A stretch of DNA of 49,573 nucleotides from a virus. Positions within the stretch are counted from its first letter, which is position 1. Each line of letters starts with the position of its first letter. The DNA lies in IMG/VR virus record IMGVR_UViG_3300030380_001627, positions 2,341 through 51,913 of that record; one strand, 5' to 3'. A program made the position numbers and the translations under genes. This document shows, piece by piece, positions 1 through 49,573 of the stretch. The notes below the pieces were generated by a model. It did not search any database. It was not told where the DNA came from and saw nothing but the letters and a program-made list of their open reading frames with translations.

Positions 1-186
1 ACTGCATCTTCAGGTGATACGATTGGTATAATTACAAGTTTCCCATCTAGCGGCTGGTCTGGTCACTATACATATATTGGAGGAAACAGCGCCAATAGTA
101 GAAACATTGATCAAACTGTTAACTCAGGCATTCCAACATCTGGCGCTTTAGATATATCTGATTTTTATGGCGGGAGAAAAACATAA
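1..186 (+). CDS. C-terminal end of a tail-fibre-like structural protein (partial)
   Basis: Frame 1 is open from the first base to a TAA at 184-186, giving the last 61 residues of a protein whose start lies outside the window. The segment is rich in Gly, Ser, Thr and Ile, as in beta-structured fibre proteins. It ends ISDFYGGRKT; a terminal S-D-F-Y-G motif is one I know from many marine phage tail-fibre and structural proteins. The stop overlaps the ATG of the next gene (TAATG), so the two are translationally coupled. The fibre role is an inference from composition, the terminal motif and the tail-gene neighbours. Confidence 0.6.
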   Translation, partial: TASSGDTIGIITSFPSSGWSGHYTYIGGNSANSRNIDQTVNSGIPTSGALDISDFYGGRKT

Positions 187-2357
187 TGCCGCTAACAAAA
201 CTACAATTCAGACCCGGGCTTGTACAGGATCTCACAGCGTATTCCAACGAAGGTGGATGGAGAGATGGTGACAAAGTACGCTTTCGTCTGGGTTATCCAG
301 AGAAAATAGGTGGCTGGGCAAAGTACAGTAGCTCAACTTTTCTAGGCACCTGCCGTGCTTTACATAACTGGATCTCCCTTGATGGATCTAACTTTCTTGG
401 ACTGGGCACGAACTTAAAATACTACATAGAAGAGGGTGGTAGCTTTAATGATATAACTCCAATTCGTACTGGCTCTCCTACAAGTGCAGGCGTTATTACC
501 TTTGCCGCAACAACATCGGCCCCGTTTTCTAGTACGATTACAGTAACTCACGTTAACCACGGTGCAGTAGCCGGAGACTTTGTTACTTTCTCCAGCGCCG
601 CAAGTCTTGGCGGAAACATAACTGCCACCGTGTTAAACCAAGAATACAGTATTAATCAGATTCTTTCCGGCAGTTCTTACGAAATTACAGCTAAAGATCT
701 TCTTGGAGTTGCGGTAACATCCAATGGTTCTGATACAGGTAACGGCGGCAGTAATACGGTAGGCAACTATCAGATCAACGTAGGTCTTAATACTACAGTT
801 GGTGGTACAGGTTGGGGCGCAGGTCTGTATGGTGGTAGAACTTCAGCGCCGTTACAGACAACAGTCAACGAGGGCGGCACTCTTTCGGCGAGTGATACTA
901 CAATCACTGTGACCAGCACTACAGGCATTGTAGCTACTGATATTATAATGATCGACAATGAGTTGATTCTTGTAGGTGGTATCTCAAGCAATGATCTGAC
1001 GGGCTGTACTCGTGGACACTCTGGCACAACTGCGGCTACTCATGTGGATGGAAGTTTAGTGCTTTTAGCCAAAGGTAACGCTGATCCAGCGGATGATTTC
1101 TCCGGGTGGGGTGTTGCAGCTTCTGGCGGTCTATCAACCACCACACAGATACGTCTGTGGTCGCATGATAATTTCGGGGAGGATCTCCTCATAAACCCCC
1201 GCGACTCTGGTGTATTTTACTGGGACAAGTCCACTGGCACAGGAGCCAGAGCAGTAGAACTGTCTACCCGAACAGGCACAAAAAGAAGCGTACCCACCAT
1301 TTGTAAGCAGATTATGGTGTCGGACAGAGATCGTCACGTTCTTGCTTTTGGGGCTGATGGTCTTGGTGGCGCGACAGACGCACAAGGAGACGGGGTCCAA
1401 GATCCATTGTTGATACGCTTCTCTAGTCAGGAAAACCCAATTGACTGGTATCCTGTAACAACCAACACTGCCGGGGACTTACGTCTTGGTTCTGGTTCTA
1501 CTTTTGTAAAAGCTATTGAAACCAAACGTGAAATTCTGGTGTGGACTGACACTGCGTTGACATCCATGAGATTTATCGGACCTCCCTTTACCTTTGGTTT
1601 ACAGCAGCTTGCATCCAACATAACTATCGCCGGACCAAATGCCGCTGTTGCCACGGAAGATTTTGTGTTCTGGATGGGTGATGATAACTTTTATGTCTAC
1701 GCTGGTCAGACAGCCCAGCTACCATGCACTGTCAAAGACAAAGTATTTAATGATATCAATCTGGAACAGAGTGACAAGATCTATGGTGGGGTAAACTCTG
1801 AGTTCAGTGAGGTGTTCTGGTTTTACCCGGCATCTGGATCAACAGAGAATGACCGCTATGTGGTGTACAACTACCTAGAAAAGCTATGGTATTTTGGTAC
1901 GTTAGCAAGAAGTGCGTGGTTGGATCGTGGTACTCGGCCCTTTCCCTTGGCTACAGAGGATGGGTATGTATACAATCAAGAGTTCGGACATGATGATGAT
2001 GGCAACGCAATGACATCATTTATAGAGTCAGCCGTAATGGATATAGGAGATGGAGATCACTTTACTTATGTTAGAAGGGTTATACCTGACCTAAGTTTCT
2101 CTGGTTCCACTGCTATATCTACCCCGCAAGCCACGTTCACTATCAAATCAAGAGACTTCCCCGGCGAAGATTTTGGAAACACAGCATCATCCACGACAAC
2201 AAGAACACAAACTAATCCTGTGGAAGAGTATACAAAACAGTTGTTTGTCCGTGCTCGTGGTCGATCTTTTGCATTGAGAGTCGAGTCAACTGCACTTGGT
2301 GCTAAGTGGCGACTTGGTAGTCCTAGAGTTGACTTACGTCAGGATGGGAGGCGCTAG
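186..2357 (+). CDS. gp10-like packaged-DNA stabilisation / tail hub protein
   Basis: This 723-residue structural protein resembles the phage stabilisation (P22 gp10-like) proteins of short-tailed phages. In P22 those proteins sit below the portal, plug the tail and keep packaged DNA inside. The N-terminus has the FRPGLVQDLTAYSNEGGW type of opening, followed by a DGDKVRFR block. From about residue 380 there are repeated beta-rich blocks (DRHVLAFG, LIRFSSQENPIDW, ILVWTDTALTSMRF, VVYNYLEKLWYFG) that look like propeller or sandwich repeats. A Ser/Thr/Gly-rich insertion occupies about residues 95-300. It starts on the stop of the fibre gene and its TAG overlaps the next GTG. Identification is from recalled family similarity. 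Confidence 0.75.
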   Translation: MPLTKLQFRPGLVQDLTAYSNEGGWRDGDKVRFRLGYPEKIGGWAKYSSSTFLGTCRALHNWISLDGSNFLGLGTNLKYYIEEGGSFNDITPIRTGSPTSAGVITFAATTSAPFSSTITVTHVNHGAVAGDFVTFSSAASLGGNITATVLNQEYSINQILSGSSYEITAKDLLGVAVTSNGSDTGNGGSNTVGNYQINVGLNTTVGGTGWGAGLYGGRTSAPLQTTVNEGGTLSASDTTITVTSTTGIVATDIIMIDNELILVGGISSNDLTGCTRGHSGTTAATHVDGSLVLLAKGNADPADDFSGWGVAASGGLSTTTQIRLWSHDNFGEDLLINPRDSGVFYWDKSTGTGARAVELSTRTGTKRSVPTICKQIMVSDRDRHVLAFGADGLGGATDAQGDGVQDPLLIRFSSQENPIDWYPVTTNTAGDLRLGSGSTFVKAIETKREILVWTDTALTSMRFIGPPFTFGLQQLASNITIAGPNAAVATEDFVFWMGDDNFYVYAGQTAQLPCTVKDKVFNDINLEQSDKIYGGVNSEFSEVFWFYPASGSTENDRYVVYNYLEKLWYFGTLARSAWLDRGTRPFPLATEDGYVYNQEFGHDDDGNAMTSFIESAVMDIGDGDHFTYVRRVIPDLSFSGSTAISTPQATFTIKSRDFPGEDFGNTASSTTTRTQTNPVEEYTKQLFVRARGRSFALRVESTALGAKWRLGSPRVDLRQDGRR

Positions 2358-2584
2358 TGTCTAGCAATCAGGTCCCACCACCCAGACTGCCGGAAGCTCC
2401 ACAAGAGTATACTGTAAGCTATATGTCCGATCTTATTCGTGCACTGGAGATATTCATTGAGCAGGAGCGTAACCCGGGTGACCTACGGGCATCGACTATA
2501 ACAATAACAGACTTGCCCACAAGCGCCACTGGACTTGAGACGGGGACGCTGTATAATGATTCCGGTACTGTGAAGGTAGCATAA
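2357..2584 (+). CDS. Small conserved phage structural-module protein, GTG start
   Basis: A 75-residue protein that starts at a GTG overlapping the previous stop (TAGTG), so reinitiation is likely. It has a Pro-rich N-terminus, a short helical segment (about 20-40), then an ITDLPTSATGLETGTLYND segment followed by a short hydrophobic end. I recognise this pattern from the tail region of many marine phages, but no function is known to me. The stop overlaps the next ATG (TAATG), so it belongs to the tail operon. A minor virion or tail-assembly role is a guess from position. Confidence 0.7.
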   Translation: MSSNQVPPPRLPEAPQEYTVSYMSDLIRALEIFIEQERNPGDLRASTITITDLPTSATGLETGTLYNDSGTVKVA

Positions 2585-3489
2585 TGGCAATATTTGGTGA
2601 TCTTGGAAAAGCATTAGGACTAGGCAGTGCTAAAGAAGTGCTGCCGTTGATTGGTGCGGCTGCTGGTTTTTACTTTGCTCCGGCTTTAGGTATGTCTGGT
2701 GCAATGGGTTCAGCCCTTGGTTCGGGTGTGGGTAGCCTAGCTGGGGGTAGGTCAGTCAACGATGCCCTGACCAATGCCGCTCTTTCATATGGTGTAACCT
2801 CCTTCTTGTCCCCCGCTGTCACAAGCAAGCTGCAAATGGGCGGTGGTGCAGGGTCACCTCCTAGTTTTTTACAGAGCAAGCTGTATGGTATAGAAAAAGC
2901 AGCGGGAGCGGGTATTACTAACCCTTCTTTAATGAATATGCAGACACCGATGGACGCTGGCTCTGCCGGTGCGGGTAAAGCTAGTAGCGGGTTAGGGAGC
3001 TTTTTCGATAATTTCACAATGAGGGATGCTTCCCTTGCAGCTAGTTTAGGAGGGGCTGCGCTACAGGCACTTGACAAACCTGAAGAAGGAACACCTCAAC
3101 CTGACCCGGTGGGTGGAACTCTAGTTGAAAAAGTATACGGCCCGTTAACAGACAAAGAGTATGATATTACTAACCCGATAGAAATGGCAGAGTACAACAA
3201 AGAAGTAGATAAGTTGTACGATGATGACTTTGAGTATGAGGTTCCAGAGCCTGTCAATGCAGCGCATGGCGGAGCTATGTACGCACACGATGAAATGGGG
3301 TATGATACCCCGATAACGGGTGAAGTTAGCGGTCCCGGCACTGGTACATCTGATTCCGTGCCTGCTAGATTGTCAGATGGAGAATTTGTTTTGACGGCGA
3401 AAGCTGTTCGTGGGGCAGGTGGCGGAGACAGAGATATGGGTGCCGCTAGATTATACGACATGATGTCTGAGTTGGAGGCTACAGCGTAA
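2584..3489 (+). CDS. Gly/Ala-rich internal or minor virion protein
   Basis: A 301-residue protein. The first ~70 residues are Gly/Ala-rich and hydrophobic and could be membrane-active. The middle is low-complexity, and an acidic stretch follows at about 185-225. The C-terminus carries a segment common in marine phages, with the core SDSVPARLSDGEFVLTAKAV at about 259-278 followed by a Gly-rich turn and a terminal helix. It lies between tail and internal-protein genes and is coupled to both by TAATG overlaps. A role in DNA ejection is plausible by analogy with small internal proteins of short-tailed phages, but this is inference only. Confidence 0.6.
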   Translation: MAIFGDLGKALGLGSAKEVLPLIGAAAGFYFAPALGMSGAMGSALGSGVGSLAGGRSVNDALTNAALSYGVTSFLSPAVTSKLQMGGGAGSPPSFLQSKLYGIEKAAGAGITNPSLMNMQTPMDAGSAGAGKASSGLGSFFDNFTMRDASLAASLGGAALQALDKPEEGTPQPDPVGGTLVEKVYGPLTDKEYDITNPIEMAEYNKEVDKLYDDDFEYEVPEPVNAAHGGAMYAHDEMGYDTPITGEVSGPGTGTSDSVPARLSDGEFVLTAKAVRGAGGGDRDMGAARLYDMMSELEATA

Positions 3490-4328
3490 TGGCAACACAA
3501 ACACAAGAAGTTACCCAACGGTTAGCCCCGTTTCAGGAAAATTTTTTAAAGAAAATTTTTGATGATGCTACCGCTCTTGGTAGCACAAAAATGCCGTTTG
3601 CTCCAGAAAAGCAGTTTGGTTTATCTGCGGAGCAAAAACAAGCACAACAAATGGTTGCCCCCGGTGGAGGCGGGTTGGGAGCCTATCTGCCTTTCTTGCA
3701 ACAAGCACAAGGAGCGATGACGCAGGCAGGGGCTTTTGCACAGCCGGGAGCAGCACAACAGTTTATGAACCCTTATGAGCAGGCTGTTGTTGATCAAACA
3801 ATGGCTGACATTCAAAGGGCTGGACAGCAGCAGCAAAATCAACTTAGTGCTCAAGCAGCGCAAGCAGGGGCTTTTGGTGGATCACGTTTTGCTGTCGGTC
3901 AAGCAGCACTTGGCGAAGCTAATATACAAGAACAATCTCGTGCAGCGGCTAATCTTAGGCAGCAGGGCTACGCACAGGCGCAGCAGGCGGCACAAAATGC
4001 AGCACAGCTACAGGCGCAGCAGGCCGGTATGTTTGGGCAGCTTGGTGGTCAGGCGCAGCAGATGGGTGTGCAGGATATAAATACTTTGCTTGGAATTGGT
4101 GGGCTAACGCAGCAGATGGGTCAGCAGGGACTGGATCTTGCTAGAAGAAATGCGCTACAAAAAGCATCAGAACCCTTCCAAAAACTTGGTTTCTTGTCAG
4201 ACTTATTCCGTGGTGTTCCATCCGCGCAACAAACTACAACACAAACAGCGCCCTCTCCTAGTATTGGGTCACAGCTTATGGGTCTGGGTATTGCAGGTCT
4301 TGGCGCTTATGGTCAGTTTGGGAGTTAA
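3489..4328 (+). CDS. Gln/Ala-rich helical virion protein
   Basis: A 279-residue protein with a long Gln/Ala-rich central region (about 70-215) made of short repeats such as QQA and AQ, likely to be helical. The N-terminus (QRLAPFQENFLKKIFDDA) and the mid-protein NPYEQAVVDQTMADIQRAG segment are of a type I recall in marine phage internal proteins. The C-terminal 30 residues are Gly-rich and hydrophobic. It starts by overlapping the previous stop. I infer an ejection or internal capsid protein from composition and location; no enzymatic motif is seen. Confidence 0.6.
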   Translation: MATQTQEVTQRLAPFQENFLKKIFDDATALGSTKMPFAPEKQFGLSAEQKQAQQMVAPGGGGLGAYLPFLQQAQGAMTQAGAFAQPGAAQQFMNPYEQAVVDQTMADIQRAGQQQQNQLSAQAAQAGAFGGSRFAVGQAALGEANIQEQSRAAANLRQQGYAQAQQAAQNAAQLQAQQAGMFGQLGGQAQQMGVQDINTLLGIGGLTQQMGQQGLDLARRNALQKASEPFQKLGFLSDLFRGVPSAQQTTTQTAPSPSIGSQLMGLGIAGLGAYGQFGS

Positions 4329-4330
4329 TA

Positions 4331-5575
4331 ATGGCTATAACTAGCATAGGAAATAGATTAAAAGAGTACCAGAATAGTCCTGTATTGCAGCGCAATGTTT
4401 TTCGCAATAGAGGTATGAACGCGGCGGACGCTCGTGCCCCGCTCGGAGTTCTGGCATCCAGCCCTGAGTTAATCAACGCAGTAGTTCAAAATCAAATTCA
4501 ACCGTCTGTTACTCCTGCTAATTTCATGGGCTTTGATCAACAGCCAGACGCAGGCACTGTCGCTCCAAATACTGGTACAATAGATGTTCCTACAATGCCG
4601 GTGCCGCGCTTGGATAATAGCGCAACAGATAGCACTGTCGAGAACCCTGTAGTAAAACCTAAAATGTCTAAGCCAAAGCGCAAGCCATCGGAGACAGCTA
4701 CACAGCCATTACCTAAGAGTGAGTCTGACACGGCTCCTAAACCTAAAAAATCAACTAAGAGTAAGTCTGACACGGCTCTTAAAAACTTCACAGATAGATT
4801 GTCCGAATTACGAGGGACTGAGACTCCGAAGACAAAGAAAGACAGGTTGAAGGAGGCCAAAGAGTTTTTGAAAGAAGCTGGTGTGTCGGATGTAGATGAC
4901 ATCAGAACCTCCAAGGACTTCATGCTTATGACTTTAGGTCTTAACATTGCAGCAGGACAGTCAGGTGATTTTCTTACAAACGTAGCAACTGGAGCTAAAG
5001 AAACTCTTGGTACATTTGGTGAGCTAAAAGCTAAAGAGAAAGAAGCAGAACGTGCCGTTAATCTAGCTGCCGCTGAAATGGCTAAAGCAGATTACGATGC
5101 AGCTATTGCCCGTGGTGCAAAGCTAGACGAAGCAGAACTAGAAATGTTGACTAAACAATACGAAGCAAGTCTTGGTCCAGATGATTTACAAACAGCTAGA
5201 GTCGTGGCAGAAGAAAACGGCATACCTGTCCTCGACGCACTCAAACAAATAAAAGGTTCCAAGAGCCAAACAGCTAGTTCCATAATCCTAGAAGCAATTC
5301 AAAGAGACTTTAAAAATATTAAAGGATATTTTCTGCGGCAGCTAAACACCGCAGGTGGTTTAAAATACATAGGTGAGAATTTTACTGAAGCAGCTATTGC
5401 TGACGGGCTGGGTGTAGATATAAACACACCAGAAGGTAAAAGAGAAGTTGAAGTGTTTATGGGTATAGCTAGAAACGCTCCTCCAGCATCGTTAGATAGA
5501 ATAGAAGTTCCTGACGGTGAGCAGAGTGACAGCGGCAGCAGCGGCGACGGAATTAAAATAGAACCAATGAACTAG
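4331..5575 (+). CDS. Unrecognised 414-residue structural-module protein
   Basis: I do not recognise this protein. Residues 1-110 are of mixed composition. Residues 110-165 are very rich in Lys, Pro, Ser and Thr, with two KSxSDTAxK-type repeats, and look disordered. Residues 165-330 are Ala/Glu/Lys-rich and helical, with a possible membrane-interacting segment (MLMTLGLNIAAGQSGDFL). The end is acidic with a Ser/Gly run. It lies two bases after the preceding stop and 8 bases before the giant internal protein, so all are probably co-translated. A virion or ejection role is suggested only by position. Confidence 0.55.
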   Translation: MAITSIGNRLKEYQNSPVLQRNVFRNRGMNAADARAPLGVLASSPELINAVVQNQIQPSVTPANFMGFDQQPDAGTVAPNTGTIDVPTMPVPRLDNSATDSTVENPVVKPKMSKPKRKPSETATQPLPKSESDTAPKPKKSTKSKSDTALKNFTDRLSELRGTETPKTKKDRLKEAKEFLKEAGVSDVDDIRTSKDFMLMTLGLNIAAGQSGDFLTNVATGAKETLGTFGELKAKEKEAERAVNLAAAEMAKADYDAAIARGAKLDEAELEMLTKQYEASLGPDDLQTARVVAEENGIPVLDALKQIKGSKSQTASSIILEAIQRDFKNIKGYFLRQLNTAGGLKYIGENFTEAAIADGLGVDINTPEGKREVEVFMGIARNAPPASLDRIEVPDGEQSDSGSSGDGIKIEPMN

Positions 5576-5583
5576 GGGGCAAA

Positions 5584-8500
5584 ATGCCTGATTACAAGGT
5601 AACACTCCCCGACGGACGATCATTCAAAGTCACCGCTCCAGAGGGAACCTCTATGGATCAGATTCGTGCTAAGATACGAGCACAGTTTGGTGACACTAGA
5701 CCTACGCCTGAAGCTGGTGTTGAAGACGAAAGCGAAGGAACACTACAGGAAATAGGTGAAGGTATTGTTGGCGGCGTAATAGAGGCAGGCTCTGGTCTTC
5801 TTGAGTCCGCCGCTCTTATTCCAGATCTTGCTACTGGCAGTGACTACGCCGTCCGCATATCCGAAGCTAAAAACAAATTAAAAGATGATCTTGGTATTGA
5901 TCCAACTGGTGCAGCCGGTGAAATAACTGAGGCACTTGTACAGTTCGTGGTCCCGGGTCTCGGGGCCGCTGGACTTATAGGTAAGGCTGCAAAGCTACGA
6001 AACTTCAGCAAAGCTTCCAAGACAGCTTCCCAAGTTGTCGGTGCAGGTGTGACGGATGCTCTTGTAGCAAGTGACGGCACAACAACTATCGGTGACTTCT
6101 TCGAGGGTGGTCCCACGATGAGCTCCGAAAATGTCGGGGAGACTGGTAGAGAAGAAGCAGCGCGAAGAATTGGTAACAAGTTCAAGATAGGATTGGAAGC
6201 TGCTGGCGCAACGGCGGCTGCCGGACCAGTGTTTAAAGCTTTAGGAATTGCTGGTCAAGGTGCGGTTAAAGGGACTAGAGCAGTCTCTGATGTTACAGGG
6301 TTCTCTACGTTAGCAGCGCGAACTGGCGAAACAATAGCTGACTCGACTCAAAAAATTATAGATAAGTACCCTGTGGCTGACCAGCTACTAGGTTTGTTTC
6401 GTTCTCGTGGCATGCTGCCGCAGCAAGCGTTTGAAGAAAAAGCAGGTCTGGTTGGTAAGGTAGAGTCACAATTAAATAAGACAGGTATAATTGTAGCTAA
6501 CTTACAAAAAAACTTAGATAAAATATTTGGCACAAACAACGCCTCGTTCCGCAACATTATGATTGATGGCGACTCTAATACTCAAGTCGAAGCTATGAAC
6601 CTTTTGTACGGATTTTTAACAAAGGACAAAGGCTTTGTTGAAGCGGCAGAAGCCGAGGCCAGAAGGTTAGGACAGAACTTTGATGCGAACAGCGCAACAG
6701 ATCTAGCAAAATTCTTACCTGACTTTATGAAATCTGACGCAATAAAAATGCGTTCGCAAATTGATTTGCTTTCAAGGTCGATATCACGTTCTGACTTTGT
6801 GCAGGGCGGCATGATACCTGACGTTGAAAACATTGTAACAAACAACCTACAGAACTATATGCGCCGTAAGTTCGCAGCGTTTGAAGATCCCAACTGGTTC
6901 CGCAGTGACAACGAAGCATTTACCACGGCTTACGAAAACGCAGTTCAATTCTATAAGGAAAGTCCAGACATTGCAGAGGACTTATACACAAAGTTAGTGG
7001 GCCCTGTTCCAGAAAACTTTACTGTTGGTGTTGGTGTCAACCGTCGAATGAGTGACACAGCCGCAAGAGAAATGATGGATGCTTTTGTTAAGCGGTATGA
7101 AAAGCCGTCTAAGCCTATAGCGCAAGATGGCACGGTCACCCGAGCAGTTAAAGACAGACTTCGCACCTCGTTGCTTACAAAAGAAAAGCTGAACGAGCCT
7201 GCTCTTCGGGCGGTGCTGGGCGAAGTTAAAGATCCAATGGAAGCTTTTGTTAGCACCGTTAACGACTTGGCAGAGTTCCGGGCTGTTGATTCATACTATC
7301 AGTATCTTGCCAATAACTTTTTGGATCAGGGCGATGAATTTATAAGTCAAGGAACATTTGATAATTTAAGTCTTGCAAAAAAGAATGAATACAGAAAGCT
7401 TGATTCCGGGGGCGGTGATCAAGACGTAGCTTTTGGAGCCTTGCAGGGATCTTATGTAAAGAAACCTATCTACAATAATCTTACTAATTTGACAATGGCA
7501 CAGGGCACCGCCCTTACAAATGCAACCAGACTTACCTACGGAAACTTTCTTCGTGGTAAAGGTTTGGTGCAATTTGCAAAGACGGTTCTGTCTCCTATCA
7601 CTCAAGTCCGTAACGTAACAACTGCCAGCTTGTTTGCAGCAGCGCAGGGTAATATAGGAAGAGGAGCCAATTTAGGCGAGTCCATAGGATTAGTTGTTGA
7701 CAACATATACAAGGGTGAGATCCCACGTTTAGCCAAGGCTATGGGGATATCCAATGATCAGGCTCGTGGTGTTTACTTCAGGAAACTACAGGAGCTTGGA
7801 GTTGTTGGAACACAGGCGCAAGTTCGAGAGATTGATCGTCTTCTTGAAGAAGGTTTTGGCGGCAGCTTAAAGGCAGAGCTTGATGAGCTCGGTGTTTCTG
7901 TTGGCAGAGAAAAAGGGTACATAAGAAGAACTCTTGGCAGGAGTAAGCTTGGACAGTTCTTTGATTCAGCCGTCATAAAGCCGGGACAAAGAATAACTAA
8001 AGGGGCAAGGGACGCATATCAGGGCGGTGATGATATATGGAAGATATATAACTTTGAGTTTGAACGTAACAAACTTATATCTGCTCTTGGTTCTGAAACA
8101 GATGCTCTAAGGTATGCGACAGACATGGGTTTTAGAAGCGTTGATGAGTACGCAGCAGACATTGTTAAAAATGTAGTGCCTAACTACGAGCGTGTGCCGG
8201 AAGCAATTAAGCTTTTACGAAAAGCACCACTTGGTAACTTTATAGCGTTCCCTGCTGAAATTATTCGTACCAGCGCAAACACACTAAGGTACGCCATAAA
8301 AGAACTTCAATCACCTAATTCTAAAGTCCGTGATATTGGTATGCGTAGACTTATGGGGTTCACTGCGACAACTGCTGTTGCCGCGCCAGCAGCGCAAGGT
8401 CTTGGTATGTATCTTGCTGGTGTTACTCAAGAACAAATGGATGCTCTGCAAAGAAGAGTTGCCCCTTGGAGCAGAAACTCTACTCTTATCCCGACATCTG

Positions 8501-9726
8501 TTAAGAAGGGCAAAGACGACAAAAACTATGTAACAGGGTACGTTGATTATAGTTACCTTAACCCATACGATTACTGGCAGCGCCCTGCTCGTGCAGTTTT
8601 AAATGCGGTCAACAAGGGTGAGATAGATAAATTGGACGCAGACAAGGTGGTTTTGGATGCTGGCCTTGGGATCATCGACGAGATGACAAAACCTTTTCTT
8701 ACCGAAGAATCCATCCTAGCGGAGCGTATAGCGGACATAGCTATACGGGGCGGGGTAACAAGAACGGGAGCTAAAGTATATAACGACGGCTCTGGAGAGT
8801 TTGGTGTAGACGATAGCGGGACCATCGTCGCTAAAAGTTTTGCTCACATTTTTGACGCATTCAATCCGGGTGCGGTTGAACAGGTTGTCGGCGGCATAGG
8901 ACCTAAACCAGAACTGGGTGGACAGGTTGGGTACAACCCAAGTAGATTAATGACTGCGTTGACTGCTCCTGATGGCAAAGATCCTCGTGGTAACGTAAGA
9001 CAGTTCGAGGAAGAGATCGCTGCCTTTATCACAGGTATTAGAGAACAAAAGATAGACGCAGAAAAAGTGGTCAAGTATGGTGCTGCTCAGTACGGAACTG
9101 CTGTCCGGGGAGCATCGCAAATATTTAATCGTGCGGCTAAAATAGAATCTCGCATGGACCCAAATAATATTATTGATGCATATGCAAAATCGAATGAGGT
9201 GTTGTATACTCTTCAAAATGATATGTTTAGGTTGGTTAAAGATATGCGCCAACTTGGTATGGAAGACAGAGATATTCGTAGAGCCTTGAATAGATACAAG
9301 GTAGGTAACGCGAATAGAATAATGAAAGGTGAATTTAGTCCACAAAACGTATCTGATCAGGTAAAAAGCGCGGCTATAAAAACGCAAAGAAAACTTGGAG
9401 GAGAGTTCCCGATAAGGGAGATAAATGCAATACGAAAAAGCTTGCTTCGTAGAAAACTAACTGGTGAGCCTATAGAAATAGAAAGACCAGAAATAGTTGA
9501 CGAGTTAAGTAGTGCCACGGTCCCCGAACCACGGACCTTAGACACAGCGCAAGCACCAGAACAACCAGTTGCCGCAGCTACGGCTCCTCCCGTAGCAGCG
9601 CAAGCGGGAATCGCTCCAGCCCCTTTAGCGATTCCCGCAACAAATACATTGGCTAATGTAAACCCAATCACGCTTCCCGATCCAAGGGATCAGGTGTTAG
9701 CACAGAGATTAAGAGGTGTAGGATGA
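5584..9726 (+). CDS. Giant internal virion / DNA-ejection protein (1380 aa)
   Basis: The longest gene in the window. It starts after a GGGG-containing ribosome site with the module YKVTLPDGRSFKVTAPEG (residues 4-21), which I know at the start of many large phage internal proteins. Several Gly/Ala-rich hydrophobic stretches (about 45-75, 120-150, 205-235 and 920-945) could insert in membranes. The rest is helical and charged. The C-terminal 70 residues are Pro/Ala-rich and end LAQRLRGVG. I see no lytic transglycosylase or peptidase active site. By size and location beside the lysozyme, it probably corresponds to the largest ejection protein of short-tailed phages. The stop overlaps the lysozyme start. 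Confidence 0.65.
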   Translation: MPDYKVTLPDGRSFKVTAPEGTSMDQIRAKIRAQFGDTRPTPEAGVEDESEGTLQEIGEGIVGGVIEAGSGLLESAALIPDLATGSDYAVRISEAKNKLKDDLGIDPTGAAGEITEALVQFVVPGLGAAGLIGKAAKLRNFSKASKTASQVVGAGVTDALVASDGTTTIGDFFEGGPTMSSENVGETGREEAARRIGNKFKIGLEAAGATAAAGPVFKALGIAGQGAVKGTRAVSDVTGFSTLAARTGETIADSTQKIIDKYPVADQLLGLFRSRGMLPQQAFEEKAGLVGKVESQLNKTGIIVANLQKNLDKIFGTNNASFRNIMIDGDSNTQVEAMNLLYGFLTKDKGFVEAAEAEARRLGQNFDANSATDLAKFLPDFMKSDAIKMRSQIDLLSRSISRSDFVQGGMIPDVENIVTNNLQNYMRRKFAAFEDPNWFRSDNEAFTTAYENAVQFYKESPDIAEDLYTKLVGPVPENFTVGVGVNRRMSDTAAREMMDAFVKRYEKPSKPIAQDGTVTRAVKDRLRTSLLTKEKLNEPALRAVLGEVKDPMEAFVSTVNDLAEFRAVDSYYQYLANNFLDQGDEFISQGTFDNLSLAKKNEYRKLDSGGGDQDVAFGALQGSYVKKPIYNNLTNLTMAQGTALTNATRLTYGNFLRGKGLVQFAKTVLSPITQVRNVTTASLFAAAQGNIGRGANLGESIGLVVDNIYKGEIPRLAKAMGISNDQARGVYFRKLQELGVVGTQAQVREIDRLLEEGFGGSLKAELDELGVSVGREKGYIRRTLGRSKLGQFFDSAVIKPGQRITKGARDAYQGGDDIWKIYNFEFERNKLISALGSETDALRYATDMGFRSVDEYAADIVKNVVPNYERVPEAIKLLRKAPLGNFIAFPAEIIRTSANTLRYAIKELQSPNSKVRDIGMRRLMGFTATTAVAAPAAQGLGMYLAGVTQEQMDALQRRVAPWSRNSTLIPTSVKKGKDDKNYVTGYVDYSYLNPYDYWQRPARAVLNAVNKGEIDKLDADKVVLDAGLGIIDEMTKPFLTEESILAERIADIAIRGGVTRTGAKVYNDGSGEFGVDDSGTIVAKSFAHIFDAFNPGAVEQVVGGIGPKPELGGQVGYNPSRLMTALTAPDGKDPRGNVRQFEEEIAAFITGIREQKIDAEKVVKYGAAQYGTAVRGASQIFNRAAKIESRMDPNNIIDAYAKSNEVLYTLQNDMFRLVKDMRQLGMEDRDIRRALNRYKVGNANRIMKGEFSPQNVSDQVKSAAIKTQRKLGGEFPIREINAIRKSLLRRKLTGEPIEIERPEIVDELSSATVPEPRTLDTAQAPEQPVAAATAPPVAAQAGIAPAPLAIPATNTLANVNPITLPDPRDQVLAQRLRGVG

Positions 9727-10166
9727 ACAAAGATCAATTAAGACAAGAGCTTGCAGACGACGAGGGCTGTAAATATTCCGTGTATTTGGATCACCTTAAT
9801 TTACCAACTTTCGGAATAGGTCACCTTATTACCGAGTCCGACCCAGAGTTCGGTCAGCCTATTGGCACAGAAGTATCTGAAGAACGAGTGCGTAAGGCAT
9901 TTAATTTAGATGTGGCCGTAACCATAGATGAGTGCAAAGTATTGTACCCTGACTTCGATGATCTGCCCGAAGAGGCACAATTAGTTATTTGCAATATGAT
10001 GTTTAACATGGGTCGGCCTCGCCTATCCAAGTTCAAAGGTATGAAGGCTGGAGTTGATGCCCGGGACTGGAATAAGGCCGCAGACGAGATGGTCGATTCG
10101 AGGTGGCATGATCAGGTTCCGAACCGGGCCAAGCGTTTGGTTAAGCGGATTCGTGATCTAGCTTAG
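9723..10166 (+). CDS. T4-type lysozyme (GH24 endolysin)
   Basis: A 147-residue muramidase that cleaves the beta-1,4 link between N-acetylmuramic acid and N-acetylglucosamine. The T4 lysozyme catalytic triad Glu11/Asp20/Thr26 maps at identical spacing to Glu14, Asp23 and Thr29, in DEGCKYSVYLD and PTFGIGH. Downstream helices (LVICNMMFNMGRPRLSKFKG, DARDWNKAADEM, RVKRI-like end) match the C-terminal lobe. Length is close to the 145-165 residues usual for phage GH24 enzymes. No signal peptide is present, so it should need a holin to reach the wall. It overlaps the giant internal protein gene by 4 bases, so it may be expressed late with virion genes. Confidence 0.93.
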   Translation: MNKDQLRQELADDEGCKYSVYLDHLNLPTFGIGHLITESDPEFGQPIGTEVSEERVRKAFNLDVAVTIDECKVLYPDFDDLPEEAQLVICNMMFNMGRPRLSKFKGMKAGVDARDWNKAADEMVDSRWHDQVPNRAKRLVKRIRDLA

Positions 10167-10171
10167 TAACA

Positions 10172-10570
10172 ATGGCTACGAAGCTAAACGAAAACACAGA
10201 GGTCGCTCTACCCCTACGCAACATCATAAGCATGGTGGCTGCGGCAAGTGTAGCGACATGGGCTTACTTTGGTATCATAGAACGACTGAACCAGATAGAA
10301 ACAAACATTACTATGATGGAGGCCGACTTAGGTCAAAACACAGAGTTTAGGATAAAGTGGCCCAGAGGTGAGATGGGGTCTCTGCCAGCCGATTCAGAAC
10401 AGTTTATGCTGATAGAACATCTGTCGAATCAGTTGGATGATTTGTCTGCACAGATAGATGAAGGCAAAGCCCCATACGATCAGCAGCAGAAGCTAACACT
10501 AGAGTTTTACGAAAAGCGTTTAAACGCATTAGAAGAAAATCTAGAGAAGATGCGTAATGGAAATCATTAA
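10172..10570 (+). CDS. Membrane-anchored coiled-coil protein beside lysozyme
   Basis: A 132-residue protein. Residues 15-35 (LRNIISMVAAASVATWAYFG) form one membrane segment, preceded by a short N-terminal tail. Residues 75-130 are heptad-like (HLSNQLDDLSAQ, FYEKRLNALEENLEKM) and probably form a coiled coil. It starts 5 bases after the lysozyme stop. I recall similar proteins downstream of lysozymes in marine phages. A role in lysis, as an inner-membrane spanin-like or holin-associated protein, would fit but is not shown by any motif. Confidence 0.7.
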   Translation: MATKLNENTEVALPLRNIISMVAAASVATWAYFGIIERLNQIETNITMMEADLGQNTEFRIKWPRGEMGSLPADSEQFMLIEHLSNQLDDLSAQIDEGKAPYDQQQKLTLEFYEKRLNALEENLEKMRNGNH

Positions 10571-10778
10571 AACCATAACCCTTATACTATATATGGGCGG
10601 TGATGTAGCTGAACACACCGCTTACGAAAAGATATCCAAATGTCTTAAAGCCAAGCGCACCATTGAAAGAAATTTGTACAAGAAGAGTCAGTCCGTCAGG
10701 TACTCATGCGAAAACAAAACCGTGGAGGTATCAAAAAATGCAGACGGCACTAGCTATATTGTAAAAATAGTAGAGTAA
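10557..10778 (+). CDS. Small secreted-like Cys protein
   Basis: A 73-residue protein overlapping the preceding gene by 14 bases. The N-terminus (IIKTITLILYMGG) is a short hydrophobic stretch that could act as an export or anchor signal. Two cysteines, Cys29 and Cys51, follow in a KISKC and RYSCENK context and could form a disulfide in the periplasm. Four other short proteins in this window share this plan (11043-11249, 21981-22361, 23240-23431, 37388-37609). Function is unknown; a lysis accessory role is possible from location. Confidence 0.65.
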   Translation: MEIIKTITLILYMGGDVAEHTAYEKISKCLKAKRTIERNLYKKSQSVRYSCENKTVEVSKNADGTSYIVKIVE

Positions 10779-10836
10779 AACTAACCAAAAACTAATCCCA
10801 GCATAAAACTAAGGAACCAGAGGCTAATTAGTAACA

Positions 10837-10865
10837 TTGCTAAGTCACTGTGTTTACTATATAAA
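10837..10865 (+). promoter_or_regulatory. Candidate sigma70 promoter for the zinc-ribbon gene
   Basis: TTGCTA at 10837-10842 and TATAAA at 10860-10865 are separated by 17 bases. They lie in the 116-base gap between 10778 and 10895 and point at the zinc-ribbon gene, whose start is 30 bases downstream. The match to consensus is 4/6 and 5/6. The rest of the gap holds nothing else I can name. Confidence 0.45.
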
Positions 10866-10894
10866 AACATCGATTCTCGTGGAGCTCGTGATTA

Positions 10895-11077
10895 ATGAAC
10901 GTACCAATACACCCTCAAGTCTCTCAAAATCGCTGTCCGAGGTGTCAAGCACCGCTAAAAGTGATTCAAGTGCATGGTCATGGGCAGTGTGCTCACTGTA
11001 AAGCAGTGATCGACGACTGTTGTCAGGGTGAGACATGTTCAGCTACGTCTTCAGACCAGAAATCCTATCGCACCTAG
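10895..11077 (+). CDS. Small zinc-ribbon protein
   Basis: A 60-residue protein with two CxxC knuckles, NRCPRCQ (Cys14 and Cys17) and QCAHCK (Cys32 and Cys35), plus a DDCCQGETC tail that could add ligands. The spacing is typical of a four-Cys zinc ribbon. I recall similar peptides with a VHGHGQC core in marine phages. It lies at the point where rightward and leftward transcription meet; its last 35 bases overlap the end of the leftward gene at 11043. A GGAG site lies 10 bases before the ATG. Nucleic-acid or protein binding is inferred only from the fold. Confidence 0.65.
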   Translation: MNVPIHPQVSQNRCPRCQAPLKVIQVHGHGQCAHCKAVIDDCCQGETCSATSSDQKSYRT

Positions 11078-11249
11078 CCCCGGAAACAACTAACTCTTTA
11101 AATTCTGGGTCAGACATAAGTTCAATCGTCATTTCTGCCGCTCTGTCGTTGCATTGACCTATAGTTTCATACGGTCCTCGCGTGTCCTCGAATACTTTAC
11201 AATCCGATGTATTGGTAATTAGACACACTAATATCATTGCCTCAAACAT
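11043..11249 (-). CDS. Small secreted-like Cys protein
   Basis: A 68-residue protein with a hydrophobic N-terminus (FEAMILVCLI), Cys17, Cys33 and Cys60. The GQC and GARC contexts and the YETIGQC segment place it in the same plan as the small proteins at 10557, 21981, 23240 and 37388. A GAGGT site lies 5 bases upstream of the ATG, and the DNA polymerase stop is only 6 bases upstream, so it is the last gene of the leftward replication operon. The first residues look like a lipoprotein or export signal but no clean lipobox is present. Function is unknown. Confidence 0.65.
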   Translation of the reverse strand: MFEAMILVCLITNTSDCKVFEDTRGPYETIGQCNDRAAEMTIELMSDPEFKELVVSGARCDRISGLKT

Positions 11250-11255
11250 TTTACC

Positions 11256-13130
11256 TCATTCCACCTCGCCCCAGTTGTTTACCAAAGCCATGTCAACCTC
11301 AAACGGCACGTTTAACTTTGGTATGCAGTTTTCCATAATGTCTACAATTCTGTTTGCTTGATCTTTGGACTTTATGCTGAAGCATAATTCATCATGCACT
11401 GTTAACATAGGTATCAAACCTTCCTTGTAACAGTCAACCATTGCTTTCTTGGTCTGGTCCGCGCTCGAACCCTGAATTAATTTATTCAACGCCTTGTATG
11501 TAAAAGCTCGTCGTATCCTGCCCTTGCCGCCATATTCTTTTAGAGCCTCTTCTATTTTTAAAGCTTTGCTATACCCAAAAGATATAGGCTCCCACATGTC
11601 AAACCTACACTTACGCCCTAGCCATGTTCTTATGGAGCCAGAGGTAGACGCTGTTTCAGCGGCTAAGTCTGCTATACCTTTAACAAACGGTACGTTCTCG
11701 TGGTATTGAGCCAACAAAGCTTTGGCCTGCTCCTCGTCGATACCCATAACACCAGCAAGCTTCTTACGCCCCATGCCGTACATTATACCAAGGTTTACGG
11801 TCTTTGCTTCTTTGCGAGTAATACTTGCTAAATCCGCAACCATCTGATGGAAGTCGGCGTTGCCCTTCTGGTACATTTGAATTACATTATCGATCTGGGG
11901 GTGACGATGGACCCCGGACAACTGAGCACAATAATGCGCCAACCAACGAGGTTCTTGAGAAGCATAGTCGAAGCTACCCCACTTTGTTCCTTCCTCTGGT
12001 AGAAACAACCCACGGATCAAAGACTTAATCTCTGGATCCCTAGCCGGGATTTGCTGTAGGTTCGGGTTACTAGAAGAAAACCTACCCGTAACCGTGCCGC
12101 CCTCATCCGAACGAAGAGGATTAAAGTCACAATGAATGCGACCATTACACGAATGTTCAAGGATTGTTTCAATAAAAGTAGTATTTGCCTTGTTAAATTC
12201 ACGCAATTTCACAATCTTCTGTGCAATTGGGTGCGTGTGGTTCACAAGAAACTGTTTTGTAAAGGAAGGAGCGTTAGAATTTTCTGTCCTATGGTATTTA
12301 AGCCCAAGGGCATCGAACGCCTTTGCTATAGATGCAGCTTCCCAAGGAGAAACAGCGACCCCGGTCTCTTCCTTTATCTCTTTAAGTAAATTATTCTCGC
12401 GTTGCTTTAGATATGTCTGGACTAATTCCGCTTTGTCTATGTCTACCCTAACGCCTTTGGTCTTCATGTCTAGCAGGCACGGCAGGAGACTGGACTCTAA
12501 CTCAAATATGCTTGAAACTTTTTCATGCACAATGTCTGTGCGAAGCCTGTCCCACAGGCGTAAGGTTACCGCAGCGTCTTGCTCGGCATATCTTCCAACG
12601 AAGTTAGCATGCAACTGCCACATACCAGACTTCGGGTTAACACCGTGCATTTCGGCGGCGGAACGAAGCATCTTTTCGTTCTTCCACTCTCCAAGATACT
12701 CACCAGCTAACGAGTTCAAGTTATAAAACCTGCGGTTCTCATTCAATAGTGGCGCTGCAATCATTGTGTCAATGATTTTACCTTGCACTTCAATACCGGC
12801 CCACCTCAACCAGCCCAGATCATACATTGCATTGTGCATAACCTTCTCTATATGCGGTGTTTCAAGCTGTTTCTTTAACCAGTTGATAACAGTTTTTTCT
12901 GGCATATTTCCACCAGCCTCGTGGCGTATAGGAAAGTAACCAACGAAGTCCCCTGCCGCTACAGCAAAGCCAATGACGTATCCATCATTCCTACACCATC
13001 CCGGTCCCAGCGTAGTCAGATTTGGATCTCTGGTTTCTAAGTCAATCGCTATTCGCTCACAGTTTGTAAGATCAGGCAGTGACGACGGAGGTGCCCACTC
13101 TTCTTCTTCATCAAATAAATCAGTCTTCAT
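11256..13130 (-). CDS. Family A DNA polymerase with 3'-5' exonuclease
   Basis: A 624-residue replicative polymerase. The proofreading domain shows Exo I (Asp30, Glu32 in IAIDLET), Exo II (HNAMYDLGWL, Asp104) and Exo III (YAEQD, Tyr181 and Asp185). The polymerase domain shows motif A (SFDYASQEPR, catalytic Asp388), motif B (RKEAKTVNLGIMYG, Arg439, Lys443, Tyr451) and motif C (VHDE, His579-Glu581). There is no 5'-3' exonuclease domain, as is usual for phage enzymes. The residue equivalent to E. coli Pol I Phe762 is Leu447. I saw no DnaJ-like insertion. The start overlaps the upstream gene by 11 bases. It acts with the primase and helicases encoded upstream in the same leftward operon. Confidence 0.97.
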   Translation of the reverse strand: MKTDLFDEEEEWAPPSSLPDLTNCERIAIDLETRDPNLTTLGPGWCRNDGYVIGFAVAAGDFVGYFPIRHEAGGNMPEKTVINWLKKQLETPHIEKVMHNAMYDLGWLRWAGIEVQGKIIDTMIAAPLLNENRRFYNLNSLAGEYLGEWKNEKMLRSAAEMHGVNPKSGMWQLHANFVGRYAEQDAAVTLRLWDRLRTDIVHEKVSSIFELESSLLPCLLDMKTKGVRVDIDKAELVQTYLKQRENNLLKEIKEETGVAVSPWEAASIAKAFDALGLKYHRTENSNAPSFTKQFLVNHTHPIAQKIVKLREFNKANTTFIETILEHSCNGRIHCDFNPLRSDEGGTVTGRFSSSNPNLQQIPARDPEIKSLIRGLFLPEEGTKWGSFDYASQEPRWLAHYCAQLSGVHRHPQIDNVIQMYQKGNADFHQMVADLASITRKEAKTVNLGIMYGMGRKKLAGVMGIDEEQAKALLAQYHENVPFVKGIADLAAETASTSGSIRTWLGRKCRFDMWEPISFGYSKALKIEEALKEYGGKGRIRRAFTYKALNKLIQGSSADQTKKAMVDCYKEGLIPMLTVHDELCFSIKSKDQANRIVDIMENCIPKLNVPFEVDMALVNNWGEVE

Positions 13131-13374
13131 TTATCCGCTCCAAAGCATCTATGGGGTGTTGTGTCCACACGAATATAGGAGTCCCTTTACCTACATAAGC
13201 ACCGGATACGTTAAACGAAAAATATTCTACCGCATCCTCGTGAGTCATGTCGTGTTCTTCCACAAGGATCTCAATACATTTAGCAGCATCGTATGCCAAG
13301 ACATTATCGTCTCCGCATCTTTCAGCTATACCAATTATAGCATTGTCAAATCCATCAGCTATCATCGCAGTCAT
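13120..13374 (-). CDS. Conserved small protein of the replication operon
   Basis: An 84-residue acidic protein with the pattern THEDAVEYFSFNVSGAYVG followed by TPIFV and a short end. I recall this HEDA-EYF-N-GAYVG signature as a recurrent small protein in phages, often near replication genes, without known function. It overlaps the polymerase start by 11 bases and the upstream gene by 20 bases, so it is tightly co-translated. No membrane segment, cysteine cluster or nucleotide-binding motif is seen. Confidence 0.75.
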   Translation of the reverse strand: MTAMIADGFDNAIIGIAERCGDDNVLAYDAAKCIEILVEEHDMTHEDAVEYFSFNVSGAYVGKGTPIFVWTQHPIDALERINED

Positions 13375-13633
13375 TTACAATTTCCCCTCCAAGTGCAGCA
13401 TAACCTATGATATCTACCCATGAGTCATCCTTTGTTGAGTCTTCAGCCAACCGTGCCAACTTTAGTCCAATCATACAAGCGACTACCTGCTCTGGTGTTA
13501 TGCACCTACCCAGTACAACACTCCATATGGTTGCTATCCGCTCGTGGTTGAACTTAGCTGGTCCATACTCCTTGGCCCTCGGACCATTGATTAGCTCTTC
13601 TGCCTTGTTCAAAAAATCTTCGCGTGTTTTCAT
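13355..13633 (-). CDS. DUF6378-like small protein
   Basis: A 92-residue helical protein (LNKAEELINGPRAKEYGPA, then HERIATIWSVVLG, VVACMIGLKLARLAEDS, DSWVDIIGYAALGGEIV). This arrangement matches the DUF6378 type that I know in many phages, distantly like MazG-type all-alpha pyrophosphatase folds. The REYGPA-like loop and DDSWVDIIGY helix are the most conserved parts. A nucleotide-related role is possible but no catalytic residues are established for the family. It overlaps its neighbours on both sides, as expected for a compact operon. Confidence 0.75.
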   Translation of the reverse strand: MKTREDFLNKAEELINGPRAKEYGPAKFNHERIATIWSVVLGRCITPEQVVACMIGLKLARLAEDSTKDDSWVDIIGYAALGGEIVNDCDDS

Positions 13634-15144
13634 AGTGCAAATCCATAGTGTGATTGTGACTCAATAATATGTAATGACTTTTTAGCACGAGTTAGCCCCA
13701 CATAAAACGTCCGTATTTCGGAGTCTTGATCCCTGCTTTCAACACATGCCCTTGAGGAGTCTAGCAGTAGAGCTACGTTATCCGCCTCGCCACCTTTTGC
13801 TTTGTGAATCGTCGATATCTTGATCCTCGGGGTCCCAGTCAAAATAGACTCGCCCATACGACGTACTGATGTAATGTATATTCGTTCCTTCTCGCTGACC
13901 TTCAGAACTTCGTACCACGGTGTCTCCTTGGTCACAGACGGGGACAACAGGTCTTGAATATCTGTTAGCGTGTAAGTTTGTTCGGTGTCTAAACTTGCGA
14001 GTTTCTTCCTGCCACCTCTGACGGTAGCGTCTGGGACTATTAATGTGGATAGCTTCTTCAATTCCTGTGCAGACAGTGCTTGATCCTTGCATAGTTTTAG
14101 CCATACCTCGATTCCGGTTAGAACATTAGGGGAAATGGACCAGCCGGAACCTTCACGCCAAAACAGGTATCCTTGCTCTTTAATTGTGGTTGCGATCTTG
14201 TTAGCAATGAAATTGGTACGGGCTAAAATTAGCCACTCTCCGGCTGTTAAGTCCACATCAAGGATATCACGATGCCAGACTACAGTGCCAGTTTCATCTT
14301 TAGGTTTCCAAACTTTTTGCTGTCTTGTACGAAGCTGTTTTACAAGAGAATCCGCGACATTATACACAGACTTGGGGAGTCTATACGACTTGTCTAATAC
14401 AATCTTATTTTCGGATGCCCTCAAAAAATCTCCTACGTTTACACCCATCCAAGAGTAGATGCATTGATCGTCATCGCCAGCAAAATATATGCGCTTTGCC
14501 TTGGGTTTAATTATATCGTGAACCATCTCCCATTGTAGCGGGACAAGGTCTTGCGCTTCGTCTACAATAAGCACATCAAGATCAGGACTATGTCCTTGAA
14601 CTATAAAGTCCTCAATCATGTCCACAAAATCTACCTTATTTGTTTCTTTCTTGTAGTCCTTGATAACCTGATCCACCACCTTTAGCTGCTGGAAATGCAG
14701 TCTCCTGTCGTTGGTTATTTGGAACTGCTCTTCCAACGTCCTACCAGTAACCCTAGCCATCTGTATCATTGATAGGTAAGCATCACCGCTTTTTCCTGCG
14801 GTAAACAACACACCGTCCTGCATCGTCAGAGAGGCGTTTGAAGAAAACTCTAACCCTATAAGGTCTGCTATTTTTGAGTAGTCAGAACCACGCAGCACAC
14901 GTTCCTTAGTTAATCCAAGACAATGATACGCGAACGAATGTAAGGTCCTAAACCAAACCATTTGTCCAACATCCATGCCCAACTTTTCTGCTGCCCTTGT
15001 CCGCGCTTCTTCCGCAGCTTTACGGCTGAATGAAACAAACGCTATGGACTCTGGTCTAGTGCCACTGTCCAACTCTTTTTGTACAATGTTAATTAACTGT
15101 GTTGTCTTGCCCGTTCCCGGGGGTCCGAAGATAGTTGTTTCCAT
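13630..15144 (-). CDS. UvrD/Rep-like superfamily 1 helicase
   Basis: A 504-residue SF1A helicase. Seen motifs are Walker A (GPPGTGKTT, Lys13), motif Ia (FVSFSRKAA, about 36-44), motif II (VDEAQD, Asp195 to Asp199), motif III (AGDDDQCIYSWMG, 222-234), motif V (TIHKAKGGEAD) and motif VI (FYVGLTRAKK, 480-489). The protein is shorter than UvrD, with reduced 1B and 2B domains, resembling compact phage helicases. It should use ATP to move 3'-5' on single-stranded DNA and support replication or recombination. The ATG overlaps the primase stop (TAATG), so the two are coupled. Confidence 0.93.
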   Translation of the reverse strand: METTIFGPPGTGKTTQLINIVQKELDSGTRPESIAFVSFSRKAAEEARTRAAEKLGMDVGQMVWFRTLHSFAYHCLGLTKERVLRGSDYSKIADLIGLEFSSNASLTMQDGVLFTAGKSGDAYLSMIQMARVTGRTLEEQFQITNDRRLHFQQLKVVDQVIKDYKKETNKVDFVDMIEDFIVQGHSPDLDVLIVDEAQDLVPLQWEMVHDIIKPKAKRIYFAGDDDQCIYSWMGVNVGDFLRASENKIVLDKSYRLPKSVYNVADSLVKQLRTRQQKVWKPKDETGTVVWHRDILDVDLTAGEWLILARTNFIANKIATTIKEQGYLFWREGSGWSISPNVLTGIEVWLKLCKDQALSAQELKKLSTLIVPDATVRGGRKKLASLDTEQTYTLTDIQDLLSPSVTKETPWYEVLKVSEKERIYITSVRRMGESILTGTPRIKISTIHKAKGGEADNVALLLDSSRACVESRDQDSEIRTFYVGLTRAKKSLHIIESQSHYGFAL

Positions 15145-16679
15145 TAGAACGGCACCTCGTCACCTTGGACCCTGACCGCCGGAACAAGGACCTCTCTGTT
15201 AAACGCAGGAACCCACCACACACGAAGAGGCTTACTATCCCCTTTTGTAGTCTTAAATCTTTTAAGACCGTTAGCCGCGCCACCAGAGTTAAGCTCCTTC
15301 AAACGCTCTTGTATCTGTCCACGACTGTATGTCTCAAACTTGTTGTTACGCAGGTACTTCATCAACGCTTCTATCTTGAAGTATGTCATGTTGTCCTCAT
15401 CGTCGGTAAACGGTTTACCAAGTGTGATCTCTTCGGCTGACTGAGCCTGCACCCTGCCATCACAAAATCCTTCAAGAAGATCCATGAACTGACCCTTGTA
15501 TGTAAGTTCTTCGGGGACCTCAATCTCGCTCATGTCTTCCATCATTACGGAAACAATTTGCTGCCACACATCCATCTTCATCAGCGGTGGCATCTTACGG
15601 ATCTGTTCCATGCAAGCTTTTTGAAATCTTTGTGGTGTCTGTAAGTCATCAGTTGTTAGCTCAACACGATGTCCAGCTACATCACAAAACCAAACAGGTG
15701 GTTCCGACTTAACTACACATAACCCCGACACATCCATGTTCGCCGCATGACTGCCGATACCAAACTTTCTTGTCTTGCAAAGTGTCTTGTTGCAAAAACT
15801 TTTAAGTGGTTCCTGATCACACGGGAATCCGTACTCTTTCTTCTCGTGCTGGTTCTGGATCGTAACGATCTCCGACGCTGGCAAGGAAGGAGTGCAGTGC
15901 TTGTTGTTAATTTCTTCTAGTCTGGCTTTCCAGTTTTCGGGCTGCTCTTTCTTACAGCCCACGGCTGCTGCAAACATCACTGTGTTGCGTGTGCCTTCGG
16001 GAATCCCCTGTCCGAACATACAGCCCAGACAGGGGGCCCAATCCTTGAACTCGTCAACCTGTTTACCAAATGTCAAACCAACAAATCCATCTGGTGATAC
16101 AGCCCTCGCGTCAACAAGGTCAAGGAATTCTTTTAACGACGCTGGCTCTCCGTCTTCCCTAATCGCGTAGCGGAGAGTTTGTTCCGCATCAAAGTACGGC
16201 AGGTTAATAAAGTTCCCCACATCGCCACGCTCGACAAGAACTTGTTCTTGCTTTGGGAATACCTCGCAACCACCATACCCAAGATACGATGATATTTCTG
16301 AAGCTTTGTCACGGAACTCTCCTGCATTGATGTACTCTTTGAAGAAGAAAAATATATGCGCTCCACCAGACTTTGAACGACATACCACTGAAGGTATTTT
16401 TAAATCGCGCAACTTTTTGTCCAGCGCAACAACGTCCAGCGGGTATTGATCGATATCCAACGCACCGAACTTGCAGTTATTTTCTTCGTTAATCGGGATA
16501 GAGCCAACACCATTGGTGCCTTTTAGATGCTCCTGAATTAGCTCTTCCGTTAGTGGTTTGCGAACAATGAATGACTTAGCTTTTTGTTTGCCAGCCCTTC
16601 TCTCGTTCGATATTTGTGTCTGTCCATGCGCTGCGCTGAATCCTTCAAACGCAGCCATGAACCTTTGTAAATAGGTCAT
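15144..16679 (-). CDS. AEP-type DNA primase with Cys-rich module
   Basis: A 511-residue protein. The N-terminal half resembles archaeo-eukaryotic primase domains of the TOTE/phage type. Catalytic metal ligands are likely Asp75 and Asp77 (GALDIDQYP), with SGGAHIFFF (His108) and FPKQ (141-144) as the later core motifs, and NFINLPYF after that. The middle has Cys pairs (CLGC) and a later CDQEPLKSFCNKTLC motif that could bind zinc or an iron-sulfur cluster. The last ~80 residues look like a winged helix, ending GDEVPF, similar to the tip of bacterial SSB. A GAGGA site precedes the ATG. It should make primers for the polymerase in the same operon. Confidence 0.85.
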   Translation of the reverse strand: MTYLQRFMAAFEGFSAAHGQTQISNERRAGKQKAKSFIVRKPLTEELIQEHLKGTNGVGSIPINEENNCKFGALDIDQYPLDVVALDKKLRDLKIPSVVCRSKSGGAHIFFFFKEYINAGEFRDKASEISSYLGYGGCEVFPKQEQVLVERGDVGNFINLPYFDAEQTLRYAIREDGEPASLKEFLDLVDARAVSPDGFVGLTFGKQVDEFKDWAPCLGCMFGQGIPEGTRNTVMFAAAVGCKKEQPENWKARLEEINNKHCTPSLPASEIVTIQNQHEKKEYGFPCDQEPLKSFCNKTLCKTRKFGIGSHAANMDVSGLCVVKSEPPVWFCDVAGHRVELTTDDLQTPQRFQKACMEQIRKMPPLMKMDVWQQIVSVMMEDMSEIEVPEELTYKGQFMDLLEGFCDGRVQAQSAEEITLGKPFTDDEDNMTYFKIEALMKYLRNNKFETYSRGQIQERLKELNSGGAANGLKRFKTTKGDSKPLRVWWVPAFNREVLVPAVRVQGDEVPF

Positions 16680-16697
16680 GGTTTGTCCTCAGTTGGT

Positions 16698-16731
16698 TTG
16701 GGGTGGCGTAAGGGAGGAAACACCACCCCAA
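16698..16731 (-). other. Intergenic inverted repeat between SSB-like and primase genes
   Basis: Nine-base perfect arms (TTGGGGTGG at 16698-16706 and CCACCCCAA at 16723-16731) surround a 16-base loop. It lies in the 57-base gap between the candidate ssDNA-binding gene and the primase gene, one of few real gaps inside the operon. No T-run follows, so it is not a standard terminator. It may stabilise or separate the mRNAs, or be a protein-binding site. Confidence 0.5.
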
Positions 16732-16736
16732 GAGGT

Positions 16737-17519
16737 TTAAAACGGTACGTCGGCTCCTTCTTCTGCTTGTTTCTCTCCAGTACCCGTCTTAATATCACCA
16801 GCCTTGAAGGACTCGTACATTTCTTGAGCCTCCTTCTGCGCTGCTACAGGAACGTCATTTAACTCCATCTTGGATACCGCGAAGTTGAACCACGATCCCT
16901 TGTCGTTACTTTCCTGCACAGTAGTTAACTTCCACGGAACTGCCCACATAGGTGGATTAAACAATCCCTTCTCTGGGTGCATTATCTTTAGCCCAGCCAT
17001 CTTTGTGTTCCACTGCTTGGCAACCTTCATCTGTGTCTTCTTCATGTCACAGATCATCTGTGTGGTAGCACCATCTTTGTCTACCCCAAGCACTAGGAAC
17101 TGTGCCACGCGAACGAGCTCGTTGCCGGAAGGCAGCATTTCATTCGCACCCACACGTTCAGTCTTTCTTATATCAGGATGACCAGCTTCTAACTCACCCA
17201 TGAAACCACCACCTGCTTCGCGAAGTTGAAACTCCAAAAACTTTGTGGTGTAGGCACACACTAGAACGGTAAGACCAGCATCTGCTTCCCAAACCTGACC
17301 AGTCACAGTGTTAAAGATATCCCCTGCCGACGCACCCTTAATGTACTTTGCGTCTGTCTTTAAAAGTTGGGGCGACAAAGGTTGTAAGATCCGTAGAAAT
17401 GGGATCTGCATATCCTCTACACCAATTTGATCCATGCCTTGACCTGCGCTCTCGAACAGATCATCCATTATGTTTGCCACTGCTGTGGACTTTGCTTCTG
17501 CTACTTGTGTATCAGCCAT
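16737..17519 (-). CDS. Candidate single-stranded DNA-binding protein
   Basis: A 260-residue protein. I place the start at the ATG (MADTQV) right after the previous stop, because an AGAGG site lies 8 bases upstream; the open frame continues 26 codons further upstream. Residues 35-70 read IPFLRILQPLSPQLLKTDAK, a pattern I recall in marine phage proteins next to primases. The C-terminus is acidic and ends GADVPF, like the DDDIPF tip of SSB that recruits partners. The middle is beta-rich. It sits between the primase and a conserved replication protein. The SSB role is inference from tail and location; a recombination mediator is an alternative. Confidence 0.55.
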   Translation of the reverse strand: MADTQVAEAKSTAVANIMDDLFESAGQGMDQIGVEDMQIPFLRILQPLSPQLLKTDAKYIKGASAGDIFNTVTGQVWEADAGLTVLVCAYTTKFLEFQLREAGGGFMGELEAGHPDIRKTERVGANEMLPSGNELVRVAQFLVLGVDKDGATTQMICDMKKTQMKVAKQWNTKMAGLKIMHPEKGLFNPPMWAVPWKLTTVQESNDKGSWFNFAVSKMELNDVPVAAQKEAQEMYESFKAGDIKTGTGEKQAEEGADVPF

Positions 17520-17520
17520 T

Positions 17521-18084
17521 TTAGTTCCTCTTAATTTTAGCTTCAGTGCCGACATAGATACCGAATGTATCAAAGTCGATGTCTTTACCAGATTCAATAC
17601 GCCCCTTCACCCAAGCCTTTAAGGTTTGCGGATGAACGTGAGTTTTTTGCGCTGGTTCAAACCCCCGATTGCGAAGGTCATCGATCACCGCACCGGCCAT
17701 ATTATCCTGACCGACGTTGAACGAAACTGTTACATCATTCTTTATGATGTCGCCTTCACCGATAGAACGTAGCCAAGAAAAAGCTTCGTCCCTCTTTTCA
17801 TCAGTGATCCTAGCATGCACAAATTGACGAAGTGCTACCTTATTACCATCAACGGTAATGCTATCCATGCCCATCTCCTGCATAAGAGATGGTATGTCTT
17901 CTTCGTTAACTTTTCTTTTCTTGAATTTTAGATCCTTCAGATACTGCTCTGCTTGTGCAATCTCTTCGTCGATCTTGATAGACTCACGGATTAGGGTAGA
18001 CAATGCGCTGCCCTTCTCACCGCTTACTTTGTCGAACTTACCGGCATCGACCTCCTCGTCCATTAGCGAGAATATATCGCTCAT
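17521..18084 (-). CDS. Conserved replication-cluster protein with coiled coil
   Basis: A 187-residue protein. Residues 30-60 (RESIKIDEEIAQAEQYLKDL) are a predicted coiled coil, followed by EEDIPSLMQEMGMDSI and a TVDGNKVAL strand pair. The C-terminal half carries FSWLRSIGEGDIIKNDVTV and HVHPQTLKAWVKGRIESG. I recall this exact layout upstream of SSB-like genes in many podophages, but I know of no assigned function. It is separated from the SSB-like ATG by one base. A GGAGA site precedes its ATG. It has no visible nuclease or ATPase motif. Confidence 0.7.
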   Translation of the reverse strand: MSDIFSLMDEEVDAGKFDKVSGEKGSALSTLIRESIKIDEEIAQAEQYLKDLKFKKRKVNEEDIPSLMQEMGMDSITVDGNKVALRQFVHARITDEKRDEAFSWLRSIGEGDIIKNDVTVSFNVGQDNMAGAVIDDLRNRGFEPAQKTHVHPQTLKAWVKGRIESGKDIDFDTFGIYVGTEAKIKRN

Positions 18085-18171
18085 CTTTCTGTCTCCTTCG
18101 TTAAAGTTTAACCCCTTCGGGTATGAGGCACTGTACCTACAACAACAGATACAGCGTAGTCAAATTGTTTT

Positions 18172-18354
18172 TTAAGCTCTCTTACTAACAGCTTCTGCAA
18201 TCCTTGCTTCAGAGTTAGAAGCATCTATCGATGCCATGCGTACCAAGTGTGCCACTTGTTTTGAAACACTGCGATCATTGACATCTGCCATTTCACGCAA
18301 AGCCCCGTACACATCTATCGAAACAGCAATTGATTTCCATTTTGTTGTATCCAA
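18172..18354 (-). CDS. Ribbon-helix-helix regulator, TTG start
   Basis: A 60-residue protein. WKSIAVSIDVYGALREMA followed by DRSVSKQVAHLVRMA fits the strand-helix-helix layout of Arc/CopG-type DNA-binding proteins. The start is a TTG at 18354, supported by a strong GGAGGT site 6 bases upstream. It is the first gene of the leftward replication operon, directly behind a promoter at 18394-18421, so it may autoregulate that promoter and the divergent nuclease gene. The gap downstream (18085-18171) contains a TTGACT at 18148-18153 but no clear -10. Confidence 0.65.
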   Translation of the reverse strand: MDTTKWKSIAVSIDVYGALREMADVNDRSVSKQVAHLVRMASIDASNSEARIAEAVSKRA

Positions 18355-18393
18355 CGCTTTACCTCCACGGTGTTAGATGTTATGTTGCCCCAA

Positions 18394-18421
18394 CTTATCC
18401 TATAAATACTTTTGAGGTCAA
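18394..18421 (-). promoter_or_regulatory. Leftward sigma70-like promoter of the replication operon
   Basis: On the minus strand TTGACC (18416-18421) and GATAAG (18394-18399) are 16 bases apart, 40 bases before the RHH gene start. The same region must also supply the promoter of the divergent nuclease gene at 18429; TATAAA at 18401-18406 on the plus strand could be its -10. The overlap suggests that the two directions compete or are co-regulated. Confidence 0.5.
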
Positions 18422-18428
18422 CTAAATA

Positions 18429-18983
18429 ATGCGAAAAAATAAAAAAATAAGTGATGGCCCTGATTATAAAATAGCAATGGGTAAACGATCTGAGCTCCTT
18501 GCTGCTGACTATTTAATTATGAAGGGTTGTTATGTATATGCTCCGTACATTGAACAAGGACCAATCGATTTGATAGCATTAGACCAAGAGGGAGTCGAAC
18601 ATCGTTTTGATGTAAAGACCGTGTCCCGCCGCAGTGACGGAACAATAATTTCTCGACTAAGAACAGACCTTCAACGACAGCTTGGCGTTCAACTGATTTA
18701 CGTTTGCCTCGACACCTATGAAGTCCACCGCTATCCTCATCATTTCTCCCGTAATGTTGACCCAAAACTATCACGCAAAAATGCTGCTAACAGACATTTT
18801 AACGGGGTGCAACCTCTAACCATTGACGAACTTCTTCCCCAAGAGTCTTCGCTGAAAGATCAATCTTCGCCCGAAGAGAACGGACAATGTATTCATCAAT
18901 CGAACCCCGGGTCACAAGATCAACGTAAGTCACGGGATGATGCTGACCAATTCTGTGGCACCGATCCTCAGACTGAATCCTAG
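18429..18983 (+). CDS. PD-(D/E)XK-like endonuclease, lone rightward gene
   Basis: A 184-residue protein. Residues 19-63 fit a PD-(D/E)XK nuclease core: GKRSELLAADYL (Glu22), GPIDLIAL (Asp47) and RFDVKT (Asp61, Lys63). It resembles Hjc-like or VSR-like small nucleases that cut branched or damaged DNA. Residues after about 138 are hydrophilic and read from DNA that also encodes the end of the opposite-strand helicase, a 185-base tail-to-tail overlap. The functional domain probably ends near residue 138. It is the only rightward gene between 11 and 24 kb and is AT-rich at its start. Confidence 0.7.
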   Translation: MRKNKKISDGPDYKIAMGKRSELLAADYLIMKGCYVYAPYIEQGPIDLIALDQEGVEHRFDVKTVSRRSDGTIISRLRTDLQRQLGVQLIYVCLDTYEVHRYPHHFSRNVDPKLSRKNAANRHFNGVQPLTIDELLPQESSLKDQSSPEENGQCIHQSNPGSQDQRKSRDDADQFCGTDPQTES

Positions 18984-20244
18984 TCTCTAAATTAAAATCA
19001 TTGGCATAATAAATTACGTTAGTCGCAGCGGTTAACGTAAGACCAAAACCTGCGGTTTGAGGGTTGGCTACAAAAAACCTAGCATCCTCAAACTGAAACC
19101 TGCGGATCGCCGCTTGCCGGTCAGCGTCGCTCGTGTCTCCAAAATAATTTACCGTACTGTCGCAACCGTACACCTTCTTCAACTCTTCGGTGATCTTTTT
19201 AATGTCGTACCTAAACCGCGACCATATAATTACTTTGCCTGACATCTCCTCGACGGTCTCAAGCAGCGCAGCCATGCGATTAGTTTTGAATTCTACCAAG
19301 TCGCCATCGTCTGTTTTCAAATGACCACACAACACTTGTTGCAGCCGCAACAGTTGTGTCATCACTGCCGGAGCGGACACCAGTTCACCGTCGTTTAGAA
19401 GTACGATAGCTGCCTTCTTCAAGGACATGTAATACTGCCGCTGCTCGTCGTTTAAGTTTACCTCGCGAACTGTGTATATTTTGGCGGGTAAATCCAGCGC
19501 TTCCTCTTTGGTCACGCGATACGAGAAACTATCCAGTTTGGTAGACAACTCCTCAAGATTTCTGTATCCCACAATTTGTTGAAAAGTGTGACTGCCCATC
19601 CGTTGAGTTCGTGTGACGGCATACCGTCCTTGAAACGAGTAGTAGGAGTCATGCCCCAAAAGTCTGGTATCCATAAATCCGCATTGCGAGTAAAGATCCA
19701 TCGGCGATTTCGTAACGGGCGATCCTGTGAGTATACGGCGAAACGATGCACTTTTACCAATTGCAACCAGAGCTTTAGTCCTCTTGGCTTTCGGGTTTTT
19801 AATAGTCGTTGACTCATCAACCGCAAGTAAAAACGACGATCCGCGAACGAACATCTCCATGTACTTTCGTACTTTGGTTGTTGCGAAACCTTCAACATTG
19901 ATAAGGAGGATGCGGAGCTTCTTACGCTCCTCAATACCTTCCTTGAGGTGCTTTTGTTGATCCTTGTTTGGGTTCGGATTCCAAACATAAACCTCGTGTT
20001 CAATGTCCTCTCGTAGATGAGCAGGTATTTCAGATATCTGCCAGTTGCGGTACACACCTTTGGGTGCAACGATGACGGCTGTATCGATCTTCTTCTGATC
20101 GTATAGCCACGCCATGTTGTCGATAAGAACCTTTGACTTGCCACAACCCATCTCCATAAAATAACCGTAATTGGTTTTGTCGTATGAACGCTCCAACGCA
20201 ATACGCTGGTGCTCATACGGTTTGGTTTTGTACTTAAATTTCAT
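18799..20244 (-). CDS. SNF2-like superfamily 2 helicase
   Basis: A 481-residue DNA-dependent ATPase. Seen motifs are EHQ at the N-terminus, Walker A (MGCGKSK, Lys36), motif II (VDESTTIKN, Asp143-Glu144), motif III (LTGSPVTKS, about 172-180), motif V (ANPQTAGFGLTLTAA) and motif VI (QSEDRCHRIGQ, 424-434). The RCHRIGQ form is characteristic of SNF2 helicases, which usually translocate on duplex DNA rather than unwind it. It is among the first genes of the right part of the leftward block. Its 3' end overlaps the opposing nuclease gene by 185 bases. Likely roles are recombination or fork remodelling. Confidence 0.92.
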   Translation of the reverse strand: MKFKYKTKPYEHQRIALERSYDKTNYGYFMEMGCGKSKVLIDNMAWLYDQKKIDTAVIVAPKGVYRNWQISEIPAHLREDIEHEVYVWNPNPNKDQQKHLKEGIEERKKLRILLINVEGFATTKVRKYMEMFVRGSSFLLAVDESTTIKNPKAKRTKALVAIGKSASFRRILTGSPVTKSPMDLYSQCGFMDTRLLGHDSYYSFQGRYAVTRTQRMGSHTFQQIVGYRNLEELSTKLDSFSYRVTKEEALDLPAKIYTVREVNLNDEQRQYYMSLKKAAIVLLNDGELVSAPAVMTQLLRLQQVLCGHLKTDDGDLVEFKTNRMAALLETVEEMSGKVIIWSRFRYDIKKITEELKKVYGCDSTVNYFGDTSDADRQAAIRRFQFEDARFFVANPQTAGFGLTLTAATNVIYYANDFNLETRIQSEDRCHRIGQHHPVTYVDLVTRGSIDEYIVRSLRAKIDLSAKTLGEEVRQWLEVAPR

Positions 20245-20255
20245 GCTTTGCCCCG

Positions 20256-20498
20256 TTATTCAGGCTCTGATAGCCCACCTTCCATAATAGAAAACTTTGC
20301 AGCTTCCAAATAAAATAAGATATCCGCAACATCCTCTTGCGTTGTTACCATTTTGATAGACCCGTCCTCTGCCGTACCAAGTATGACCACATCCTTGAAT
20401 ATAGTACCTGCGATTTCACACAAGATGGGCACTGGATCTTTTTTTAATTCCATCTTTCTAGGAAAATGTACAACATTATCGTTGTCGTTCTTCGTCAT
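20256..20498 (-). CDS. Small unknown protein (80 aa)
   Basis: An 80-residue acidic protein with an N-terminal basic patch (VVHFPRKMELKKD), a middle beta pair (DVVILGTAEDGSIKMVTT) and a C-terminal helix (DVADILFYLEAAKFSIMEGG). I recall this general plan as a recurrent small phage protein but know no function. It begins inside the end of the upstream gene (23-base overlap) and stops 11 bases before the SNF2-like helicase. Confidence 0.65.
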   Translation of the reverse strand: MTKNDNDNVVHFPRKMELKKDPVPILCEIAGTIFKDVVILGTAEDGSIKMVTTQEDVADILFYLEAAKFSIMEGGLSEPE

Positions 20499-20667
20499 CG
20501 GGTAGTCCTTCCGCTATGAGATAAGCTCTATCCCGCATGTCGAGATAGACTTCAAGTCTCTTCCGTGCTTTTTCTGCTTCACGGTAGAGACCCGCAGTCT
20601 GCAACTCTGTGAGCTCTTCGTCAAGTATGCGGATGATCCTGTTTATCCCTGCAAAATTCTTTTCCAT
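20476..20667 (-). CDS. Small charged helical protein (63 aa)
   Basis: A 63-residue protein that is almost entirely helical and highly charged (IIRILDEELTELQTAGLYRE, then EKARKRLEVYLDMRDRAYL). It is likely to form a coiled-coil dimer. It overlaps its neighbours on both sides (25 bases upstream, 23 downstream). No catalytic or metal-binding residues are visible, so an adaptor or inhibitor role is the most that can be suggested. Confidence 0.65.
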   Translation of the reverse strand: MEKNFAGINRIIRILDEELTELQTAGLYREAEKARKRLEVYLDMRDRAYLIAEGLPDDEERQR

Positions 20668-20996
20668 GCTTCCCGCACCTCTGCTTCCGTGTCCTTATCC
20701 ACTGGCGCTGGATCGCGCAACCAGTCTTCGATCACATCTTCTATTATACTTACCGCATCAGACCAATACATCTTTTCCGGTGTGGCGCAAAGATCTTCTT
20801 CGCTTGGCATTAATTTGGTTTCTAACATTGGGATCTCCTTCGGATCTCTTTGGATTATTTCTAGCTTACATAAAGGGCAGACCAGTAAGCTTAGTTTTTT
20901 TGTGGTAAAAAATTCAAGTTTGTGGCGGCACTTCGGACATTGGCCTGCGTCCAATCGCTTTTGCCATGTGCCGTCACCAACCTCAATCACCATCAT
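20643..20996 (-). CDS. Zinc-ribbon protein with C-terminal helical region
   Basis: A 117-residue protein. Cys20 and Cys23 (QCPKCRHK) and Cys40 and Cys43 (VCPLCK) make a four-Cys zinc ribbon. The C-terminal half (MYWSDAVSIIEDVIEDWL and onward) is acidic and helical. Phage zinc-ribbon proteins of this size may contact nucleic acid or host RNA polymerase; here nothing decides between these. It overlaps the genes on both sides. Confidence 0.7.
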   Translation of the reverse strand: MMVIEVGDGTWQKRLDAGQCPKCRHKLEFFTTKKLSLLVCPLCKLEIIQRDPKEIPMLETKLMPSEEDLCATPEKMYWSDAVSIIEDVIEDWLRDPAPVDKDTEAEVREAWKRILQG

Positions 20997-21225
20997 AGAC
21001 CTCCACGCCCCCGTAGGCTTCCTTGCCTGCGGTCTCTTGGACTTCGCCCCATGTCTCCGCCATCATGTCATGTACGTCAGATAGATTTAAATGACTGACC
21101 ATGTCCATGTGACCTTCCATCTCTGAAGTGAAATTAAAATAAGTTTCACTCCGGTCTGCGACCTCAATCATTTTGTCCATGAACTGCTCCTCAAACTCCA
21201 GAGCCATCTGTTTCATTCTACCCAT
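20983..21225 (-). CDS. Small acidic unknown protein (80 aa)
   Basis: An 80-residue acidic, Met-rich protein (EEQFMDKMIEVADRSE, EMEGHMDMVSHLNLSDVHDM) with helical character. The ATG overlaps the stop of the upstream gene (TAATG), and its own end overlaps the next start by 14 bases. I do not recognise the family. Acidic small early proteins often inhibit host DNA-binding proteins, but no specific mimicry can be read from this sequence. Confidence 0.6.
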   Translation of the reverse strand: MGRMKQMALEFEEQFMDKMIEVADRSETYFNFTSEMEGHMDMVSHLNLSDVHDMMAETWGEVQETAGKEAYGGVEVYDGD

Positions 21226-21731
21226 TACGCAGCCTCCTTCATTAAGTGATCTACAGCCTTGGCGTGTTCCCTAATGACAGACAAATCTATGCTTCCATCT
21301 ACCCGAAAATACCAATGCTTCCCAACGTGATTTAAATAATTCAACAATATTTTTGCACCAAGCGGCCTAACATAAACTTTCCATCGACCAGACCAACGGA
21401 AGGAAGGAAAGCCCACGTTTAAAACGTGTTTGCTGTAAGTGTCAGTGGTGGAGTAATTACTGCGTTTGCCCTTAGTGTAAACGTCACCCGATATGTGAAA
21501 CATCTTATTACAGTCAGCACGAAGTCTAGTGCTGACGTTGTTTGGTGTTCGTATCAGATTGGGTATAGAGTCAAAAAATTTACTGAACTCAATCACTGGC
21601 ACTTTAGAAAATTTGTTGAATTCAACTTCTGCTTTGGTAAACCCCTCACCTATACGCCACACTTTTTCGCAGCCGTGATACATGTGTGTAACCGGATGAG
21701 GTGCATTAGATTTTTTTGTCCACTTACTCAT
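21225..21731 (-). CDS. Unknown 168-residue protein
   Basis: I place the start at the ATG MSKWTKK at 21731, since GGAGG lies 9 bases upstream; a TTG three codons earlier lies directly on that site. The protein has a basic N-terminus, aromatic-rich middle blocks (VIEFSKFFDSIPNLIRTP, FRWSGRWKVYVRPLGAKI) and a C-terminal helix. It contains two cysteines only. I do not recognise a family. The start overlaps the preceding gene by 8 bases, so it is part of the early leftward operon. Confidence 0.6.
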   Translation of the reverse strand: MSKWTKKSNAPHPVTHMYHGCEKVWRIGEGFTKAEVEFNKFSKVPVIEFSKFFDSIPNLIRTPNNVSTRLRADCNKMFHISGDVYTKGKRSNYSTTDTYSKHVLNVGFPSFRWSGRWKVYVRPLGAKILLNYLNHVGKHWYFRVDGSIDLSVIREHAKAVDHLMKEAA

Positions 21732-21981
21732 TCCCTTCAACCTCCTCTTCTTCCTTAACGTCCTCTTTCAACACCCACTGACCCCAGTAATACGACTGTT
21801 TGGTAGCTGGTGCAAAATCAAACTCACTATGCAACGTGCAGACAGCTTCACGCAGATTCCTAACGTCGGACAAGTTACAGTCCGCAGTCTCTTCGATCAT
21901 GTTACACATAGCCTTCAACTTATTATGCACATCCAAAAGTCTGATACGCATATCCCTAGTCACTCTCTTACCATTAGACAT
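21724..21981 (-). CDS. Small helical protein with acidic tail (85 aa)
   Basis: An 85-residue protein: basic N-terminus (NGKRVTRDMRIRLL), a helical pair (DVHNKLKAMCNMIEETA and SDVRNLREAVCTLHSEF), then a short aromatic segment and a run of Glu and Lys. The ATG overlaps the upstream stop. Function is unknown. The N-terminus could contact nucleic acid but no defined HTH is visible. Confidence 0.65.
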   Translation of the reverse strand: MSNGKRVTRDMRIRLLDVHNKLKAMCNMIEETADCNLSDVRNLREAVCTLHSEFDFAPATKQSYYWGQWVLKEDVKEEEEVEGNE

Positions 21982-22361
21982 TACTTTGCTCCCTTCGGGT
22001 TTGTCTTCTTAACTTTGTTTACATCAGAATAATTATTCTTCTTGATGACCCTGCCCATAGCGTCATGCCGGACAGTTATTTCCACGGGCAGCTTCAACGC
22101 TTCCCTTATCTCTTCAAACGTCGGTACTCTGTTGCTCATTGGTATTATTCCCTCCTCTTGTGAACAAACTACTTTTATAACAGGAAGCCCCTCGTTGAGC
22201 TCCCTCATCCTCAAATAAACTTCCATGTCCTTCAACTTTCCCTGTGCTACACACGCTTCCTTCGTTGTGTACCTCTCCACAGAAAAAGTGCTAAAACATT
22301 TATTAACTGGTGCCCCATTAAAATCGTTAGCCATGCACAGAACAATAAGATACTTCCACAC
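21981..22361 (-). CDS. Secreted-like Cys protein, GTG start
   Basis: A 126-residue protein. I choose a GTG at 22361, since it overlaps the upstream stop (TAGTG), has AGGGAG about 8 bases upstream and gives a clean hydrophobic N-terminus (WKYLIVLCMAN). The frame is open for 12 further codons upstream to an ATG. After the N-terminus come Cys22, Cys37 and Cys66, in YTTKEACVAQG and IKVVCSQE contexts. The C-terminal part is basic. It follows the same plan as four other short proteins in this window. It is probably exported; function is unknown. Confidence 0.65.
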   Translation of the reverse strand: MWKYLIVLCMANDFNGAPVNKCFSTFSVERYTTKEACVAQGKLKDMEVYLRMRELNEGLPVIKVVCSQEEGIIPMSNRVPTFEEIREALKLPVEITVRHDAMGRVIKKNNYSDVNKVKKTNPKGAK

Positions 22362-22570
22362 TAGGCTATCTCCCTTATATCTGTGCCATACACCCAATGA
22401 CCATTGTCCAGATCCACCACATACCTCGTTCGCAGGATGGAGGACGCCGAACCAAGGTTTGCTTCAAAAACCTCATGCCCATACTTCTCCCCCAGCTTGA
22501 CCTCGTCTATTGTGACGATGGATGCCTCGCCGTACTTCGTTGAAACACGATCCCCGATCCTTATCCGCAT
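22361..22570 (-). CDS. Small beta-rich protein (69 aa)
   Basis: A 69-residue protein starting RIRIGDRVSTKYGEASIV and ending in LDNGHWVYGTDIREI. The alternation of strands with a G-D-x-V opening looks like a small SH3-like or KOW-like barrel, of the kind used in nucleic-acid or protein binding. It overlaps the upstream gene by 10 bases, and its TAG is shared with the GTG of the next gene. I assign no function. Confidence 0.65.
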   Translation of the reverse strand: MRIRIGDRVSTKYGEASIVTIDEVKLGEKYGHEVFEANLGSASSILRTRYVVDLDNGHWVYGTDIREIA

Positions 22571-22797
22571 CGTCTAACCCTTCCGCCCGATATCAGTTCG
22601 CAAATATCTTCATACGACTCAGCCACCCAATAACCACCATTGTTATGTGTGCCATTGTCCACGATACATATGTCGCGTTCTAACGCCCCCCACTTGCGAG
22701 TTTCAGAACTGACACAAAACGTATCGCCTGTTAGGAAAATCTTTCCATCATCAAGACCAGTTGTCCTACACACACGAGTCAATTCAATCGATTTCAT
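22561..22797 (-). CDS. Small beta-rich protein (78 aa)
   Basis: The start is the ATG at 22797 (MKSIELTRV), which has a GGAGGGAGGT-type site just upstream; an in-frame start nine codons earlier lacks one. The 78-residue protein has a strand-rich core (GKIFLTGDTFCVSSETRKWG, then RDICIVDNG) and a C-terminal helix (ESYEDICELISG). I recall similar small phage proteins with the HNNGGYWV segment but no function. It overlaps the upstream gene by 14 bases. Confidence 0.65.
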   Translation of the reverse strand: MKSIELTRVCRTTGLDDGKIFLTGDTFCVSSETRKWGALERDICIVDNGTHNNGGYWVAESYEDICELISGGRVRRCG

Positions 22798-23032
22798 CTT
22801 CGACCTCCCTCCAGAACTGAACATCGCCGGTCAAAAATCCACCGTGGTGGTCATTAACAAACGTATGCATATCTTCCCACTCTTCGCCTTCGCTATCTAC
22901 ATAGCAGCCAACGAACTTTCCAACACCTTGGATGACGGTTTCGGAAGGATGACCTTCCATCACCGTAGCTTTATACTCGACCGACTTATCCTTCTCCGGC
23001 ATACGATCTTCAACAGATATCCACTCAGCCAT
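22784..23032 (-). CDS. DUF551-like protein
   Basis: An 82-residue protein beginning MAEWISVEDRMPEKDK, the typical opening of DUF551 proteins, which are frequent in phages and prophages. A C-terminal VQFWREVED block also fits (DUF551 members usually end in a W-x-P or W-x-E block). The start at 23032 is one base after the upstream stop; an ATG five codons earlier is an alternative. The family has no established function. Confidence 0.7.
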   Translation of the reverse strand: MAEWISVEDRMPEKDKSVEYKATVMEGHPSETVIQGVGKFVGCYVDSEGEEWEDMHTFVNDHHGGFLTGDVQFWREVEDEID

Positions 23033-23033
23033 C

Positions 23034-23240
23034 TTACTCGACCCCATTGGTAAGTTTTAAAATCTCCAGCCTATCTTTATGCAAAGCGATCTTATCCAAC
23101 TCGCCTTGGATGGCTTCCATAATATCGGAATGCTCACCAATCCCAGCAGGGTTGTTTAGATATACTTCGATGTTAGCCCTATGCAGGGCGATGCTCCCTC
23201 GTGCATGTTCTTTCAATGCATCCAAAATAATTTTTTCCAT
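23034..23240 (-). CDS. Conserved small helical phage protein (68 aa)
   Basis: A 68-residue all-helical protein: LKEHARGSIALHRANIEVYL, then NNPAGIGEHSDIMEAIQGEL and IALHKDRLEIL. The NPAGIGEHSD core is one I know from many marine myo- and podophages, where its role is unknown. The ATG at 23240 overlaps the upstream stop (TGATG). It likely forms a helical hairpin or dimer. Confidence 0.75.
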   Translation of the reverse strand: MEKIILDALKEHARGSIALHRANIEVYLNNPAGIGEHSDIMEAIQGELDKIALHKDRLEILKLTNGVE

Positions 23241-23431
23241 CACTTGTCTCCTTTGACAATATCTCTTACGTCAACACAAAAGCACTGCTGATCAGGGTGA
23301 TCGAAACCACGCTCTGTCGATGCCACATGGCAGGCGGAAAAATACTTATGCGTTGACCAAATTTCTAAATGTATTTCCACTGGTGTCAGCGTACCCATAC
23401 ACGCCAACACCACTCCGCCTATTGCGTTCAT
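23240..23431 (-). CDS. Small secreted-like Cys protein
   Basis: A 63-residue protein. I place the start at the ATG at 23431, which overlaps the upstream stop (ATGA) and has a GGAGGA site directly upstream; the frame is open 10 codons further. The N-terminus (NAIGGVVLACMGTLT) is hydrophobic with a Cys at 11, which may be a lipoprotein-like signal. Cys34, Cys50 and Cys52 follow (FSACHVAS, QQCFCVDV). It fits the dispersed five-member plan noted in the findings. Function is unknown. Confidence 0.6.
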   Translation of the reverse strand: MNAIGGVVLACMGTLTPVEIHLEIWSTHKYFSACHVASTERGFDHPDQQCFCVDVRDIVKGDK

Positions 23432-23877
23432 TCCTCCTCCCAGTTCTGGTCTTCCATCCACTCTTTGAAGTCAGCGTTCACTGCCTGCATAGCCTTGGTG
23501 TAAAACTCACCAGATATCGACCAGCGTTCCATGCCACCATCCAGATTTAAACCATTAGCCCAGTTGTCTTCAAACGTGGGCCCAGATGCAGGCGATCCCC
23601 GATCAGTGCCATTCAGTGTATTCAAATAGTACCGACTAACAAACTGACCTCGCTCCTTGATCCTCGCGTCATGCTCCTCATCGCCTGTCTCTGTGTTAGC
23701 GACCAGTGAATCCATGTCGTAGAACTCGACCAATGGATTGTCGGGGCTTTCATATGGATTGTAATCACCGCCATATGTCAGCATGTCGTTGAGACCATAG
23801 CTGTCGTGCCAGTACACTGTCCGAACACACCACTTAATCCCAGACCAATCGTCTGTACCTTTATATAAAAATGCCAT
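23428..23877 (-). CDS. Unknown acidic 149-residue protein
   Basis: A 149-residue acidic protein rich in Trp, Tyr, Asp and Asn (MLTYGGDYNPYESPDNPLVE, then FEDNWANGLNLDGGMERW, MEDQNWEEE at the end). I do not recognise a family and see no transmembrane segment or catalytic motif. Its high Asp/Glu content without basic patches is compatible with a DNA-mimic-type inhibitor, but that is speculative. It starts directly at the stop of the upstream gene. Confidence 0.6.
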   Translation of the reverse strand: MAFLYKGTDDWSGIKWCVRTVYWHDSYGLNDMLTYGGDYNPYESPDNPLVEFYDMDSLVANTETGDEEHDARIKERGQFVSRYYLNTLNGTDRGSPASGPTFEDNWANGLNLDGGMERWSISGEFYTKAMQAVNADFKEWMEDQNWEEE

Positions 23878-24060
23878 TTACATTACCTCCTTACCATCTA
23901 ACCAAATCTGGCTAGTCTGTTGGTCATACCGCTCTGGACAACCGTCCGCAGCCAGATCAAAAAGTTCGTGAGCCAGTGTGTCTGCGGCCTCGACCGACTC
24001 AGCGCGAACCTCGATCTGTTTCCAGACCACCGCATTTATTTCCACAAGATAGGTTTTCAT
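23878..24060 (-). CDS. Small alpha/beta protein (60 aa)
   Basis: A 60-residue protein with an opening strand (KTYLVEINAVVWKQIEVRA), a helix (SVEAADTLAHELFDLAAD) and a final strand (SQIWLDGKEVM). It looks like a small ferredoxin-like or DpnD-like fold, as seen in several tiny phage proteins. No catalytic residues are evident. It is adjacent to the next gene without a gap. Confidence 0.65.
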   Translation of the reverse strand: MKTYLVEINAVVWKQIEVRAESVEAADTLAHELFDLAADGCPERYDQQTSQIWLDGKEVM

Positions 24061-24071
24061 TCTACTGCCCC

Positions 24072-24323
24072 CTAATCCAACAAAACCATATAGGCATGCG
24101 GCTCATGTTTCATAAACCAATCGCAACCCTTGCGGACTTCCTCGTATAGCTTGTCCTGCATTTTTGGATCACTGGTCTTTTCAGCCATCAAATTAGCACC
24201 CATAATAACGTCATAAACTGCAACCGCATCGGCGGGCAAACCCACCTTTTCGCCACTGAATATGTTTTCACAAACTTCAGGCTCATCGCCCACGATACAT
24301 TTAAACGGTAATTTCCTAGTCAT
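24072..24323 (-). CDS. Small unknown protein (83 aa)
   Basis: An 83-residue protein with a basic start (MTRKLPFKCIVGDEPEVCEN), a central helix (DAVAVYDVIMGANLMAEK) and a second helix (KLYEEVRKGCDWFMKHEPHA). The AVAVYDxIxGAxL pattern is one I recall in small phage proteins. Its ATG overlaps the stop of the 44-residue gene upstream. Function unknown. Confidence 0.65.
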   Translation of the reverse strand: MTRKLPFKCIVGDEPEVCENIFSGEKVGLPADAVAVYDVIMGANLMAEKTSDPKMQDKLYEEVRKGCDWFMKHEPHAYMVLLD

Positions 24324-24457
24324 TATTTCTTACTCCCTACTTTGATGGGCTTGGCTAACGCTTCTTTCTGCCATGCCCGATTGTTAATTGTAATGTGCAA
24401 AACCCTCGCACCTAATATCGGCTTCCTTAGTCCAACCTTGTAAATCCCTGCTTTCAT
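24323..24457 (-). CDS. Very short basic protein, first gene of the early leftward run
   Basis: A 44-residue frame that starts at an ATG at 24457, 8 bases after a GGGGGAAG site, and ends with TAA overlapping the next ATG (TAATG). The product is strongly basic (Lys and Arg in about one third of positions; KVGLRKPILGARVLHITINN as a central segment). The ribosome site and exact coupling support it as a gene. It would be the first product from the promoter at 24518-24545. Function unknown; it may be a leader peptide or DNA/RNA-binding peptide. Confidence 0.55.
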   Translation of the reverse strand: MKAGIYKVGLRKPILGARVLHITINNRAWQKEALAKPIKVGSKK

Positions 24458-24517
24458 GTTCTTCCCCCTTGCACCACGATCCACGGTCACTTATAATATG
24501 CCTGTTATCTGGGATAG

Positions 24518-24545
24518 ACTCTATCAGATTATCCCATGTAGTCAA
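24518..24545 (-). promoter_or_regulatory. Leftward early promoter P1 with TGGGATA operator pair
   Basis: On the minus strand TTGACT (24540-24545) and TAGAGT (24518-24523) are 16 bases apart, 61 bases before the 44-residue gene. Two inverted TGGGATA half-sites flank it: TATCCCA at 24530-24536 and TGGGATA at 24510-24516 on the plus strand. The same heptamer lies in four more promoters between 26.4 and 27.96 kb, which suggests one shared regulator. Confidence 0.5.
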
Positions 24546-24559
24546 AGCATAAAATGCAT

Positions 24560-24689
24560 CTATATAAGGTTTTTTTTGGGTTGAAGAAAAATTTTTTATT
24601 TTTTTTGAAAAAGGCGTTACAAACGTTACAAACGTTACAAACGTTATCCAGTAAGGGCTGTAGCTGTAACACTTCTGTAACGTTGTAAC
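24560..24689. repeat. A/T-tract plus six GTTACA/TGTAAC elements (candidate origin, pac or operator)
   Basis: This region, 24458-24713, lies between the leftward early genes and TerS and has no gene. It holds an A/T-rich tract with long T and A runs (about 24568-24612). Three 9-base direct repeats with GTTACA at 24616-24621, 24625-24630 and 24634-24639 follow. Then come three inverted copies, TGTAAC at 24665-24670, 24676-24681 and 24684-24689, two of them in a TGTAACACTT context. Iterons next to an AT-rich tract are typical of replication origins. Closeness to terS would also fit a pac site. An operator for divergent transcription is a third choice. Confidence 0.6.
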
Positions 24690-24713
24690 ACTTTTCAACC
24701 CGTATTGCCCTAC

Positions 24714-25304
24714 ATGAGAAGGTTTTTGACATTGAAAAAGACTGAACCCACAGAAAACACTATAGGCAAAGGTGGTAGACCGGCTGGTCTTACCAACCGA
24801 CAAAGAGAGTTTGCCAAGTATTATATTGATGGTAGATACAGCAATGCGGAATGTGCAAGAAAGGCAGGCTATGCTGCCGACAGCGCGAGAAACCATGCGG
24901 CTAAACTTCTTGACGGTAAATCTTTCCCAGAAGTGCCAGAACTTATCAAAGAACTTCGCGAGGAACGAGAGCGAAAGTATGGAGTGACATTGGTCAACCA
25001 ACTTAAACGCTTTGATGAATTGTCCCACGCTGCTGAAGAGGCTGGGCATTTTTCTGCCGCCATCAACGCTGAAAAAATACGTTCTAGTCTGGGTGGTCTG
25101 ACCATTGACAGGCGAGAGCAAAACCATGTGCATCAACTTGACAGCATGTCGAGAGAAGACATCGTTGCTAGACTTGCTGCCATACGAAAGCAATATCCAA
25201 ACGCTTTCCCCGAACCGGAGATGAAGAGGGTTGAAGATGCCAAGAACAGAACGATCACTGTGGACATCATTGAAGCAGAACCTGCCGAAAAGGACGCACT
25301 TTGA
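24714..25304 (+). CDS. terS: Terminase small subunit
   Basis: A 196-residue protein. GKGGRPAGLTNRQREFAKYY, followed by GRYSNAECARKAGYAADSAR and HAAKLL, is the N-terminal HTH of terminase small subunits that bind pac DNA. A middle helical region (PELIKELREERERKYG, DELSHAAEEAGHFSAA) should oligomerise the ring, and the C-terminus would contact TerL. The start is uncertain: ATG at 24714, TTG at 24705, or TTG at 24732 (the last has AGAAGG nine bases upstream). The gene overlaps the nuclease gene by 68 bases. It is separated from TerL by 2.8 kb of opposite-strand genes. Confidence 0.75.
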   Translation: MRRFLTLKKTEPTENTIGKGGRPAGLTNRQREFAKYYIDGRYSNAECARKAGYAADSARNHAAKLLDGKSFPEVPELIKELREERERKYGVTLVNQLKRFDELSHAAEEAGHFSAAINAEKIRSSLGGLTIDRREQNHVHQLDSMSREDIVARLAAIRKQYPNAFPEPEMKRVEDAKNRTITVDIIEAEPAEKDAL

Positions 25305-25650
25305 GCGAATTGAAAACCGATCCGGCGAGGGCATGCCTGACGTATATTTGTGCATGGACGGTGTGCCGGTATGGGTGGAATTAAAAATAGTTAAAAATGG
25401 CAGGGTCAATCCGTCAAAATCCCAGATAGCGTGGCATTCCTCGCATTCCAGATGCAAAGGCGTGAGTTTTTTCTTGGCCCATGATCCGGTGACCGGCGGT
25501 GTATATTTGTTTGACGGTGCATCTGCGGTTGATTTACTTGGTTCAAAGATAGGCGACCTGCGACCTGCGATCCGTTGGTCTGGCGACCTGCGATCTGCGC
25601 CTGTTGCGCTCCGCGATTTGTCGAAAGAACTTTGGTTCGGGACAGCATGA
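25237..25650 (+). CDS. VRR-NUC-like PD-(D/E)XK endonuclease
   Basis: A 137-residue protein. The active-site pattern is visible: FERIENRSGEGMPDVYL (Glu24, Asp35), VWVELKIV (Glu48, Lys50) and the following KSQ (Gln63). This is the VRR-NUC or Holliday-junction-resolvase-like arrangement common in phages, probably for processing branched replication or packaging DNA. Residues after about 100 are encoded by GC-rich CCTGCGA repeats (25556-25605) and are likely an accidental extension. The start at ATG 25237 lies inside the TerS gene; a TTG lies two codons before. Confidence 0.75.
   Translation: MPRTERSLWTSLKQNLPKRTHFERIENRSGEGMPDVYLCMDGVPVWVELKIVKNGRVNPSKSQIAWHSSHSRCKGVSFFLAHDPVTGGVYLFDGASAVDLLGSKIGDLRPAIRWSGDLRSAPVALRDLSKELWFGTA
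25556..25605. repeat. GC-rich CCTGCGA repeat copy R0 inside the nuclease 3' end
   Basis: Three to four CCTGCGA or TCTGCGA units occur within 50 bases (25561-25575 and 25585-25599), on the plus strand. Similar units bound every cassette to the right (25648-25664, 26433-26447, 26630-26644, 27332-27352). Here they lie in the coding frame of the VRR-NUC-like gene. Confidence 0.6.
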
Positions 25651-25685
25651 CCTGCGACCTGCGACCTGTGGTTCGCGGCTGCGCG
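25648..25685. repeat. GC-rich CCTGCGA repeat copy R1
   Basis: Three tandem CCTGCG(A) units start at 25650, followed by a GC-rich GCGGCTGCGCGGC block. It lies after the nuclease stop and before the terminator of the GP88-like gene, marking the left border of the reverse-strand cassette array. Confidence 0.6.
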
Positions 25686-25691
25686 GCACTG

Positions 25692-25726
25692 AAAAAAATA
25701 ACCGGCGACTATGTCGCCGGTTATTT
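25692..25726 (-). terminator. Rho-independent terminator of the GP88-like gene
   Basis: Perfect 14-base arms (25696-25709 and 25713-25726) with a 3-base loop. Read leftward, the stem is followed by seven T residues (25692-25698 region). It is 12 bases past the GP88-like stop. In the rightward direction only a short T-run follows, so it would be weaker for the TerS-nuclease transcript. Confidence 0.85.
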
Positions 25727-25737
25727 CAGGGAGAAAC

Positions 25738-26379
25738 TTAGTGTTGGTAATATGTGACATTGTCAACCTTGGGATCCCAGCAAGCGCGGCAGTCGCCGCA
25801 TTTACCATCATTCAACGGCGCAGGGCAAACGTGCCCGACTGTTTTGCTGCCGTGACTTGACACTGTGCTTGTGTTCTTCCAGCCTTTGGATGGTGTGCCA
25901 TCGATCATATGCGCTGACATGCGCAACGTGACGTTGTTCGGTAGCTTGCGAAGCTTCAAAACGTCGCCCCAAATTTTATATTCGCGGCTTGGGATCCAGT
26001 GTTTAAGGTGCGGCGTTGCTTCGCATATGTCCAGAATGTTTAGACCCATGCGAACGCTGTCAACGTCGCCGCTGTCGAACCAGCGGAATTCTGGCTTGCG
26101 TAGCGTGTTGAGCACCGCAACCATGCGTGGCACGAAATCCAAAGCATTGAAGAAAATCTCGCGGCGCTCCATCGCTGCGACCACGTTCGGCATGTTGTAC
26201 ATGCCTTTACATGCGTAGCACTTTTCGCAAGTGCTGCCTTTAACCTTGCGTAGTTTTTGACCAACGTGGCAAAGATACGCTGACCGGGATATTGAAAAGC
26301 CCGGCATTTTAGAAACGTTGGACAAGTTGCGCTTGTCCTCTTTAACTTGATCTTTGTAGTGTGGTAATGAATCGAACAT
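25738..26379 (-). CDS. GP88-like protein with two Cys clusters
   Basis: A 213-residue protein. I place the start at ATG 26379 (MFDSLPHYK) because of a GGGAGG site 5 bases upstream, downstream of promoter P2. The frame stays open 39 codons upstream through a repeat. Cys clusters are TCEKCYACKG near the N-terminus and CPAPLNDGKCGDCRACWDP at the C-terminus, with PEFRWFDSGDVDS and WIPSRE in between. The C-E-x-C-Y-A layout is what I recall of the phage Gene product 88 family. The clusters may bind zinc or an iron-sulfur cofactor. No enzymatic function is proven. It is a single-gene unit with its own promoter and terminator. Confidence 0.7.
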   Translation of the reverse strand: MFDSLPHYKDQVKEDKRNLSNVSKMPGFSISRSAYLCHVGQKLRKVKGSTCEKCYACKGMYNMPNVVAAMERREIFFNALDFVPRMVAVLNTLRKPEFRWFDSGDVDSVRMGLNILDICEATPHLKHWIPSREYKIWGDVLKLRKLPNNVTLRMSAHMIDGTPSKGWKNTSTVSSHGSKTVGHVCPAPLNDGKCGDCRACWDPKVDNVTYYQH

Positions 26380-26403
26380 AAAAACCTCCCTTTGGTTTAT
26401 AGG

Positions 26404-26432
26404 ATTATCCCACATAATCAAATGTATGTCAA
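26404..26432 (-). promoter_or_regulatory. Strong leftward promoter P2 (GP88-like gene)
   Basis: TTGACA (26427-26432) and GATAAT (26404-26409) on the minus strand are exactly 17 bases apart, 25 bases before the gene start. A TATCCCA half-site (26406-26412, plus strand) overlaps the -10. The -35 lies at the edge of repeat R2, and the stop codon of the 47-residue gene is inside it. Confidence 0.85.
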
Positions 26433-26467
26433 CCTGCGACCTGCGCACCTCGCGGCGGCGGCGCGGC
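26428..26467. repeat. 40-base perfect repeat, copy R2
   Basis: This stretch is identical over 40 bases to 26625-26664. It includes the GTCAA of a -35 element, two CTGCG units and a run of CGG. It encodes the last 12 residues of the 47-residue protein and provides the -35 of P2. It is far more GC-rich than the surrounding DNA. Confidence 0.9.
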
Positions 26468-26572
26468 CTTGACTGTAAAATCCAGATCCTCACCAAGCTC
26501 GTTGATATAGTCTAAAACGTCTTGAACTGTGGGTTCTTCGTCTGTGAGCAGTACTATTTCTATTTCATACAT
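26429..26572 (-). CDS. 47-residue acidic protein with repeat-encoded tail
   Basis: An ATG at 26572 with GGGAG 7 bases upstream opens a 47-residue frame, 29 bases downstream of promoter P3. Residues 1-35 are acidic with a strand-helix-strand look (YEIEIVLLTDEE, VQDVLDYINELGEDLDF). The last 12 residues (AAPPPRGAQVAG) come from the 40-base repeat, and the TGA lies within the -35 of the next promoter. It looks like a small acidic accessory protein. No family is recognised. Confidence 0.6.
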   Translation of the reverse strand: MYEIEIVLLTDEEPTVQDVLDYINELGEDLDFTVKAAPPPRGAQVAG

Positions 26573-26600
26573 AATAAACTCCCTTAATAGTGTATATGGG

Positions 26601-26629
26601 ATTATCCCATAGTATTAGATACAAGTCAA
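26601..26629 (-). promoter_or_regulatory. Leftward promoter P3 with perfect palindromic operator
   Basis: TTGACT (26624-26629) and GATAAT (26601-26606) on the minus strand are 17 bases apart. A perfect 15-base palindrome, ATGGGAT-T-ATCCCAT (26596-26610), covers the -10 element. This is the best copy of the operator-like site seen in P1-P5. Confidence 0.85.
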
Positions 26630-26664
26630 CCTGCGACCTGCGCACCTCGCGGCGGCGGCGCGGC
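26625..26664. repeat. 40-base perfect repeat, copy R3
   Basis: Second identical copy of R2, 197 bases away in the same orientation. It lies between the TAG of the 63-residue zinc-finger gene and promoter P3, again supplying the GTCAA of the -35. Confidence 0.9.
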
Positions 26665-26855
26665 TATTCATAATAACCGTCGCCACCGCAGTGTGGGCAA
26701 TCTGCGATTTGCTCACGCCACGGCGCGATTGCAATATCAACCAGCCCTGTGCCTTCGCACTCAATGCATGGCGTTGCGTGTACCGGAATGCGGAAGCCAA
26801 GCGAGGCTTCCCAGCCTTTGTTGAACTCTCTGTGCCACTTAATCGCTTCGTCCAT
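26664..26855 (-). CDS. 63-residue DnaJ-type zinc-finger-like protein
   Basis: The start is ATG 26855, with GGAGG 6 bases upstream. An earlier in-frame start at 26933 would run through a terminator and is rejected. Residues 1-27 are helical and aromatic (MDEAIKWHREFNKGWEASLG). They are followed by CIECEGTG and CPHCGGDGYYE, two CxxCxGxG-type knuckles as in the DnaJ zinc finger, but only two instead of four. It should bind one zinc ion. The gene lies directly after the terminator of the winged-HTH gene, so it may depend on read-through. Confidence 0.65.
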   Translation of the reverse strand: MDEAIKWHREFNKGWEASLGFRIPVHATPCIECEGTGLVDIAIAPWREQIADCPHCGGDGYYE

Positions 26856-26866
26856 TGTCTGCCTCC

Positions 26867-26894
26867 AAAAAAGTGAGGGGGCGTGAGCCCCCTC
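26867..26894 (-). terminator. Rho-independent terminator after the winged-HTH gene
   Basis: Arms GAGGGGGC (26875-26882) and GCCCCCTC (26887-26894) enclose a GTGA loop. Read leftward, six T residues follow (26867-26872). It lies 17 bases after the HTH stop and just before the ribosome site of the next gene, so it may also act as an attenuator. Confidence 0.85.
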
Positions 26895-26910
26895 TAGTTT
26901 ACTCTCGACT

Positions 26911-27231
26911 CTAACCGTAATGATATTTTCCATTTTTGGTCACGATGCGATGCCCAGTTCTACGAAGCTCGTAGATGCAATTATAAGCAGCACCAACGCT
27001 AATGCCCAATCTTTTAGATAGTTGCTTGGGCGTAAGATTACGCTCTCTCAAAAGAACTTCGCAATGTTCCTTCGATCCAACCAAATAGCTGGTATTGGGC
27101 GCACGTTTCTTAATGCTGTTTGGCACAGTCCTTAACGTGCGAATTGCTGGCTCTTCCTGCCAGTTGGATTTCACCTTGCCTTGCGACACGGTGACGATTA
27201 ATGACCCTACGGTCAGAGTAAAATCAGTCAT
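26911..27231 (-). CDS. Winged helix-turn-helix DNA-binding protein
   Basis: A 106-residue protein. Residues about 64-92 (LTPKQLSKRLGISVGAAYNC and the next helix) form a helix-turn-helix, and residues 93-105 (HRIVTKNGKYHYG) a wing. The first 45 residues have a strand-rich part and a basic linker. It has AAGGAAAGG before its ATG and lies behind promoter P4, which carries a TGGGATA site. It is the best local candidate for the regulator that reads the shared operator, but binding is not shown. A hairpin in its leader (27261-27281) could also matter. Confidence 0.75.
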   Translation of the reverse strand: MTDFTLTVGSLIVTVSQGKVKSNWQEEPAIRTLRTVPNSIKKRAPNTSYLVGSKEHCEVLLRERNLTPKQLSKRLGISVGAAYNCIYELRRTGHRIVTKNGKYHYG

Positions 27232-27260
27232 GGTTGTTCCTTTCCTTGACTGGTTGGTTT

Positions 27261-27281
27261 GGTCTTAGCTCATCCAAGACC
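27261..27281 (-). promoter_or_regulatory. Leader inverted repeat of the winged-HTH gene
   Basis: Arms GGTCTT and AAGACC (6 bases) surround a 9-base centre in the leader between P4 and the HTH start. It could be an RNA hairpin or a dyad operator for autoregulation. The arms are short, so confidence is modest. Confidence 0.35.
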
Positions 27282-27290
27282 TTGTAAAAC

Positions 27291-27318
27291 CTTATCAGAT
27301 GACATGGGATAATGTCAA
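27291..27318 (-). promoter_or_regulatory. Leftward promoter P4 (winged-HTH gene)
   Basis: TTGACA (27313-27318) and GATAAG (27291-27296) on the minus strand are 16 bases apart. TGGGATA (27305-27311, plus strand) lies in the spacer next to the -35. The GATAAG/N16 form matches the replication promoter at 18394-18421. Confidence 0.7.
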
Positions 27319-27329
27319 CAACTAAATTA

Positions 27330-27371
27330 AACCTGCGATCTGCGATCTGCGCACCGGCCTCGCCGCCGCGC
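27330..27371. repeat. GC-rich CCTGCGA repeat copy R4
   Basis: A diverged copy of the R2/R3 element: AACCTGCGATCTGCG units followed by GCACCGG and a CGCCGCCGCG block. It lies between promoter P4 and the terminator of the next cassette, in the same orientation as the other copies. Confidence 0.75.
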
Positions 27372-27372
27372 T

Positions 27373-27421
27373 TTAAACAAATAAGAAAGGACAGCATAGC
27401 TGTCCTTTCTTATTTGTTTAA
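27373..27421 (-). terminator. Bidirectional terminator with 23-base stem
   Basis: Nearly the whole element is a perfect inverted repeat: arms 27373-27395 and 27399-27421 around a 3-base ATA loop, with A/T-rich stem ends acting as U-tract in both directions. The TAA of the 93-residue gene is inside the right arm. Confidence 0.85.
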
Positions 27422-27699
27422 TAGTCTGATTCAACGTAGTGTACGTCCATGCGTCTCTGTAGCACCAGCTTACCATCGTTGATGCGATACTCACCGATGC
27501 ACCTCTTGGACTTCGAGCCTTTGAAGACGTAGATCTGATCGTCAAGCCGCCGCTTATCGAAGCTAGGCATCTGATGACAAGCTGCGATCCTCTTGCCAAG
27601 CTGCGCCAAGCTGTCGCTGACTGGGTATCTGATAGTGCCTCTATCTCTGTAGTTGAACGCAGGGGTAATATACCCCTGCTCTGCGTAATACTTACTCAT
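27418..27699 (-). CDS. Small unknown basic protein (93 aa)
   Basis: The start is ATG 27699 (MSKYYAEQG), with AAGGAGT 9 bases upstream. The frame is open further upstream through the preceding gene, which I reject. The protein is beta-rich and basic (GTIRYPVSDSLAQLGKRIAA, DQIYVFKGSKSKRCIGEYRI, GKLVLQRRMDVHYV). I do not recognise it. It is the second gene of the P5 cassette and ends inside a strong terminator. Confidence 0.65.
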   Translation of the reverse strand: MSKYYAEQGYITPAFNYRDRGTIRYPVSDSLAQLGKRIAACHQMPSFDKRRLDDQIYVFKGSKSKRCIGEYRINDGKLVLQRRMDVHYVESDY

Positions 27700-27700
27700 G

Positions 27701-27898
27701 TTACACACTCCTTGCTTTCTCGAACTCGTACTGAGCAGCGGCTGCTCGAACTTCACGAGGATCAATGTTCGGCTCTGCGAACAAACCAGTTGATACGAAG
27801 ATCCCATCGACCTTCATCAGCATTGGGTATTCATCTCCATGTGTCTCATGCTCGTAGAGCTCAACACCAGAGATGGTTGATAGATATGCGTGTGCCAT
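27701..27898 (-). CDS. Small unknown protein (65 aa)
   Basis: A 65-residue protein with a GGAGGATG site at its ATG, 29 bases downstream of P5. It has a strand-rich first part (AYLSTISGVELYEHETHGDE, then MLMKVDGIFVSTGLF) and a terminal helix (DPREVRAAAAQYEFEKA). The E-x-x-x-HGDEYPM pattern recalls small phage proteins of unknown role. It is followed after one base by the 93-residue gene. Confidence 0.65.
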   Translation of the reverse strand: MAHAYLSTISGVELYEHETHGDEYPMLMKVDGIFVSTGLFAEPNIDPREVRAAAAQYEFEKARSV

Positions 27899-27926
27899 GT
27901 CATCCTCCTTTATAAGTGACTATAAG

Positions 27927-27955
27927 ACAGTATCAGATGGCATGGGATAGGTCAA
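27927..27955 (-). promoter_or_regulatory. Leftward promoter P5
   Basis: TTGACC (27950-27955) and TACTGT (27927-27932) on the minus strand are 17 bases apart; GATACT at 27929-27934 is an alternative -10. TGGGATA (27943-27949, plus strand) lies next to the -35, as in P4, and P4 and P5 share a CATCTGATA block after it. Confidence 0.6.
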
Positions 27956-27970
27956 GCAGCATTAGCCTCT

Positions 27971-27997
27971 ATATTAGCAAAAGACTATTGCTAATAT
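27971..27997. other. Inverted repeat in the TerL leader region
   Basis: Perfect 10-base arms (ATATTAGCAA at 27971-27980 and TTGCTAATAT at 27988-27997) around 7 bases. It lies in the 236-base gap between P5 and TerL, which has no gene. The lack of a T-run argues against a terminator. A dyad operator for the late rightward transcript is possible. Two TTTGCAGG copies lie further on at about 28091-28098 and 28112-28119. Confidence 0.5.
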
Positions 27998-28134
27998 GGC
28001 AAGGGTTACTGCGTCCAGTTGTCAACCAACTTTCGGTTAACTCCCCCCACCCCCTATATCTGAAAACCTGCGTTCGCGTCACAGGCAGATTTTGCAGGGT
28101 TGATAAATTCATTTGCAGGTATTATCGTTCGAGC

Positions 28135-29625
28135 ATGGATGACATGCAAAACCTAGAACTGCTGCCAGAGGAGGTCCTAAAGGAAATCCTGTTACTGGAG
28201 GAGCAGGAACAGCGGCTTAAAACTAGGACTGAAGCCCATGATAAGTTCATGCCGTATGCGAAACATGTATATGACGGGTTTATAGAGGGGACCCATCACC
28301 GTGTAATTGCAGAGAAGTTGGAAAAGATTGCCCGGGGGGAGTTAAAACGGCTGATTGTCAATATGCCTCCCCGACATTCTAAATCAGAATTTGCATCCTA
28401 TCTCATGCCTAGTTGGTTTTTGGGCCGGAATCCGAAGTTAAAAATCATTCAAGCTACCATGAACACCGAACTTGCTGTAAGATTTGGTCGTAAGGTTCGT
28501 GATCTCATAGCTGACCCATTATATCGTGAGATTTTCCCGAATACGGACCTTAAACCGGACAGCCAAGCGGCAGGTCGATGGGAGACTAGCGCTGGTGGGG
28601 AATATTTTGCAGCCGGGGTGGGTGCTGCAATGACTGGTCGTGGTGCTGATTTGCTAATTATTGACGATCCGCACTCGGAACAGGATGCATTATCGTCTAC
28701 TGCGTATGATAATGCGTGGGAATGGTACACATCTGGACCTCGACAGCGTCTACAACCGGGTGGAACCATCATAATTGTCCAGACTCGCTGGTCCAAAAAG
28801 GATATTACGGGCCGGTTACTGCAAGCACAGCAGAAAGATCTGATGGCTGACCAGTGGGATATAGTGGAATTCCCTGCAATCATGCCTTCGGGGGAACCAT
28901 TATGGCCTGAGTTCTGGAAAAAGGACGAGCTTTTAAAGGTAAAGGCTTCACTTTCGGTGGGAAAGTGGAATGCTCAGTGGCAACAGAACCCTACATCAGA
29001 AGAAACCGCTATGGTCAAGCGGGAATGGTGGAAAGTTTGGGAAGAGGACAGCATTCCTGACCTAGATTATGTAATTCAGTCCTACGATACGGCGTACAGT
29101 AAGAAAGAAACTGCCGATTACTCTGCTATTACAACGTGGGGCGTGTTTCAGCCGCACCAAAACGGGGATCAGCATCTAATATTGATGGATGCCAAGAAGG
29201 GGCGGTGGAATTTTCCTGAGTTAAAGAGCATTGCACAGGAAGAATACGATTATTGGGAACCGGAGTTGATGCTGATTGAGGCAAAAGCTTCTGGTACACC
29301 GTTAGCGGACGAAATGAGGTTACTTAACCTCCCTGTAGCTACCTTTAGCCCGGGTCGAAAGCGTGGTGGGGGAGGTATGGACAAAACAACCCGTATGCAT
29401 ATAGTCTCTCCTATATTCGAGTCGGGAAAAGTATGGTATCCTGAAGGCGAAAAGTTTGCAGAAGAAGTTATTGAAGAGATTGCTTCATTCCCTAATGGCG
29501 ATCACGATGACTTTTGTGATAGTATGACGATGGCCTTGATGCGTTTCCGTCAAGGTGGCTTTATTAGTTTGAATGGTGAAGAGTTCGAGGACGATCCACC
29601 CCGTAAGGCAAGAGAGTATTATTGA
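28135..29625 (+). CDS. terL: Terminase large subunit
   Basis: A 496-residue packaging motor. The ATPase has Walker A (NMPPRHSKS, Lys83), Walker B (LLIIDDPHS, Asp177-Asp178) and a coupling motif region (IIIVQTRWSKKDITGRLL, 212-229). The RNase H-like nuclease has YDTA (Asp318), MLIEAKASG (Glu382) and DHDDFCDSM (Asp456-Asp462). I choose ATG 28135 (MDDMQNLELL). The open frame extends 73 codons upstream in sequence that does not look coding, and MQNLELL at 28144 is an alternative; no strong ribosome site decides. It translocates DNA into the prohead through the portal encoded downstream. Confidence 0.95.
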   Translation: MDDMQNLELLPEEVLKEILLLEEQEQRLKTRTEAHDKFMPYAKHVYDGFIEGTHHRVIAEKLEKIARGELKRLIVNMPPRHSKSEFASYLMPSWFLGRNPKLKIIQATMNTELAVRFGRKVRDLIADPLYREIFPNTDLKPDSQAAGRWETSAGGEYFAAGVGAAMTGRGADLLIIDDPHSEQDALSSTAYDNAWEWYTSGPRQRLQPGGTIIIVQTRWSKKDITGRLLQAQQKDLMADQWDIVEFPAIMPSGEPLWPEFWKKDELLKVKASLSVGKWNAQWQQNPTSEETAMVKREWWKVWEEDSIPDLDYVIQSYDTAYSKKETADYSAITTWGVFQPHQNGDQHLILMDAKKGRWNFPELKSIAQEEYDYWEPELMLIEAKASGTPLADEMRLLNLPVATFSPGRKRGGGGMDKTTRMHIVSPIFESGKVWYPEGEKFAEEVIEEIASFPNGDHDDFCDSMTMALMRFRQGGFISLNGEEFEDDPPRKAREYY

Positions 29626-32600
29626 TGGTTGTTCCTCTACCCAAATCCAAACCAACATATCGTGGTCCCCTACCCACTTCAAAGCCAGCACCCACTGCGA
29701 GAAACGAAACCGCTGCCAAAGTTTTTAGTGACCTGCAAAAACAGTTGTCGGGCCGTGGTCCACGGACCCCGGTCTTTACTCCACCTAGAAAAGGTTCGCG
29801 ACCTATTGCAAAGTTGTACAATGAGTTGACTCCTTTGGAGCAAGAGGCTCGTGATAAGCAGGGCATAGAAAGTTTAAAGGGTTTTGCTGTTGGTCTCCCT
29901 GCCGGGTTACTGGGTTTGCCTGCTGACTTAGCGGCATTGATTTTTCGGGATGCGCCTCAGTTAGCTGCGAAGCTTGTAACGGGACAGGAATTAAAAGTTG
30001 AAGAGCGCACATTCATAGACAAGCTTGTGGGTGACTTTCAACGTGCGGCTGGCGCTGAAGCGATCATGGAGAAGATGGGTTTTGGTGAGGACCTATTGCC
30101 GGAAGAAGATGAAAAGGGTCAGCCTGTAAACCTAGCCACGGATGCTCTATCACAAGCGGGGGTAACTCCTTTCCGTGCTGGTTCGTTAATCGGTGAAGCT
30201 ATTGCTCCGATACCTACTGGGGCAGGTATTGCTCGGTTACTTGGTCGCCGGTCCACGGACGCTGGTGAGGTGTTACCTGCCGAGCGTGTAGAGCCTACGA
30301 TTAGTACAACCTCTGACGAGCCGGGTGAGATAATCGAAGGTAGTGTGGTTGAGAGGTTAACTGGTCCGGTTGACGAGGCTGCTGTAGAAAGGGCCACAGA
30401 CTTTGAAACGGTTCTACCTGATGAAGGTCCTAGAACCAATGTTACTCAGATTATGGGAGACGCTTCTTTCCGGCAGCTTGGTGACTACGAGGAGGGCATG
30501 GCTCGTGTAGACACTGGCGCTTTAGATGAAGCTGGGCTAATTGCTAGGTTTGAGGAGCTAGAGTCTGATATTAGACAAACACAGGTCTTAATCGACGACG
30601 CAGTGAGTATAGGAGAACCTATACCCAATAACTTAGCCACGTTAAGGCAGGCGCATGAAGATGATATTGCTAATGTTAGAAACGAACTAATAGGCAGGCG
30701 CGACGGGCATTATGTACAGCTTACAGATGAAGAGGCTACGGCTCCTTTGATGGCTGCATTTCCTGTTGAAGATGTAGAAATGCCGGAAGAGCTTTTAAAC
30801 AGAATTGATAGTATTTTAGCAAAAGAGCCTGATGGCCCTGACCTACCCATGCTAGATGTTACTGATACGAATGCCAATATCATCCCCGGCCCTGATGAGG
30901 GATTTCAAGGTTTGCCCGGTGGTGTTGGTTCTCTGGATGAGTCCATGCCTATCTACGGTAATTACAACCTTACCATTGGCGGCATGCCTGATGAGTTTAA
31001 AGGTAGCGTCACACATTACTCACCTACAATGACCAACTTTCAAAACTTTGTTGGAAGTAATGCTTTTGCTAGACAAGCTCCTGTTCGGCGTGGCGATAAT
31101 CAGCCAACTTTAGGGGGCAAGCTAGAGGCTAGACAGTGGTTAGCGGCATTAAGTAAAAATCCTACAAGCTCTCAAAAAATTGGCACCGTAGAAAAAGAAA
31201 TAAAAGGTTCCGAATTTGAAAACATTATGAAGGCTGACGAGAGCCAAAAGTATAGCCAAACAGAAATTAGGAGGCTGCTCACCTCTCGCTTACCGCAGAC
31301 TAGAGTGCGGACGTTTTTAGAGAGCAATCACTTTGACGAGATTAATGACGGTACAAGTCCTTTTAACACTTATTCAAGAATGCATTTTGATGAGCAGTAT
31401 AGGAGAGAAGATTTAAATTCAGCGAGGGATAAGGGTGTAGTTGTCTTTAGCAACACGGCCCCTACGATTAATGTACCCGGTTTTGGTAGAATGAAGCCGA
31501 AAGCTTTGCATGATTATTATGGAAATTATCCCGGCTATTATGGTCATGGTCGTTTTATAATTGTGGAAAGGCAAGACGGTAAAAAGTTTCTTCAAATAAA
31601 CGAAATACAGTCCAATTCTATTAGCAACATATCCAGTGGTTCTGAAGCTGGCTATGAAACTAACATGTACGGTGAAACAGTAAGAAAGTATGTGAAAAAG
31701 TTAGAAGATCGATTAGAAGCTTGGCGCGAGGGAAGAGAAGATGTGCGTATCCCGTATAACGAGGAAGTTCACAAAATATTTAAAGAGGTTGAAGACTTAA
31801 AGCCAGAAGTAGTTAGAAGAGAAGATATTCTGTCTAAAAGTATCCAAGAGAATGAGCAGGCGCTTGAAACTTTAAAAAACGACATTGACTATAAGTTTAG
31901 TCCGAAAAGAATGCTAGACCCGGAAAACTCTTATGGAGAAGGGGCTGAGTATGTTTTTGGGCCTAAAGCATATAAAGGACTTTTAGAGAACGATGCTTTA
32001 ATCGCGCAGGCTCTTCTTCCAGATGACCCAGCGGACTTTAACGTATATGTAAAAAATATGTCAGATATATTCGCGGACATATTAGATTCGCAAGGAGTTG
32101 CTTACCCTGCGAGAGTTTTGGATGCCTTAGTCCCGGTTGTTAAAACAGCAAGGGACAGGCTAGCAGATGGAAATTTGCCTTCCTTTGACAAGGAAATGAT
32201 GAGAGAAATAATAGACATTGACTCTGCTGATTATATTGACGACTCCGCTCGGTTAAAAGCAGACCTTGAAAATACATTTGCCGCGTTACCAGAAATAGAA
32301 AAATTTAAACTTATGTTAAGATATAAGTTAAGAGATAACGCAAAATATAATTATCAACGTGCTTTAATGAAGGATATGTTGGCGGAAGATAAAACTTTTT
32401 TAAAGATAGTTGATGATCTTCCTGAAGACAAAAAAGCAAAGCTGTTTGGAAATACTACCTCCGCCAGAACTACCGCCACCGAATTAGCTGACGAACAAAA
32501 CGAGATTATAGATAAAATTTATAACGATTTTTCTACTGGTCCCACTAAAGATAATTTAGTGCGAAGGCTAGAAGAGGAAAATATTGCTTTTGAAGGAGAG

Positions 32601-33668
32601 GGTACTTTCGGTCTTTTTGACCCAGACGTAATATACAGTAGGGCGGACGCGGAAGACATATACATTAAAAGCACTATAGGCAGTTTACTTAGAAGCGATA
32701 ACGGAAGAAGTTTTTTAAATGGCGTGTCTTTAACGGAAAGAGTAAACGACCTCAATAAGGCTACAGTAGAACTTGTCCGGCAAGCCGCAGAGATTGCTCC
32801 TGAAGCAGCGACTGCAAGACAGGGGTGGAGAGATGCTCTTAGCGACTTACCTAACAAGGAAGATGTAGCTACTCTGCTGGAAATAGCTAAGAAAACAGAG
32901 GAAAGTGGCGGGACGAAGGGTTTTCAGTCTGCGGAGCCGTACAACAACGACGCTGATTTTTACAAGTTCGCGACTAGAGCAATAATTAAAGAGGCTGAAA
33001 AGCTAGATCTTGATGGTGTTATTATACCTGATGCAGCGTATTTAGCCACACAGCCTCAAAGAAGACCTAATGATGCTTTTCTGCGGAACTATGGACGAGT
33101 GATCGACGAGGAGCTATCAGAATTAACTAAAGCTGACGAGAATGCTGGTGTAGGTATACAGCTTGGTGGAGGCATGGATATTAAAGACAGAGTTGAAGAC
33201 CCTCTTATAGCGGGTAACTCAAAAGGTTTTGAAGTGGATGGTGTTGACCCAAATAACTTTGAACTTCAAGGTAGGCTACAGCCGTTTAAGGATGAGAAGA
33301 ATAACGCAGAAAGAGAATTTAAAGCACTTAGAAAAAAAATAGATGACTTAGAAAAAAAATTAGCCGCTGCCGAAAAGAGGGCTTCTGATGCTCCAGATGA
33401 CCAAGATATAGCCGATGAAGTAATTCGTTTGCAGGACGAGATGAGTGATGTTGACGTAGATCTTAGGGAAGCTCGTGACCGGCGTAATAATGTAAAAGAC
33501 GCATTGAAGAGAGAGACTGATAGAAATTCTACAAGATACAACTCTAATCTTCGTATCGTTGAGTTCGACAATGACGCTAACAAACAATTAGCTAGAAGAC
33601 CTATTAGACGAGCGGCGGGTGGTATGGTAAGATCTGGCATTGGTGCTATGGCAAGAGAGGTTATGTAA
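29625..33668 (+). CDS. Giant 1347-residue protein with EIQS motif between TerL and portal
   Basis: The ATG at 29625 overlaps the TerL stop (TGATG). The N-terminus is Pro-rich and disordered, then hydrophobic (FAVGLPAGLLGLPADLAALI, about 86-105). Residues about 640-670 contain HGRFIIVERQDGKKFLQINE, followed directly by IQSNS. About 1108-1175 contains FYKFATRAIIKEAEKLDLDG, followed by VIIPDAA. The EIQS block plus a later helix-strand block recalls the EIQSD signature of large polyvalent phage proteins. Residues 1215-1302 form a coiled coil, and the end is a Gly/Met/Arg-rich tag (AAGGMVRSGIG). It may be injected with the DNA. No enzymatic role is proven. Confidence 0.6.
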   Translation: MVVPLPKSKPTYRGPLPTSKPAPTARNETAAKVFSDLQKQLSGRGPRTPVFTPPRKGSRPIAKLYNELTPLEQEARDKQGIESLKGFAVGLPAGLLGLPADLAALIFRDAPQLAAKLVTGQELKVEERTFIDKLVGDFQRAAGAEAIMEKMGFGEDLLPEEDEKGQPVNLATDALSQAGVTPFRAGSLIGEAIAPIPTGAGIARLLGRRSTDAGEVLPAERVEPTISTTSDEPGEIIEGSVVERLTGPVDEAAVERATDFETVLPDEGPRTNVTQIMGDASFRQLGDYEEGMARVDTGALDEAGLIARFEELESDIRQTQVLIDDAVSIGEPIPNNLATLRQAHEDDIANVRNELIGRRDGHYVQLTDEEATAPLMAAFPVEDVEMPEELLNRIDSILAKEPDGPDLPMLDVTDTNANIIPGPDEGFQGLPGGVGSLDESMPIYGNYNLTIGGMPDEFKGSVTHYSPTMTNFQNFVGSNAFARQAPVRRGDNQPTLGGKLEARQWLAALSKNPTSSQKIGTVEKEIKGSEFENIMKADESQKYSQTEIRRLLTSRLPQTRVRTFLESNHFDEINDGTSPFNTYSRMHFDEQYRREDLNSARDKGVVVFSNTAPTINVPGFGRMKPKALHDYYGNYPGYYGHGRFIIVERQDGKKFLQINEIQSNSISNISSGSEAGYETNMYGETVRKYVKKLEDRLEAWREGREDVRIPYNEEVHKIFKEVEDLKPEVVRREDILSKSIQENEQALETLKNDIDYKFSPKRMLDPENSYGEGAEYVFGPKAYKGLLENDALIAQALLPDDPADFNVYVKNMSDIFADILDSQGVAYPARVLDALVPVVKTARDRLADGNLPSFDKEMMREIIDIDSADYIDDSARLKADLENTFAALPEIEKFKLMLRYKLRDNAKYNYQRALMKDMLAEDKTFLKIVDDLPEDKKAKLFGNTTSARTTATELADEQNEIIDKIYNDFSTGPTKDNLVRRLEEENIAFEGEGTFGLFDPDVIYSRADAEDIYIKSTIGSLLRSDNGRSFLNGVSLTERVNDLNKATVELVRQAAEIAPEAATARQGWRDALSDLPNKEDVATLLEIAKKTEESGGTKGFQSAEPYNNDADFYKFATRAIIKEAEKLDLDGVIIPDAAYLATQPQRRPNDAFLRNYGRVIDEELSELTKADENAGVGIQLGGGMDIKDRVEDPLIAGNSKGFEVDGVDPNNFELQGRLQPFKDEKNNAEREFKALRKKIDDLEKKLAAAEKRASDAPDDQDIADEVIRLQDEMSDVDVDLREARDRRNNVKDALKRETDRNSTRYNSNLRIVEFDNDANKQLARRPIRRAAGGMVRSGIGAMAREVM

Positions 33669-33865
33669 TGTCTGACAAAGACAAGACCCGTATTGACGGA
33701 CGCACGATGAAAGAGATAAAGCTGGTAGCACAAGAAGACATAACCAAGCTCACGGATAAACAGTGGGAAGCTTGGAGCAAGTCTTCTACTAAAAAAGCCA
33801 ATGGCGGTATGGTCAAGGGTTTTAGCCCCATCGCCCGTCCACAAAGATTTAAAGGAGTGTTCTAA
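33668..33865 (+). CDS. Small basic protein ending RFKGVF
   Basis: A 65-residue protein with a helical N-terminal half (MKEIKLVAQEDITKLTDKQ) and a basic, Gly-rich end (KKANGGMVKGFSPIARPQRF, then KGVF). The GGMVKG and FKGVF endings recur in marine phage structural peptides. It is coupled to its neighbours by TAATG overlaps. A virion or head-assembly role is likely from position between TerL and portal. Confidence 0.7.
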   Translation: MSDKDKTRIDGRTMKEIKLVAQEDITKLTDKQWEAWSKSSTKKANGGMVKGFSPIARPQRFKGVF

Positions 33866-34284
33866 TGAGCGACGACAGTAAAAAGTTCAGGCATCCAGCG
33901 GGTGTAGCCATCCGAAAAAACTTGGACGCTGGGCGTTATAGACGTTCTGATGAGGGCAAGGCGGAAAAGAAAGCTCGTAAGGAGCATAATAAAAAGTTTT
34001 CTTCAACAGTAGATAAAAAAACAAAACGCAAGCTTCGTAGTGATGCTAGGAAGTCTGATGCTGCAAAAGGTAAGACAATGCGGAAAAGAGGTTCTTATAA
34101 TTATTACGAAGAGATGAAAGACGGCGGCATGAATGCTGTACCATCCAAGTACAAAGGCTTTTCAAAACTGCCGGAAGGTGTGCAGGAGAAGATAAGCCCG
34201 GAACTCGCAAAGAAATACAAGACTGGCGGTATGAGCAAGGCTGTGATGAAGGCCCGTGGCGGAACATTTAAAGGAACATTTTAA
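33865..34284 (+). CDS. Basic protein ending TFKGTF
   Basis: A 139-residue, strongly Lys/Arg-rich protein (RHPAGVAIRKNLDAGRYRRS, KAEKKARKEHNKK, KKTKRKLRSDARK). Two GG turns (DGGMNAV, TGGMSKAV) precede the terminal ARGGTFKGTF. High positive charge suggests contact with DNA or with acidic head proteins. The stop overlaps the portal ATG. I recall such portal-proximal basic proteins in marine phages; function is unknown. Confidence 0.7.
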   Translation: MSDDSKKFRHPAGVAIRKNLDAGRYRRSDEGKAEKKARKEHNKKFSSTVDKKTKRKLRSDARKSDAAKGKTMRKRGSYNYYEEMKDGGMNAVPSKYKGFSKLPEGVQEKISPELAKKYKTGGMSKAVMKARGGTFKGTF

Positions 34285-36680
34285 TGGCATTACCTCCACA
34301 GATGGTTGCACCTGCAATGGGCCCCGGCGGACCGGGGATGAGCGCAGAAGAACAGATGACCGAGGTCGAAGTACCTGTAAATCAGAATGATATGCTGCCT
34401 CCGGGTGTTGAGCTTATTGGTTCGGAAGAAACGGTTGAGGTTCAGACTGAAGAGTACGATCACAATGCTAACTTGGCTGAAGTTCTTGACGACTCCGTCC
34501 TTGGTTCTTTGTCCTCGGACCTTAGTTCAAAGGTTGACGAAGACAAAGCTTCTCGTGAAGAGTGGGAAGAAAGTATATCAAAGGGGTTGACGCTGCTTGG
34601 TATTAATTACGAGGAGCGTTCAGAGCCGTTTCTTGGGTCATCTGGTGTAACGCATCCGTTATTGAGTGAGGCCATTACTCAGTTTCAGGCGCAGGCTTAC
34701 AAGGAGATGTTACCCCCCGGTGGTCCTGTGAAGACGCAGATTTTGGGCATGCAGACCAAGGAAGTTGAGGATCAGGCCCAGCGTGTCAAGGACTTTATGA
34801 ATTACCAGATTACGGAGGTAATGGAGGAGTTTGATCAGGACACGGATCAGATGCTGTTTTATCTGCCGATTACTGGTTCTACCTTTAAGAAGGTTTACTT
34901 TGATCCTGCTCGTCAGAGAGCGGTATCAAAATTTGTACCGGCAGAGGATTTGATTGTTCCTTACTCTGCTTCTGATTTGCGTACAGCGGAGCGTTACACT
35001 CACGTTGTTCGTATGACCGAAAACGACATAAGAAAGATGCAAGTAGGAGGTGTTTATAGAGATGTTGACCTATCTCCATCAAGTGATGATGAATCTGATA
35101 CAACAATTAGAAGCAAAGCTGACGACATTCAGGGATTGCGCCCGGGGTACAGTGACGAGCTTTATACTATCCATGAAATCCATGTGGACCTTGACCTTGA
35201 GGGATTTGAGGATATGGACGCGGAAGGTGAAGCTACAGGTATCAAACTGCCGTATATCGTCACTATGGACGGCGATTCGGGAAAAGTTCTCTCGGTAGTA
35301 AGAAACTATCGCGAACAAGATCCGATGCGTCGAAAACGTGATTATTTTGTTCATTTTAAATTCCTGCCCGGTTTTGGTTTTTACGGGTTTGGATTGCTGC
35401 ATATGATTGGAGGATTGTCTCGTGCTGCCACATCTATTCTCCGTCAGCTTATTGATGCGGGTACGCTCTCGAATTTGCCGGGTGGTTTCAAGGCTCGTGG
35501 AGTTCGTGTCAGAAATGACGATGAGCCTATTAATCCGGGTGAGTTCCGCGATATCGATGTTCCCGGCGGTGATGTTCGCAATGCTGTTGTCCCACTCCCG
35601 TACAAGGAGCCTTCTGGTACGCTGGCTCAATTACTCGGGGTGGTCGTTGATTCGGGTAGAAGATTTGCACAAGTTGCGGACACAAAAGTCGCAGATGTCA
35701 ACTCACAGGCTCCCGTGGGAACAACAGTGGCCCTGATTGAGCAAGGCTCAAAAGTTATTTCAAGCATACATAAGCGCTTACACTACGCACAAAAAGCTGA
35801 GTTCCGTATGTTGGCGGAGATCTTTGCTACCAATCCAATGCCGTATCCTTACATGGTTGGACCAAATGTTAATCCACAGATAATGGCACAAGACTTTGAC
35901 GGGCGTGTAGATATCCTCCCTGTCTCTGACCCGTCAATTTTTTCTATGGCACAGCGTTTGTCTCTTGCACAAACACAGTTGCAATTAGCGCAGGCCGCGC
36001 CGCAGATGCATAATCTGTACGAAGCCTATCGTCGGATGTACGATGCGTTAGATGTGAAGAACATCGACGCTATTTTACCCGCACCGCAGCCACCTGCACC
36101 AAAAGATCCGGCTACGGAAAACGCTGGCTTTATGAAAGGCATGCCTACTCAAGCATTTCAGGAGCAAGATCATCGTGCTCACATTCGTGTGCATGCTTCC
36201 TTCTTGCAGTCTGCGGCGTTAAGAACCAACCCACAGGCAGAAATGTTGTTACAAGCTCACATACAAGAGCATGTATCGTTGTTTGCTAGGGACATTGTCG
36301 GAGAAGTGTTTAAGCAGGCTATAGAGAAGTCTCAAATGGCTGGTGAACCTATTCCACAAATACCACCAGAGATGTTAGAAGCTGCGGTGGCACAGCAGAC
36401 CGCAGATACATTGGATCAACTTGCACCGTTGTTGGAGTCAGGTGGAGCTAAAGATCCTCTGGTTGAGATACGTCAGAAAGAGCTAGAGAACGATCAGATT
36501 GAAATTCAGCGTAAGATGCAGAACGATATGATGGACTTCCAGATTGATCAGGCTAAGTTACAACAGACAGCAGATCTAGCTATGGATCGCATAAGAGCGC
36601 AGCAGGGTATTGCTGATGATCGTAATGATGTAAATATCTACCGTATTAATACACAAGCCGCGTTGAAGAGAGGTCAATAA
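34284..36680 (+). CDS. Portal protein
   Basis: A 798-residue protein of the large portal type used by short-tailed phages. Seen blocks are a Gly/Pro-rich acidic N-terminus, EERSEPFLGSSGVTHPLLSE and FQAQAYKEMLPPGGPVKTQI (about 110-155), FVPAEDLIVPYSASDLRTAE (about 215-235), a KFLPGFGFYGFGLLHMIGG block (about 358-376) and a long helical C-terminus. These are the crown, wing, stem and barrel segments in that order by analogy. Twelve copies should form the DNA channel that TerL docks on. It is flanked by the basic protein and the holin. Confidence 0.92.
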   Translation: MALPPQMVAPAMGPGGPGMSAEEQMTEVEVPVNQNDMLPPGVELIGSEETVEVQTEEYDHNANLAEVLDDSVLGSLSSDLSSKVDEDKASREEWEESISKGLTLLGINYEERSEPFLGSSGVTHPLLSEAITQFQAQAYKEMLPPGGPVKTQILGMQTKEVEDQAQRVKDFMNYQITEVMEEFDQDTDQMLFYLPITGSTFKKVYFDPARQRAVSKFVPAEDLIVPYSASDLRTAERYTHVVRMTENDIRKMQVGGVYRDVDLSPSSDDESDTTIRSKADDIQGLRPGYSDELYTIHEIHVDLDLEGFEDMDAEGEATGIKLPYIVTMDGDSGKVLSVVRNYREQDPMRRKRDYFVHFKFLPGFGFYGFGLLHMIGGLSRAATSILRQLIDAGTLSNLPGGFKARGVRVRNDDEPINPGEFRDIDVPGGDVRNAVVPLPYKEPSGTLAQLLGVVVDSGRRFAQVADTKVADVNSQAPVGTTVALIEQGSKVISSIHKRLHYAQKAEFRMLAEIFATNPMPYPYMVGPNVNPQIMAQDFDGRVDILPVSDPSIFSMAQRLSLAQTQLQLAQAAPQMHNLYEAYRRMYDALDVKNIDAILPAPQPPAPKDPATENAGFMKGMPTQAFQEQDHRAHIRVHASFLQSAALRTNPQAEMLLQAHIQEHVSLFARDIVGEVFKQAIEKSQMAGEPIPQIPPEMLEAAVAQQTADTLDQLAPLLESGGAKDPLVEIRQKELENDQIEIQRKMQNDMMDFQIDQAKLQQTADLAMDRIRAQQGIADDRNDVNIYRINTQAALKRGQ

Positions 36681-37066
36681 TGTTACAGGCTCTTATAGGC
36701 CCGATTTCATCCTTGGCAGGTACTTGGTTGAACGGGAAGGTAGAAGAGAAAAAAGCTCAAGCGGCTACGAAAGTAGCTATCGCTCAAGCTGAAGCTGTGG
36801 TGATGCAGAAGAAAGCTACTGGAGAGATCGATTGGGATCTGAAGATGGCTGATGCCTCTGCTCATTCGTGGAAGGACGAGTGGTTAACTGTGCTTTTTTC
36901 GGTGCCATTAATTCTAGCATTCTGTGGAGATTGGGGGAGACAAATTGTTTCTGATGGATTTACTGCTCTTGAGGCCATGCCGCAATACTATCAATATACT
37001 CTTGGCACTATCGTTGCTGCCAGTTTTGGTATGCGCGGTGCCGCTAAGTTTTTTGGTAAGAAGTGA
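36680..37066 (+). CDS. GTA-type three-TM holin
   Basis: A 128-residue protein. The opening (LQALIGPISSLAGTWLNGK), an Ala/Lys-rich helix with QAEAVVMQKKATG, and two membrane segments (about 68-86, LTVLFSVPLILAFCGDW; about 104-121, YTLGTIVAASFGMRGAAKF) match the GTA holin family that I know from marine phages. It would open the inner membrane to release the lysozyme encoded at 9723. It starts on the portal stop (TAATG). Confidence 0.8.
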   Translation: MLQALIGPISSLAGTWLNGKVEEKKAQAATKVAIAQAEAVVMQKKATGEIDWDLKMADASAHSWKDEWLTVLFSVPLILAFCGDWGRQIVSDGFTALEAMPQYYQYTLGTIVAASFGMRGAAKFFGKK

Positions 37067-37383
37067 TGTCAAAGCGCCTTCAGAAAGACAGCGACTACGA
37101 CCAGTACGACATGGATGGCGATGGTATAGTCACCGATGAAGAACTGGAGCATGCAAAAGAAATTAAAAAGACAGAGTACGAGTTACGCAAGCAACTTGCT
37201 CAAAGGCGTATGGCTACAGCTACTCTAATAGCTATGGGTATATTTACTTTTATGATGTTCATGCCATTCATTAGTATTGAGCGGATCAATGCTTTAAGCG
37301 ACATCAGTAACTTATTTTATATCAGTGGTGCTGGTATCGTTGGAGCATTCATGGGAGCCACAGCGTGGATGAATCGAAAGTAA
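37066..37383 (+). CDS. EF-hand membrane protein
   Basis: A 105-residue protein whose ATG overlaps the holin stop (TGATG). Residues 15-26 (DMDGDGIVTDEE) are a canonical EF-hand calcium loop with Asp15, Asp17, Asp19, Gly20 and Glu26. A charged helix follows, then two membrane segments (about 50-70 ATATLIAMGIFTFMMFMPFI, about 82-100). The loop should face the cytoplasm or periplasm depending on topology. Calcium-sensitive control of lysis is an inference from the EF-hand and the holin neighbour. Confidence 0.75.
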   Translation: MSKRLQKDSDYDQYDMDGDGIVTDEELEHAKEIKKTEYELRKQLAQRRMATATLIAMGIFTFMMFMPFISIERINALSDISNLFYISGAGIVGAFMGATAWMNRK

Positions 37384-37387
37384 AAAC

Positions 37388-37609
37388 ATGAAAGAATGGG
37401 TAATGATCATAAGCATGTGGGGAAATGACGGCAGCATAGATCATTACATTGGTCAGCTTGCACTGCAAGAAACCATGACTGAACGACAGTGTGAATATAT
37501 GCTCAAAGATGGTAGATGGGCGGCTAGTTTTGATAACGAGTATTACTCAATGAAGGTACACTGTTATCCTAAAGAGTGTGCAGGTAAGGAAAGTTGTGAG
37601 CGAAGATAA
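37388..37609 (+). CDS. Small secreted-like Cys protein
   Basis: A 73-residue protein with a hydrophobic N-terminus (EWVMIISMWG) followed by Cys35 (TERQCEY) and Cys59, Cys64 and Cys70 near the end. It has the same plan as the small proteins at 10557, 11043, 21981 and 23240. It follows the EF-hand gene by 4 bases. Disulfide-bonded periplasmic localisation is inferred; function is unknown. Confidence 0.65.
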   Translation: MKEWVMIISMWGNDGSIDHYIGQLALQETMTERQCEYMLKDGRWAASFDNEYYSMKVHCYPKECAGKESCERR

Positions 37610-37817
37610 TAAAAAACCACTACAAGCTAAAGTTGGTGACAACAGCTTTGAACTAATCCTTCGTATTTTGGGCAACGAGTTTGTTGCGATTAAGATTGGA
37701 TCGTCGAACTTTAGTGGCAAGCTGATTGTTGGTGGTGTATTGTTGTTGTTCTTTACTCTTGTCCTTATGGAGATGTTTGGTATCAATGCTTTGATGGGTG
37801 TTCCTAGCTATGAATAA
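37596..37817 (+). CDS. Single-pass membrane protein, GTG start
   Basis: A 73-residue protein starting at GTG 37596 with AAGGAAA just upstream; an in-frame GTG at 37578 is an alternative. A hydrophilic N-terminal half with a beta-like stretch (SFELILRILGNEFVAIKIGS) precedes one membrane segment (LIVGGVLLLFFTLVLMEMFG). It overlaps the previous gene by 14 bases and the next by 8. Its place in the holin cluster suggests a lysis or envelope role. Confidence 0.65.
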   Translation: MSEDNKKPLQAKVGDNSFELILRILGNEFVAIKIGSSNFSGKLIVGGVLLLFFTLVLMEMFGINALMGVPSYE

Positions 37818-37932
37818 GAGTCCATGTGTTGGTATTTGTGTACTAGACAAAGAACGTGTAAGATGTATTGGTTGTGGACGTACAATCGACGAAATAATAA
37901 ATTGGGGTAAAAAATGCCAAGACCAAGATTAA
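37810..37932 (+). CDS. DUF1289-like zinc-finger peptide (40 aa)
   Basis: A 40-residue frame nested between its neighbours (8-base overlap before, 19-base overlap after). The sequence SPCVGICVLDKERVRCIGCG, followed by RTIDEIINW, matches the DUF1289 pattern (C-x3-C, then C-x2-C-G-R-T, E-I, W), which I know from many Proteobacteria. Cys6, Cys10, Cys19 and Cys22 should bind zinc. The match is strong for so short a protein, which supports the frame as real. Function is unknown; a small regulatory factor is possible. Confidence 0.7.
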   Translation: MNKSPCVGICVLDKERVRCIGCGRTIDEIINWGKKCQDQD

Positions 37933-38354
37933 ATCAGTTTGCAGAAGATCTTGGTATTAGCCGTGGTTCGGCGAAGAAGCTTATGGCTAAAGCTCGTGGT
38001 CGTAGCGACGGAGGGTCCAATATTATGGACAAGTACTCTCCAGAGTTAAAAAAGCGTATGCAGCGTTTTGAAGATGCAGAACGTATATTCCAAGAAGATA
38101 CAGAGATTGGAACTAAGATGGACAAGTCAAAAACAAAGCCCAAGTCTAAACAAAAGATGTTTGACGATTATTATCAAAAGCATGGGAAGGTTCATCCGAA
38201 AGACCCACGCACTAAAAAAGATCATCCCATGAACCGTGAAGGCTCTCCTCTGGTAACAAAGAACGAAGATATTGTTGAAGCCAAGGATGGTAAATTTGTT
38301 CGTGGTATGGGTAAAGCATCCATGTGTCCCCCTAGAGAAGTTAAGGTTAGATAG
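37914..38354 (+). CDS. Basic protein with HTH-like N-terminus
   Basis: A 146-residue Lys-rich protein. Residues 5-25 (RLNQFAEDLGISRGSAKKLM) look like a helix-turn-helix, and RGRSDGG follows. The middle is a charged helical part with a KSKTKPKSKQK run. The terminal part (DGKFVRGMGKAS and onward) recalls the RGMGxA motif of marine phage proteins. It may bind DNA in the virion or act as a regulator; the sequence does not decide. Confidence 0.6.
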   Translation: MPRPRLNQFAEDLGISRGSAKKLMAKARGRSDGGSNIMDKYSPELKKRMQRFEDAERIFQEDTEIGTKMDKSKTKPKSKQKMFDDYYQKHGKVHPKDPRTKKDHPMNREGSPLVTKNEDIVEAKDGKFVRGMGKASMCPPREVKVR

Positions 38355-38356
38355 CA

Positions 38357-40111
38357 ATGTCTAGACAAGACAACCTTGGTGGTTATTCCAACGTAAGTAC
38401 TAGCGGGATGACAGCCGCAGATTATGCGGATGATGAAAACTTCGATCAAGGCTTACAACAAGACATAGCTGCTGCCGCCGCTCAAGCTGCTGGCATAAAC
38501 ATGGATAGTTATGACTTTGGAGGTTTTGACCCGGGTGGCTCTGACTCTTTTGGTTTAAGCAATAAAGCCGCTGCTACTGGCATTTTAGATTCTTATTTTA
38601 ATGACCCTACCAAAACAGGGAGGGCTATTAGAGAGAGCGCTCCCTTTCTAAGCAGCCCAAGGTCTGGTCTTAATCAATTCGTTAATTTATACACCTCCCG
38701 CAGAGGACCTATGAGTAGGTCTGATTTTAATTCTATATACGATATAACAAAGGATAATCGGTATGGTATCGAAACTCTCGGGTATGACTTGGCTAAAACC
38801 TTACAAAGATACGGTTTAGGTTCGGGGCAGGTTAGAACTGATCCCAATATAGGTAGACTTACTGGCACGGTCTTTGGCAAAAAGAATGCTCGTGGGGAAA
38901 CAGTTTTGATGTCTGACAAAAAGTCAATGGGCATTGACGCGGATAAGTATTATAGCGGAAAGTCAGGTTCTGACATTGGTCGTCCAGATTTAGAAACATA
39001 TCAAGACAAGTATGGTTATGCAGATCCAACAGAAAGAGCCATTAACAGAGCATATGACTCGTACATTAATCCAAGAAACAACCCTGATAGGGTAGGATAC
39101 AATCGGGACGTACCGTCAGAGTATGAGATGCAGCGTTCTGCTGAAAGGGGTCAAGTTAGACCGGGTCTTAGATCTACTGCTTTCACCGACAGATCGGGAA
39201 CACCAACAGTTTTAGGTCCTGTAGTCACTTACGACAGAGATTTTAGTGGAGCAGACAATCTTGCCATGACCTTCCTTGCACCCGGCGGCGCAGGGTTTTT
39301 AACCCGAATGATGGCAAACCCTGTTAGTGGTATTCGCGATCAGGAATTACCTGCCGCTGCACTTGCACCAACGGAAGAAATGTTGGCACGAGGTGAAACA
39401 TCCGGTGGTATGTCTCGTTCTCTCAGTGAAGCAATGGGACAAGGTATTGGTGCCATAGGAGATATAGGTCGCGGGATTGTAAACACTGGCAGAGATTTTG
39501 CTGATCTATTCCGCACTGAGCCCGAGCCACAAGTACAAAGACAGCTTGATGATGCTCCGTTGGATGAAAACATGTATGGACGTGGTATGTTTGATCTAGC
39601 TGCTCCGTTGTCGCAGACTGCAACAGTCCCACGATCTTCAATTACAAGAAACATACAAGAACAACCTGTGAACCCGGCAACAGCGGCAACTATAGAACAA
39701 TTAGATTCTTTAGGACCGTATGACATGAACAGAGGCTTCGATGAAACAGGTTCAAACATAGACAGAATGTTGGATGATAGAGAGGCACAGCAGAGAGAAG
39801 GGCTAGAAGAACAGAGGAGAGCCAGAGAAGCAGAAATAAACGCGGGTCCCTACGGTTTAACACCGACTGAACAGATAATCTTAGATTCTTCAGTCCGCTC
39901 AAACTTCCCTGACACAATTCAAATAGCCGACGCAAAAACTTATCGATCACCATATCAGGGACAAAGTGGTGTGTTTCGCGCTGGTAAGGGTAAAGGACAG
40001 ACATATTACGGGGGTCAAAAGGAAGGAAGTTTTCTTGATCAAGACTATATGGAACAGCTAAGACAGTTAAGGGAAAAGGCAGGAAATGTCTTTAACTATT
40101 TCACTACATGA
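38357..40111 (+). CDS. Unrecognised 584-residue structural protein
   Basis: A 584-residue protein without a family I recognise. The N-terminal 70 residues are Gly/Asp/Ala-rich (AAAAAQAAGINMDSYDFGGF, FDPGGSD). The centre holds Tyr/Asp/Arg-rich blocks, a Gly/Ala turn (TFLAPGGAGFLTRMM, about 306-320) and a Glu/Arg-rich helix (DREAQQREGLEEQRRAREAE, about 470-490). The size, composition and place in the late operon suggest an internal or minor capsid protein. It overlaps the next start by 4 bases. Confidence 0.55.
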   Translation: MSRQDNLGGYSNVSTSGMTAADYADDENFDQGLQQDIAAAAAQAAGINMDSYDFGGFDPGGSDSFGLSNKAAATGILDSYFNDPTKTGRAIRESAPFLSSPRSGLNQFVNLYTSRRGPMSRSDFNSIYDITKDNRYGIETLGYDLAKTLQRYGLGSGQVRTDPNIGRLTGTVFGKKNARGETVLMSDKKSMGIDADKYYSGKSGSDIGRPDLETYQDKYGYADPTERAINRAYDSYINPRNNPDRVGYNRDVPSEYEMQRSAERGQVRPGLRSTAFTDRSGTPTVLGPVVTYDRDFSGADNLAMTFLAPGGAGFLTRMMANPVSGIRDQELPAAALAPTEEMLARGETSGGMSRSLSEAMGQGIGAIGDIGRGIVNTGRDFADLFRTEPEPQVQRQLDDAPLDENMYGRGMFDLAAPLSQTATVPRSSITRNIQEQPVNPATAATIEQLDSLGPYDMNRGFDETGSNIDRMLDDREAQQREGLEEQRRAREAEINAGPYGLTPTEQIILDSSVRSNFPDTIQIADAKTYRSPYQGQSGVFRAGKGKGQTYYGGQKEGSFLDQDYMEQLRQLREKAGNVFNYFTT

Positions 40112-40575
40112 GGGAATTAATAGAGGAGTGGGTGCACACTGATTTAAGTGTGGTAGACAAGGACGCTGGTTTTGCTCCTTGTCCCTTCGCAAAGAGGGCA
40201 CTACAGGATGATAAGTTAAAAGTTGTAGACTGTCTGGACACAGAAGATTTGTGGCGTACAGTAGCATCTCAATGTAAGAATTTTAGTAAGAAGTATTCCG
40301 TAGTTATTTGTACAGAGGAAAACGCAGAACAGCCTTATGAACAAGTTGAAGCTATTTGTTCGGCTATGAATGAATGGTTTTCAGTGCATAAACTAGATTT
40401 ATGGTTGCTGGCTTTTCAAACAAACTTTACAATGGTATTCATACAAAGGCTGTCAGAGCTAGATGATGCTAGTAAAAAACTTGAAAAAGTTGGATACTAC
40501 GAAAACTATACAAAAGAAGATTACATAAGTCTAATCTTAACCCGAAGAAGGAGACGAGAAGATGCCCGGAGCTAA
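40108..40575 (+). CDS. Conserved 155-residue protein with PCPFAKRA motif
   Basis: A 155-residue protein. DAGFAPCPFAKRALQDD (about 20-36) with a Cys pair region, plus VVICTEENAEQPYEQVEAIC, gives the look of a small alpha/beta protein. I recall the GxxPCPFAKxA pattern from marine phages without an assigned function; Cys25 and nearby residues might form a redox or metal site. The C-terminus is basic (TRRRRREDARS). The ATG overlaps the previous stop. Confidence 0.6.
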   Translation: MRELIEEWVHTDLSVVDKDAGFAPCPFAKRALQDDKLKVVDCLDTEDLWRTVASQCKNFSKKYSVVICTEENAEQPYEQVEAICSAMNEWFSVHKLDLWLLAFQTNFTMVFIQRLSELDDASKKLEKVGYYENYTKEDYISLILTRRRRREDARS

Positions 40576-40699
40576 AAAGAAAGCAATGCGCCGCAACCGT
40601 GGTGGTAAAGTTGTAGCCAAGAAGATGATGGGTGGCATGAATAAAGCTAAGAAGATGGCTATGCGCCGTATGCGTGGAGGCACTGTAAAGAAAAAGTAA
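40562..40699 (+). CDS. Very basic Met/Arg/Lys peptide (45 aa)
   Basis: An ATG at 40562 inside the end of the previous gene, preceded by AAGGAGA, opens a 45-residue frame: PGAKKKAMRRNRGGKVVAKK, then MMGGMNKAKKMAMRRMRGGT and a KKK end. About 40 percent of residues are Lys or Arg, with three GG turns and a repeated AMRR motif. It resembles a protamine-like DNA-binding peptide. The stop directly abuts the next ATG. The strong ribosome site supports it. Confidence 0.7.
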   Translation: MPGAKKKAMRRNRGGKVVAKKMMGGMNKAKKMAMRRMRGGTVKKK

Positions 40700-40981
40700 A
40701 TGGTGACTCTATATAAATTAATTATGGACAGTCGTCACAATCCTCTATCTTATATACCGGATACGAGCACCAGACATTTGGTCATGCAAGTCTTGGCGTG
40801 GATGTGGTGTATCATATTCGGTATGTGGGTAGGATCTATTGTGGCGTTTGGAGTTAGCGCCGTAGTTCATTCAATACTACTTGCCGGTATTTTTATAACG
40901 GTGGGCGTGTTTGAAACGGCAAAGCGACGACCAGCTTACTTTGGTGGGCTCGGTAGAGCTAATGGTGGAGAACACGAATAA
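40700..40981 (+). CDS. Two-TM small membrane protein
   Basis: A 93-residue protein: a cytoplasmic-looking N-terminus with HNPLSYIPDTSTRHLVMQVL, then two membrane segments (about 30-50, LAWMWCIIFGMWVGSIVAFG; about 53-70, VVHSILLAGIFITVGVF) and a basic, Gly-rich tail (FGGLGRANGG). I do not recognise a family. It could be a second holin or an anchor for assembly. It starts one base after the basic peptide stop. Confidence 0.65.
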   Translation: MVTLYKLIMDSRHNPLSYIPDTSTRHLVMQVLAWMWCIIFGMWVGSIVAFGVSAVVHSILLAGIFITVGVFETAKRRPAYFGGLGRANGGEHE

Positions 40982-40992
40982 AAGGGGCACAT

Positions 40993-41202
40993 ATGGATGT
41001 TTTACATTTTGTCAGTCAATACAATAAAAGATTGACTGAAAGGATAGATGACATTAGTCATTCTATTACGAGTGGTGGTGTTTCCGACTGGGAAGACTAC
41101 AAAGCAAGAGTCGGCGAAATACAGGGTGTCGCTTATGCTCTTGATGAACTAAAGGCCCTGCTGAAAAAGGTGAATTATGTCGAAGACACTGATAGTACCT
41201 GA
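40993..41202 (+). CDS. Conserved small helical protein
   Basis: A 69-residue protein: an opening helix (VLHFVSQYNKRLTERIDDI), a GGVSDWEDYKARVGEIQG segment and a C-terminal helix (VAYALDELKALLKKV). I know this layout (W/D-Y-x3-G-x-I-x-G) in many T4-like and podophages, where it sits near capsid genes and has no assigned function. It overlaps the GroES-like gene by 26 bases. Confidence 0.7.
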   Translation: MDVLHFVSQYNKRLTERIDDISHSITSGGVSDWEDYKARVGEIQGVAYALDELKALLKKVNYVEDTDST

Positions 41203-41608
41203 CTACGTTGTCGCGCAACGCGAAGCGAAAAAGAAGGCCGAAGAGGTCGCAAAGAAAAAATCCCTTACAGAAAGAATTCCACAACCCACTGGGTGGCGTG
41301 TATTGGTCATGCCGTACATGGGTCGTGATAAAACTGAAGGGGGTATTTATGTTCCTGATCAAGTTAGAGACCGTGAGTCGAAAGCTACCGTTGTAGCTTA
41401 TGTCGTAAAGGTTGGACCTTTAGCATACAAGGATGCCGACAAATTTGGTGGCGGAGATCCTTGGTGCAAAGAAGGTGATTGGGTGTGTATCGGACGCTAC
41501 GCTGGATCTCGGTTTAGTATAGAGGGCGGTGAAGTGAGAATTATCAACGATGACGAAGTCATCGCAACCATCGTCGATCCAGACGATATCAAGTCATACG
41601 GAGGATAG
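41177..41608 (+). CDS. GroES-like co-chaperonin
   Basis: A 143-residue Cpn10-type protein. After a Lys-rich N-terminal extension (1-35), the core begins PTGWRVLVMPYMGRDKTEGG (37-56). The mobile loop that contacts GroEL is about residues 50-70 (DKTEGGIYVPDQVRDRES). VVAYVVKVGPLAYKDADKF and the DWVCIGRYAGSRF barrel strands follow, ending ATIVDPDDI. By analogy with T4 gp31 it should pair with host GroEL to fold the major capsid protein. It directly precedes scaffold and capsid genes. The Lys-rich extension is longer than in GroES (97 residues). Confidence 0.88.
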   Translation: MSKTLIVPDYVVAQREAKKKAEEVAKKKSLTERIPQPTGWRVLVMPYMGRDKTEGGIYVPDQVRDRESKATVVAYVVKVGPLAYKDADKFGGGDPWCKEGDWVCIGRYAGSRFSIEGGEVRIINDDEVIATIVDPDDIKSYGG

Positions 41609-41610
41609 TT

Positions 41611-42531
41611 GTGTCAACTAACGCCGCAGAAGAGCAAGAAATTGAAGTTATTGAAGAGGAAGAGAAGGAGCAGCAGCAGGAGTTAGAACTTGAAGAATCT
41701 GCCCCGGCTGTTGAGGAGCAGAGTGAGTCAGAAGTAGAGGAGAAGTCAGAGCCAGACAAAGAGGAAGAGTTAGAGCAATACTCCAAGTCTGTGCAAAATC
41801 GTATAAATAAACTGACACATAAGTTTCGAGAAGAAGAAGCTCAACGTAAGGCTGCGGTGGAGTTTGCAGAAGCTGTTAAAAAACAAAATGACGATTTAAA
41901 ATCTAGACTTGACAAGCTGGATGAGTCTTTTGTTGGCGAGTTTGGCTCAAGGATTGAGTCTCAAATAGCCGCAGCTAAGTCAGCGTACCAGAAAGCTTAT
42001 GATGAGGGCGATGCAGAAGCTATGTTTGAAGCCCAGAAGAGCTTGAGTAAACTTGCTCTTGATGAAGCTCGTCTTGATGAGACTAAACAGCGAAGAGAAA
42101 AAGCCCCGCAACAGGCTCCGCAAGAACAACAGCAGAGGGCTCCGCAACAGGCGCAGCAGGCTGCACCACCTCCTCCGGATCCTAAAGCAGAAGTTTGGGC
42201 TACTAAAAACGAATGGTTTGGGAGTGATCAGACCATGACTTATGCTGCTTTTGGACTGCATAGGCAACTAATTGAGGACGAAGGATTTGACCCAGCGTCC
42301 GATGAGTACTATAATGAGCTTGACAAAAGAATCCGCATTGAGTTTCCCCAAAAATTTAAGGAAACAAAACGCGGTGATAAAGGACCCCGAGTCGCCTCTG
42401 CGGAGTCCAGTGCTTCTAAAGCACCGTCAGGAAAGGGGCGCAGAACAGTCAAATTAACAGCTTCGCAAATTGCAATAGCGAAAAGGTTAAATGTTCCGCT
42501 CGAAGAATATGCTAAGTATGTTAAGGAGTAA
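41611..42531 (+). CDS. Capsid scaffolding protein, GTG start
   Basis: A 306-residue protein starting at GTG with GGAGGA upstream. The first 60 residues are mainly Glu and Gln (EEEEKEQQQELELEE). The middle is helical (QNRINKLTHKFREEEAQRKA, KKQNDDLKSRLDKLDE) with coiled-coil character, then a Gln/Pro/Ala-rich linker and a basic C-terminal region (GKGRRTVKLTASQIAIAKRL). This acidic-helical-basic plan fits scaffolding proteins that chaperone capsid assembly. It sits between the GroES-like and capsid genes. Confidence 0.8.
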   Translation: MSTNAAEEQEIEVIEEEEKEQQQELELEESAPAVEEQSESEVEEKSEPDKEEELEQYSKSVQNRINKLTHKFREEEAQRKAAVEFAEAVKKQNDDLKSRLDKLDESFVGEFGSRIESQIAAAKSAYQKAYDEGDAEAMFEAQKSLSKLALDEARLDETKQRREKAPQQAPQEQQQRAPQQAQQAAPPPPDPKAEVWATKNEWFGSDQTMTYAAFGLHRQLIEDEGFDPASDEYYNELDKRIRIEFPQKFKETKRGDKGPRVASAESSASKAPSGKGRRTVKLTASQIAIAKRLNVPLEEYAKYVKE

Positions 42532-42534
42532 AAA

Positions 42535-42999
42535 ATGACTGATTCTAAAAGAACGCCACGCGAAGCGGCAACTCGCGCGAAGACCCAGAGAAGAAAGCCT
42601 TGGGCACCTCCTTCTAAACTGGAGGCCCCAGAAGCACCAGAAGGTTTTAAGCATCGTTGGATTCGTACCTCCGTTCGAGGTGAAGATGACAAGATGAATG
42701 TAAACGCCAAGCTTCGGGAAGGTTGGGAGCCTGTAAGGGCTGACGAATATCCAGAGATGACTGGTAAATATCCAACCATCGATGAAGGTCAGCATGCAGG
42801 TGTAATAGGAGTAGGTGGTTTAATGCTTGCTCGTATCCCAGAGGAAACGGTAGAAGAGCGAACTGAATACTATCGGGAGCAGACCCGTCAACAAATGGAA
42901 GCCGTGGACCAAAGCCTGATGAGGGAACAACACCCCTCAATGCCTATTCATACGGATAGGAAAAGCCGTGTATCATTCGGAGGTAAGTCGGATGGCTAA
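42535..42999 (+). CDS. Conserved head-module protein with HRWIR core
   Basis: A 154-residue protein. A basic N-terminus (KRTPREAATRAKTQRRKPW) leads to FKHRWIRTSVRGEDDKMNV and NAKLREGWEPVRADEYPEM, a pattern I recall from marine phage capsid modules. The C-terminus (ERTEYYREQTRQQMEAVD) is helical and ends in a short Lys/Gly-rich part. It follows the scaffold by 3 bases. It may be a head-associated or assembly protein; no enzyme motif is visible. Confidence 0.65.
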   Translation: MTDSKRTPREAATRAKTQRRKPWAPPSKLEAPEAPEGFKHRWIRTSVRGEDDKMNVNAKLREGWEPVRADEYPEMTGKYPTIDEGQHAGVIGVGGLMLARIPEETVEERTEYYREQTRQQMEAVDQSLMREQHPSMPIHTDRKSRVSFGGKSDG

Positions 43000-43024
43000 C
43001 CTCCTACAAAGCAAGGAGTAAGCA

Positions 43025-43642
43025 ATGGCAAACGTCAATGTTGCCTTCGGTCTTCGACCGATAAACAATGCGGGTAGCACACCAGCTACTGGCGGCGTAA
43101 ATGCATACCCCATCGGCGGTTCGGCAGCAGCAATATTTCAGGGTACTCCAGTAAAGTGTGACAACGGTGGTTCAATCGTTGTTGGTTCTGCTACTGGGGA
43201 CACCGTGGCATTTGTTGGTGTGTTCCAAGGATGTGAGTTTGTGTCCGCTACTACCGGGAAGAAAACTTTTTCTAATACTTGGCCCGGTTCAGGAAGTGCA
43301 AATACATCATTCCCAATCACAGGGTTTGTGTATGACAACCCACTTCAGCGCTTCATCATCGCTACTGATGCGACATTTACAGATGAAGCAACCGCTAAAG
43401 CAGCTATTTTTGAAAACACACAGTTGGATAGTGGCGCAAGCGGGAGTACAACCACAGGAATCTCATCTGCAAAGATGGATGTTGCTACATTAGATTCATC
43501 AAATGCCTCTCTTCCTTTGAAGATTGTTGGCATTCTTGATGATGTAGACAACGAAGACTTTGCTGCTGCGGGTATTCCTATGATTGTGATGATCAACAAC
43601 CACGCACTGCTTCAGGCTGATTCTGAAGCTGCAATTTCGTAG
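43025..43642 (+). CDS. Capsid decoration / head-stabilising protein
   Basis: A 205-residue protein with beta-rich, Gly/Ser/Thr-rich content. It opens MANVNVAFGLRPINNAGST, then blocks such as FVGVFQGCEFVSATTGK and LKIVGILDDVDNEDFAAAG. The NVNVAFGLRP start is a type I know directly before major capsid genes in marine phages, where it is usually a decoration or cement protein. The gene sits 12 bases before the capsid gene. Confidence 0.7.
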   Translation: MANVNVAFGLRPINNAGSTPATGGVNAYPIGGSAAAIFQGTPVKCDNGGSIVVGSATGDTVAFVGVFQGCEFVSATTGKKTFSNTWPGSGSANTSFPITGFVYDNPLQRFIIATDATFTDEATAKAAIFENTQLDSGASGSTTTGISSAKMDVATLDSSNASLPLKIVGILDDVDNEDFAAAGIPMIVMINNHALLQADSEAAIS

Positions 43643-43654
43643 GGAGGTTAGATA

Positions 43655-44566
43655 ATGGCTATTTCTCGCGCACAACTCGCCAAAGAACTAGAGCCCGGTC
43701 TAAACGCTCTCTTTGGAATGGAATATGACCGATATGAAGGTCAGCATGCTGAAATCTTCGACACCGAGTCTTCTGACCGGGCGTTTGAAGAAGAGGTAAT
43801 GCTGTCAGGTTTCGGTGCCGCACCTGTTAAAGGTGAGGGCACAGGTGTTGCTTTTGACGATGCCAACGAAGCTTACACTGCTCGTTACAACCACGAGACA
43901 GTGGCGATGGCCTTCTCAATCACTGAAGAAGCAGTTGAGGACAATCTTTATGATCGTCTTGCTTCTCGGTACACTCGTGCTCTCGCTCGTTCGATGGCAC
44001 ATACAAAGCAGGTTAAAGCTGCCGCAGTTCTTAACAATGCATTCACCGCAGGCGCATTCGCTGGTGGTGACGGTGTTGCTCTCTGTGATGCTTCTCACCC
44101 GCTTACAAATGGTGGCACATTCAACAATGAGCCAGCAACTGCTGCTGACTTGAATGAGACTTCTCTTGAAGACGCATTAATCAGCATCGCTGGTTTTGTT
44201 GATGAGCGCGGTTTGATTATTGCTCTTAAAGGCATGAAGCTTATCGTTCCTCGCCAACTTCAATTTGTTGCCGAGCGTCTTTTGGTGTCTAACCTACGGG
44301 TTGGAACAGCCGACAATGACGTAAATGCACTTCGGTCAATGGGCATGCTCCCAGACGGTTATGTAGTCAACGACTTCCTAACCGACACGGACGCATTCTT
44401 CCTGAAGACTGATGCACCTAACGGCTTCAAGCACTTTGAGCGTTTGGCTCTGTCAACTGCAATGGACCCAGATTTCGACACTGGCAACATGCGGTACAAA
44501 GCTCGTGAGCGTTACAGCTTCGGCTTCTCAGACCCACGTTGCGTATTCGGTTCACCGGGCGCATAA
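43655..44566 (+). CDS. Major capsid protein (HK97-like fold)
   Basis: A 303-residue protein. LAKELEPGLNALFGMEYDRY forms the N-arm, FSITEEAVEDNLYDRLASRY an E-loop/P-domain region, and LKGMKLIVPRQLQFVAERLL and DPDFDTGNMRYKARERYSFG the A-domain end. The length and block order fit the Mu gpT/HK97-like capsid group. I recall the GMEYDRY and FSITEEAVEDNLYD blocks from marine phage capsid proteins. It is followed by a clear terminator. Confidence 0.92.
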   Translation: MAISRAQLAKELEPGLNALFGMEYDRYEGQHAEIFDTESSDRAFEEEVMLSGFGAAPVKGEGTGVAFDDANEAYTARYNHETVAMAFSITEEAVEDNLYDRLASRYTRALARSMAHTKQVKAAAVLNNAFTAGAFAGGDGVALCDASHPLTNGGTFNNEPATAADLNETSLEDALISIAGFVDERGLIIALKGMKLIVPRQLQFVAERLLVSNLRVGTADNDVNALRSMGMLPDGYVVNDFLTDTDAFFLKTDAPNGFKHFERLALSTAMDPDFDTGNMRYKARERYSFGFSDPRCVFGSPGA

Positions 44567-44585
44567 GTGTAGGCAAAATGATATT

Positions 44586-44614
44586 AAAGGGCAGCTTCCA
44601 TGCTGCCCTTTTTT
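44586..44614 (+). terminator. Rho-independent terminator after the capsid gene
   Basis: Arms AAAGGGCAGC (44586-44595) and GCTGCCCTTT (44602-44611) around a 6-base loop are followed by a T-run to 44614. It lies 20 bases past the capsid stop and should end the high-level capsid transcript. In the following gap (44615-44681) a TTGACA at 44655-44660 has no good -10 before the next gene. Confidence 0.92.
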
Positions 44615-44681
44615 GTTGTACAATGTTTTATTCCTGACAACTGCATGGTGCGGTTGACACTAGCCACGACAGGAGACTTAA

Positions 44682-45143
44682 ATGGCTACCACTACTTTCT
44701 CTGGTCCTATCAAGGCCGGAACTATTAAGAACACAACAGGCACGACTCTAGGCTCAAACATTGCTAACGTCGGTCAGGTTGTTATGGCTCAGACATTTTC
44801 AGCAGACTTATCAGGCGGTGCTCTAGCTGCTCAAGTCACTGACGTTGTTATCCCTGCAAACTCTCAGATTATTGACTGTGTGATTGACATCATCACAGCC
44901 GCGAATGCTTCTACTAACCTTAGTATCGGTGACACAGTAGGTGGAGCAGCCACAATTCTGAACACCTTTGCATCTGGAACAGACGCTGGTCGTAAGTACC
45001 CAACAACACAAGCTGGCGCTGCCTTGGCTTGGCAGGACACTGGTACAGCAGATATTCGTTTGACTGTGACCGCTTCTGCCGCAACAAACGCAGGTCTTGT
45101 TCGTTTTACAATTCTGTACCAGCAAAATAACAACCTTGCTTAA
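44682..45143 (+). CDS. Beta-rich structural protein (153 aa)
   Basis: A 153-residue Ala/Thr/Gly-rich protein starting MATTTFSGPIKAGTIKNTTG. Long strand-like stretches (QVTDVVIPANSQIIDCVIDI, RLTVTASAATNAGLVRFTIL) suggest a sandwich fold. The opening is one I recall from marine phage structural proteins. It probably decorates the capsid or forms a fibre. A GGAGA site lies 8 bases upstream of the ATG. Confidence 0.6.
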   Translation: MATTTFSGPIKAGTIKNTTGTTLGSNIANVGQVVMAQTFSADLSGGALAAQVTDVVIPANSQIIDCVIDIITAANASTNLSIGDTVGGAATILNTFASGTDAGRKYPTTQAGAALAWQDTGTADIRLTVTASAATNAGLVRFTILYQQNNNLA

Positions 45144-45155
45144 TAGGAGGGCGGA

Positions 45156-45428
45156 ATGGCTGCTTCTATTACAGCAAAAACAGTTACAGCTACCGGAACA
45201 GTGCTAGGTGGTAGAACTCGTTTAAAAGCTTTCTATGTAAAGACAGCTTCTAGCGGTTCGCCTGCGGTGGTGTTTAAAAACGGTAGTAGCGGTGCAACTC
45301 TATTGTCTATGGTGTTTCACACCTCCGACGACAATCAGATCACCATACCTGACCACGGTATGATCTTTGATGATGAGTGTCATGTGACACTTACTAACGT
45401 AGATTCGCTTACTGGATTCTTTGGCTAA
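45156..45428 (+). CDS. Small beta-rich structural protein (90 aa)
   Basis: A 90-residue protein: ITAKTVTATGTVLGGRTRLK, AFYVKTASSGSPAVVFKNGS, then LLSMVFHTSDDNQITIPDHG. The alternating strands with GSSGA turns look like a small barrel or sandwich. I recall such short proteins beside the previous one in marine phages. It overlaps the next ATG (TAATG). A minor capsid role is likely. Confidence 0.6.
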   Translation: MAASITAKTVTATGTVLGGRTRLKAFYVKTASSGSPAVVFKNGSSGATLLSMVFHTSDDNQITIPDHGMIFDDECHVTLTNVDSLTGFFG

Positions 45429-45715
45429 TGGCTAGAAAACCAGCCAAAATGCCAAGTCGTAACAAGAAAAATTTCCGCTCCACAAAGTCTGGAGCGGGAA
45501 TGACCAAGGCTGGTGTGGCGGCGTACCGCCGCGCCAACCCCGGGTCAAAGCTAAAGACCGCTGTTACTGGTAAGGTAAAGAAGGGGTCAAAAGCTGCTAA
45601 ACGTCGCGCATCATACTGTAGTCGTTCAAAAGGCCAGATGAAGATGCATAATATTAATTGTACCAAAACACCTAAGAAGCGCATTTGCGCTGCCAGACGG
45701 AGATGGAAGTGCTGA
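45428..45715 (+). CDS. DUF6321-like basic protein
   Basis: A 95-residue, very basic protein. AGVAAYRRANPGSKLKTAVT and GSKAAKRRASYCSRSKGQMK, followed by HNINC, fit the DUF6321 type that I know from marine phages. It ends KRICAARRRWKC. The three Cys near the end could bind zinc. High charge suggests DNA or RNA contact; it may be packaged. The TGA overlaps the next ATG (TGATG). Confidence 0.75.
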   Translation: MARKPAKMPSRNKKNFRSTKSGAGMTKAGVAAYRRANPGSKLKTAVTGKVKKGSKAAKRRASYCSRSKGQMKMHNINCTKTPKKRICAARRRWKC

Positions 45716-45948
45716 TGGACAATAAAATATTTATTGTGGCTTTATTAGGTTTTTGTGGTTGGATTGGCATGTCTGTAACAGAATTGAAAACCGAAGTTGC
45801 AGTGGTTAATATGAAAGTTACAGAGAACCACAAAATGTTAAGCGTTTTGTGGGATGATTTCTTGGAGAATAAAAATGGCAATCTCGCGTGGATCAATGGC
45901 AAAGCAGATATCAAAGCCACCGCAGAAACGAAAAAGACCTTCCAGTAA
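45715..45948 (+). CDS. Single-TM protein with coiled coil
   Basis: A 77-residue protein. I choose ATG 45715, coupled to the previous TGA (TGATG); a start ten codons earlier lies inside that gene. Residues 4-20 (KIFIVALLGFCGWIGMSV) are a membrane segment. TELKTEVAVVNMKVTENHKM then gives a coiled-coil-like helix, and a hydrophilic end follows. It resembles small phage anchor or Rz1-partner proteins. Its 3' end overlaps the next gene by 74 bases. Confidence 0.65.
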   Translation: MDNKIFIVALLGFCGWIGMSVTELKTEVAVVNMKVTENHKMLSVLWDDFLENKNGNLAWINGKADIKATAETKKTFQ

Positions 45949-46036
45949 CCGTAATGTTGCTAGAGGATGCGGCACTGTTTTGAGCGATAGAAGAAAAGTA
46001 ACCAAACGTGTAAGAAGGAAAAAAAGGAATGCCTAA
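45875..46036 (+). CDS. Short basic conserved phage protein (53 aa)
   Basis: A 53-residue protein starting MAISRGSMAKQISKPPQKRK, with VARGCGTVLSDRRKVTKRVR after it. The RGxGxVLSDRRKxTK pattern is one I recall from many marine phages, often next to the MPKDACY peptide found here. The ATG (45875) is inside the previous gene with GGAGA upstream. It overlaps the next start by 8 bases. A DNA-binding or structural role is inferred from the charge. Confidence 0.75.
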   Translation: MAISRGSMAKQISKPPQKRKRPSSNRNVARGCGTVLSDRRKVTKRVRRKKRNA

Positions 46037-46208
46037 AGATGCATGTTATCAAAAAGTTAAACGCAGATATAAGGTCTTCCCGTCGGCGTATGCAAGCGGG
46101 GCAATTGCCAAATGCAGAAAAGTCGGCGCTGCCAACTACGGAACAGGTGGAAAGAAGAAAAAAGCCAAAGGGGGAACATTCAAGTACCGCACAACCAAGA
46201 TATATTGA
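46029..46208 (+). CDS. MPKDACY-type conserved phage peptide (59 aa)
   Basis: An ATG at 46029 with AAGGA in front opens a 59-residue frame. MPKDACYQKVKRRYKVFPSA and YASGAIAKCRKVGAANYGTG are a widespread marine phage pattern in my memory. The remainder is GGKKKKAKGGTFKYRTT. Cys6 and Cys29 and a high Lys/Arg content suggest zinc or nucleic-acid binding. A different frame over the same bases (46039-46236) is a shadow. The function of this family is not known to me. Confidence 0.8.
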   Translation: MPKDACYQKVKRRYKVFPSAYASGAIAKCRKVGAANYGTGGKKKKAKGGTFKYRTTKIY

Positions 46209-46245
46209 TAGCGGTGCTATTACTCTAAGACCGTGAGAGATAATT

Positions 46246-46755
46246 ATGGAACCAATATCAACGGCATTAGCTGGTATAGCTTTAGTTAAGAGTGCCGTTG
46301 ATGGTATAAAAAGTGCTATTGGCACAGCGAATGACATAGGAGATATTGCAAGTCAGATAGATGCTTTGTTCGCAGGTCAGAAGCAGGTAAACGAGGCTAG
46401 AAACAAAAAGTCTGGCGTTGGTCTAACAGATCAATTTGGTGTAGATTCCGTTGCTCGTGAGGTCATCGACGCTAGGATAGCGGCAGAAAAGTTACAAGAA
46501 GTAGCCACTATGGTGGATATGCGCTTTGGCCCCGGTACTTGGAAAGGAATTCTTGAAGAGAGGCAGAAGAGGATACAGGAAGCTAAAGAAGCGGCGATGA
46601 AAGCTAGAAGAGAAGCTATTCTTCGACAAGAAGAAATAATGGAAAATGTAAAGATGGCTCTTCTTCTAATTTTTGTTATTGTTGTTGGTATCGGAGCGTT
46701 TATCCTATTAATGGTTTCTGCTGCAAGTTCTATGAGTGTAAGATATGGCTATTAG
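46246..46755 (+). CDS. C-terminally anchored helical protein (169 aa)
   Basis: A 169-residue protein. The opening MEPISTALAGIALVKSAVDG with IASQIDALFAG is a pattern I know in many marine phages. A long charged helix (GILEERQKRIQEAKEAAMKA, then RREAILRQEEIMEN) leads to one C-terminal membrane segment (MALLLIFVIVVGIGAFILLM). It may be an assembly or envelope-associated protein; the function is unknown. It overlaps the next gene by 11 bases. Confidence 0.7.
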   Translation: MEPISTALAGIALVKSAVDGIKSAIGTANDIGDIASQIDALFAGQKQVNEARNKKSGVGLTDQFGVDSVAREVIDARIAAEKLQEVATMVDMRFGPGTWKGILEERQKRIQEAKEAAMKARREAILRQEEIMENVKMALLLIFVIVVGIGAFILLMVSAASSMSVRYGY

Positions 46756-47020
46756 AAAGACGAAAAAAGGTGCGGCTCTCAAGAGGTGGTTCAAGGAAGA
46801 GTGGAAGGACGTTTCCACGGGGAAACCGTGTGGGCGTCGCAAAGGTGAAAAACGGGGTACTCCATATTGCCGCCCCTCCAAACGTATCTCCTCTAAAACT
46901 CCCAAAACCTCCAAAGAAATGACAGCCACAGAAAAACGTAGTAGAATAGCACAGAAAAAACGATTAGGACAACCAGCGGGTAAGCCTCGTAGAGTTAAAT
47001 CTTTAAGAAGGAAAAAATAA
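46745..47020 (+). CDS. DUF5872-like basic protein
   Basis: A 91-residue, strongly basic protein. ALKRWFKEEWKDVSTGKPCG, then GTPYCRPSKRISSKTPKTSK, fit the DUF5872 pattern (W-F-K-E-x-W, C-G-R, Y-C-R-P-S-K-R). The end is Lys/Arg-rich. The two Cys might bind metal. Such proteins recur in marine phages and some giant viruses. It is coupled to the adaptor gene by TAATG. Confidence 0.8.
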   Translation: MAIRKTKKGAALKRWFKEEWKDVSTGKPCGRRKGEKRGTPYCRPSKRISSKTPKTSKEMTATEKRSRIAQKKRLGQPAGKPRRVKSLRRKK

Positions 47021-47688
47021 TGGCTCTTTCAGGATCCAGAAACTTCGAGCTAAACGTCGCTGAAATTATAGAAGAGGCGTATGAGCGTTGTGGACTTGAG
47101 GCTCGTACTGGTTACGATTTTAAAACAGCAAGGCGGTCTCTTAACCTAATGTTTGCTGACTGGGCTAACAGAGGTCTTAATCTGTGGACAGTTAAACAGG
47201 GCACACAAGCTTTGACATCTGGCACAGCCACATACACATTTACCGCAGATTATACAGATTTACTGGAAGTAGTAATACGCCGTAGTGGAACCGACTTCGA
47301 GCTAGATCGCATGTCTAGGGGAGATTATTTGACCCTACCCGCGAAAACAACGGAAGGTCGCCCGAGCCAGTATTTTTACAATCGACAGATACTGCCACAG
47401 GTAACACTATGGCCTACCCCGGATAACTCTACAGACACTTTGATTTATTATTATGTTCAGCGCATGGATGATGCTGACACTTTAGTTAACACAACGGACG
47501 CACCATTCCGTTTCTACCCCTGTATGGTAGCTGGTTTAGCTTATTATATCGCAATGAAAAAAGCCCCGGATCGAATTCAACTTTTAAAGTCGGTGTATGA
47601 GGAAGAATTTCAACGTGCAGCAGATGAGGACGAAGACCGAGTGCCGCTGAAACTTCAGCCTAGTATTCAATATCTTCGAGTTAATTAA
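47020..47688 (+). CDS. Tail adaptor protein 1
   Basis: A 222-residue protein. The N-terminus (VAEIIEEAYERCGLEARTGY, then FKTARRSLNLMFADWANRGL) is the helical bundle typical of phage head-tail adaptors. It is followed by beta segments (GTATYTFTADYTDLLEVVIR) and a terminal helix (FQRAADEDEDRVPLKLQPSI). The FADWANRGLNLW block is the best marker that I recall for this marine adaptor group. It should bind under the portal ring. A second adaptor-like gene lies at 48921. Confidence 0.8.
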   Translation: MALSGSRNFELNVAEIIEEAYERCGLEARTGYDFKTARRSLNLMFADWANRGLNLWTVKQGTQALTSGTATYTFTADYTDLLEVVIRRSGTDFELDRMSRGDYLTLPAKTTEGRPSQYFYNRQILPQVTLWPTPDNSTDTLIYYYVQRMDDADTLVNTTDAPFRFYPCMVAGLAYYIAMKKAPDRIQLLKSVYEEEFQRAADEDEDRVPLKLQPSIQYLRVN

Positions 47689-48257
47689 TGGCAAGACATG
47701 CATCTGGTAAAAGAGCTTGGGGTCTTTCGGATCGTTCCGGGTTTCGATATCGCCTTGCAGAAATGATCGTTGAGTGGAATGGTCTCAAGGTTGGTCCAGA
47801 TGAGTACGAGATTAAACATCCACAGCTAAACCCTCGCAGAGTAGGCCCTGATCCACAAGCTCTGTTCCAGCCTAGACCAGATACAGCTACCGAGGTGGCA
47901 GGACAAGTTCTACTGATAATGAATCCTTTTCAATCAGGTAGCGCGGGTTCTTCTGTAATCACTGTGTTTGAACCTTCTCATGGTCGAAGCACATCCAATG
48001 TAGTTATCTTCCGTAAAACACAAGCGTTCGATGGTTTTTCGACAACTGCTTTGGAAAAAGCTGCGGGACACACAATTACTGTTGTTGATGCGAATTCCTA
48101 TACAATCACAATTACTGGCGAAACGGCGACCACTGGTGGCATAAGAGGTGGTGGTGGCGTTGTGACCGCTGCTGCTGGCGTAGCAACAACATCATCGACG
48201 TTTGATTCGATAAGTGTTACATTCGATTCGGCAAGCGAGACATTTGACGAGGCTTAA
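47688..48257 (+). CDS. Conserved phage structural protein (189 aa)
   Basis: A 189-residue protein. The N-terminus (GLSDRSGFRYRLAEMIVEWN, then GLKVGPDEYEIKHPQ) is of a type I recall from marine phages. There some members carry Cys in the first block (C-D-R-S-G-F), but none is present here. The C-terminal half is Thr/Gly/Ser-rich and beta-like. It probably is a tail or fibre-attachment protein. It starts on the adaptor stop. Confidence 0.65.
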   Translation: MARHASGKRAWGLSDRSGFRYRLAEMIVEWNGLKVGPDEYEIKHPQLNPRRVGPDPQALFQPRPDTATEVAGQVLLIMNPFQSGSAGSSVITVFEPSHGRSTSNVVIFRKTQAFDGFSTTALEKAAGHTITVVDANSYTITITGETATTGGIRGGGGVVTAAAGVATTSSTFDSISVTFDSASETFDEA

Positions 48258-48908
48258 ATGGCAAAACAAGCAGTAGGAATTGGAACAACAGCGAATGACG
48301 GCACGGGTGACACTCTCCGTGCAGGTGCGGATAAGATAAACGACAACTTCGATGAGATCTATAATGCGTTAGGTAATGGGACCACGCTTACAGATATTAT
48401 TGATACGAACGGTGTTCTTGATGTTAGCCAAGGCGCGAACAAGATCGTTTTCTATTATGCAGCTTTGAGTGACCTACCTAGCGCATCAACGTATCATGGA
48501 GCTATTGCTCATGTTCATGCGCTTGGAGGAATGTATTTTGCTCATGGAGGAGCTTGGGTACGTTTAAACGATGAAGCAAGCGGTCCTGTAACCAAATACA
48601 CCGCTGGTGTGAATGGCTCTACTGCTTTTACATTCACGGGTCCGGGAGCCACCGCAGGCAATAATCCGAACTTTACCTTCTACAAGGGGCATACATATCT
48701 GATAGACAACACAGCCAATGTCTCAAGTCATCCTTTGCAAATTAGAACATCTAATGGCGGATCTGCTTTTACAACAGGGGTGACAGACAACTACAATTCT
48801 ACCACCGGATTGACGCAGTTTATTGTCCCGCATGAACCAAGCGATACATCTTTGGTGTATCAGTGTACTAACCATAGCGGTATGGTCGGCAATATAACAA
48901 TAGTATAG
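48258..48908 (+). CDS. Tail-fibre-type protein with cupredoxin-like domain
   Basis: A 216-residue protein. GIGTTANDGTGDTLRAGADK and INDNFDEIYNALG (8-39) form a repeat-like module known in phage tail proteins. Residues about 120-216 are beta-rich and contain SHPLQI (His158) and YQCTNHSGM (Cys203, His206, Met209). The H...C-x2-H-x2-M pattern matches type-1 copper sites as in amicyanin. Copper binding and electron transfer are not shown; a purely structural use of the fold is as likely. It lies in the tail gene cluster. Confidence 0.65.
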   Translation: MAKQAVGIGTTANDGTGDTLRAGADKINDNFDEIYNALGNGTTLTDIIDTNGVLDVSQGANKIVFYYAALSDLPSASTYHGAIAHVHALGGMYFAHGGAWVRLNDEASGPVTKYTAGVNGSTAFTFTGPGATAGNNPNFTFYKGHTYLIDNTANVSSHPLQIRTSNGGSAFTTGVTDNYNSTTGLTQFIVPHEPSDTSLVYQCTNHSGMVGNITIV

Positions 48909-48920
48909 TGAGCAAGTGAC

Positions 48921-49568
48921 ATGTCATTTACATACACAGAGCTACAAGACGCGATAAAAAATTTTACAGAGAACGAAGAAACTTCTTTTGTAACTAATCT
49001 GCCTGTGTTTATTCGTGGCGCGGAAGACCGTATCTTTACACTAGTTGATCTAGAACTATTTAGAAAGAATGCTACGTCACAACTTACAGCTAGTGATCCT
49101 TATCTAAACGTGCCTACCGATTATTTAGCATCTTTTTCTTTTCAAATCACAACAGCTAATTATAAAGAGTTTCTAGACTTTAAAGATGTAAACTTTATTC
49201 AGGAATATTCTACAGATATGGGCAGTAATGCTGTCCCAAAATATTATGGTGTTTTCGATGTAGATAATTTTATTGTGGGTCCTACACCGGATCAAGCGTA
49301 TACCGTGGAGCTTCATTATTACTACAGGCCAGCCAGTATTACGGCTGGGGCGGGTTCAGGTAATACTTGGCTCAGTACTAATGCCCCGAATGCCCTTCTT
49401 TACGGTTCTCTTGTAGAAGCGTATACTTATATGAAGGGTGAACAGGACATGATGCAACTGTATGAACAGAGGTTCATGCAGGAAATACAACGACTAAAGG
49501 ATTTGGCTGAAGCTAGAGAGAATAGTGATGCCTACAGGAGAGGTCTACCTGATAGGCCACGCACTTAA
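48921..49568 (+). CDS. Tail adaptor protein 2 (SU10-like)
   Basis: A 215-residue protein. FTYTELQDAIKNFTENEETS, FIRGAEDRIFTLVDLELFRK and the later YLNVPTDYLASFSFQI block match the phage adaptor group described for SU10-like podophages. The C-terminus (GEQDMMQLYEQRFMQEIQRL) is a long helix. It likely forms a ring between portal/adaptor 1 and the distal tail. It is the last gene in the window; only 5 bases follow it. Confidence 0.8.
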   Translation: MSFTYTELQDAIKNFTENEETSFVTNLPVFIRGAEDRIFTLVDLELFRKNATSQLTASDPYLNVPTDYLASFSFQITTANYKEFLDFKDVNFIQEYSTDMGSNAVPKYYGVFDVDNFIVGPTPDQAYTVELHYYYRPASITAGAGSGNTWLSTNAPNALLYGSLVEAYTYMKGEQDMMQLYEQRFMQEIQRLKDLAEARENSDAYRRGLPDRPRT

Positions 49569-49573
49569 ACAGG

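Follow-up and report, generated by a model that had tools for sequence, protein, structure and literature searches.

An exact 40-base repeat in the window (the whole stretch of 49,573 nucleotides analysed here, whose parent is a virus record of 51.9 kb) was found to be one instance of a wider feature, namely (CGCAGGT)n 7-bp tandem arrays with a GC-rich core. Both copies lie before predicted promoters, and in several relatives chimeric joins read from the sequence fall in or at equivalent modules. The explanation that we favour, with moderate confidence, is that of a cis-regulatory module of this marine phage doubling as shared homology for the exchange of single-gene units. The sequence-only reading that drew attention to the repeat had missed both the tandem-array nature of its unit and the further arrays.

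Structure of the repeated module

Direct comparison confirmed that positions 26428-26467 and 26625-26664 are identical over 40 bases. When the 35-base GC part was searched for with up to three mismatches, two sites were found, both of them the repeat copies, whereas shuffles led to an expectation of 0.00. A repeat search extended the pair to 26395-26467 and 26592-26664 (73 nt, 86%), and since this likeness spans the promoter, the whole promoter was duplicated. The features of the region are as follows.

24705-25304, plus strand: terS (PF03592), left of the array zone
25552-25599, minus strand: two heptamer arrays, CGCAGATCGCAGGTC and CGCAGGTCGCAGGTC, within the C-terminal coding end of the plus-strand ORF 25231-25650
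25649-25668, minus strand: heptamer array and GC core directly after the GP88 terminator; downstream join in the L062 swap
25700-25722, minus strand: predicted intrinsic terminator of the GP88 unit, AACCGGCGACATAGTCGCCGGTT and then a T-run
25738-26379, minus strand: GP88 family gene (PF17338), behind P2
26404-26432, minus strand: putative promoter P2, TTGACA-17-GATAAT with an extended -10 (TG), 11/12; overlaps the TGGGATAATCCTA dyad; predicted driver of GP88
26428-26467, minus strand: module copy 1, GC core GCCGCGCCGCCGCCGCGAGG, heptamer array GTGCGCAGGTCGCAGGT and TTGAC; last 12 codons and stop of the 47-aa ORF
26429-26572, minus strand: 47-aa ORF MYEIEIVLLTDEEPTVQDVLDYINELGEDLDFTVKAAPPPRGAQVAG, homologue in L006
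26601-26629, minus strand: putative promoter P3, TTGACT-17-GATAAT, 10/12; overlaps the perfect dyad TGGGATAATCCCA; predicted driver of the 47-aa ORF
26625-26664, minus strand: module copy 2, identical to copy 1; starts at the last stop-codon base of the 64-aa ORF
26664-26858, minus strand: 64-aa ORF, Cys-rich (zinc-ribbon-like)
26911-27231, minus strand: HTH_11 protein of 106 aa, possible regulator
27333-27351, minus strand: heptamer array CGCAGATCGCAGATCGCAG with GC core GCGCGGCGGCGAGGCC before it, upstream of the HTH gene promoter region
27916-29625, plus strand: terL (Terminase_6C), right of the array zone

On the minus strand both copies show the same order: the GC core, the CGCAGGT heptamer array, TTGAC and a -10 within a GGGATAATCC dyad. 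The predicted promoters P2 and P3 are sound sigma-70-type matches. It had been claimed that one copy encodes the last 12 residues of the 47-residue protein and holds its stop codon inside the -35 of P2, while the other adjoins a stop codon and supplies the -35 of P3, and these details were all borne out. Read on the minus strand, copy 1 is GCC GCG CCG CCG CCG CGA GGT GCG CAG GTC GCA GGT TGA, encoding AAPPPRGAQVAG before the stop, and this TGA lies inside TTGACA. The first base of copy 2 is shared with the TAG of the 64-aa ORF, which ends at 26664, and the TTGAC of the module enters the TTGACT of P3. The description of the module as both spacer and promoter part is fair, as it abuts or supplies the -35 and also enters coding ends. 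RNA folding of the module was no better than that of shuffles for the two window copies (z -0.9 and -1.4); a fold z of -5.2 was obtained for 25640-25737, the span containing the GP88 unit terminator.

Between the window and L006, the first 35 codons of the 47-aa ORF differ at 8 codons synonymously and at 4 nonsynonymously, and the C-terminus is in frame in L006 although the GC core there has lost 3 nt. In the modules of L002, L005, L064, L012 and L062 the GC core reads either CGCGGCGGCGGCGCG or the reverse complement of this, CGCGCCGCCGCCGCG; the two orientations look as though 15 bp had been inverted.

Heptamer arrays between terS and terL

From 25.55 to 27.35 kb a single strand carries six arrays, and three of these precede promoters. 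The zone is located between terS and terL, where transcription diverges. The CTGCGAYCTGCG array pattern occurred 8 times against 0.27 expected (up to one mismatch, overlapping matches counted), and all eight occurrences were on one strand within this same interval. Lag 7 was the sole enriched lag of eight tested in the zone, with 23 windows compared to 0.07 in shuffles, a count that none of 300 shuffles reached; the signal was absent from the first 24 kb of the window. Arrays enter coding sequence on both strands, at the C-termini of the 47-aa ORF and of the plus-strand ORF 25231-25650. No recognisable promoter follows the arrays at 25553-25668.

The plus-strand ORF (139 aa) overlaps the end of terS, and its C-terminus is encoded by the opposite-strand heptamer arrays; by eye it resembles a VRR-Nuc nuclease, with no Pfam match. 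A 23-bp perfect inverted repeat with a 3-nt loop (27373-27421), predicted to form a strong hairpin, is situated just upstream of the 27333-27351 array. A 9-bp perfect tandem array, CGTTACAAA x3.6 (24615-24646), was also found about 60 nt before terS; it is the strongest tandem repeat in the window and a candidate origin or TerS site. Similar 9-bp arrays occur near the same place in L055, L048, L049 and L051.

Distribution of the arrays in related phages

Approximately 50 IMG/VR loci, all on contigs that are metagenome fragments, were gathered by scans with the module, the GP88 protein and the HTH protein. Equivalent arrays were found around the GP88 gene in about 45 of these relatives. An array lay just upstream of GP88 in 46 of 47 loci although the adjoining gene varies by lineage, in a set that was found mostly via GP88 and includes several near-duplicates, which are not independent. 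The heptamer unit is lineage-specific (CGCAGGT, CGCAGGA, CGCAGGC or CGCAGGG, and CAAGCNN in HTVC027P), and the CGCAGGNCGCAGG pattern keeps to one strand within each of the 10 records that hold it.

The closest cultured phages by terL and PolA were HTVC027P, 023Pt_psg01, DSL-LC04 and HTVC023P; a near DNA match was absent among cultured phages. In HTVC027P, a cultured SAR11 phage, CAAGCNN heptamers lead into TTGACA before gp33 (GP88) and gp34 and recur after GP88, with a lag-7 signal of 60 compared to 0.09. In the published transcriptome of this phage, gp33 and gp34 alone make up one temporal cluster, at 6-9 hpi (PMC12753301). No heptamer arrays were found in the terS-terL zone of HTVC023P, and DSL-LC04 has period-7-like repeats of another sequence. 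As the repeats of 023Pt_psg01 (described below) differ as well, the period-7 rule is not universal in the group. In the open-licence literature we found no paper on heptamer arrays of pelagiphages.

The otherwise AT-rich genome of 023Pt_psg01 (L065) contains five GC-rich GGGCCCACCC-type repeats, at 10418, 11231, 11988, 12771 and 12826, two of which are upstream of promoters in the same zone. They are possibly the counterpart of the module.

A search of relatives and metagenomes for the repeat unit, as the sequence-only reading had proposed, found a 28-mer of it in six viral contigs. The exact 28-mer had no match among 84,980 bacterial and archaeal species genomes, and the unit therefore looks phage-borne. 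A plasmid search with a 38-mer gave weak, GC-driven matches only, to unrelated genomes. Among bacterial and archaeal genome contigs, GP88 was found only in two MAG contigs, titled Opitutae bacterium and Gammaproteobacterium; both carry related arrays, and neither fixes the host.

Chimeric joins at the modules

The content between the 64-aa gene and GP88 varied among relatives. L064 and L012 have nothing there, the window and L003 have the 47-aa ORF, L002, L005, L058 and L063 have a gene X with a terminator, and L006 has both the 47-aa ORF and X. The earlier suggestion that the module is recombinogenic was supported, as natural chimeras in these relatives join inside it or at its edge. To the left of its module, L064 agreed over 60/60 nt with the outer (Zn-gene) flank of copy 2 in L005 (24/60 the other way), and from the -35 on it agreed over 75/75 nt with the GP88 promoter flank of copy 1 in L005 (38/75 the other way). 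Judged by these matches, L064 is exactly the chimera that recombination between the two copies would give, without gene X and its terminator; the comparison is compatible with deletion of X or with its gain.

L062 and L012 agreed at 89/90 positions through the module and 8/8 at the -35, after which agreement fell to 28/60. The whole promoter-gene-terminator unit differs in L062 and similarity returns at the downstream module, so that the replaced unit has joins at modules on both sides. Its gene is a diverged GP88-like one (PF17338, E 1.4e-4, below the curated cut-off). Behind the 47-aa gene come the module and P2 in the window, and the module and a P3-type promoter in L006 (66/75 to P3, 44/75 to P2).

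Of ten defined joins, five were in or at a module. Outside modules lay the two ends of GP88 in L010, the start side of the 47-aa ORF and, in L006, the 63-aa/47-aa fusion and an inserted 82-aa ORF. For five of ten joins to fall within about 12% of the zone, P = 0.004, a rough statistic, as the joins were picked by eye and the null ignores the ban on joins inside genes. Every join was at a gene border, as expected from selection for intact genes alone. In L010, the GP88 gene is of window type (85-94% nt over 80-nt windows) and the DNA after it is of L044 type (98-99%), and the change point is the GP88 stop, outside any module; the upstream arrays are likewise of the CCGCAGG type. This swap and the other joins outside modules indicate that modules are one preferred joint and not the sole one.

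Proposed role of the module and alternative explanations

Each copy would bound, on the upstream side, a short transcription unit that mostly holds a single gene. The order of parts would be GC core, 7-bp array abutting or supplying the -35, -10 in the GGGATAATCC dyad, and then the gene with its ribosome-binding site. The array probably serves as a cis-regulatory site, predicted to bind a regulator protein, because it lies upstream of the -35 in several units, is conserved in divergent phages and is associated with co-expressed genes in HTVC027P. Near-identical copies recur at one unit boundary after another, spaced by a few hundred bp, hence general recombination between copies, within one genome or between co-infecting phages, could delete, insert or replace the intervening unit while every unit keeps a working array and promoter. 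We infer that module homology was the cause of the observed exchanges, and the recombination machinery of the phage or the host would be the agent.

It is possible, though clearly less probable, that the arrays are only regulatory, serving as activator or repressor sites for a gene class, with genes turning over by other routes and the modules simply marking gene borders. Arrays before promoters are conserved in very divergent relatives, and the array genes of HTVC027P are co-expressed (PMC12753301). GP88 of L010 was swapped at its ends while the downstream DNA, arrays included, stayed of L044 type (98-99% identity), and hence the module is not needed for swaps. However, the perfect two-sided chimera L064, together with L062 and its two joins at modules, is what module homology predicts.

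Less probable still, we consider it rather unlikely that the zone is a replication origin or a pac/cos site, with the heptamers as initiator iterons or TerS-binding repeats and the promoters coincidental. Iteron origins and TerS-bound pac repeats are tandem direct repeats. The arrays resemble them in forming tandem direct repeats at one locus per genome (a zone of 1-2 kb with all arrays on one strand), which in the window lies between terS and terL where the two transcription arms diverge. The cumulative GC-skew minimum was less than about 4 kb from the zone in 4/4 genomes and therefore leaves room for an origin or pac role, although GC skew is confounded with gene direction. Unlike in such sites, several arrays abut a -35 in the window and in HTVC027P, and the separate 9-bp array by terS offers an alternative candidate site.

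That the module is an actively mobile element, MITE-like or REP-like, copying itself between intergenic sites is very improbable, even with two perfect copies in diverged flanks and the phage-borne look of the 28-mer. If "mobile" in the sequence-only reading is taken to mean an element that moves itself, it found no support: the module lacks ends, a target duplication and an enzyme of its own. Transposable elements of this kind have inverted ends or duplicate their target and are dispersed in both orientations, whereas here no inverted ends or target duplication were seen, and in the relatives examined the arrays stay in a single zone with the same orientation. The unit also differs by lineage (CGCAGGT, CGCAGGA, CGCAGGC, CAAGCNN) and is thus not one spreading sequence. 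Assembly duplication of the second copy, which would have overturned the earlier reading, can practically be dismissed, for although identical 40-mers a few hundred bases apart are prone to misassembly, separate contigs carry the modules: L003 has both copies with one base differing in copy 2, and L002, L005 and L006 have the pair with other genes between.

To return to the module as regulatory element and exchange joint, we advance only tentatively the more specific reading of a cis-element of HTVC027P type, in which heptamers of fixed 7-bp period and lineage-specific sequence co-evolve with their reader and both define an expression class and serve as exchange joints. If this were true, co-infecting phages could swap accessory units with regulation kept. 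This bears on the open question of how small accessory genes come and go in lytic marine phages while regulation stays intact, and the wild sequences show the joins at base resolution. Since HTVC027P is cultured, has the same architecture and has a published transcriptome, both the regulatory and the recombination claims are testable.

Comparison with known systems

PeSL cassettes were reportedly treated by Arbiol in 2010 and Comeau in 2014. In T4-type phages, these mobile regulatory cassettes recur between genes and contain promoters, and related phages exchange small accessory genes at them (PMC4503421). The module is likewise a promoter-bearing intergenic repeat unit at which genes are shuffled among relatives. 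It differs in that neither window copy has a stem-loop and a terminator precedes only some modules (for example 25700-25722, and between X and its module in L002 and L005). Also unlike those cassettes, its repeat, placed upstream of the -35, combines a 7-bp tandem array with a GC core, is confined to one 2-kb zone and is unrelated in sequence. The genome is not of T4 type, being nearest to HTVC027P, HTVC023P, 023Pt_psg01 and DSL-LC04 by terL and PolA.

Morons of lambdoid phages are promoter-gene-terminator insertions (PMC1524935), and the replaced unit of L062 is similarly such a unit between conserved genes; however, the joins here coincide with a repeated homologous module and the phage is not lambdoid. 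The archaeal halovirus HF2 has dispersed intergenic repeats with promoters whose activity was shown (PMC8707807). The likeness lies in dispersed promoter-containing intergenic repeats with positions conserved among relatives, whereas the promoters here are predicted. In cluster K mycobacteriophages, SAS/ESAS repeats are found linked to translation starts (PMC3203893). Like the module, they are short, differ by lineage and accompany the starts of particular genes, but the module is a tandem heptamer ending at the -35, upstream of the start codon.

The sole Rfam match in the window was RF03012, Mu-gpT-DE RNA (44632-44684, plus strand, 68.3 bits), in a phage that otherwise looks HTVC027P-like and not Mu-like.
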